From the NCBI RefSeq assembly GCF_001068775.1, contig NZ_JWAJ01000079.1, forward strand, positions 1-32,889: 32,889 bases of DNA. The letters are read 5' to 3'. Below, in pieces: positions 1-32,889 of the stretch. Source of the DNA: Streptococcus pseudopneumoniae (GTDB taxonomy: Bacteria > Bacillota > Bacilli > Lactobacillales > Streptococcaceae). Each line of letters starts with the position of its first letter. Position 1 is the first letter of the stretch. Below the pieces are notes generated by a model that did not search any database, was not told the DNA's origin, and saw only the letters and a program-made list of their open reading frames with translations. The translations under genes were made by a program, and so were the position numbers.

Positions 1-418
1 CAAATCTGGTGAATAAGGTGGTAGAGGTAAGAAAAAGTGTTTATCTTTGACGCAAAGTTCATCCAAAATCTTCTTGGGATGAAAACTAGCATTGTCCATG
101 ACAATGACATGAGGGGTCTTCAAAGCAGGTAGAAGTTGCGTTTTGAACCACTCCACAAAGAAATCGCTCGCCATACTTTCCTTGTAAACCATAGGAGCTA
201 TAAACTCTCCGTCTACTTGTCCTGCAACAATCGAAGTCCGCTCAAAACGCCGTCCACTAATCTTTTCATAGACTTTCTCCCTTCTAGGAGCCCGTGCATA
301 AGGACGATAGAGGTAGCGGTCGATTCCCGTTTCCTCAATATATACGACTGGTAAATCTTTTAGGCTATTCAAAATATCAAGAAATTCAGCGACTTTCTCT
401 GGATCTTGTTCCTTAAAG
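1..418 (-). CDS. IS630-family transposase, catalytic part (orfB), partial
   Basis: The reverse strand reads openly from just after the orfA stop to the window edge, without an internal stop. It contains the typical catalytic stretches of IS630 transposases: VVYIEETG, then a basic RRFERTSIVAGQVDGEF segment, then VIVMDNASFHPKK with the second catalytic Asp, then FLPLPPYSPDL. The last acidic residue lies beyond the edge. The first motif has Glu-Glu where many relatives have Asp-Glu. There is no obvious start codon with a ribosome binding site, so it is probably translated by frameshifting from orfA. The frame needed is +1 (equivalently -2) relative to orfA, at a run of seven A followed by G. Confidence 0.8.
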
Positions 419-739
419 CTAGTCGTCTTTTTTTAAAGTGATATTGATCTGCTTTAAAGCTGCCCATACTGAAGGAACAGCGCAATCAAAATGTGCCGCA
501 ATTTCCCGTAAGAAAGCGTCTGGATGAGCCTCTACAAAGGCTTTCAATTCCTCTAAAGGAATCTTTCGGCTTTTGGCGACTCGCTTTTTCTTCTCTAAGT
601 GCCCTTGTTCACGTAATTTCTTTTCCCACGTGAAGAGAGTTCTGACGCCAACATCAAAAACTTGGGCCGCCTCGACATGGCTGTGCCCCTCTTTGATGTA
701 ATCTAATGCTCCTTGTTTAAAATCTGTACTATATGCCAT
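419..739 (-). CDS. IS630-family transposase, DNA-binding part (orfA)
   Basis: This 106-residue protein holds two helix-turn-helix stretches: residues about 5-45 (KQGALDYIKEGHSHVEAAQVF...RTLFTWEKK) and 60-100 (IPLEELKAFVEAHPDA...VPSVWAALKQ). These match the N-terminal paired DNA-binding domain of IS630-type transposases. It ends in Lys-Lys-Asp-Asp at a run of seven A, exactly where the catalytic frame takes over, so the full enzyme is probably made by frameshift. Alone, orfA could bind the IS ends without cutting. Confidence 0.85.
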   Translation of the reverse strand: MAYSTDFKQGALDYIKEGHSHVEAAQVFDVGVRTLFTWEKKLREQGHLEKKKRVAKSRKIPLEELKAFVEAHPDAFLREIAAHFDCAVPSVWAALKQINITLKKDD

Positions 740-761
740 AGCTTTATTATAACATGTGTTT

Positions 762-1100
762 TATAAACTAAGTGACTATAAAAGCGCTGAGTCGGTCAAT
801 CAGGCTCTAAAACTCATCTTAAAACAGCATCAAATTCTTTCCATCACGGCAGATAATGGAACGGAATTCAACCGCTTATCCGATGTGTTTTCTAAGGAAC
901 ATATCTATTATGCACACCCCTATGCCTCTTGGGAAAGGGGGACTAATGAGAATCACAATAGGCTCATTCGTAGATGGTTACCTAAAGGAACTAAGAAAAC
1001 GACTCCCAAAGAAGTCGCATTCATCGAAAATTGGATCAACAACTATCCTAAAAAATGCTTGAACTACAAGTCGCCTAGAGAATTTCTTCTTGGTGGCTAA
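762..1100 (+). pseudogene. IS30-family transposase, 3' fragment
   Basis: This is the C-terminal third of an IS30-type (IS1239-like) transposase. It has ITADNGTEF, with the second catalytic Asp of the DDE triad, and HPYASWERGTNENHNRLIRRWLPKGT, with the catalytic Glu and the family's conserved Arg-rich segment, followed by the usual ending NYPKKCLNYKSPREFL. The N-terminal DNA-binding region and the first catalytic Asp are missing. The frame runs straight into the neighbouring IS630 end at about 755. It has no ribosome binding site and is a remnant. Confidence 0.85.
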
Positions 1101-1116
1101 CTTGAACTTGAAATTT

Positions 1117-1147
1117 AGAAAAAAGGTTAGGACTTTTCCCAACCTTT
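1117..1147 (-). terminator. Terminator after tehB
   Basis: An imperfect hairpin (AAAGGTT...AACCTTT with inner GG/CC pairs) is followed on the minus strand by a run of six T. It lies 9 nt past the tehB stop and ends the long minus-strand block. Confidence 0.7.
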
Positions 1148-1155
1148 ATAGACGA

Positions 1156-2016
1156 TTATTTTACTTTTTTAGCCAGCATTGTTGCAAAACGTAGTTGGAT
1201 ACGATTTCCGTTTTCATCACGACGGTGCAAATGACCAGGATTTTCATTATACTTCACTAACTCCCAGTCCTGGTAGTAATTTGCTAATTCCCCCTCTTTA
1301 AAGGTAAAGGGAAAATTAACTGAACATGGATAATCTTCCGTATCCATGGCACAAACAATCAAATTGTAGCCACCGATAGAGGTTTGTTCCTGGATGTTTC
1401 GGATAATAGCAGGAATACGTTCTGCTTGTAAAAACATGAGCACAACCGTTGATACGATAAAATCGTAACTTTGTCCAATGCTAGCTGAATTGATATCGTA
1501 GATACCGACAGGCATTTCTAAGTCTTCTTGCTCCACGATACTTTGTAACATTTCAAGGGACAGCTCATTTTGATCTACAGCTGTGACATCAAAGCCATGT
1601 TGAGCTAGAAAGAGTGCATTTCTTCCTTGACCACATCCTAGGTCTAGTGCCTTACATGGTTTTACTGTATCCATAGCTTCTAAGACTTCCGAATGGACTG
1701 GATTGCTATTGTATTTCTTAGGGAAGTAATCCTCTGCTTTACAATAAAATTCCAAGTACCATTCCACATCTTCTGTGGCAGCTTCTACTCTGTGCCAGGC
1801 TTGAGGTTGCGCCATAGGATTATCAGCACCTGCTTCAAAGAGATGCTCAGCTATAATTTCTCCCTCCTCAGTCAACTCAATAAACTTAAGAGTCCCTTTT
1901 AATACGGTAATCTTGCCCCAGGTTCCGACCTTAGTATTGTGTTTTCTTTGAACAGCTTCAGGCATGGTGTCTTTATTCCAGACAGGCATGCGTTTATAGG
2001 CAACTAGTTTTTCCAT
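1156..2016 (-). CDS. tehB: TehB-like SAM-dependent methyltransferase
   Basis: This protein of about 286 residues has two parts. Residues about 1-95 are a small beta-rich domain of the TehB/DUF1971 type (KVGTWGKITVLKGTLKFIEL, HRVEAATEDVEWYLEFYC). The rest is a Rossmann methyltransferase with SAM motif I (ALDLGCGQGRNALFLAQ) and the acidic strand VTAVDQN. TehB enzymes methylate tellurite and related oxyanions, giving resistance; the natural substrate in streptococci is uncertain. The frame opens at a GTG (2025), but the ATG at 2016 has better ribosome-binding-site spacing and gives the usual family length. It follows smpB by 14 nt and is the last gene of its block. Confidence 0.85.
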   Translation of the reverse strand: MEKLVAYKRMPVWNKDTMPEAVQRKHNTKVGTWGKITVLKGTLKFIELTEEGEIIAEHLFEAGADNPMAQPQAWHRVEAATEDVEWYLEFYCKAEDYFPKKYNSNPVHSEVLEAMDTVKPCKALDLGCGQGRNALFLAQHGFDVTAVDQNELSLEMLQSIVEQEDLEMPVGIYDINSASIGQSYDFIVSTVVLMFLQAERIPAIIRNIQEQTSIGGYNLIVCAMDTEDYPCSVNFPFTFKEGELANYYQDWELVKYNENPGHLHRRDENGNRIQLRFATMLAKKVK

Positions 2017-2030
2017 ATTCTTCACTCTTT

Positions 2031-2498
2031 CTATCGGTGGTTAACAGCTTTCATAACACGCGCAATATCGCGATCTTGCTCGCGGCGTTTGATAGACTCA
2101 CGCTTATCGTAATCGTGTTTCCCTTTTGCAAGTCCTAAAAGTAACTTGGCATAGCCATCTTTGATATAAACTTTAAGAGGAACCAAGGTCATCCCTGTCC
2201 CTTTGGTTTCTTGCTCTAATTTCTGGATTTGTTTTTTATGAAGGAGAAGTTTACGACGGCGTTCTGGCTCCTGGTTCCAGATATTGCCCTCTTCATAAGG
2301 AGCGATATGGACATTACTCAACCAAACTTCCCCATTCTTAACCTGGGCAAACCCATCTTTCAAATTGATACGAGCTGCTCGAACACTCTTGATTTCAGTT
2401 CCTGTCAAAACCATTCCTGCTTCTAGCGTATCAACGATCGTATAGTCGTGGTGCGCCTTTTTATTTTGCGCGACGACCTTTCCCTCGCCCTTTGCCAT
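2031..2498 (-). CDS. smpB: SsrA-binding protein SmpB
   Basis: This is a 155-residue SmpB of normal length. It binds tmRNA and brings it to stalled ribosomes for trans-translation. Visible family features are the OB-fold segment with [43 protein letters not shown] and PYEEGN, and the basic C-terminal tail ([24 protein letters not shown]) that enters the decoding centre. Its start lies inside the 3' end of rnr (38-nt overlap), so the two are translationally linked. This makes sense because RNase R degrades the mRNAs released by tmRNA. Confidence 0.97.
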
Positions 2499-4803
2499 GC
2501 TTGGCTCCTTTCTTTGCTACTTCTTTGTAAAAAGGTTTCTTGCTCTTTTTCTTCATGTCTTTTGGAGAATGCTTGCGCTTATCACCTAAGCGACCAGATT
2601 TTCTCTTGTCTTCTTTCTTATCTGAACGACGCCCTCTATCCTTACGACCAGACTGTTTCAAACCTTTCTCAATGACATCAAATTCACTTGGAATAAAGGA
2701 GAAATCGATCTCGCCAGTCATCTTATCGGCTCTTTCGACACGAATACGGATCTGCTGCCCAACTCGGAAAGTAATTCCTGATTTCTCCCCACGGAGGGTT
2801 AAATCGCGTTCATTAAAATGGTAAAATTCAGGTAGATTGGTAATGTGAATCAATCCCTCAACTGTATTTGGTAATTCAACAAAAAGACCAAATTTAACGA
2901 TGCTTGAAACAACTGCATCATATTCTTCACCAACGTACTCTTCCATGTATTCAGCTTTTTTCATGGCTTCGACTTCACGCTCTGCCTCGATAGCACGTCG
3001 CTCACGGTTGGAAGACTGGGTAGCAATCTCAGGAATGACCTGTTCAAAATGCTCTGCTACATCCTTAGAACGTCCATAGTCACGAATCATACGATGAACA
3101 AGAAGGTCAGGATAACGACGAATGGGGCTGGTAAAGTGAGTGTAGTAGTCTGCAGCTAATCCATAGTGACCGTGATTATGCTCAGAATAGCGAGCCTGCT
3201 GCATAGAGCGCAGAAGCATCATTGATAATACATCCGCATATGGCTCACCTTCCACAGCACGCATGATATCTTGGAGGGCTTCTTGACTAATCTCGCTAGC
3301 AGTTCCATAGATACGTAATCCAAAACTTGAAGCGTAATCAATAAATTTCTGAACCTTTTCAGCCTTAGGTTCCTCATGGATACGATAGATAAAAGGTAGG
3401 TCCAGCTTACTAAAGTGCTCGGCAACTGTTTCGTTGGCAATCAGCATAAAGGACTCAATCATACGTTCTGCAGTCCCACGATGACGAAGGACAATATCAA
3501 CTGGCTTGCCTTTTTTATCTACCAAAATCTTAGCTTCATTGGTATCAAAATTTAAAGCACCACGCTTAATTCGCATACTTTCCAATGTTTCATGGAGCTT
3601 AGCCATGAGTTCGATGCTAGGGACGATTTTCTTATAGTCTTGTCTCTTCTCCTCATCACCTGCTAGGATGTCATTTACATCACTATAGGTCATACGGAAA
3701 TTTGTCTTGATAACAGTCTGCGTAATCGTATAATTCACAACACGACCCTGCTTATTAATTTCCATAATCGCAGACTGAGTCAAACGATCTACGCGAGGAT
3801 TAAGGGAACAGATACCATTTGAAAGGCGCTCTGGCAGCATTGGAACTACACGGTCTGTCACATATACAGAGGTCGCACGATTGAGAGCTTCCTTGTCAAG
3901 AGCAGAACCTTCCGTTACATAATATGAAACATCCGCGATATGAACTCCTAGTTCGATATTTCCATTTTTCAATGGTTTGATATGAACAGCATCATCCAAG
4001 TCTTTTGCATCAGCTCCATCAATGGTAAAGGTAATTTCATCTCTTAAGTCCAAACGACCTTCCAGATCCTTCTCTGATGGAGCGTCTGGCACATTTTCTG
4101 CCTCTTTGAGAACATCCTCTGGAAACTCGGACACAATATCCATTGATTCCAAGACCTCGAGGACATCAATCCCTGCATCTGTAGAATGTCCAACAACATC
4201 TAGCACACTAGCGACAAAGAAATCGTGTTTCTTACTTGGGTACTTATCGATAAAGACCTTGAGAACCTCTGTACCGTCTAACTGAATAGCTGGCTTCTTA
4301 ACGTAGATTGGTTGACTAATCTTTTGATTTTTTGAACGGATGTAACCTGCATACTTGGGCTTTTCCTCATCAAGAACGATTTGCCCAACAACTGTCGTTA
4401 GACTGTGCTCTAGGATGTCGATAATCTTTGCTTCTGCGGCGGTTCCTTTGTTACGGTCAGCAACTTTCTTAATGACAACTTCAACAGTATCGCCATCAAT
4501 GGCATAGTTAACATCATTTTTTCCTACAAAAAGATCGTCTTCTTCGCCTTCAAGACTTACAAAACCGAACCCATTTTTATGGGCATGGAAAATTCCTTTT
4601 AGGGTAATCTCATGTTTTTTCTTCTGGTCTAGGGTTAAACTACCATCTTCTTCAAAGCGAATCTGGTGCTTTCGTTCCATCAAGGAAAGAGTTTTGATTA
4701 ACTCACGGAAGTCCTTTGAACAATCCTTTCCGAGAGCACTGGCCAAGTCATTGACTGTGACTCGTCCCTTTTCTTGTATATATTCTTTTATTCTATCTTT
4801 CAT
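2461..4803 (-). CDS. rnr: Ribonuclease R
   Basis: This 780-residue 3'-5' exoribonuclease acts on structured RNA. Domains in order: an N-terminal winged helix (residues 1-55), cold-shock domains (about 65-220), the RNB catalytic domain with the metal-binding stretch [22 protein letters not shown] (near residue 260) and [19 protein letters not shown] (near 560), an S1 domain (about 630-705, [18 protein letters not shown]), and a long Lys/Arg/Gly-rich tail (about 715-780). The tail is typical of RNase R and contacts the ribosome and SmpB in E. coli. It overlaps smpB and forms an operon with secG upstream, interrupted by a BOX-type repeat. Confidence 0.97.
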
Positions 4804-4861
4804 GTTTTCTTTCTAGATTTTTTAAATTCCTTTTGCTGTAAAACCTTCTCAAACATCATTT

Positions 4862-4977
4862 AATACTCAATAAAAATCAAAGAGCAAACTAGAAAGCTAG
4901 GCGCAGGTTGCTCAAAACACCGTTTTAAGGTTGCAGATGGAAGCTGACGTAGTTTGAAGAGATTTTTGAAGAGTATA
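4862..4977 (-). repeat. BOX-type intergenic repeat (boxA-boxC, no boxB)
   Basis: On the minus strand this begins ATACTCTTCAAAAATCTCTT, runs through CGTCAGCTTCCATCTGCAAC, and ends CTAGTTTGCTCTTTGATTTT before ATTGAGTATTA. These are the boxA and boxC modules of the pneumococcal BOX repeat, joined without a boxB. It sits between secG and rnr, inside the transcription unit. Assigned from remembered consensus. Confidence 0.8.
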
Positions 4978-5019
4978 AAAATAAAAATAGGCAAAGACCT
5001 AGTCCCGCCCATTATTTTC

Positions 5020-5253
5020 TTATCTACTTGATAATACCGTCAATGCTAAGGCAATGGCTAGCCAGAAAAAGACTAAAATTCCTGTCAAACGTTGCATCAC
5101 AGCTTCAAAACCGCGCGCTTTGCTACGTTCAAACAAATCACCTGCACTGGCATCAAATACATTGCTAGATTGGTTTTTAGTTGGTTGCATGAAAATTGCA
5201 ATCACAATCACAACAGATAATACTAATAGAATGGTTAATAATAGGTTATACAT
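5020..5253 (-). CDS. secG: Preprotein translocase subunit SecG
   Basis: This 77-residue membrane protein has two hydrophobic segments (residues 3-22 and 56-74). Between them is a polar loop with the family pattern MQPTKNQSSNVFDASAGDLF and KARGFEAVMQRLT. SecG is the small partner of SecYE in the protein export channel. It follows rpmG by about 40 nt on the same strand. Length and topology are normal. Confidence 0.93.
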   Translation of the reverse strand: MYNLLLTILLVLSVVIVIAIFMQPTKNQSSNVFDASAGDLFERSKARGFEAVMQRLTGILVFFWLAIALALTVLSSR

Positions 5254-5292
5254 ATCAAACTCCTTAAAATCCCTATTATTCTACCATAATTT

Positions 5293-5442
5293 CTACTTAG
5301 ATTCAAGATGTAGAGTCACTTTTCTTTCTTTTGGGCAATACTTTAAGACCTCAATCTTGTCTGGATGGGTTTTGGAGTTCTTACTGGTTAGATAATTGAT
5401 ACTGCCACAAGAGGAGCATTTGAGATTGATTTTTACTCGCAC
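5293..5442 (-). CDS. rpmG: 50S ribosomal protein L33
   Basis: This 49-residue L33 starts at [23 protein letters not shown], then [29 protein letters not shown]. Its start codon shares one base with the pmrA stop (TAGTG), so the two genes are coupled. L33 proteins come in zinc-binding forms with two CxxC pairs and in Cys-free forms. This one keeps the first pair (Cys9, Cys12) but only one Cys (Cys36) of the second, which suggests a decaying zinc site. It lies between pmrA and secG as in pneumococcus. Confidence 0.9.
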
Positions 5443-6641
5443 TAGATTTCCTTCACTTTTAATAATGTTTTAAATTGGATAAGGTTAAATAAACAACTGA
5501 GAGCTACACAAAGAGCTGTTGCATAAAATACTGAGTGATAGCCAAATTGTCCCGCTACTGCTGATCCTGCTATGGGACCTATCACTCCTCCTAGATAAAA
5601 AAAGACTTGATTAAATGCAAATACCCTTGAAATGCCAACTTTAGGGGTCATTTTGCTTAGGAGAGCATTGACACCAGGTATCAGTGCTCCCGTCCCCAGA
5701 CCAAATAGAAAACGATAGAAGCCTAATTGGAATGGGCTAGTCGCATTTGCACATAATAGATATATGAAAACTGAATATACCTGAGCTACGACAAGTAGTC
5801 GATGATTACCCACTTTATCACCTAATTTACCCATGATACCTGCGCTCATCATACTTGAAAATCCCATGCTTGATACAATCAAACCAGAGACAAAGAGAAG
5901 ATTCTCTTTCTGTCCCAGATCTCGTACATAAAGGGCAAGGATGGGACCAATAGATTGGGCAGCAAATTGAATCACAAAGCTAGTTAGAAATAGATTTATC
6001 AGGAGAAAAGGGTATTTAACAGAAGTAAAGAGCTCTTTTGTAGGCAGTGCTTTTTCTTTTGGCACTGGTTGAAAGTTTTCTTTTATAAAAAGAATGGTTA
6101 AGATTGCTGCCAAGAACAGGAAACTACCGACCAATAAAAAGACATTTCGAATTCCAAAAATTTCGGCAATGAAACCACCTACAAATGGACCGGTCAAAGT
6201 TCCAGCGACAACACCAGTTGATAGAGTCCCTAGAGCGTATCCTGACCTATCTTTGGGAACTTGACTTGCAATTAAAGCTGTCGCATTGGGTACAAATCCT
6301 GTAAAAACTCCATTAAGAAACCGTAAGAACAAGAGCCAGAAAACATTTGGAACAAAGGCCAGACCACCCATAGTAATAGTCATAGCTAGCCCTGCACGAA
6401 TCATCATGGGTTTTCGACCATACTTGTCTGCTAAGATACCCCAAACTGGTGATACGAAGGCTGCAGAAATGGCTGAGACTGATATAGCCAACCCTGAATA
6501 AAAGGCAACTTGATCTCCTTCAATTCCTAACTGTTCGACAAAAATAGGCATGAAAGGAACAACAAGAGAAATGCTGGCTCCCGTTAAAAAGCAACCAAAC
6601 CAAGCAATACGAAGATTATCCTTCCAACTAATCTCTTTCAA
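5442..6641 (-). CDS. pmrA: Multidrug efflux MFS transporter PmrA
   Basis: This 399-residue protein has about 12 hydrophobic segments. The major facilitator motif A is visible after the second helix ([13 protein letters not shown]), and a weaker copy lies in the second half ([13 protein letters not shown]). Sequence and context match PmrA of S. pneumoniae, a proton-driven pump implicated in fluoroquinolone and dye efflux. Its start overlaps the end of coaE by 14 nt and its stop overlaps the rpmG start, so its expression is tied to housekeeping genes. Confidence 0.9.
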
Positions 6642-7233
6642 GAGTATCGCCTCCTTGAAGTAGGCTGGCCACTTGACTCAACAGTTGCTCTCGACTCCCA
6701 TTATTGTCTAAAATATGACTAGCCAATCTTTTCTTTTCTTCTAAAGGCCACTGGGAGGCCAGACGGGTTTGTGCGTCCTCTATAGTCAGATAATCTCTTT
6801 TCATTAAGCGATCCAGCTGGGTATCTCGACTTACATAAACTAGCCAAGTTTCATCGAACCATGAAGCATAGTTCTGCTCAAAAAGTAGGGGGATATCCAT
6901 GAAAAAGAGAGCTTCTGTCTGAGCAAACTGATTTCGTAATGCAGCTAACTCCTCACGAATAATCTCACCTTGGGTTCTCTTAGACCATTCCTGCTCTTCT
7001 GGCTTTGAAAAAATAAGGCTAGCAAGCAAGGGGCGATTCAATTCCCCATCTTCTAGAAGGACTTTTTCACCGAAATGCTCTACTAAAATCTGATAAAGGC
7101 GACCACCAGGTTTTTGAAGTTGGTGAACAAGAGCATCCGCATCTACCACTTCAAACCCTTTTTGTCTTAGAAAATTTGTGACAGTGGACTTACCTGACGC
7201 AATACCACCAGTGATTCCGATTATTTTTCCCAT
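6628..7233 (-). CDS. coaE: Dephospho-CoA kinase
   Basis: This 201-residue P-loop kinase (GITGGIASGKSTV, residues 5-17) carries out the last step of coenzyme A synthesis, phosphorylating dephospho-CoA on the ribose 3' hydroxyl. Other family segments are VVDADALVHQLQKPGG and FFMDIPLLFEQNY. The frame is open further upstream, but the ATG at 7233 overlaps the mutM stop (TGATG) and gives the usual N-terminus directly before the P-loop. Confidence 0.96.
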   Translation of the reverse strand: MGKIIGITGGIASGKSTVTNFLRQKGFEVVDADALVHQLQKPGGRLYQILVEHFGEKVLLEDGELNRPLLASLIFSKPEEQEWSKRTQGEIIREELAALRNQFAQTEALFFMDIPLLFEQNYASWFDETWLVYVSRDTQLDRLMKRDYLTIEDAQTRLASQWPLEEKKRLASHILDNNGSREQLLSQVASLLQGGDTLERD

Positions 7234-8057
7234 CACTTTCTCCTTTGACATTTTGGACAAAAATGGGTTCCACGACCACCGAGTTGAATTTTTTCGATGA
7301 TGGCTCCACAGCGAGAACATGCCTCTCCAGTCTTATCATAGACCTGATGAAAATCCTGCATGGTCCCATCCTCGCCAAAAGCATTGGTATAGGTGCGAAT
7401 GGTTGAACCTCCTTTCTCGACAGCCTGGCTCAAAACAGCAATGGTCTGGTCATGAACGGCAGTCGCTTCATCTGCGGTCAAAGTCTGTGAAGGTCTTTCC
7501 GGATGAACTTTCGCTCTCCAGAGAACTTCATCCACGTAAATATTCCCCAGTCCAGCAACCAAAGTCTGATCGAGAAGATGCGATTTGATAGGTTTTTTAG
7601 ATTTTTTCAAGGCTAGTTTAAAACTCCCTAAATCAAAATCTTGCTCAGTCGGTTCCGGACCTAATTTCTTAGAAATAAAGTAAGCTTCTAAAAGCTCAGG
7701 AGCAAGCAATTCCATAGTTCCAAACTTACGGACATCCTCGTAAACCAGAGTCCCACCATCTTCAAAATGAATCAAAACATGGGCATGCTTGCGTTCAGGG
7801 ACTTGGTCTGGGTAATAAAAATACTTTCCTTCCATTCGTAGATGCGAAATCAAGACCTTGTCTGTTAGATAAAAAAGCAAATATTTTCCACGACGTCCTA
7901 TAGATTTAACAACTTGACCAGGCAATTCTTTCTGAAATTGATCCAAATCTGTCTTTATCATCTTAGGATAACGAATATCAATGGTTGTAATCTTCTTTCC
8001 CAGAATCAATTTTTCAAGACCTCGTCGAACCGTTTCGACTTCAGGTAATTCAGGCAT
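7233..8057 (-). CDS. mutM: Formamidopyrimidine-DNA glycosylase (Fpg/MutM)
   Basis: This 274-residue base-excision repair enzyme removes 8-oxoguanine and formamidopyrimidines and cleaves the strand. The mature N-terminus [13 protein letters not shown] carries the catalytic Pro2 and Glu3. The helix-two-turn-helix stretch [18 protein letters not shown] is present, and the C-terminus is a zinc finger ([25 protein letters not shown], four Cys). The start at 8057 is fixed by the required Met-Pro-Glu and by the ribosome binding site AGAAGGAGG; the upstream open frame is not used. Coupled to coaE by a TGATG overlap. Confidence 0.97.
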
Positions 8058-8105
8058 AGCTCCTCCTTCTCTAAAAACAAGAAGCAGGCTACTGCCCACC
8101 TCTTC

Positions 8106-9005
8106 TTAATATTCTTTTTCGTTATAGCCAAAGTCAGCCAAATCTAGCTTCTTATCTCGCCAGTTTTTCTTAACCTTGACCCAAGTTTCTAGGAAAACCT
8201 TGTCCCCTAGCATAAGCTCGATATCACGACGGGCCATAGTCCCAATCTTCTTGAGCATAGCACCACCTTTACCGATGACAATCCCTTTTTGGCTGTCACG
8301 CTCCACCATGATGGTTGCTCGAATATGAACCTTGTCAGTCTCTTCATCTCGTTTCATAGAATCCACCACTACTGCAACTGAGTGTGGAATTTCCTCACGC
8401 GTTAAGTGTAAGACCTTTTCACGAATCATCTCTGATACTAGGAAACGTTCTGGGTGGTCTGTGATTTGATCGGATGGGAAATATTGGAAACCTTCTTCTA
8501 AGTTTTCGCTCAAAATATCAATCAAACGCGAAACATTGTTTCCTTGTAGAGCTGAAATCGGTACAATTTCCTTGAAATCCATCTGATTACGGAAATCATC
8601 AATTTGAGCCAATAGCTGGTCAGGATGAACCTTATCAATCTTATTGACCACCAAAATCACTGGAACCTTAGCAGCCTTAAGACGCTCGATAATCATGTCA
8701 TCGCCCTTACCACGCGCCTCATCTGCAGGCACCATGAAGAGAACAGTATCCACTTCACGAAGGGTGCTATAGGCAGATTCGACCATAAAATCTCCGAGAG
8801 CCGTTTTAGGTTTGTGAATCCCTGGTGTGTCGATAAAGACGATTTGTTCCTTATCAGTCGTGTAAATTCCCATGATTTTGTTGCGCGTTGTCTGCGCCTT
8901 GTCACTCATGATGGCAATCTTTTGCCCCATGACATGATTTAAAAAAGTTGACTTCCCAACATTGGGACGTCCTAAAATGGCTACAAAGCCTGATTTAAAA
9001 GTCAT
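8106..9005 (-). CDS. era: GTPase Era
   Basis: This 299-residue GTPase binds 16S rRNA and assists maturation of the small ribosomal subunit. G motifs are visible: G1 [10 protein letters not shown]3 [10 protein letters not shown]4 NKIDK. The C-terminal KH domain has [13 protein letters not shown]. The ATG at 9005 ([12 protein letters not shown]) gives the standard start; an upstream open stretch is not coding. It lies between dgkA and mutM, and YbeY, another 16S maturation factor, is two genes upstream in the same operon. Confidence 0.97.
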
Positions 9006-9021
9006 AATTTCCTCTTGCTGT

Positions 9022-9417
9022 TTAAAATAATAAATCCCAAATCCGTGGGAGAAAGATAAGTGCACCTGTCAAAGCGGCAAAAAGTGAGACCACAAGCACG
9101 GCACCTGCTGCCATGTCCTTAGCTTTCTTTGCCAACATAGAAAAGTGATAGTGACTAGCCAAATCTACTACATTTTCAATAGCTGAATTAATAATCTCAA
9201 AAGCTACCACCATGAAAATGCTCATAAGTAGAAATAACCATTCGATTCGTGACACCTGAAAAACAAAACCTGCAAGAACAACTACAAGAGCTGTCGCTGC
9301 ATGCTTTCTCATATTACGTTCTTCCTCAATTGCAGTCAAAATCCCAGTGATGGCAAATTCTAAACTTGAGATTAGGTCACGATTTTTCCATTTTCGTTTA
9401 TTGTCTTGTGAGTCCAT
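9022..9417 (-). CDS. dgkA: Diacylglycerol/undecaprenol kinase
   Basis: This 131-residue integral membrane kinase of the DgkA family has three hydrophobic helices and the signature [15 protein letters not shown] (residues about 75-90), in which the Glu and Asn residues bind metal and phosphate. Gram-positive members mainly phosphorylate undecaprenol, recycling the cell-wall lipid carrier. The start overlaps the end of ybeY by 20 nt. Standard mitis-group order ybeY-dgkA-era. Confidence 0.93.
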
Positions 9418-9895
9418 AGGCTGTCAAAATTTCTTCTTGTAAACCGAACATCTCCGCTTCTTCTTCGGGAGTGTAGTGATCATAGCCGTTAATGTGTAAA
9501 AAGCCGTGCACTGCCAAGAAGCCCATCTCACGCTCAAAACTATGACCGTACTCCTCAGCCTGCTCATGTGCCTTATCAATGGAAATAAAAAGTTCACCAA
9601 TATAGGCGTCAAATTCTGACATCATTTCTGCTAAGTCAGGATCATTTTCCAGATCTTCCTCATCAAAGGCAATCTCTAACTCCGGCTTATATTCAAGACT
9701 GATGACATCTGTTGGACGATCGGTATCACGAAACTCTAGATTAAGTTCATGGCTTCGTTCGTTGGTCACAAAAGTGACTGCCATCTCCTTGTCTTCTTTT
9801 CCTAACTTTTTAGCAGCAAACTCTAAAATCTCTTGAGTTTGTTGTAGAATTTCCTTTGAAACCTGACCTGTTTCATCTACCATTTCAATATACAT
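9398..9895 (-). CDS. ybeY: Endoribonuclease YbeY (rRNA maturation)
   Basis: This 165-residue protein carries the metal-binding signature [11 protein letters not shown] near residue 130, whose three His bind zinc in the UPF0054/YbeY family. The preceding [25 protein letters not shown] is the other conserved block. YbeY takes part in 16S rRNA 3' maturation and ribosome quality control. It is the first gene of the minus-strand block that runs through era, and its promoter diverges from rqcH. Confidence 0.95.
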
Positions 9896-9920
9896 GTATT
9901 TCTCGATTCTCTTTACTTGG

Positions 9921-9969
9921 CTTTATTATATCACATTTCTATGATTTTATTCTACCTTTTTGATATAAT
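9921..9969. promoter_or_regulatory. Divergent promoters of ybeY and rqcH
   Basis: Two extended -10 boxes with the same sequence, TGATATAAT, face away from each other. The minus-strand box is at 9925-9933 (ybeY side) and the plus-strand box at 9961-9969 (rqcH side). Neither has a good -35 box, consistent with extended -10 promoters. Confidence 0.65.
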
Positions 9970-9999
9970 ACTATGGAATACATTCACGAGGAGAGAACC

Positions 10000-11655
10000 A
10001 TGTCATTTGATGGATTTTTTTTACACCATATGGTTGAGGAATTGCGATCTGAACTACTAAATGGTCGCATCCAAAAGATTAATCAACCCTTTGAACAAGA
10101 ACTGGTCTTGCAAATCCGTAGCAATCGTAAAAGTCATCGTTTGCTCCTGTCTGCCCATCCAGTTTTTGGGCGCATCCAGTTAACAGAGTCCACCTTTGAA
10201 AACCCTGCTCAACCATCTACTTTTATTATGGTATTGAGAAAGTACCTTCAAGGAGCAGTTATTGAGTCAATCGAGCAGATCGAAAATGATCGTATCGTGG
10301 AAATCATGGTTTCCAATAAAAACGAGATTGGGGACCATATCCAGGCCACACTCATCATCGAGATTATGGGCAAACACAGTAATATTCTACTTGTAGATAA
10401 GTCTAGTCACAAAATCCTTGAAGTTATCAAGCATATCGGTTTCTCTCAAAATAGCTACCGTACCTTATTACCAGGTGCTACTTATATTGCTCCTCCAAGT
10501 ACAGAAGCTCTCAATCCTTTCATCGTCAAGGATGAAAAATTATTTGAGATTTTACAAACCCAAGAGTTGACTGCTAAAAATCTTCAAAATCTCTTTCAAG
10601 GTTTGGGAAGAGATACAGCAACCGAGTTAGAAAAACAACTGCTTAATGATAAACTAGCCACTTTCCGGAACTTCTTTAGACAAGAAACCAAGCCATGCTT
10701 GACTGAGACTTCCTTCAGTCCAGTTCCTTTTGCAAATCAGGTGGGAGAGACTTTTGCCAGTCTTTCTGATTTGTTGGACACCTACTATAAGGATAAGGCA
10801 GAGCGTGATCGTGTGAAGCAACAGGCAAGTGAACTGATCCGTCGAGTTGAAAATGAGCTACAAAAAAATCGTCAAAAACTTAAAAAACAAGAAAAAGAAC
10901 TCCTTGCTACTGAAAATGCAGAGGAATTTCGTCAAAAAGGTGAATTGCTAACGACTTTTCTTCATCAAGTTCCCAATGACCAAGATCAGGTCATTTTGGA
11001 CAACTACTACACCAATCAACCTATCACGATTGCACTTGATAAGGCACTAACGCCAAACCAAAATGCTCAACGTTACTTCAAGCGTTATCAGAAATTAAAA
11101 GAAGCTGTTAAATACTTGACTGAACTAATCGAAGAAACCAAGGCTACTATTCGTTACCTAGAAAGTGTAGAGACAGTTCTCAACCAGGCTGGACTAGATG
11201 AAATTGCTGAAATTCGTGAAGAATTAATTCAAACAGGATTTATCCGCAGAAGACAACGCGAGAAAATCCAGAAACGACAAAAACCTGAAAAATATCTTGC
11301 AAGCGACGGAAAAACAATTATCCTAGTTGGTCGTAACAACCTTCAAAATGACGAGTTAACCTTTAAAATGGCTCGTAAAGAAGAACTCTGGTTCCATGCT
11401 AAGGACATCCCTGGAAGTCACGTTGTTATCACTGCCAATCTCAATCCTACTGACGAAGTTAAGACAGATGCGGCAGAGCTAGCTGCCTACTTTTCAAAAG
11501 GCCGTCTCTCCAACCTCGTTCAGGTAGATATGATTGAGGTCAAAAAACTTAATAAGCCCACAGGTGGAAAACCAGGATTTGTGACTTATACTGGACAAAA
11601 GACTCTCCGTGTCACACCCGACCCTGAGAAAATTCAATCCATGAAAGTAAAATAA
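10000..11655 (+). CDS. rqcH: RqcH / PavA (NFACT ribosome quality control factor, fibronectin-binding)
   Basis: This 551-residue NFACT protein is the same length as pneumococcal PavA. It has an N-terminal NFACT-N domain (MSFDGFFLHHMVEELRSELL...GRIQKINQP), a coiled-coil middle (about 270-400, rich in Lys/Glu/Gln) and a C-terminal NFACT-R domain (WFHAKDIPGSHVVI, near residue 460). In Bacillus, RqcH binds obstructed 50S subunits and adds C-terminal Ala tails. In pneumococcus the same protein is called PavA and is reported as a surface adhesin without a signal peptide; none is seen here. The ATG at 10000 is preceded by GAGGAGAG; the frame opens earlier at 9973. Confidence 0.94.
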   Translation: MSFDGFFLHHMVEELRSELLNGRIQKINQPFEQELVLQIRSNRKSHRLLLSAHPVFGRIQLTESTFENPAQPSTFIMVLRKYLQGAVIESIEQIENDRIVEIMVSNKNEIGDHIQATLIIEIMGKHSNILLVDKSSHKILEVIKHIGFSQNSYRTLLPGATYIAPPSTEALNPFIVKDEKLFEILQTQELTAKNLQNLFQGLGRDTATELEKQLLNDKLATFRNFFRQETKPCLTETSFSPVPFANQVGETFASLSDLLDTYYKDKAERDRVKQQASELIRRVENELQKNRQKLKKQEKELLATENAEEFRQKGELLTTFLHQVPNDQDQVILDNYYTNQPITIALDKALTPNQNAQRYFKRYQKLKEAVKYLTELIEETKATIRYLESVETVLNQAGLDEIAEIREELIQTGFIRRRQREKIQKRQKPEKYLASDGKTIILVGRNNLQNDELTFKMARKEELWFHAKDIPGSHVVITANLNPTDEVKTDAAELAAYFSKGRLSNLVQVDMIEVKKLNKPTGGKPGFVTYTGQKTLRVTPDPEKIQSMKVK

Positions 11656-11715
11656 GGACTTTTAACCTGAAGGCTGTCAACATTTTAGATTTTTTAAAAA
11701 AAGGAGGTAAGCTCA

Positions 11716-12573
11716 ATGCTACGGCATATCAAGTCTATTTTAACCATTATATTCGGAGCTGCCATCTATGCCTTCGGACTCACGTATTTCGTTGTGCCCC
11801 ACCACTTATTCGAGGGGGGAGCAACTGGGATCACCTTGATTACCTATTATCTCTTTAACATTCCCATCTCCTTGATGAACCTGTTAATCAATATCCCGCT
11901 CTTTATTCTAGCCTGGAAAATATTTGGTTCAAAGACTCTGTACACAAGTTTGCTCGGAACCATTTCCTTATCCATTTGGTTAGCAATCTTTGAAAAGATT
12001 CCTCTCCACTTTAATCTTGAAGGAGATTTGGTTATCGTTGCCTTGGTTGCGGGTGTTCTTTTGGGACTTGGTCTAGGTGTTATCTTCAATGCTGGTGGTA
12101 CCACTGGTGGAACAGATATCGTCGCTCGAATCCTGAACAAGTACACCAATATCTCCGTTGGAAAATTACTCTTTGCACTAGACTTCCTTATCCTAATGCT
12201 CATTTTAATTATTTTCCAAGACCTTCGTCTCGTAACCTACACACTTCTATTTGACTTCATCGTCTCAAGAGTTATTGACTTGATTGGTGAAGGCGGATAT
12301 GCTGGCAAAGGTTTTATGATTATCACTCAAAAGCCTATGGAAGTGGCAGATAAAATCAATGAAGAGTTAGGTCGAGGTGTCACCTTCATATCTGGACAAG
12401 GTTACTACAGTCAAAAAGATTTAAAAATTATTTACTGTATCGTAGCAAGAAATGAAATGATTAAGATGAAAGAAATGATACATACCGTGGATCCGATGGC
12501 CTTTATTACCATCACTGAAGCACACGAAATTTTAGGAGAAGGGTTCACCTTCGTAAAAGAAGAAACTTCATAA
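11716..12573 (+). CDS. YitT-family membrane protein (DUF2179)
   Basis: This 285-residue protein has about five hydrophobic helices in residues 5-195, including GGATGITLITYYLF and the Gly-rich GVIFNAGGTTGGTDIVARIL typical of the family. A soluble C-terminal DUF2179 domain (residues 205-275) contains GRGVTFISGQGYYSQKDLKIIYCIVARNE. The function of YitT proteins is not settled. It has a strong ribosome binding site (AAAGGAGGT). It follows rqcH by 60 nt with no clear terminator between, so the two may be cotranscribed. Confidence 0.88.
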   Translation: MLRHIKSILTIIFGAAIYAFGLTYFVVPHHLFEGGATGITLITYYLFNIPISLMNLLINIPLFILAWKIFGSKTLYTSLLGTISLSIWLAIFEKIPLHFNLEGDLVIVALVAGVLLGLGLGVIFNAGGTTGGTDIVARILNKYTNISVGKLLFALDFLILMLILIIFQDLRLVTYTLLFDFIVSRVIDLIGEGGYAGKGFMIITQKPMEVADKINEELGRGVTFISGQGYYSQKDLKIIYCIVARNEMIKMKEMIHTVDPMAFITITEAHEILGEGFTFVKEETS

Positions 12574-12591
12574 CATCTAGATATCAAAAAT

Positions 12592-12762
12592 GAGGCTGGG
12601 ACAAAAGTCCTAGCCTCTCAATTGTCTTTGGATTGTCGAGCAAGACGCAGTGGTTGAGTGGGCTCTACTTCGCTGATTTCATCAGATTTTACAGCCCTAC
12701 TCAACTGTGCGTAGGTGGGACGACGAAATCGAATTCTAACGAATTACCGATTTCTGTCCCAC
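12592..12762. repeat. Multi-hairpin streptococcal intergenic repeat, bidirectional terminator
   Basis: Three hairpins lie in tandem between convergent genes. First, GAGGCTGGGAC/GTCCTAGCCTC with a 4-nt loop (12592-12617). Second, GTTGAGT...ACTCAAC (12653-12705) with inner GGCT/AGCC and CTGAT/ATCAG pairs. Third, GTGGGAC...GTCCCAC (12715-12762) enclosing GAAATCG/CGATTTC and AATTC/GAATT pairs. I recognise the first and third as dispersed sequences of mitis-group genomes but cannot assign them confidently to the RUP or SPRITE class. The position suggests it ends transcription of both yitT and nox. Confidence 0.65.
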
Positions 12763-12817
12763 TCTCATTTTTTTGATGATAAAAACGGAAGAAGCAAATC
12801 CCCCGTTTCACAAATCA

Positions 12818-14197
12818 TTATTTTTCAGCTGTCAATGCTGCCATAGTGATGTAGTTGTATGGTTTATTGAAGTGTGGCAAGAAGAATAGGTCTGTCAAGG
12901 CCAATTTTTCAATTGTAACGTGTTCTTGGATAGCAAGTGAGAACATGTGGATTCCCATAGCGATTCCAGGATCACGTGATACCATTTGAGCACCAAGGAT
13001 TTCACGGCTATCTTTGTCGAAGACAATCTTGATAGCTACTTCATGGTTGTCATGTTTCATAAATTCTGGTTTTTGAAGATCGTTGAAGCCAGTTTCAGTT
13101 GCATTGTAACCTGCAGCTTTTGCTTTTTCAAGTGTCAAACCAGTTGAAACCATGTGAAGACCATAGATAGAGATACCATTTGATCCTTGAACACCGATTC
13201 CTTCAAGTTCATGTCCACAAGCGTTGTAAGCACCTACGATACCAGTACGAACTGCGTTTGATGCAAGAGCGATGTAGCTAGTGTCTTTACGAGCGTTATC
13301 ATAAACAGTCGCACAGTCACCCACAGCGAATACACCTGGGATAGATGTTTCTTGTTTTTTGTTAACAAGGAAAGCACCGTTGCGGAAGAGTTCAATCTTA
13401 CCATCAGCAAGAGCTGTGTTAGGACGGAAACCAACTGCAAGGATAACCATATCAACGTCAAAGCTTTCTTTGTCAGTGATCAAGCGTTCAACTTTACCAT
13501 CACCTTCGATAGCTTTAACAGTTTGACCAAGTGCCAAACGGATGTTGTGGTCTTCCAAGTTTTTAGCCATCAATTGAGTGAAGTCTTTGTCGTAGTAACC
13601 GTTCAAGACTGTGTCTACGATGTCAACAAGGACAACTTCTTTTCCAAGACGTTCGAATGCTTCAGCAAGCTCAACACCGATATAGCCACCACCAACAACA
13701 GCGATACGTTCAAGGTGTTTGCTCTTGTCAGCAAGTTTATTAATCACTTCTTCAGCGTTTTGGTACAATTTAACGAATTGTACATTTTCAAGAGTAGCTT
13801 TGAACTCACGGTTATCTTTAACAATTTCAACACCTTCAATTGGTGGCAAGATTGGTGTAGAACCAGTTGCAAAGATCAATTTTTCGTATGATTCTTTGTG
13901 TTCTTTTCCGTCAACTTCTGCAGTAACAACTTTGTTGTCATAGTCGATTGAAAGAACTGGTGAGTTCATGTAAACTTTAGCACCCTTTGCTTCCAATTTT
14001 TCTTTATCTGAATAGAAGAGACCTTCTGGACCATCGATTTGCTCACCAATCCATAGAGCCATTCCACATCCTAGGAATGAAATGTTTGAGTTTTGGTCAA
14101 AGACAACGATTTCATTTTCACTTCCAAAATTGTCCAACATAGTGTTGATACAAGCAGTTCCAGCGTGGTTAGCGCCCACGACTACGATTTTACTCAT
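12818..14197 (-). CDS. nox: NADH oxidase (water-forming)
   Basis: This 459-residue flavoprotein reduces oxygen to water with NADH, regenerating NAD+ and keeping oxygen low. The FAD site is at the N-terminus ([13 protein letters not shown]), and the single redox Cys is Cys44 in [10 protein letters not shown], the residue that cycles through a sulfenic acid. The NADH site is [21 protein letters not shown], and a second FAD stretch is [13 protein letters not shown]. Length and motifs are normal. It diverges from the apbE flavin operon, and its promoter carries a cre-like site over the -35 box. Confidence 0.96.
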
Positions 14198-14236
14198 AAG
14201 ATAATTCCTACCTTTAAATTTTTTATTTACCTTCCT

Positions 14237-14265
14237 AGTATATCATTTTCTGTGAGCGTTTACAA
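14237..14265 (-). promoter_or_regulatory. nox promoter with cre-like site
   Basis: On the minus strand, -35 TTGTAA (14260-14265), a 17-nt spacer and -10 TATACT (14237-14242). A close match to the CcpA operator, TGTGAGCGTTTACA (14251-14264), covers the -35 box and the spacer's upstream half, a position suited to carbon catabolite repression. Confidence 0.65.
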
Positions 14266-14398
14266 GTTTTTTACTTATTTTCCTTTATTTTTGGAAATAT
14301 CGACAACATATATTAATTTATTTTCAGCGCTTTCAAATTTTATTTTAAGGAAATTTAGTTTGTTTGAGCATATTTCTTGACTTTTTGTAAAAAACAAT

Positions 14399-14427
14399 TT
14401 GTGAAAACGCTAACTTTATGATATTCT
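14399..14427 (+). promoter_or_regulatory. apbE operon promoter with cre-like site
   Basis: On the plus strand, -35 TTGTGA (14399-14404), a 17-nt spacer and -10 TATTCT (14422-14427). A second cre-like sequence, TGAAAACGCTAACT (14402-14415), overlaps the -35 box and spacer, mirroring the arrangement at nox 135 nt away. The 130 nt between the two promoters is A/T-rich and shows nothing else I can name. Confidence 0.55.
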
Positions 14428-14516
14428 ATTTATATGGAAATGAAATATAAATCTTCAGATTGCTTTCATATCTGGATTTACAACTATTTCCAATTGATTT
14501 GAAGGGAGTTGATTTT

Positions 14517-15437
14517 TTGCCTTTCAGTTCATTATCTGAACGGTTAATGGGAACTACGATTACTATTTCCTTGGTACATGAACAAGCGGATAATCTTCTC
14601 CGTCAAGCTTTTAATTTGCTCAAGGAACTTGAATTTCGATTTAATGCGAATAGCACCGAATCGGAATTGATGGAAATTAACTATCAGGCGGGAATTGCCC
14701 CAGTTAAGGTCCACCCTGATTTGTTTGAACTGATTTCCTTAGGTTTAGACCATAGTCTAGCGCCTGGAAGTCATCTCAATATCGGTATCGGTCCCTTGGT
14801 TCAAACCTGGCGTATTGGTTTTTCCGATGCGAAAGTTGCTAGTCCTGAAGAAATTTCTTCCGTTTTACCATTGATAGAGCCCCGTTTTATCAAGCTTGAT
14901 TCAATTGATTCTACTGTTTTTTTAGAAAAAAAAGGGATGAAAATTGATTTAGGTTGTTTAGCGAAGGGCTATAGCGCAGATAAGGTTGCTACTTTCTTAA
15001 AAGAAAATGGTGTCACTTCTGCTCTTATCAATCTTGGGGGAAATATCCTTACCATTGGCAATAACCAAGCCAGAAATGGACAACCTTGGCAAATTGGTAT
15101 TCAAGACCCTAATCATCCACGTGGTAATCACCTGATGACCTTATCTATTACTGGAAAATCCGTTGTTACTTCTGGAATTTATGAACGGCATCTTGAAATC
15201 GATGGAAAGGATTATCATCACATTTTCGATAGTGAAACTGGCTATCCTATTGAAACGGATTTGGCTAGTTTAACGATTATATCTGACCGCTCAGTTGATG
15301 GTGAGATATGGACCACACGATTGTTTGGCCAACGTAGCGCTTCTATCATTTGGCAAATCGAAAATATCGATGGAATCGAAGCCATCCTTATTGATAAAGA
15401 TGGACATATCGCTTGTTCATCCGGTATCCAAAGATAA
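14517..15437 (+). CDS. apbE: FAD:protein FMN transferase (ApbE)
   Basis: This ApbE-family enzyme of about 306 residues moves FMN from FAD onto a Thr or Ser of target proteins, using Mg2+. Visible blocks are LMGTTITISL, LNIGIGPLVQTWRIG, IDLGCLAKGYSADKV, INLGGNILTIG and HHIFDSETGYPIETD. There is no signal peptide or lipobox, unlike ApbE proteins that work outside the cell, so this one is probably cytoplasmic. I favour the TTG at 14517, which has GAAGGGAG 8 nt upstream; an earlier in-frame TTG at 14460 has no such site. It heads an operon with two FMN reductase-like genes, which are plausible substrates. Confidence 0.87.
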   Translation: MPFSSLSERLMGTTITISLVHEQADNLLRQAFNLLKELEFRFNANSTESELMEINYQAGIAPVKVHPDLFELISLGLDHSLAPGSHLNIGIGPLVQTWRIGFSDAKVASPEEISSVLPLIEPRFIKLDSIDSTVFLEKKGMKIDLGCLAKGYSADKVATFLKENGVTSALINLGGNILTIGNNQARNGQPWQIGIQDPNHPRGNHLMTLSITGKSVVTSGIYERHLEIDGKDYHHIFDSETGYPIETDLASLTIISDRSVDGEIWTTRLFGQRSASIIWQIENIDGIEAILIDKDGHIACSSGIQR

Positions 15438-15471
15438 ATAATAAATAATGCAAAAAGAGAAAGGAAAGCTC

Positions 15472-16077
15472 ATGCTAAAACTTATTGCTATTGTAGGAAC
15501 TAACTCTAAATGTTCCACAAACCGCCAACTGCTTCAATATATGCAAAAACACTTTGCTGATAAAGCAGAAATCGAATTGGTAGAAATTAAAGACCTACCA
15601 GTCTTCAACAAACCAGCCGACAAACAAATCCCGGCTGAGGCTATGGAAATCGTAGCTAAAATCGAAGCAGCTGATGGTGTTATTATTGGTACTCCAGAAT
15701 ATGACCACTCAATTCCAGCTGTACTTATGAGCGCCCTTGCTTGGATTTCTTACGGAGTATTCCCACTTTTGAATAAACCAGTCATGATTACTGGTGCTTC
15801 ATATGGTACTCTTGGTTCTTCACGTGCTCAATTGCAACTTCGTCAAATTTTGAATGCGCCAGAGATTAAAGCGACAGTTCTACCTGACGAATTCTTGCTT
15901 TCTCATTCTCTTCAAGCATTTGATAAGAATGGTGACTTGGTAGATCTTGATGTTATCAAGAAATTGGATGCCATCTTTGATGACTTCCGTATCTTTGTCA
16001 AGATTACAGAAAAATTGCGTAATGCACAAGAACTTCTTCGTAAAGATGCAGAAGAATTTGACTGGGAAAATTTGTAA
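15472..16077 (+). CDS. NAD(P)H-dependent FMN reductase family flavoprotein
   Basis: This 201-residue flavodoxin-like reductase has an N-terminal beta strand and phosphate loop LIAIVGTNSKCSTNRQLL, the flavin loop IIGTPEYDHSIPAVLMSALAWIS, and MITGASYGTLGSSRAQLQLRQIL. The family reduces free or bound flavins, quinones or azo compounds with NAD(P)H; the substrate cannot be read from sequence. The ATG at 15472 has GAAAGGAAAG upstream; a start at 15448 is possible but lacks a site. It lies 34 nt after apbE and 17 nt before a longer homologue. Confidence 0.85.
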   Translation: MLKLIAIVGTNSKCSTNRQLLQYMQKHFADKAEIELVEIKDLPVFNKPADKQIPAEAMEIVAKIEAADGVIIGTPEYDHSIPAVLMSALAWISYGVFPLLNKPVMITGASYGTLGSSRAQLQLRQILNAPEIKATVLPDEFLLSHSLQAFDKNGDLVDLDVIKKLDAIFDDFRIFVKITEKLRNAQELLRKDAEEFDWENL

Positions 16078-16094
16078 GATAGGAGATCGAAAGA

Positions 16095-17339
16095 ATGAAA
16101 TTTGTTGGACTTGTTGGATCAAACTACGACCAATCATATAACCGCAAACTCTTGGAATTCATCCGTCGTAATTTCAAACTGAAATTTGAATTAGAAGTTC
16201 TTGAAATCGATGAAGTTCCAATGTTTAACCAAGACGAAAAATGGGACGAAAGTTTCCAATTGCGCCTTCTTTACAATAAAATTACTCGTGCTGATGGTGT
16301 GATTATTGCTACTCCTGAGCACAACCATACAATTTCTGCTTCACTCAAGTCAGTTCTTGAATGGCTTTCATATGAAGTACATCCATTTGAAAACAAACCA
16401 GTGATGATCGTGGGTGCTTCTTACTACGACCAAGGAACTTCTCGTGCCCAAGTTCACCTTCGTAAAATCCTTGACGCACCAGGGGTGAATGCCTATACTC
16501 TTCCAGGGAATGAATTCCTTCTTGGAAAAGCTAAAGAAGCTTTTGATGCTAATGGAAATATTATCAACGAAGGAACTGTTAAATTCCTTGAAACTTGTTT
16601 AGATAACTTTGTCAAATACGTAGGAGTCGTTTCTAAATTGAAAAAACCAAAACCAATTGAACCAGAAGACTTGGATTGTGGAAAACCAATCGCTACAACT
16701 ATTACAGAAGTTGACCCTGATGATCCAGAATGGGTAGAAAAAGTTGCAGAAATTACAGGCGCTGTGTCTGGTGATACATATGTTAAACTTGACCATGGTA
16801 TCTTGACTGTTAACCAAATTGATATGTTCTTGAAAGCTATGCCTTTTGAATTGACATACGCTGACGATAACAACCAATTCCTCTACTACAACAATGCTCA
16901 CCAAGATCCAGACACCATGTTTGCAAAACGTGTACCATCTCAATCTGGTAGCCGTATGTCAACAGTTCATGGATCACTTCCACCTGCACGTATGAAAAAC
17001 GTTGAGTGGGTTATTGGTACGCTTCGCAATGGCAACCAAGAATACGTACGTACAATTGTTCCAGGTTCACCTGCAGGTGTTATCAATACTCACAACTACC
17101 AAGCTATGTACTATCCTGATGGATCATATGCTGGTATCAATGAAATTGTCTTTAACTTCCAACCATGGCTTGACTGGTACTTGAAAGAAACTGGTCAACG
17201 TTTGGTAGGAGGAAGCGGTCCGTTTGCTCCTGCTGGAGGCCACGGTGACGCAGATGCTACTTCTGGTGCTTCTGATGCCGGAGGTCACGGTGATGGAGGT
17301 CATGGAGACGCGGATGCTACATCTGGGGCAAGTAACTAG
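16095..17339 (+). CDS. FMN reductase fused to a PAS-like domain, with repeated Gly/His/Asp tail
   Basis: This 414-residue protein has three parts. Residues 1-190 repeat the flavodoxin-like FMN reductase fold of the gene before it (FVGLVGSNYDQSYNRKLL, IIATPEHNHTISASLKSVLEWLS). Residues about 225-365 resemble the PAS domain of DUF438-type proteins (LDHGILTVNQIDMFLKAMPF, ELTYADDNNQFLYYNNA). Residues 372-414 are a low-complexity tail in which GGHGDADATSGAS occurs twice (385-393 and 405-413 for the DADATSGAS core). That core resembles the [ST]-G-A-[ST] site to which ApbE attaches FMN, and apbE is the first gene of this operon. Likely a multi-centre electron carrier; the acceptor is unknown. Confidence 0.8.
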   Translation: MKFVGLVGSNYDQSYNRKLLEFIRRNFKLKFELEVLEIDEVPMFNQDEKWDESFQLRLLYNKITRADGVIIATPEHNHTISASLKSVLEWLSYEVHPFENKPVMIVGASYYDQGTSRAQVHLRKILDAPGVNAYTLPGNEFLLGKAKEAFDANGNIINEGTVKFLETCLDNFVKYVGVVSKLKKPKPIEPEDLDCGKPIATTITEVDPDDPEWVEKVAEITGAVSGDTYVKLDHGILTVNQIDMFLKAMPFELTYADDNNQFLYYNNAHQDPDTMFAKRVPSQSGSRMSTVHGSLPPARMKNVEWVIGTLRNGNQEYVRTIVPGSPAGVINTHNYQAMYYPDGSYAGINEIVFNFQPWLDWYLKETGQRLVGGSGPFAPAGGHGDADATSGASDAGGHGDGGHGDADATSGASN

Positions 17340-17350
17340 AATCTAATACT

Positions 17351-17379
17351 AAAGGAACCTCTTTAGGTTCCTTTTTTTT
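17351..17379 (+). terminator. Terminator of the apbE operon
   Basis: A perfect hairpin AAAGGAACCT/AGGTTCCTTT with a 4-nt loop, followed by a T run, 11 nt after the stop of the fusion gene. Confidence 0.93.
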
Positions 17380-17385
17380 AAAACA

Positions 17386-17417
17386 AAAACTCGGTTAGAT
17401 TTTACTAACCGAGTTTT
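17386..17417 (-). terminator. Bidirectional terminator after the DUF896 gene
   Basis: A 13-bp perfect inverted repeat AAAACTCGGTTAG/CTAACCGAGTTTT with a 6-nt loop. A/T-rich flanks make it usable from both strands. It separates the convergent apbE operon and glyQS-DUF896 block. Confidence 0.85.
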
Positions 17418-17430
17418 CTATATCTCAAAA

Positions 17431-17688
17431 TTATGAATTTGGATCGTCAAGACTACGACCATGCAGACCTTTTTCACGTTGTACCTGACGAAGTTTCTCA
17501 GGAGTCACATCATTTCCATCTTCATCTACGATTTTGATCCCTTCAATGTGATGACGAACTGAACGACGATAACCTTCAATATATTCCTCACGAAGTTTAG
17601 CTTGTTCTACTTTTTCTTCTGCAGTCAAGCCTTCTGTTTTTTTCTTTTTAGCAAGCTCATTAATACGAGCGATTTTTTCTGGTGTCAT
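17431..17688 (-). CDS. DUF896 (YnzC-like) small protein
   Basis: This 85-residue protein has two charged helices, residues 2-40 ([20 protein letters not shown], then [13 protein letters not shown]), the DUF896/UPF0291 hallmark. A tail follows with [10 protein letters not shown] and the C-terminal GLHGRSLDD. Bacillus relatives belong to the SOS/sporulation-associated YneB-YnzC set, but the molecular role is unknown. It starts 29 nt after glyS ends, with a ribosome binding site (GGAGGT), and is probably cotranscribed with glyQS. Confidence 0.88.
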
Positions 17689-17717
17689 ATATGGACCTCC
17701 AATCTACTATTTAGTTT

Positions 17718-19754
17718 CTATTTTGTATTAAGAAGATTAAAAGCAGCGACTGTTTTCGCTTTATTGACAAGTTCAGCTAGAATAGCCAAACGATTATTCT
17801 TAACATCAACATCATCTGCCATAACCATTGTATTATCAAAGAAAGCATCAATAACTGGACTAAGAGCAAATAATTGCTCTAATTTATCACTAGCTGAACC
17901 TTTCAATTCTAAGCTTTCTACAGCTTGAGCTAGTTCTTTTTCTTGTTCATTTTCAAAGAGGCTAGTATCAACTTTGACTGAGCCTTCTGCTTTTTCCGCT
18001 AGGTTGAAGGCACGAGATAATGATTCAACTGATGATTTGTAGTTTTCAGTTTTTGCAGCTTCAGTTAAGGCTTCTGCTGCTTCAATCATATCTGCAACAA
18101 CAAAGTTTGAACTTGCAAGAACAGCTTCCTTAATATCTTTTGAAGTAGAACCTATCATCTTATCAACACGAGCTTTGATGAAGTTAAGCACTTCTTCTTG
18201 ATTATCGTAAGTTAGGCTATCAAATGATAAAGCATAAAGGCTAGCAATCAATTCGTCCATTGGAATATTCCATCCAAAGTCTTCCAAGATACGGACAATC
18301 CCTTGTGTTGCACGACGAAGAGCATAAGGGTCATTTGAACCAGATGGAATCAAGCCAACAGAGAAGAAGGACAAAAGAGTATCCAATTTATCAGCTAGTG
18401 CAAGGATAGCTCCGACTTTAGACTCAGGAAGAGCTCCGTCAGCAGAATCTGGAAGGTAGTGTTCACGGATAGCTTGTGCCACTGTAGCATTCTCACCAGC
18501 GAGAAGCGCATATTTCTCACCCATGATCCCTTGAAGCTCATCAAATTCACCAACCATACCAGTCAAGAGGTCAAACTTATAAATAGCTGCAGCACGAGCA
18601 AGGTCAACAGTTTCATCAACTGATAAACCTGCTTTTTCTGCCAAAAGGATAGCAATTTGCCCAGTACGAATCATGTGTTCACGTAATGAACCAATCTTTT
18701 CATGGAAGGTTACGTGTGATAATTTAGCTACAAGATTTTCAATCTTCAATTTTTGGTCTTCACGCCAGAAAAATTCACCATCTTCAAGACGCGCAACTAA
18801 GACTTTCTCATTTCCTCGGATAACATTATCCAAATACTCTGCATTTCCGTTACGGACAGAAATAAAGTTTGGTTTTAGATTTCCATCAAGGTCACGAACT
18901 ACAAAGTAGCGTTGATGAGTCTCCATTGAAGTGACCAAAACTTCTTCTGGAACCTCTAGGTACTTAGGATCAAAATTCCCCATGAAGGCAGTTGGGTATT
19001 CAACCAAATTCAGAACTTCATTCAAGAGTCCTTCATCAATTTGTACCTGAACACCTTCTTTAGCTTCAATAGCCTTAATTTGCTCACGAATCATATTTTC
19101 GCGTTCAGTGCTATCAGCAATAACATAAACTTTGCGCAGGTCTTCTTCATAGCTGTCAGCATGCTGAATTTCTACTTCGTGACCAAGGAAACGATGTCCA
19201 CGGCTAACTCTTCCTGAATGAATATCTAAGAAATCCATATCGAGTGCCACATCATCCAAAAGAACTGTCAACGTATGGACTGGACGAATATATTCAAAGG
19301 TATTGTTTGCCCAGTGCATACTTACTGGGAAGCTTAAACTAGCCAAAACTTCTGGAATTCCAGCCAAAACTTCCTCAGCTGGTTTTCCAGCCTCATGCTT
19401 AGTTACGTAGACATATTCTTCACCTTTGATTTCACGAAATTCGATATCATCTACAGTCAAGCCTTTACCACGGACAAAGCCTTGCGCTGCTTTAGAGAAA
19501 TTTCCTTCTGCATCCAAAGCAATTTTTTTAGAAGGTCCTTTAAAATCTTCAGTCAAATCCGTTTGTTGGTCAGCCAAACCAAGTACGCGAACAGCCAAAC
19601 GACGTGGAGTTGAGAAGGTTTGAATTCCTTCGTATGAAAGACGGTTATTATCCAAGAAGGCTGCCATTTTTTCGCCTAGTTGTTTTTCACTTGGTGTGAC
19701 AACGTAGGCAGGTAACTCTTCGAGTCCTAGTTCTACTAATAAGTTTTTTGTCAT
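17718..19754 (-). CDS. glyS: Glycine-tRNA ligase beta subunit
   Basis: This 678-residue beta subunit of the bacterial alpha2beta2 glycyl-tRNA synthetase recognises the tRNA. Its N-terminus [20 protein letters not shown], the block [11 protein letters not shown], an HD-like middle region and a helical C-terminus ending [15 protein letters not shown] are all standard for GlyS. Start at ATG 19754; the frame opens 18 nt earlier without advantage. It is separated from glyQ by 216 nt holding a large inverted repeat, unusual for subunits of one enzyme. Confidence 0.96.
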
Positions 19755-19788
19755 GTTTTTTCCTTTACACAATCAATTAATTTTCTTC

Positions 19789-19919
19789 AACAAGACCTTT
19801 AGTAGTGGGGGACGCAAGCAAACCTTCGGTTTCATTGCTAACTGCCAAGCCTTAAGTTTCGTCAGTTCCCCAGTCGGATAAGAAACTTCTTATCCGACTT
19901 TCACTACAGCGGTCTTGTT
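19789..19919. repeat. Composite inverted repeat between glyQ and glyS
   Basis: Outer arms AACAAGACC (19789-19797) and GGTCTTGTT (19911-19919) enclose AGTAGTG/CACTAC, GGGGAC/GTTCCCC, a small AAACC-TTC-GGTTT stem (19820-19832), and a near-perfect GTCGGATAAGAA/TTCTTATCCGAC hairpin (19873-19898). The whole 131-nt unit could fold into one branched stem in RNA. It may be a MITE-like insertion or an element setting the ratio of the two subunits. I do not recognise it as a named repeat. Confidence 0.6.
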
Positions 19920-19970
19920 TTATTTAGCGACCAACGGTCGACTTTCAGTCATTTATTCCTATAATTCTGC

Positions 19971-20888
19971 CTATTCTTCCTCTTCTGCTAAGAGTTTTGC
20001 GCGTGTAGCTTCGTCAAGAAGTGGGTATCCAAGTTTCTTACGTTCGGCGACGAAAGTTTTAGCTACAACACGGGCCAAGTTTCGGATACGAGCGATATAA
20101 CCAGCACGTTCTGTAACTGAAACTGCTCCACGAGCATCAAGCAAGTTGAAGGTATGTGAACATTTCAAAACGTAGTCGTAGGCTGGATGCACAAGACCTA
20201 GTTCTAATGCACGTCCAGCTTCTTTTTCAAATTTTTCGAAGTTTTCAAGAAGCATGTCTTGATCTGAAACTTCAAAGCTGTATTTTGAATGCTCGTATTC
20301 AGGTTGAAGGAAGATTTCTCCGTATTTAACACCTGGAGCCCACTCAATATCATAAACAGAGTCTACTTCTTGGATATAAGAAGCTAAACGTTCCAAACCA
20401 TAAGTAACCTCGGCTGTAACAGGACCAGTTGCCAAGCCACCGACTTGTTGGAAGTAAGTGAATTGAGTGATTTCCATACCGTCAAGCCAAACTTCCCAAC
20501 CAAGACCTGCTGATCCAGTTGATGGGTTTTCCCAGTTATCTTCAACGAAACGAATATCGTGTTCCAAAGGATTGATACCCAATTTTTCCAATGACTCTAG
20601 GTAGAGCTCTTGAATGTTTGATGGTGATGGTTTCATCACCACTTGGAATTGATGGTGTTGGTAAAGACGGTTTGGATTTTCCCCGTAACGACCGTCTGCT
20701 GGACGACGTGATGGCTCTACATAAGCTGCATTCCATGGCTCAGGACCAATAGCACGAAGGAAAGTGTAAGGACTCATGGTTCCCGCACCTTTTTCGTTAT
20801 CATAAGCCTGCATGAGCATACAACCCTGGTCATTCCAGTATTGTTGCAAAGTCAAGATAATCTCTTGGAAGGTTAGTTTTTTAGACAT
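19971..20888 (-). CDS. glyQ: Glycine-tRNA ligase alpha subunit
   Basis: This 305-residue catalytic alpha subunit of glycyl-tRNA synthetase is class II. Hallmarks are [43 protein letters not shown] with the class II ATP-binding Arg, [20 protein letters not shown], and [21 protein letters not shown]. The start is ATG 20888 with AAAGGAG upstream. It is controlled by a glycine T-box. An upstream duplicate of its ribosome binding site and first seven codons lies in the leader. Confidence 0.97.
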
Positions 20889-21096
20889 TATTAACTCCTT
20901 TTTTATCTAATTTCTTGCGACACGAGTCTGCCTCGTCGATTATACGAGGCAAGACGAGTTAGTACTGCGTCTAGCTCAGACACCCTAGTACTGAGCGTAA
21001 GGCAGTCCGACTGTAAGGAGGTCTCTGCCACTGACACAGTAAAATGTTAATTTCTTAGACATTGAATACTCCTTAATTAAAATTAATTTCTTGCGA
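20870..21096 (-). repeat. Duplicated glyQ start region separated by a structured insert
   Basis: A segment running from TCGCAAGAAATTA through a ribosome binding site and ATGTCTAA is present twice on the minus strand: distal at 21096 to about 21041, proximal at 20920 to about 20865. The TCGCAAGAAATTA blocks are 176 nt apart. The sequence between contains stems such as GCCTCGT/ACGAGGC (20932-20952 region) and AGTACT...AGTACT (20962-20993 region) enclosing GTCT/AGAC. It resembles a target-site duplication or a tandem duplication carrying an inserted repeat. Confidence 0.75.
20985..21062 (-). CDS. 25-codon ORF in the glyQ leader, starting with glyQ's own first codons
   Basis: The duplicated start region gives an ATG with an excellent ribosome binding site (TTAAGGAG). 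The product begins MSKKLTF, identical to the first seven residues of GlyQ, then diverges (YCVSGRDLLTVGLPYAQY) to a stop at 20985, 97 nt before the true glyQ ATG. It lies downstream of the T-box terminator and would be translated whenever the operon is read through. It may be a harmless relic or a leader ORF that tunes glyQ translation. Confidence 0.5.
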   Translation of the reverse strand: MSKKLTFYCVSGRDLLTVGLPYAQY

Positions 21097-21106
21097 CCTA
21101 GAATAC

Positions 21107-21290
21107 AAAAAGAACCGTGTCATTGCTCCTAAGTCAAGTGACCTAGGGGCGTCAGAAACGCGGTTCCACCCTAATTTATTACTTCATTATTTATAAAAAA
21201 TATACCAAAAGCGCCACACTCATCTCTCAATCACCTGGCTCTCACTACCACAGGCTCGCTTAGGATTTACTGATAAGATATTCTTTCTTG
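21107..21290 (-). promoter_or_regulatory. Glycine T-box riboswitch with terminator
   Basis: The leader of glyQS contains the T-box sequence AGGGTGGAACCGCG (21159-21172) inside a competing terminator: GGAACCGCGTTTCTGACGCC pairs with a later CACGGTTC arm, with CCTAGGTC/GACTTAGG at the tip, followed by a T run. A GGC in GTGGCGCTTTTGG (21213-21215) near the 3' side of stem I is the likely glycine specifier codon. Uncharged tRNA-Gly would favour the antiterminator and transcription of glyQ-glyS. Confidence 0.93.
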
Positions 21291-21296
21291 ACGTCT

Positions 21297-21325
21297 ATTA
21301 TAACAAAAAGGAATGAAAAAGTAAA
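21297..21325 (-). promoter_or_regulatory. Promoter of the glyQS T-box transcript
   Basis: -35 TTTACT (21320-21325), 17-nt spacer, perfect -10 TATAAT (21297-21302). The predicted transcript start is near 21290, just before stem I of the T-box. Confidence 0.75.
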
Positions 21326-21406
21326 ATTATTTTATCACTAGTCCTATATATTTCTTAGCCAAATTAATTTAACTGCCCCTTTTTTGCCCTTTTTGAACAA
21401 AAAGAA

Positions 21407-21434
21407 AAACCGCTACTCCTAAGAATAGCGGTTT
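21407..21434 (-). terminator. Terminator after the integrase gene
   Basis: Perfect hairpin AAACCGCTATTC/AGAATAGCGGTTT-type stem with a short loop (loop region TTAGG), followed on the minus strand by TTTTTCTTTTT. It lies about 100 nt past the integrase stop and separates island transcripts from the glyQS promoter. The stretch 21435-21535 shows no gene and is where an attachment site would be expected; none could be proved. Confidence 0.8.
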
Positions 21435-21535
21435 AATCATGTTTTTAAGCTACAAATGTAGTCGCTCTATTATTTAAGAGTAACAATTTGCTAATCTTAT
21501 TTCCGCCCAGTATTAGTGGGTTAATTCCTCCATTT

Positions 21536-22723
21536 TCAACTTTGGCAGGAATTTGGTAGGTAAATTGATAATCCAAGATTATCTAAACTGTTTGTAATCT
21601 CTTCTGAAATTGTTGAATCACCTGAATAATACCAGTGACTATATGTATTCAACGTGGTTGACTTATCAGCGTGTCCTAATCGATATGAAACATATAAAGT
21701 ATCCTTATGTAACACATTTATAAGATAAGATGCATGACTATGTCTTAATCCTTTCCCCGTAATTTCTGGTACACCAGTAATCTTAGCATGCCTTTTTATT
21801 ATCCTAGAAATTGTAGACTTACACAAGGGGGCACCAAAACGTGATATTACATAATCTTTATCATCATTCTTGATTTGAACTTCTCGCCATTTTTTAAGTG
21901 TTGTAATCGTAAAATCATCTAAATCAATTTTACGATTCCCTGCTACTGTCTTTGTTTGTTGTTTAGCATACCATACACCGTTTTTATCTTTCTCAATCGT
22001 CGAATGAACATGAATCCATTTACGTTCAAAATCAATATCTTCCCATTTAAGAGCAATACCCTCACTAACTCTTAAACCAGTCATAAAATATAACCAGATC
22101 GTCATGTAATTATGGAGTCCCTCATACTCACTAATATCAAAAGAGTTTATTACCTTCTTAAATTCATCAAATGTCCAAAATTTTGTATCAGGGTGCTTTC
22201 CTCTAGGATTATCTAATCCTTTAAAAGGAACTCTATCAATATAACCCAATCTTTCTGCATAGCCCAGACATGCTTTAAATCTAGACCACATATTTTTAGC
22301 ATAGTTACTAGAATACTTGTCTATAATAGCTAAGCGAAATCTTTCACAGTCAATAGTACTAATATCTGATAATTTTTTACTACCAAATTGCTTAATAAAT
22401 AACTGATGATGTGGTAAAGCGGTCTGATAAGTTACAAATTGAACTTTTTGTTGATAATATTTTAAATAAATCTCTTCCATAAACTCTCTAAAAGTTAGAA
22501 AACTATTATTAATAGTAGAGTTCACAAATTCATGTTTTAAACGAAGTATCTCTTCATATGCTTCCTTAAAAGAATTAAACGGTAGTCCCTGTTGATTTTT
22601 CCTTCCTTTCTTTTGAATTCTTTTCCCAGTTATTGGATCAACTCCTAATTCAATTTGAAAATAAATTTTTCCTTTTGAATCTTTGTATACACCTTTATAT
22701 TTCTTTGTCTTTGATATAACCAT
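21536..22723 (-). CDS. Tyrosine site-specific integrase
   Basis: This 395-residue integrase has an N-terminal arm-binding region (KYKGVYKDSKGKIYFQIELG), a SAM-like core-binding domain (about 95-180) and a C-terminal catalytic domain. Catalytic residues visible are Arg in MTGLRVSEGIAL, His-x-x-Arg in GKGLRHSHASYL, His in LGHADKST and Tyr in LNTYSHWY. It is related to integrases of Tn916-like and phage-like streptococcal elements. The ATG at 22723 has AGAAGGTGAG upstream. It overlaps the preceding DUF3173 frame by 29 nt, so the two are coupled. Confidence 0.92.
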   Translation of the reverse strand: MVISKTKKYKGVYKDSKGKIYFQIELGVDPITGKRIQKKGRKNQQGLPFNSFKEAYEEILRLKHEFVNSTINNSFLTFREFMEEIYLKYYQQKVQFVTYQTALPHHQLFIKQFGSKKLSDISTIDCERFRLAIIDKYSSNYAKNMWSRFKACLGYAERLGYIDRVPFKGLDNPRGKHPDTKFWTFDEFKKVINSFDISEYEGLHNYMTIWLYFMTGLRVSEGIALKWEDIDFERKWIHVHSTIEKDKNGVWYAKQQTKTVAGNRKIDLDDFTITTLKKWREVQIKNDDKDYVISRFGAPLCKSTISRIIKRHAKITGVPEITGKGLRHSHASYLINVLHKDTLYVSYRLGHADKSTTLNTYSHWYYSGDSTISEEITNSLDNLGLSIYLPNSCQS

Positions 22724-22964
22724 TTTTCTCACCTTCTATATCTGAAAAAGAAATACCAATTAAATTTTCTACAATATTTTTAGGAGCAATGCCTAACCTT
22801 TTATTATCGAAAGGTGAACATCCTAATTGTACCGCATTCTTATCATTTTTTCTAGCTTCTTCAAACTTTTTTACAGCAATCTTTTTTGCTTGTCTAATAA
22901 TATTTCTCGATGTGTGCTCTGGAAAACCAATCGCAACTAAATCTTTATAGTTTACTGTTTCCAT
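22695..22964 (-). CDS. DUF3173 family protein (integrase partner)
   Basis: This small basic protein of about 89 residues has YKDLVAIGFPEHTSRNIIRQ at the N-terminus and FDNKRLGIAPKNIVENLIGI, the pattern of DUF3173. Such proteins lie directly before integrase genes in many streptococcal mobile elements and may act in excision, though this is not established. A Lys-rich insert EEARKNDKNAVQLGC lies between the blocks. The frame is open to an ATG at 23003 without a ribosome binding site; I prefer ATG 22964 (GGAAG upstream). Confidence 0.8.
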   Translation of the reverse strand: METVNYKDLVAIGFPEHTSRNIIRQAKKIAVKKFEEARKNDKNAVQLGCSPFDNKRLGIAPKNIVENLIGISFSDIEGEKNGYIKDKEI

Positions 22965-23076
22965 GATTTTACTACTTCCTTTCTTAGATTTTTTCACCTC
23001 CATGGCATGACTGATGAAGTCATCATAAGAATTACACTTACTGCTCTTTTACGGTGGCAGCCTGAACGGTCAGAAG

Positions 23077-23101
23077 TATCATTGTATATCATTTGTATCA
23101 T
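23077..23101. repeat. Three phased TATCAT repeats upstream of the DUF3173-integrase pair
   Basis: TATCAT occurs at 23077, 23087 and 23096, about one helical turn apart, in the gap before DUF3173. Phased short repeats beside an integrase operon could be binding sites for a regulator, Xis or integrase arm domain. The rest of the gap (23004-23232) has a small ATGACT/AGTCAT inverted repeat near 23005-23024 and no convincing gene. Confidence 0.35.
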
Positions 23102-23232
23102 GGCATATAAAGTATCGCTCTATTTTATTGATGGTTTTAATGTCGCTCTTATCATGGCGAGCCATTCAAAACTGCTCCACAAATGAGGAAAGTACCATTT
23201 TGGACTATTCAATTGTCAAAGAACAAATAAAA

Positions 23233-23271
23233 AATCTCCTCATTTTCACACTCTATGAAATTGAGGAGATT
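23233..23271 (-). terminator. Terminator of the XRE regulator gene
   Basis: AATCTCCTCA/TGAGGAGATT hairpin overlapping the stop codon, followed on the minus strand by a six-T run. Confidence 0.85.
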
Positions 23272-23491
23272 ATTTTCCAAAGCGAATTTTATCAGGAAAA
23301 TCTGTCAATCCCAATAGGTAGTCTGTACTGACATCGTAAAAGTTTGAGAGAGTTACCAATACATCTGCCGTTAAGGCATGCTCACCCCGCTCAATTTTAG
23401 CATAAGCTGAGTTTGTAAACGAAAGTATTTTAGCTATTTGTTTTTGGGTCAAATCGTGATCTTCCCTCAAATCTCTCAAACGTCTGTACAT
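23270..23491 (-). CDS. XRE-family (Cro/CI-type) repressor
   Basis: This 73-residue protein is almost entirely a helix-turn-helix: RLRDLREDHDLTQKQIAKIL, SFTNSAYAKIERGEHALTAD, then VLVTLSNFYDVSTDYLLGLTD. Small XRE proteins of this kind control integrase and excision genes at the edge of mobile elements. It has a good ribosome binding site (CAGGAGA) and its own terminator. A perfect palindrome just upstream of its -35 box is a likely operator. Confidence 0.9.
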   Translation of the reverse strand: MYRRLRDLREDHDLTQKQIAKILSFTNSAYAKIERGEHALTADVLVTLSNFYDVSTDYLLGLTDFPDKIRFGK

Positions 23492-23513
23492 CTAGCTTTC
23501 TCCTGAGAAAAGT

Positions 23514-23559
23514 ATAATATATAAAACTAAGAAATCATTCAAAGTGTCCAAATTGGACA
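23514..23559 (-). promoter_or_regulatory. XRE gene promoter with palindromic operator
   Basis: -10 TATTAT (23514-23519), 17-nt spacer, -35 TTGAAT (23537-23542). Two bases upstream lies the perfect 15-nt palindrome TGTCCAAATTGGACA (23545-23559), a likely operator. A half-site-like TTTGGAC occurs at about 23198. Confidence 0.6.
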
Positions 23560-23630
23560 TTTTGAACTAAAATTAATTTATTAAACACTTCTCATAAGCA
23601 TATCTATTATAGGTAAGACGATATTAAGAA

Positions 23631-23657
23631 AGACGGTCAAAATCTATTAACCGTCTA
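23631..23657. terminator. Orphan hairpin in an otherwise empty gap
   Basis: AGACGGT/ACCGTCT with a 13-nt loop; A/T-rich flanks on both sides. No gene ends here, so it may be the terminator of a lost gene. Confidence 0.4.
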
Positions 23658-23689
23658 AAAATAAAAATGTTATAAGCTATTAAAAAATC

Positions 23690-23759
23690 AGCAGTAATCC
23701 GGTAACAAAAGTCGCATAATTTTGTTAAGAAAGGAATTAATGATGTTCAGATTACTGCT
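23690..23759. repeat. Nested inverted repeats
   Basis: Outer arms AGCAGTAATC (23690-23699) and GATTACTGCT (23750-23759) enclose TAACAAAA/TTTTGTTA (23703-23727). The right outer arm overlaps the first codons of a small plus-strand ORF, so the RNA could fold over that ORF's start. Confidence 0.5.
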
Positions 23760-23832
23760 AACCAGAAAATTGAAAAATGGTCAACATGATATTTCTAATG
23801 TGAATCTCTTACTTTCAGAACCTAAAGGTTGA
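23740..23832 (+). CDS. Small 30-codon ORF, function unknown
   Basis: ATGATG start with AAGAAAGGA upstream; product MMFRLLLTRKLKNGQHDISN, then VNLLLSEPKG. The N-terminus is basic and hydrophobic, but too short for a clear signal peptide. No recognisable family. It may be a chance ORF in a degraded region. Confidence 0.2.
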   Translation: MMFRLLLTRKLKNGQHDISNVNLLLSEPKG

Positions 23833-24185
23833 ATAATAGCCACCCCTACTTATCAATAAAATTATCCGTTGCATTAACAGATGTATATAAATCACTCCAT
23901 GGAACCAAAGCAATTAACTAGACTTTATTTGTCAATAACCACAAAATTAGATTAGAAAAATCATTAAAAATTAATTGGCATCCTTTGTGATGCTTTCTCA
24001 ATAAAAATAATACTTCTCAATATTTTAACTGAACTAAAGTAATAGCAATAATGGTATCTTGATTGTATTCTTCTAAAATAGATTGCCCTTCACATTCAAC
24101 TGTGATTGATTAAATGTTAAATGTTTCTAAAAATATATTCCAAAGGCGCTCTAAATTCTCTATATCAGCTATTTTTTATCAGCTA
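23833..24185. other. No intact gene; probable decayed DNA
   Basis: Short open stretches with protein-like composition occur on the minus strand, for example ITVECEGQSILEEYNQDTII (about 24040-24110) and LIALVPWSDLYTSVNATDNF (about 23855-23925), each broken by stops. They suggest a gene remnant I cannot identify. Confidence 0.4.
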
Positions 24186-25397
24186 TCAACTTCTATCATA
24201 CCTCTTCAATAGCGTGCTGAATATTAGCGATAATACCGTAATAGATACACCAATAATAAAAATATTAAAAGTATTGTTAGGATTTAAAACTACTGAGAAA
24301 AAAACAGTACCTAGTGGCATAAAAAGGATCGCTACTGAAAAGATAATTCCAAAGACTCTGCCAAGAAACTCATTATCTACATCTCTTTGAACAATAGAGA
24401 AAAATTGGATATTAAAAATGGAAAGAAATAGACTAAATAACGCTGGAGAAAAAATTAGGATAATGAGGTTATGGAATATAAAATAAAGCGGTGCAGTTAG
24501 CATTAACATTAAGCCTGAACACGCTGAAAGGCGAAGCAAACGTCTACTTGACAAAGATCTATTGACAAAACTACTTAATATCGATCCCAAAAAACCACCA
24601 ATTGCTTGCGCTGTTAGAAAGCTTCCATAAAGTCTATCTGAAATTCCTTCAAACATTTGACTACTATAAGGTAATAATAAATTATAGGCTGCTAGAACAA
24701 AATTAACCAAAGCAGAAAGAATGATAATAATAAAGATTGGTTTATGGCTATAAACATACTTGAATCCTACTTTTAAGTCGTTAAAGACTCCACTTATTGT
24801 CATTTCCTCCTTTGTATCTACTTCTTCATTCACAGGTGTAACAAATAAAATCAATAAAGCTGCCATTAGAAAGGATAATCCATCCAATAATAGCACCCCC
24901 CGCACCCCTAGAATGTTGTACAAGAAGATTGCTACCATAGGAATCGTTACTTTTATTACAGTACTCGTTGTTTCTAATAGTGAATTTAGTTTGGAAATAC
25001 TATCTTCTTTTACGACTTCTTTCGTAAAAGCCTTGTAGGACGGTCCTGAAAATGCGCTCATAAAAGCCAATATGACATTTGTGATAACAATCGCATAAAC
25101 TAACCATTGTTCTTTAGAGATTAATGATAGAACTATGCAAGCGATCCCAGATAAGAAATTTGTTCCAATGATAATTTTTTTCCGCTTAAAACTATCTGCA
25201 ATGACTCCACCGAATAAATTGAATAGAACCCCGATCACCTTTTCTAATGATTGATAAATGGCAACCAACGATAAAGATGTTGGATTTAGTCCGGCCAGAA
25301 AGGTATTATTAGCGAAGTCAAACATGATATCTCCGATTTTAGATACCCCTTTACTCATGACAAGATAACTTATATTCTTTGTTTTTTTATTTTCCAT
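24186..25397 (-). CDS. MFS exporter (EntS/MFS_3-like)
   Basis: This 403-residue protein has about 12 hydrophobic segments. A motif-A-like loop follows helix 2 (GGVIADSFKRKKIII). The middle cytoplasmic loop (about 190-210) has NEEVDTKEEMT, and there is a late DVDNEFLGRVFGI. This subfamily includes exporters of siderophores and macrolides (EntS, MefA type). It lies downstream of the biosynthetic operon, after a terminator and a 424-nt gap, on the same strand, and may export the product or give self-resistance. Its own promoter was not identified. Confidence 0.82.
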   Translation of the reverse strand: MENKKTKNISYLVMSKGVSKIGDIMFDFANNTFLAGLNPTSLSLVAIYQSLEKVIGVLFNLFGGVIADSFKRKKIIIGTNFLSGIACIVLSLISKEQWLVYAIVITNVILAFMSAFSGPSYKAFTKEVVKEDSISKLNSLLETTSTVIKVTIPMVAIFLYNILGVRGVLLLDGLSFLMAALLILFVTPVNEEVDTKEEMTISGVFNDLKVGFKYVYSHKPIFIIIILSALVNFVLAAYNLLLPYSSQMFEGISDRLYGSFLTAQAIGGFLGSILSSFVNRSLSSRRLLRLSACSGLMLMLTAPLYFIFHNLIILIFSPALFSLFLSIFNIQFFSIVQRDVDNEFLGRVFGIIFSVAILFMPLGTVFFSVVLNPNNTFNIFIIGVSITVLSLIFSTLLKRYDRS

Positions 25398-25510
25398 TAA
25401 TATTACCTCATATTATCTTTTTCAGGTCCTCCATTAGCAATGTCTAAATGCTACCACAATTTGTATAAGGCACTATTTAATTTCATCATAGTTTAACAAT
25501 AAAAGTATAT

Positions 25511-25675
25511 CTACAACCTATCATTACCATTATTAGTGTTATAAGACACCTTAAATAATGGTTGAAAGAAACTATGAAATAACTTTGAAAGTATCACTCC
25601 TTCAAAAGAGCCTTTAAAACCCAAAAATTCTAAGGATGGAAATGTTGATTTATCCACTTTTATAGAATCTGATTT
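25511..25675 (-). pseudogene. 54-codon open frame without a start, possible gene remnant
   Basis: Between two stops the minus strand reads KSDSIKVDKSTFPSLEFLGF and on to FHSFFQPLFKVSYNTNNGN. The composition looks protein-like, but there is no start codon or ribosome binding site and I cannot place the family. It lies in the gap between the exporter and the operon terminator, otherwise empty (25398-25821). Confidence 0.3.
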
Positions 25676-25686
25676 TTATAAAAATA

Positions 25687-25703
25687 GGAGTTTTTAAAAC
25701 TCC
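25687..25703 (-). terminator. Terminator of the biosynthetic operon
   Basis: Palindrome GGAGTTTTTAAAACTCC followed on the minus strand by TATTTTTAT, 119 nt past the last operon stop. Confidence 0.65.
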
Positions 25704-25821
25704 ATCATGAAATATCTGTATTACCAACTAACTTCACCAAGTAATTGAACTAAATTCTCTCGTATCTATTAAAAATGTAATATTCTTAATCTTATGCAGA
25801 TAAAAAATTAGACTCTAACTA

Positions 25822-27036
25822 CTAAGTAGTAAACCATGTATCAGTAATAGTTTCCGACCAATCAATTGACTTACTATAAAAATTCTTTATATCCATTGCT
25901 TTTTGAAGAAGTTCATCCAAATTCTTCCCAAAAAAGCTAACAGTTAATAAGTAATCCATCTGTTTCTGTAATCCAGCAAAGCGAACATTTTCATATTGTT
26001 TAATTTGTATCTCTATAATCCCATCCAAATCCAATATTGGAATAGACTTCACATATCCCTTTTGTGCCGGTATCCATACTTTCCCAGAAAGCCTAACACT
26101 TGAAGTGTTGCCTATATTATAAGGAATGCCTAACTCTCTTTTTACCAAATATTCATCCAAATTAATTGAGAATGATTTAATAATATTTTTTGTATATTCA
26201 CCCCCTACAAGCCTACTTCCAATCTCACAGAGTATTGGATTACCAGATTTATCAATAAATATTTCTGCATGAAAAATCGTATTATAATCAACTTCAAATT
26301 TTTTAAAAATCTCTGCAGTATAATTTTTTAATAACTTGTCTTCATTCGAGTCAATATCAAGCATTATTGAACCAAGACCAAATCCCTCTTCAAATGCTTC
26401 TAAACAATTTTTGACATACATACTACAACAAGAAAACTCTATCAATTGACCGTTAAAAAATCCGTCAACATGATATAGCTGTCCACTCACATACTCTTCA
26501 ACCAAGTAATCATCTAGCGAAATATTATAAAGAACATCTGACAATGAATCTTTATTTTCAATTTTAATAACACCTTTTGAAGCCCATTTTTTTCTTGGTT
26601 TCAAAATCACAGGATACCCAAATTGTTCACAGAAAGACACAACATCCATAAAGTGATCTACTTTTCTAAATTTAGGAGTTTTAAAACCTTCTTTAGAAAG
26701 TTTTTTCCGCATGAGATATTTATCTCTAAACAATAGTGCTTCTTCAAGTGTTTGACCTTTTATTCCCAAATTTTTTCGTATACAAGCAGCTCGAATAATA
26801 CTACCTTCTTCAAATGCTAAAATTTTTGTAACAGGATCGATTTTATTTAATTCATAAATAAATTGCTCAACATTTCCGTTAGTCTCAAATTCAGGAAAAC
26901 CTATAGCCTTATCATAAGAAAAACTATTTATCGTTTCGAGATAGCCCAAGATATATACCTCTTGTTCAAAATCATTTAACCATTTTAAATAATTATGCTT
27001 AGACTTACCTTCACGATCAATAATCACTACAGACAT
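25822..27036 (-). CDS. ATP-grasp ligase (amino acid or peptide ligase type), first of two
   Basis: This 404-residue protein has the ATP-grasp plan. N-terminal Rossmann-like domain, residues 1-95. Lid and ATP-binding region: LLFRDKYLMRKKLSKEGFKT (101-120) and YPVILKPRKKWASKGVIKIE (141-160), with the phosphate-binding Lys and Gly-rich loop. Adenine-binding hinge: DYLVEEYVSG (176-185). Metal-binding end: IFHAEIFIDKSGNPILCEIGSRLVGG (254-279). Such enzymes join a carboxylate, activated as acyl-phosphate, to an amine, as in BacD-type dipeptide ligases. The usual Asn in the ExN metal motif appears as Gly-Ser (CEIGSR), a variant of amino acid ligases. It follows the second ATP-grasp gene by 19 nt and is the last gene of the operon. 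Confidence 0.82.
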   Translation of the reverse strand: MSVVIIDREGKSKHNYLKWLNDFEQEVYILGYLETINSFSYDKAIGFPEFETNGNVEQFIYELNKIDPVTKILAFEEGSIIRAACIRKNLGIKGQTLEEALLFRDKYLMRKKLSKEGFKTPKFRKVDHFMDVVSFCEQFGYPVILKPRKKWASKGVIKIENKDSLSDVLYNISLDDYLVEEYVSGQLYHVDGFFNGQLIEFSCCSMYVKNCLEAFEEGFGLGSIMLDIDSNEDKLLKNYTAEIFKKFEVDYNTIFHAEIFIDKSGNPILCEIGSRLVGGEYTKNIIKSFSINLDEYLVKRELGIPYNIGNTSSVRLSGKVWIPAQKGYVKSIPILDLDGIIEIQIKQYENVRFAGLQKQMDYLLTVSFFGKNLDELLQKAMDIKNFYSKSIDWSETITDTWFTT

Positions 27037-27055
27037 ATTTCACCTCCAAAATTGA

Positions 27056-28249
27056 CTATTCATACAGTACTTCAATACAGGAATTCAATGTCTTTTCTCT
27101 ACCTGAGATTAACTCATTGTAATCGTTTGAAGTTTTTATCACATGACCAATCCTATTTGAGCTACCTATTTCTCTCCTCTTATCCCCCGCTTTAACATAT
27201 AATTCAGTAGCGATAATATCCTCATGATTTTCAATATAGTGATCATCTAAAGTAACTGTTTTAATTACTTCACCTTCAAATTCCTCAAAATAAATGGCTA
27301 TAAATTTAGAAGAAAAGACAAAATGATCAAAATCATTTAAAAGTTGAGCAGATGATAGGGCTGCTATCTCTATAGGATTATGGTTTATACTAATATTTCT
27401 ATATAATTCCGAAATCATACCTCCACCTAATCTAAAGTGAGTTTCGACAACATGAATCTCTTGATTGTTTGTGATAATTATCTCTGTATGAGTTGGACCA
27501 TTTGTAACCTTCAAAATTGATAGTAGTTTCCCCATATAGTTGTTAATTATATCTTTTAAATCAGTCGAAATATTAGCAGGTACAATATGGCCAATCTCAA
27601 CAAATGTTTCAAGATTTTTTAATTTTTTTGTTATACCATAAATATGATGCTGACTATTTACGCTTATAGCCTCTATACTAAATTCTTCACCTTCAATAAA
27701 TTTTTCAATTATAAACGTTTCATCTGAAATCTCTACTTGATTCACTATTTCCTTCACATTTGATGAATCAACTTTATAGATTGATCGACTCCCAGTGCCA
27801 TCTATCGGTTTTAAGATTGATGTGCCATTTTTGTTGACAAATCTTATCACATCATCTCTATTCTCAATCATTTCACAGTTAACGTTGTCAAACAATGAAT
27901 TTTTCAAGTAAGTTCTCAATGCATACTTATTATTTATAACCATCATTTGAGTTTCATTGATATTAAAAGGTATCTTTGTTTTTTCAGCTATTTTGTATGC
28001 TAATGCTTGTAAACTTTCAAACATACAAATTATCGATTGATAGTCTCCTAAATATTCAACAGCCTTACTTACTGTCTCAATAATTTGAACTTCGTTTTTA
28101 AAACTGTTAAAGGCAAGAACTTCATCATAAAGATCTTTAAAATATGGTTTTATCTTCGAAGATTCACAAACCAATGTTAACTTACAATTATTTTTTTTAA
28201 GTGCTCTGTGTATTTCAGAGAAACCACCAATAACAAGTATTTTAGACAT
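27056..28249 (-). CDS. ATP-grasp ligase, second of two
   Basis: This 397-residue ATP-grasp protein is clearly diverged from its neighbour. N-terminal Rossmann domain, 1-95 (KILVIGGFSEIHRALKKNNC). Then MMVINNKYALRTYLK (102-116), TSILKPIDGTGSRSIYKV (143-160), TFIIEKFIEGEEFSIEAISV (178-197) and THTEIIITNNQEIHVVETHFRLGGGM (253-278), where Glu and His replace the usual Glu-x-Asn. It resembles carboxylate-amine ligases of the CarB/BacD/PurK group. Its start overlaps the AlaRS-like gene by 8 nt with GGAG upstream. Two distinct ligases suggest a product with at least two amide-type bonds, or one peptide and one side-chain bond. Confidence 0.82.
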   Translation of the reverse strand: MSKILVIGGFSEIHRALKKNNCKLTLVCESSKIKPYFKDLYDEVLAFNSFKNEVQIIETVSKAVEYLGDYQSIICMFESLQALAYKIAEKTKIPFNINETQMMVINNKYALRTYLKNSLFDNVNCEMIENRDDVIRFVNKNGTSILKPIDGTGSRSIYKVDSSNVKEIVNQVEISDETFIIEKFIEGEEFSIEAISVNSQHHIYGITKKLKNLETFVEIGHIVPANISTDLKDIINNYMGKLLSILKVTNGPTHTEIIITNNQEIHVVETHFRLGGGMISELYRNISINHNPIEIAALSSAQLLNDFDHFVFSSKFIAIYFEEFEGEVIKTVTLDDHYIENHEDIIATELYVKAGDKRREIGSSNRIGHVIKTSNDYNELISGREKTLNSCIEVLYE

Positions 28250-29465
28250 TTTTTTCTCCTAATAGTTCATCAATATCTACAAGTCTATTATCGTTCCCTA
28301 AGGCTAAACTTCGAATAGAATTCCGTTTTTTAATTTCTATATGAATACCTCTATCCTTGAGAATATCAGAATATTTTGCTACTATCCATTCAGGAAATAT
28401 TCCGTATTCACCTTTTAGTTTTCTAAAATCAATAGAATTAACCTCTTGATTCCTAAGCATGTTTTCAACTTTATTCAATCTCTTAGCTATGTCAATAGAG
28501 AAATAATTTATTTTTTCTATACTTTCCTCAATCTGTCTCTTCTGCTGAATGTTCAAATCAATATAACCTAAACTGTGAACAAGATTAGAAGATAAGTCAA
28601 CTAATTTTTTCTTTGATAAATTGGAGATAGTTTTTGAGTCTAATAAAAAAGCTAATTCACGTATAATTTTTTTCAAAAAATACCCCTGTTTTTTATTTGA
28701 AATTTCTCCTATTCCACCATGGATTAATAAAACTAAAACTCTAAAAAGTAAAACAAATCTATTAACATTTAAAAAATCAATAGGCAATGATGACACAACC
28801 GGCAACAAAAAATTAATTTCGGAAATTCCCCAGATTGATTCTTTTTCTTCTAGAATCATTGCTAAACGTTCTGCATAAAAAACTACATCAAAATGGTAGT
28901 TTCCATCTCTATATATAGTTGCAATTGTTCCGAACGGAACTACACCATTAAGATACTTGTAATATAAGTAAGAGTAATTACCTGTAGGTCTCTGTTTTCC
29001 TATATGAAATTTCTCAATATTTTTCCATTCATATATATTTTCAGATGGTATTCCTGTTTTTATGTACCATCTGCGAAACTCTAATTCTTTATCACATCGT
29101 ACATATATACGGTGTGTAAATAAACCAATGCTTTGCAAAAAAGCTAAAGCATGATAAATCATCTCTTCCGGTTCTTTGCAATTCTTAACTAGAAATGATA
29201 AGCCAACCTCCATCGGATTAGTCAATCTATTAATACCGACGCCATCTAATTTATTTGAAAAATATGATAGCTGTTTTGTTACATATTTTTCCACGCAGCC
29301 AGTTTCAGATAGCATATCAAACAAACTAATATGCTCTGAAATAGCAGACATATTAAAGATAGTCTCTGACCCTCTAGGTCTAACAACTTTACCTTCTTGT
29401 AGTTTTCGAAATCCATTTTCTTGACCATAAAAATAAAACTGTTTGATAATTTCAATTACGTCCAT
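28242..29465 (-). CDS. Stand-alone alanyl-tRNA-synthetase-core homologue
   Basis: This 407-residue protein follows the catalytic and middle domains of AlaRS in order. Residues 8-45 match the motif 1 region (GQENGFRKLQEGKVVRPRGS). Residues 64-92 match the motif 2 region (KQLSYFSNKLDGVGINRLTN). Residues 119-165 match the segment with GIPSENIYEW and HIGKQRPTGNYSYLYY. Residues 193-212 match motif 3 (DVVFYAERLAMILEEKES). Residues 241-275 match the helical RALVFLIADG...GRGYVLRRI block (FRVLVLLIHGGIGEISNKKQ). Residues near 340-365 match AlaRS YDTYGFP (YGIFPEWIVAK). The editing and C-terminal domains are absent. The motif 2 Arg that contacts ATP seems replaced (Phe69 by my alignment). It may activate an amino acid for a ligase, or aminoacylate a carrier or tRNA for biosynthesis; it is not the housekeeping enzyme. 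Confidence 0.72.
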   Translation of the reverse strand: MDVIEIIKQFYFYGQENGFRKLQEGKVVRPRGSETIFNMSAISEHISLFDMLSETGCVEKYVTKQLSYFSNKLDGVGINRLTNPMEVGLSFLVKNCKEPEEMIYHALAFLQSIGLFTHRIYVRCDKELEFRRWYIKTGIPSENIYEWKNIEKFHIGKQRPTGNYSYLYYKYLNGVVPFGTIATIYRDGNYHFDVVFYAERLAMILEEKESIWGISEINFLLPVVSSLPIDFLNVNRFVLLFRVLVLLIHGGIGEISNKKQGYFLKKIIRELAFLLDSKTISNLSKKKLVDLSSNLVHSLGYIDLNIQQKRQIEESIEKINYFSIDIAKRLNKVENMLRNQEVNSIDFRKLKGEYGIFPEWIVAKYSDILKDRGIHIEIKKRNSIRSLALGNDNRLVDIDELLGEKNV

Positions 29466-30009
29466 TTTTTTCTCTCATTAATTGGACATAGCCCTTTGTT
29501 TCTATTTTTGAATTTAAAAACGAGAACTCTCCGCACATTTTCTCATAAAAATTATTATAATCTTCTTTTGAAAAATCTCCTAAAATCTCTATTTCAAGAT
29601 AAAATCCAAGACCATCAATCTGATCTAGATTAATCGTTTTATTTTCTAATACGTCATGATAAGTCTTTCTATATTTACTTATTGTGAAAATATTTGAAAA
29701 ACCATCTTGCAAGATATTCCTTACAAATTCTAGTTTTTCAGATTCCAACTCTATTTCACTTTCACTCCACATTCCTTGTTTTATCGTATCTTTTCTTGTG
29801 AAAACACATGCCTTATCATCAGCTTCTTGACGAATTCTGTAAATAAAGCTACCTACCTCATCATTTTCAAATTCTCTTCCTTTTGTTTTAAAATATTCAT
29901 CAACTTGCTTATTTTCACACTTAAATTTATAAGATTTTTCTAAATATGAAATAGCATTATTATAATCCCTCTCATCGTTAAGTTCAAATCTAACTTCTAA
30001 TTCATTCAT
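29452..30009 (-). CDS. CYTH-domain protein (class IV adenylate cyclase / triphosphatase fold)
   Basis: This 185-residue protein matches the CYTH tunnel fold. It starts NELEVRFEL, a variant of the ExExK signature with Arg in place of Lys (Glu3, Glu5, Arg7). Then come IYRIRQEADDKACVFTRKDT, ESEIELES, KYRKTYHDV and NLDQIDGLGFYLEIEILG, with the alternating charged residues that line the tunnel. CYTH enzymes bind triphosphate compounds through two metals: CyaB-type cyclases, thiamine triphosphatase, polyphosphatases. Here it is translationally coupled to a radical SAM gene upstream and the AlaRS-like gene downstream (8- and 14-nt overlaps), so it probably acts on a nucleotide or phosphorylated intermediate of the pathway. 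Confidence 0.82.
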   Translation of the reverse strand: MNELEVRFELNDERDYNNAISYLEKSYKFKCENKQVDEYFKTKGREFENDEVGSFIYRIRQEADDKACVFTRKDTIKQGMWSESEIELESEKLEFVRNILQDGFSNIFTISKYRKTYHDVLENKTINLDQIDGLGFYLEIEILGDFSKEDYNNFYEKMCGEFSFLNSKIETKGYVQLMREKNGRN

Positions 30010-30982
30010 TAATTTTACCTCTCAATTCTTCAAAGGCTGAAGTCTCTTTAAATTCACTCAGTCTATAGTAAGTTTCTGGTGATGTTTTATGGACACAAAG
30101 CCTAATATTGTAATTACCAAGCAAATTTTCTAATCGTATTCCATAAAAATATTCACCACATCTGCCCTTTTCCCTAATTCTACAACATTTACACATATCG
30201 TGCAAGTAGTTTGGAATCAGTATTTTAAATCCCACTTCACCAATATTAGGAACATTATAAAAAATAGTTCCAGATGAACTTCCTTTGATATATTTCCTAC
30301 TTATTTCAATACCATTTAACGAATCAAAAAAATTTCTAATCGCACTAATAGATTTTTCATTGCTTTCAACTTCGTTTAAGATTCTTATGGCAATGTTGCG
30401 GCTACTAGCCCACTTCATCACTTCATAAGCTCTACCGAAATCTTCAGAGCTGGCTACAACAGTATTTATCTTTACAGGAACTCCTTTTCTACTTACATAT
30501 TCTATTAGTTCTTTTAACTTCCGATGATTTTGCTCTACCCATCTATTAGAACGATTAACTTGAGTGTTGTACATTTCAACCGTATCTACCGCATGTAAAC
30601 TAAAATTAATTCCATCTATTCCCGAAGATATTATCTTATCAAAAACCTCCTTTTTACCTCCAATTGAGGTCATCTTAACAACAAAATTATATTCTTTCAA
30701 TTTTTTAATAATTAAGTCAATATCTGGATGTAAACTAGGCTCACCACCTGTCAAATGTACCTCAGTAATATTTAAGGAATCTGTTAGATCAATAAAATCA
30801 TTAAAAAATTTATCATTGAAAAAATCAATATTTTTTATTAATCTTTGTTCCCTACTACCTGTTCCTTCATTATGACACCACCAGCAGTTCCAATTACAGT
30901 TATCTGTCAGCTTTACCCTAATACTATTCAATGGAGTATATACGGAATCTTTTCTAGGTTTTATAAACTCTAATACACTCAT
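30002..30982 (-). CDS. MoaA-like radical SAM enzyme
   Basis: This 326-residue radical SAM protein carries the cluster-binding CxxxCxxC as CNWNCWWC (Cys29, Cys33, Cys36), the SAM-binding HLTGGEPSLHPD (76-87), and conserved strands with GINFSLHAVD and VPVKINTVVA. The C-terminal third has several Cys (CKCCRIREKGRCGEYFYGIR, then NIRLCVHK), which suggests a second iron-sulfur cluster as in MoaA. The substrate is unknown; the context argues for a peptide or small-molecule modifier rather than molybdopterin synthesis. Start at ATG 30982 with GGGGTGG 5 nt upstream; the GTG nine bases earlier overlaps that site. Confidence 0.88.
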   Translation of the reverse strand: MSVLEFIKPRKDSVYTPLNSIRVKLTDNCNWNCWWCHNEGTGSREQRLIKNIDFFNDKFFNDFIDLTDSLNITEVHLTGGEPSLHPDIDLIIKKLKEYNFVVKMTSIGGKKEVFDKIISSGIDGINFSLHAVDTVEMYNTQVNRSNRWVEQNHRKLKELIEYVSRKGVPVKINTVVASSEDFGRAYEVMKWASSRNIAIRILNEVESNEKSISAIRNFFDSLNGIEISRKYIKGSSSGTIFYNVPNIGEVGFKILIPNYLHDMCKCCRIREKGRCGEYFYGIRLENLLGNYNIRLCVHKTSPETYYRLSEFKETSAFEELRGKINE

Positions 30983-31002
30983 TACAACCACCCCAGTTCT
31001 AG

Positions 31003-31024
31003 TGAATATCTTTTTCGATATTCA
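31003..31024 (-). promoter_or_regulatory. Hairpin before the radical SAM gene
   Basis: Perfect inverted repeat TGAATATC/GATATTCA with a 6-nt loop, 20 nt upstream of the radical SAM start codon. It has no T run, so it is not a standard terminator. It may be a processing or stability element between the short ORF and the enzyme genes. Confidence 0.45.
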
Positions 31025-31078
31025 AACATGTAACTCTAAATACTATAATTCCTTAACAGAACCCTAACTAAAAATTGT

Positions 31079-31168
31079 TTAATCAAAATAATTCTTCAAA
31101 TCCAGTTTTTCAAGACTTATTTCTATACTAAAACAACATCTTCCCAGAACTTCAATAATTTCTTCATG
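31079..31168 (-). other. Overlapping -1 frame that would give a 29-residue precursor-like peptide
   Basis: Relative to the 14-codon ORF, the -1 frame is open for 29 codons and reads IIEVLGRCCFSIEISLEK followed by LDLKNYFD and a stop. It lacks a start codon of its own. A single base gained in the AAGAAA run after ATG, or a -1 slip there, would give MKKIIEVLGRCCFSIEISLE and onward to the same stop. The sense-like composition and adjacent Cys pair make it a plausible frame-disrupted or frameshift-expressed precursor. Confidence 0.35.
31123..31167 (-). CDS. 14-codon ORF with strong ribosome binding site at the head of the biosynthetic operon
   Basis: The ATG at 31167 is preceded by AAGGAGGATTAATC, one of the best ribosome binding sites in the island, and encodes MKKLLKFWEDVVLV before a stop. 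It is the first ORF after the predicted operon promoter and lies next to the rgg-type regulator, where streptococcal peptide pheromones and RiPP precursors are often found. Its first seven residues equal those of the SHP pheromone at 32616-32687, but MKKLLKF is a common start and the codons differ. It could be a signal peptide gene, a leader peptide, or the start of a longer precursor read in another frame. Confidence 0.5.
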   Translation of the reverse strand: MKKLLKFWEDVVLV

Positions 31169-31186
31169 ATTAATCCTCCTTGATTA

Positions 31187-31250
31187 TAAAAACTATTAGG
31201 CCTACTGCCTAATGTTATTATATCACTAGCAGTTGGTCTAATAGTTTTTA
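31187..31250 (-). promoter_or_regulatory. Biosynthetic operon promoter inside a long inverted repeat
   Basis: An extended -10 box TGATATAAT (31217-31225, minus strand) has no good -35 box, suggesting activator dependence. It is centred within inverted arms AAAAACTATTAGGCC (31188-31202) and GGTCTAATAGTTTTT (31235-31249), which pair at 14 of 15 positions. The inner arm can alternatively pair with GCCTAAT (31207-31213). A likely operator region for the adjacent Rgg-type regulator. Confidence 0.6.
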
Positions 31251-31264
31251 TCCCTAATTTGCAA

Positions 31265-32122
31265 TTAGTTACTATTAAGTACTCTCTCAATATATTTTTC
31301 CCATCTATCTACTAAACTCATGCTTTCCAAGGTTTTCAGAAAGCCAATACACTTTCTCATCTCTAAAATATTACTCAATTCATTTGTCATCTTAAAATTG
31401 TAACAACTATCTATGAGGTGAAAAACTAATCTTTCATATAATTCTGTTTCATCAAAAAATAACTGGACTAATTGTTCTCTATAATAAGATGCATCAACTA
31501 TATTATTTCTTTCTACGCTGAGGCTAAAAGCATTAAATAACATGCTGGTAATTAATCTTCTATGGGTCGGTAAATGTTTATAAAAATCAGTTCTCCTCAC
31601 CATTTCCTTCGTTAATATCATAATACTTGATTGGCAAAAAATTTCCATTGTGGAGGAAAATAGCTCTAATTCATATTCACCCCAGATATCTATGCTGAAT
31701 AAATAGTCTGATATAAAATCAATTTCTTCAGAAGTCACAATATTATCTTTCTCAATTTCTTGGAGCTTTAACTTAATCAAAATTATTGTTAATTTCTTAC
31801 TTAGTTTCTCCTCTTCCTTTTCTATACAATTAATTAGGAGTCTTCTCAAGGCTGGGCTGTTGTTCTTATAAAAATAATTATTTATCTTATCAATTACCTC
31901 GAAATTACTCATCTTATGAAAACCACGCCCTAAATACATAAACTCTTCTAAAGATACGTCCAGTGTCTTTAAAACTGAAAGTAATTTACTAAGAGTAATA
32001 TCTGTATATCCATTTTCAAATCTAGATAACTGAGAGGTAGAAATCTCATCATTAGCAATATTATAAAGAGAGAGGCCCTTAGCTTCTCGAATTTTTTTTA
32101 AGATTTGTCCTAAATTTTTCAT
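31265..32122 (-). CDS. Rgg/GadR/MutR-family transcriptional regulator
   Basis: This 285-residue regulator has an N-terminal XRE helix-turn-helix (LGQILKKIREAKGLSLYNIA and STSQLSRFENGYTDITLSKL, residues 4-45), then FMYLGRGF and a long all-helical region (about 70-285) typical of the peptide-binding repeat domain of Rgg proteins. The DNA-binding helix is close to that of Rgg2/Rgg3. Rgg proteins bind short imported peptides and switch nearby genes on or off. It has a strong ribosome binding site (AAGGAGAGGAAGC). It lies directly upstream of, and on the same strand as, the operon it probably controls. Confidence 0.88.
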   Translation of the reverse strand: MKNLGQILKKIREAKGLSLYNIANDEISTSQLSRFENGYTDITLSKLLSVLKTLDVSLEEFMYLGRGFHKMSNFEVIDKINNYFYKNNSPALRRLLINCIEKEEEKLSKKLTIILIKLKLQEIEKDNIVTSEEIDFISDYLFSIDIWGEYELELFSSTMEIFCQSSIMILTKEMVRRTDFYKHLPTHRRLITSMLFNAFSLSVERNNIVDASYYREQLVQLFFDETELYERLVFHLIDSCYNFKMTNELSNILEMRKCIGFLKTLESMSLVDRWEKYIERVLNSN

Positions 32123-32195
32123 TGCTTCCTCTCCTTGTTGCAGATTAGGGATGTTTTCATATATAAGTAAGCCAATTAGTTTTCAAATATTCTAG

Positions 32196-32238
32196 ATTTT
32201 AGTAAAACTAAAATAGTATTTCTATTGTGATTATACAA
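32196..32238 (-). promoter_or_regulatory. rgg promoter with palindrome over the -10 box
   Basis: -35 TTGTAT (32233-32238), 17-nt spacer, -10 TATTTT (32210-32215). The 19-nt palindrome ATTTTAGTAAAACTAAAAT (32196-32214) covers the -10 box and start region, a position suited to autorepression. Confidence 0.45.
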
Positions 32239-32309
32239 TGAAAGTAAATACGTCGCTCATAAAAATATGTTTTATATGACAGCAATCAGTGAAATATAAC
32301 AGTTTTCAT

Positions 32310-32574
32310 TTCATTTATTAGTCGTTAAAAGCTTGTCTTTTTCCTACTTTTGTTCCTAATATACCTTTATATGATAAATATCTGCAAGTTACCAATCTGA
32401 ACGCTTAGAAATATATTCTTTGTAGTGTCTTACTTGAGATTCGTAACTGTTTTTCTAATTCTCACTATCGGAACTAACTTTGCAATAAGTAACAACCCTT
32501 TTTAGGTGTCTTCTATGTCTCTTAGACGAACTAAATAACCAGCTTTTATTATTTGTGATAATAACTTCTTGCAT
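32310..32574 (-). pseudogene. Decayed large serine recombinase (N-terminal resolvase domain)
   Basis: The frame starts with ATG 32574 and reaches a stop at 32455 after KRVVTYCKVSSDSEN. In frame beyond the stop come NSYESQVRHYKEYISKRSDW and LADIY, and after a frame change GTKVGKRQAFND. This is the order of the resolvase domain of ICE-type serine integrases (AAYCRVSTDSEEQ..SYEAQ..HYTEYI, then W..AGIYADEG.SGT..K.R..F). At least three disablements and loss of the rest of the gene make it a relic of another mobile element. The remaining gap to rgg (32123-32309) holds only the promoter above. Confidence 0.75.
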
Positions 32575-32615
32575 AATAGATATCCTCTAAGAATTACGTA
32601 TAAGATTAGTAAGAA

Positions 32616-32687
32616 TCAACCTCCGACTATAATGATAATATCCATAATCAATAACAATATTGATGTAAATTTTAAAAGTTTTTTCAT
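32616..32687 (-). CDS. shp: Short hydrophobic peptide pheromone precursor (SHP)
   Basis: A 23-residue ORF starts at ATG 32687 with GGGAGG upstream. It begins MKKLLKFTSILLLIM and ends DIIIIVGG. The positively charged start, hydrophobic core and C-terminal Asp-hydrophobic-Val-Gly-Gly match streptococcal SHP2/SHP3 precursors; DIIIIVGG is the known mature S. pyogenes SHP3. SHPs are exported, trimmed by the Eep protease, imported by the Ami/Opp permease and sensed by Rgg2/Rgg3. It diverges from a partial rgg gene, the usual arrangement. Confidence 0.88.
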   Translation of the reverse strand: MKKLLKFTSILLLIMDIIIIVGG

Positions 32688-32704
32688 ACTGAACCTCCCT
32701 TTAT

Positions 32705-32734
32705 TTTTTTATTTATTGTATAATAAATAAAAAA
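32705..32734. promoter_or_regulatory. Overlapping divergent promoters of shp and rgg
   Basis: A/T-only palindrome with 13-nt arms TTTTTTATTTATT/AATAAATAAAAAA around GTAT. It holds -10-like boxes for both strands: TATAAT (32719-32724, plus) and TATTAT (32720-32725, minus). Neither has a good -35 box, consistent with peptide-activated regulation. Confidence 0.5.
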
Positions 32735-32756
32735 TCCTTGTAATTTTGTTGGGAAT

Positions 32757-32889
32757 ATGGGAAAAATGAAATCAAAACTTGGTATAACACTCAGAAAAAT
32801 TCGAAAAGGGAAGAAAATAAGTTTAAGTTCAATTGCTGATAGTAATTTATCTAAATCTCAAATCTCTAGATTTGAACGGGGAGAATCAG
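32757..32889 (+). CDS. rgg: Rgg2/Rgg3-type regulator, partial at window end
   Basis: The first 44 codons of an Rgg regulator are visible: [20 protein letters not shown], then [18 protein letters not shown], which is close to the helix-turn-helix of S. pyogenes Rgg2/Rgg3 and contains the [12 protein letters not shown] block. Two in-frame ATGs are possible, 32757 and 32766; neither has a clearly better ribosome binding site. It diverges from the shp gene, making a complete-looking quorum-sensing pair. The peptide-binding region lies outside the window. Confidence 0.88.

What the first reader, a model, noticed from the sequence alone, without database searches (positions are those of the whole stretch)
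24186..32122. Unrecognised biosynthetic cluster: radical SAM + CYTH + AlaRS-core + two ATP-grasp ligases + MFS, under an Rgg regulator, on a mobile island
Five enzyme genes overlap or nearly touch (8 nt, 14 nt, 8 nt overlaps, then a 19-nt gap), so they act together. Radical SAM, amino-acid-activating and ATP-grasp functions fit assembly of a modified small peptide or amino-acid conjugate without an NRPS. An exporter lies downstream and a peptide-sensing-type regulator upstream. I know of RaS-RiPP and BacD-type clusters in Firmicutes, but not this combination in streptococci.
Basis: partly seen in the sequence, partly recalled or inferred. Interest (0 to 1): 0.93.

Follow-up and report, generated by a model that had tools for sequence, protein, structure and literature searches.

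The report
Mobile pheromone-controlled aminoacyl-nucleotide assembly operon
A likely mobile DNA island in a streptococcus carries five tightly packed enzyme genes near a predicted cell-to-cell signal gene whose predicted mature signal has the same letters as that of pneumococcus, and together the enzymes are predicted to build a small nucleotide-derived molecule, likely by taking an amino acid from transfer RNA, that a neighbouring pump would export.

Summary
In detail: radical SAM (rSAM), CYTH, AlaRS-like (AlaL) and two ATP-grasp genes overlap by 8, 14 and 8 nt, then a 19-nt gap, with an MFS gene after a terminator-like hairpin, on a low-GC, integrase-bearing island. The same Rgg/SHP pair sits beside two of three decayed copies of the operon in Staphylococcus. 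AlaL has the AlaRS catalytic plus tRNA-binding fold but has lost the motif-2 arginine. It looks less like an amino-acid-activating enzyme than like AcmF of ascamycin biosynthesis, which takes alanine from Ala-tRNA. AlaL with ATP-grasp ligases and an MFS pump recurs in other streptococci behind different enzymes (PEP-utiliser/PPDK pair; HTH-EPSP-synthase fusion plus GSCFA), partly on the same mobile backbone. rSAM (MoaA-like) and CYTH also form a pair of their own elsewhere, fused once. I propose a pheromone-controlled, NRPS-free pathway to an aminoacylated nucleotide or nucleoside. The chemistry is inferred and no product is known. My paper searches found no description of the combination.

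The parts
32757..32889 (+). Rgg2, N-terminal 44 residues, cut by the contig end; residues 55-285 lie at the start of contig C24 of the same genome
   Evidence: 100% identical to residues 1-44 of the M334 Rgg2 (L002:5852-6709); that protein is 72-75% identical to the Rgg beside two Staphylococcus copies
32744..32765 (-). Conserved box TTTTCCCATATTCCCAACAAAA between Rgg2 and shp, candidate Rgg2 operator
   Evidence: Conserved in the alignment of window, L017 and L065; role inferred
32616..32687 (-). shp: 23-residue pheromone precursor MKKLLKFTSILLLIMDIIIIVGG
   Evidence: predicted mature DIIIIVGG has the same letters as pneumococcal SHP939 and S. pyogenes SHP3 (PMC5597970 passages; PMC13361665 passages)
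32340..32520 (-). Broken recombinase remnant between shp and rgg1 (approximate limits)
   Evidence: Read by eye; not scanned
31265..32122 (-).
   Evidence: Rgg_C 2.4e-47; best relatives at 37-41%, at least three of 14 loci checked with a divergent EGII(V/I)IGVG-type SHP gene
31187..31250 (-). Near-perfect dyad: terminator-like for rgg1 and possible Rgg1 operator, overlapping a promoter-like site
   Evidence: (predicted hairpin -25.8 kcal/mol)
31123..31167 (-). 14-codon mini-ORF MKKLLKFWEDVVLV with strong ribosome-binding site; role unknown
   Evidence: DNA the same in M334; no match among the short ORFs near 14 Rgg1 relatives or in the L016 and L017 gaps
30002..30991 (-). MoaA-like radical SAM enzyme, CX3CX2C plus C-terminal cysteines
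29452..30009 (-). CYTH (triphosphate-tunnel) enzyme, ExExR form of the ExExK motif
   Evidence: CYTH 6.7e-10; CyaB model 50.9 bits, cut-off 57.95; alignment; the ExExK signature is recalled
28242..29465 (-). AlaL: truncated AlaRS-like protein, catalytic plus tRNA-recognition domains only; Phe69 at the motif-2 Arg position
27056..28249 (-). AGa: ATP-grasp amino-acid ligase
   Evidence: ATP-grasp_4 8.7e-18; L-amino acid ligase 3vot 1.7e-13
25822..27036 (-). AGb: ATP-grasp amino-acid ligase
   Evidence: ATP-grasp_4 3.2e-11; L-amino acid ligase 4wd3 3.7e-15
25687..25703 (-). Terminator-like hairpin after the ligases
24186..25397 (-). MFS exporter, probably a separate transcript
   Evidence: MFS_1 6.5e-27; 77-80% identical in L018, L017 and L065
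23270..23491 (-). Small XRE regulator of the element
   Evidence: HTH_3 8e-14; near-identical start in M334
22695..23003 (-). DUF3173 protein beside the integrase
   Evidence: PF11372 5.2e-22; 100% in L090
21536..22732 (-). Tyrosine integrase of the element
   Evidence: Phage_integrase 1.5e-22; 99% identical in L090

Best explanation
The operon is likely a pheromone-controlled pathway to a small secreted molecule in which a MoaA-like radical SAM enzyme and a CYTH enzyme are predicted to remodel a nucleoside triphosphate, a truncated alanyl-tRNA-synthetase homologue (AlaL) likely moves an amino acid from charged tRNA onto it, two ATP-grasp ligases would add further amino acids, and the MFS pump would export it. 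Shown: the gene order and overlaps; the predicted folds of rSAM and AlaL, matched to solved structures; the missing motif-2 arginine in AlaL; the SHP gene and divergent Rgg2; the same Rgg2/SHP pair beside two decayed Staphylococcus copies; the recurrence of AlaL with ATP-grasp ligases and MFS behind other enzymes; the rSAM-CYTH pair on its own elsewhere, once fused. Inferred: that rSAM acts on an NTP, that CYTH then cleaves or cyclises the triphosphate, that AlaL uses aminoacyl-tRNA, the order of ligations, export of the product, and induction by DIIIIVGG. In this window the inserted Rgg1, with its own promoter-like site and dyad, may have taken over part of the control.
Confidence: 0.42

Rival explanations
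1. The operon makes a modified amino acid or short peptide in which AlaL adenylates an amino acid and the ATP-grasp enzymes ligate dipeptides (BacD logic); rSAM tailors the amino acid and CYTH removes a phosphate.
For: Both ATP-grasps are closest to L-amino acid ligases in the PDB. AlaL keeps motif-3 D/E/R. No nucleoside-specific gene is certain.
Against: The motif-2 Arg is missing in 7 of 7 close AlaL relatives; rSAM is nearest to the nucleotide enzyme MoaA; a triphosphate-tunnel enzyme has no obvious place in this scheme.
Confidence: 0.25
2. It is a RaS-RiPP: the rSAM modifies a ribosomal peptide, for instance the 14-codon mini-ORF, as in other Rgg/SHP-controlled streptococcal clusters, and the ligases elongate it.
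Against: In the gaps compared no small ORF is shared between the streptococcal and staphylococcal copies: the AGb-MFS gap ORF is not found even in M334, and the rSAM-upstream gaps of L016 and L017 have no counterpart of the mini-ORF. At 329 residues there is little room for an N-terminal leader-binding domain. CYTH and AlaL have no role.
Confidence: 0.1
3. The operon modifies the cell surface or a cofactor rather than making a secreted compound, as the DIIIIVGG-type regulons of S. pyogenes (qim) and pneumococcus do.
For: Those systems drive surface-carbohydrate genes (PMC13059722 and PMC5597970, passages). L064 has an AlaL-like gene beside a Polysacc_synt_2 epimerase.
Against: No glycosyltransferase or polymer gene in the operon; an MFS exporter recurs with the core in 7 of 12 loci.
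Confidence: 0.12
4. The rSAM is a viperin-like antiviral enzyme and the operon is phage defence.
Against: NCBIfam viperin 51.3 bits against a cut-off of 180, while MoaA models score 81-97; no PADLOC match at 1e-5 for CYTH, AlaL, the ligases or the MFS protein; ligases and exporter do not fit.
Confidence: 0.05

Closest known systems
AcmF of ascamycin biosynthesis (Streptomyces; PMC12945691, passages read)
   Same: AlaRS-like protein cut down to catalytic and tRNA-recognition domains with lost ATP-site residues, in a nucleoside pathway
   Different: Different organism and cluster; AcmF sits with a full AlaRS copy (AcmD) and a hydrolase (AcmE), AlaL with two ATP-grasp ligases, rSAM, CYTH and MFS; sequence kinship with AcmF not tested
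Nikkomycin and polyoxin pathways (NikS ATP-grasp, PolH radical SAM; only the outline and abstract of PMC5365060 seen; NikS/NikO roles recalled)
   Same: Nucleotide-modifying radical SAM enzyme plus ATP-grasp peptide ligation; AGb matches proteins annotated NikS at 27% over 82%; one sister cassette has an EPSP-synthase-family enzyme
   Different: I recall no AlaRS-like or CYTH protein there; ATP-grasp similarity is generic to L-amino acid ligases
RaS-RiPP clusters of streptococci (streptide and others; PMC13361665 passages)
   Same: Radical SAM enzyme and exporter under Rgg/SHP control
   Different: No precursor peptide found; rSAM is MoaA-like; extra AlaRS-like, CYTH and ATP-grasp enzymes
Rgg0939/SHP of pneumococcus and Rgg2/Rgg3 of S. 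pyogenes (PMC5597970, PMC13361665 passages)
   Same: Predicted mature pheromone DIIIIVGG; rgg beside shp
   Different: Target genes differ: capsule-like and qim genes there, this operon here
BacD-type L-amino acid ligases
   Same: ATP-grasp fold and ligase family
   Different: Scores far below the BacD equivalog cut-off (25.8 and 43.5 of 850 bits); two ligases with an AlaRS-like partner

Membership tests
AcmF-type aminoacyl-tRNA-dependent transferase | AlaRS fold with only aminoacylation and tRNA-recognition domains | tested here: met
AcmF-type aminoacyl-tRNA-dependent transferase | Loss of ATP-binding and activation residues | tested here: inconclusive
   Phe at the motif-2 Arg position and no Asn at the EIWN position, but motif-3 D/E/R kept; model weak at motifs 1-2
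AcmF-type aminoacyl-tRNA-dependent transferase | Transfers the aminoacyl group from tRNA to a small-molecule amine | not testable with these tools
   Needs in vitro assay
AcmF-type aminoacyl-tRNA-dependent transferase | Groups with AcmF in a sequence tree | not tested
   AcmF sequence not at hand
Canonical alanyl-tRNA synthetase | Family model above cut-off, editing domain, motif-2 Arg | tested here: not met
   alaS 22.9 of 457.05 bits, tRNA-synt_2c 23.4 of 30.3; 407 aa; Phe at motif 2
MoaA (GTP 3',8-cyclase) | NCBIfam equivalog cut-off | tested here: not met
   97 of 325.25 bits for archaeal MoaA; fold and three basic residues shared
Class IV adenylate cyclase CyaB | NCBIfam equivalog cut-off | tested here: not met
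   50.9 of 57.95 bits; ExExR instead of ExExK
RaS-RiPP cluster | Conserved precursor peptide gene | tested here: not met
   In the gaps compared (AGb-MFS in four loci, rSAM-upstream in window, M334, L016, L017, L065) no small ORF is shared across genera apart from shp
RaS-RiPP cluster | Rgg/SHP genes and a radical SAM enzyme together | tested here: met
BacD dipeptide ligase | NCBIfam equivalog cut-off | tested here: not met
   25.8 and 43.5 of 850 bits
Prokaryotic viperin | NCBIfam equivalog cut-off | tested here: not met
   51.3 of 180 bits
Rgg/SHP quorum-sensing pair | Short hydrophobic peptide with acidic residue and divergent rgg | tested here: met
   shp 32616-32687 minus, Rgg2 32757-32889 plus
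Rgg/SHP quorum-sensing pair | Pheromone induces the operon | not testable with these tools
   Needs reporter or RNA-seq
Integrative mobilisable element | Integrase and relaxase on one element | tested here: inconclusive
   Integrase in window; relaxase on contig C24 with the rest of Rgg2 and on one contig with the operon and another integrase in M334

The most novel reading that the evidence does not exclude
A new class of natural-product machinery in Bacillota: a tRNA-using AlaRS relic, two ATP-grasp ligases and an MFS pump form a mobile, exchangeable 'aminoacylate, extend, export' cassette that is plugged behind different nucleotide or PEP-chemistry front ends (rSAM-CYTH, PEP-utiliser/PPDK, HTH-EPSP synthase plus GSCFA). 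In this version it is switched on by the DIIIIVGG pheromone, so that pneumococci and other streptococci could trigger, or be targeted by, the product.
Probability: 0.3. Interest if true: 0.88.

Novelty: new variant of a known kind. Interest (0 to 1): 0.72.

Why it matters
If right, streptococci carry an undescribed, NRPS-free family of gene cassettes that would divert charged tRNA into a small molecule under a pheromone shared with pneumococcus and S. pyogenes. It would give AcmF-type chemistry a second home and a clear test: add synthetic DIIIIVGG and look for an operon-dependent aminoacyl nucleotide. The rSAM-CYTH pair is in itself a defined enzymology question, since it recurs apart from the ligases and once as a fusion.

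Tried and rejected
Viral collection scans with AlaL (A1) and Rgg1: no relatives. With rSAM (A2): 17 loci, of which L034 to L036 matched over most of the query; I listed genes for L034 and L036 only and did not examine L035 or the other 14. AlaL and CYTH have no match in the plasmid collection, AlaL none in phages, the L087 AlaL none in plasmids. The ATP-grasp plasmid hits are many and generic (133 and 58 records). Of three regions opened none has an AlaRS-like gene in its (incomplete) annotation, and the unnamed 412-aa protein of the Sulfobacillus plasmid does not match AlaL. Mini-ORF MKKLLKFWEDVVLV as a conserved pheromone or precursor: not among the short ORFs that a crude filter gave near 14 other Rgg1 relatives, nor in the L016 and L017 gaps. 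The 48-codon GTG ORF between AGb and MFS: not found in M334. MoaA residue roles: paper search found nothing.

Absences in fold lists: one search shows AlaRS first and other class II synthetases and HisZ lower; nothing is excluded by that list.

Rows dropped or set aside: 25 of 284 genomes matched at 1e-10; 17 of these I count as true AlaRS (open frames of 873-926 residues, match within profile 193-377) and leave out, which leaves 8 genomes. The '12 loci with an intact AlaL gene' are the window, L002, L016, L018, L019, L020, L021, L064, L086, L087, L088, L089. L016 (cluster decayed) and L064 lack ligases. In L088 the second ligase is in two pieces round a masked stretch (872 N in the locus). 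In L018, L086, L087 and L089 the second ligase is recognised by BLAST to the window's AGb, not by a Pfam cut-off. Of nine f22 places I fetched eight (not G502:C21); CYTH was confirmed by Pfam in two (L051, L057) and by alignment in the other four. The first protein search scored only the 7,995 candidates sharing most words, the third likewise 7,997, so relatives may be missed.
Full report
What is there. The window is a whole contig (C13). On its minus strand lie rSAM, CYTH, AlaL (AlaRS-like), AGa and AGb (ATP-grasp), overlapping by 8, 14 and 8 nt with a 19-nt gap before the last, then a terminator-like hairpin and the MFS gene. Pfam supports each call except AlaL, which is under the cut-off. 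The genes have 27-33% GC, the left flank 40%. The left flank is ordinary chromosome (glyQ, glyS, NADH oxidase, era, RNase R). An integrase and a DUF3173 gene lie between.

At the right edge, minus 32616-32687 encodes MKKLLKFTSILLLIMDIIIIVGG, a short hydrophobic pheromone precursor, and on the plus strand from 32757 an Rgg gene starts and runs off the contig. The genome search places residues 1-44 at C13:32757-32888 and residues 55-285 at the start of contig C24, which also holds a relaxase 98% identical to that of M334. The predicted mature peptide DIIIIVGG has the letters reported for SHP939 of pneumococcus and SHP3 of S. pyogenes (PMC5597970, passages; PMC13361665, passages). Both those loci have an shp-like gene in the same place (MDVIIIVGG in L017, MDIIIIVGG in L065, each ORF running on past the usual end) with a shared box TTTTCCCAT(A/T)TTCCCAACAAAA upstream. 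In the third copy, L016, I saw neither. So Rgg2/SHP appears to travel with the operon, while Rgg1 and a recombinase remnant lie between shp and rSAM in the window and M334 only. With a crude filter, 3 of 14 loci with Rgg1 relatives showed another SHP type beside them (EGIIVIGVG or EGIIIIGVG).

Distribution. Close AlaL relatives are few: nine proteins at 37-97% identity in the first search, with named sources in Staphylococcus, Enterococcus cecorum, Leptotrichia and Bacillus; the profile search added three from Tumebacillus and more distant ones. In 84 genomes of the genus taken as Staphylococcus 3 match at 1e-20, all decayed. Own genome included, 7 of 398 genomes of the class match at 1e-3 and 3 of 395 of the order at 1e-20. 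In Leptotrichia sp. OH3620_COT-345 both AlaL and rSAM are listed on a contig of 87,430 bases, so probably the same one.

Modules. Of 12 loci with an intact AlaL gene, 10 have two ATP-grasp genes (one of them interrupted by a masked stretch) and 7 an MFS gene nearby (the 12 are listed under Tried and rejected). The loci are not all independent: window and M334 are near-identical, and so are L087 and L088. Front ends differ: rSAM-CYTH (window, M334); PEP-utiliser and PPDK_N genes plus an ABC transporter by eye (L018); an HTH-EPSP_synthase fusion plus GSCFA (Pfam in L087; 60-66% identical in L086, 99-100% in L088; a 76-residue GSCFA remnant in L089); none apparent in Tumebacillus (L019-L021). Mobile-backbone proteins on contig C24 recur at 74-99% identity beside the EPT-type cassettes in L087 and L088, so one family of element appears to carry different cassettes. 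Conversely rSAM and CYTH occur together without AlaL in family f22 of the Bacilli: adjacent in 5, fused in 1 and unpaired in 2 of 8 loci.

Control in this window. Between rgg1 and rSAM lie a 64-nt dyad (predicted hairpin -25.8 kcal/mol), a promoter-like site and a 14-codon ORF. The dyad can end transcription from shp and rgg1, so the operon may now depend partly on Rgg1. The scan as a whole found no more promoter-like sites than shuffles do (50 against 52.4) and 4 terminator-like sites against 2.0, so these are only candidates.

Literature. Eight searches of the held library aimed at the combination or its parts gave no paper with it; two more were for the pheromone and for MoaA residues. Subscription papers and preprints outside the library were not seen. 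Known DIIIIVGG-type regulons concern surface carbohydrates.

Verdict. The finding is real, conserved and not described in what I could search. It works most like an aminoacyl-tRNA-dependent nucleoside pathway with ATP-grasp extension; membership in any one known family is not established. Confidence in the whole mechanism is 0.42.

Noticed in passing
L086, L087, L088 (three Streptococcus genomes): AlaL, ATP-grasp and MFS genes behind an HTH-EPSP_synthase fusion and a GSCFA protein; in L087 and L088 next to the same mobile backbone as contig C24 of the window's genome. No description found in the held papers.
   Followed up: partly
L018 (G111:C17): A cassette with PEP-utiliser and PPDK_N genes; its MFS is 77% identical to the window's although AlaL and the ligases are only 24-31%, suggesting exchange of the pump.
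   Followed up: partly
L057:1165-2820 minus, also L036: A 551-residue rSAM-CYTH fusion near a gene that by eye looks like an XRE-TPR regulator, on a 24,676-base contig that is also in the viral collection.
   Followed up: partly
L113:1-300 (G000:C58): A second, decayed shp copy in the same genome (nonsense codon after MKKLLKFT) with an Rgg N-terminus 93% identical to Rgg2; the repeat may explain why the window's contig ends there.
   Followed up: partly
L002:7343-8201: In M334 the rgg1 reading frame is shifted by one extra A in an A-run; real change or sequencing error not decided.
   Followed up: no
L016, L017, L065 (genus taken as Staphylococcus): Three copies of the operon, each decaying in a different way, with rSAM broken in all three.
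   Followed up: partly
L090 (G1012): A streptococcal genome with the same integrase (99%) and DUF3173 (100%) and only a fragment of AlaL left: the cargo seems to have been lost.
   Followed up: no
L064:8474-9664 minus: An AlaL-like gene with no ATP-grasp neighbours, beside a polysaccharide-type epimerase.
   Followed up: no
L114:11624-11692 minus: Another Rgg with an SHP-like ORF MKKYYQIFLLLFDIIIIIGLYQ on the contig that holds the rest of Rgg2.
   Followed up: no
window 23023-23085 minus and 21150-21270 minus: Rfam pemK RNA motif just upstream of DUF3173 and the integrase, and the SpR19 sRNA between integrase and glyQ.
   Followed up: no
L034:8004-8963: A viral contig encodes an rSAM 36% identical to the window's directly after a gene that by eye looks like a thymidylate kinase.
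   Followed up: no
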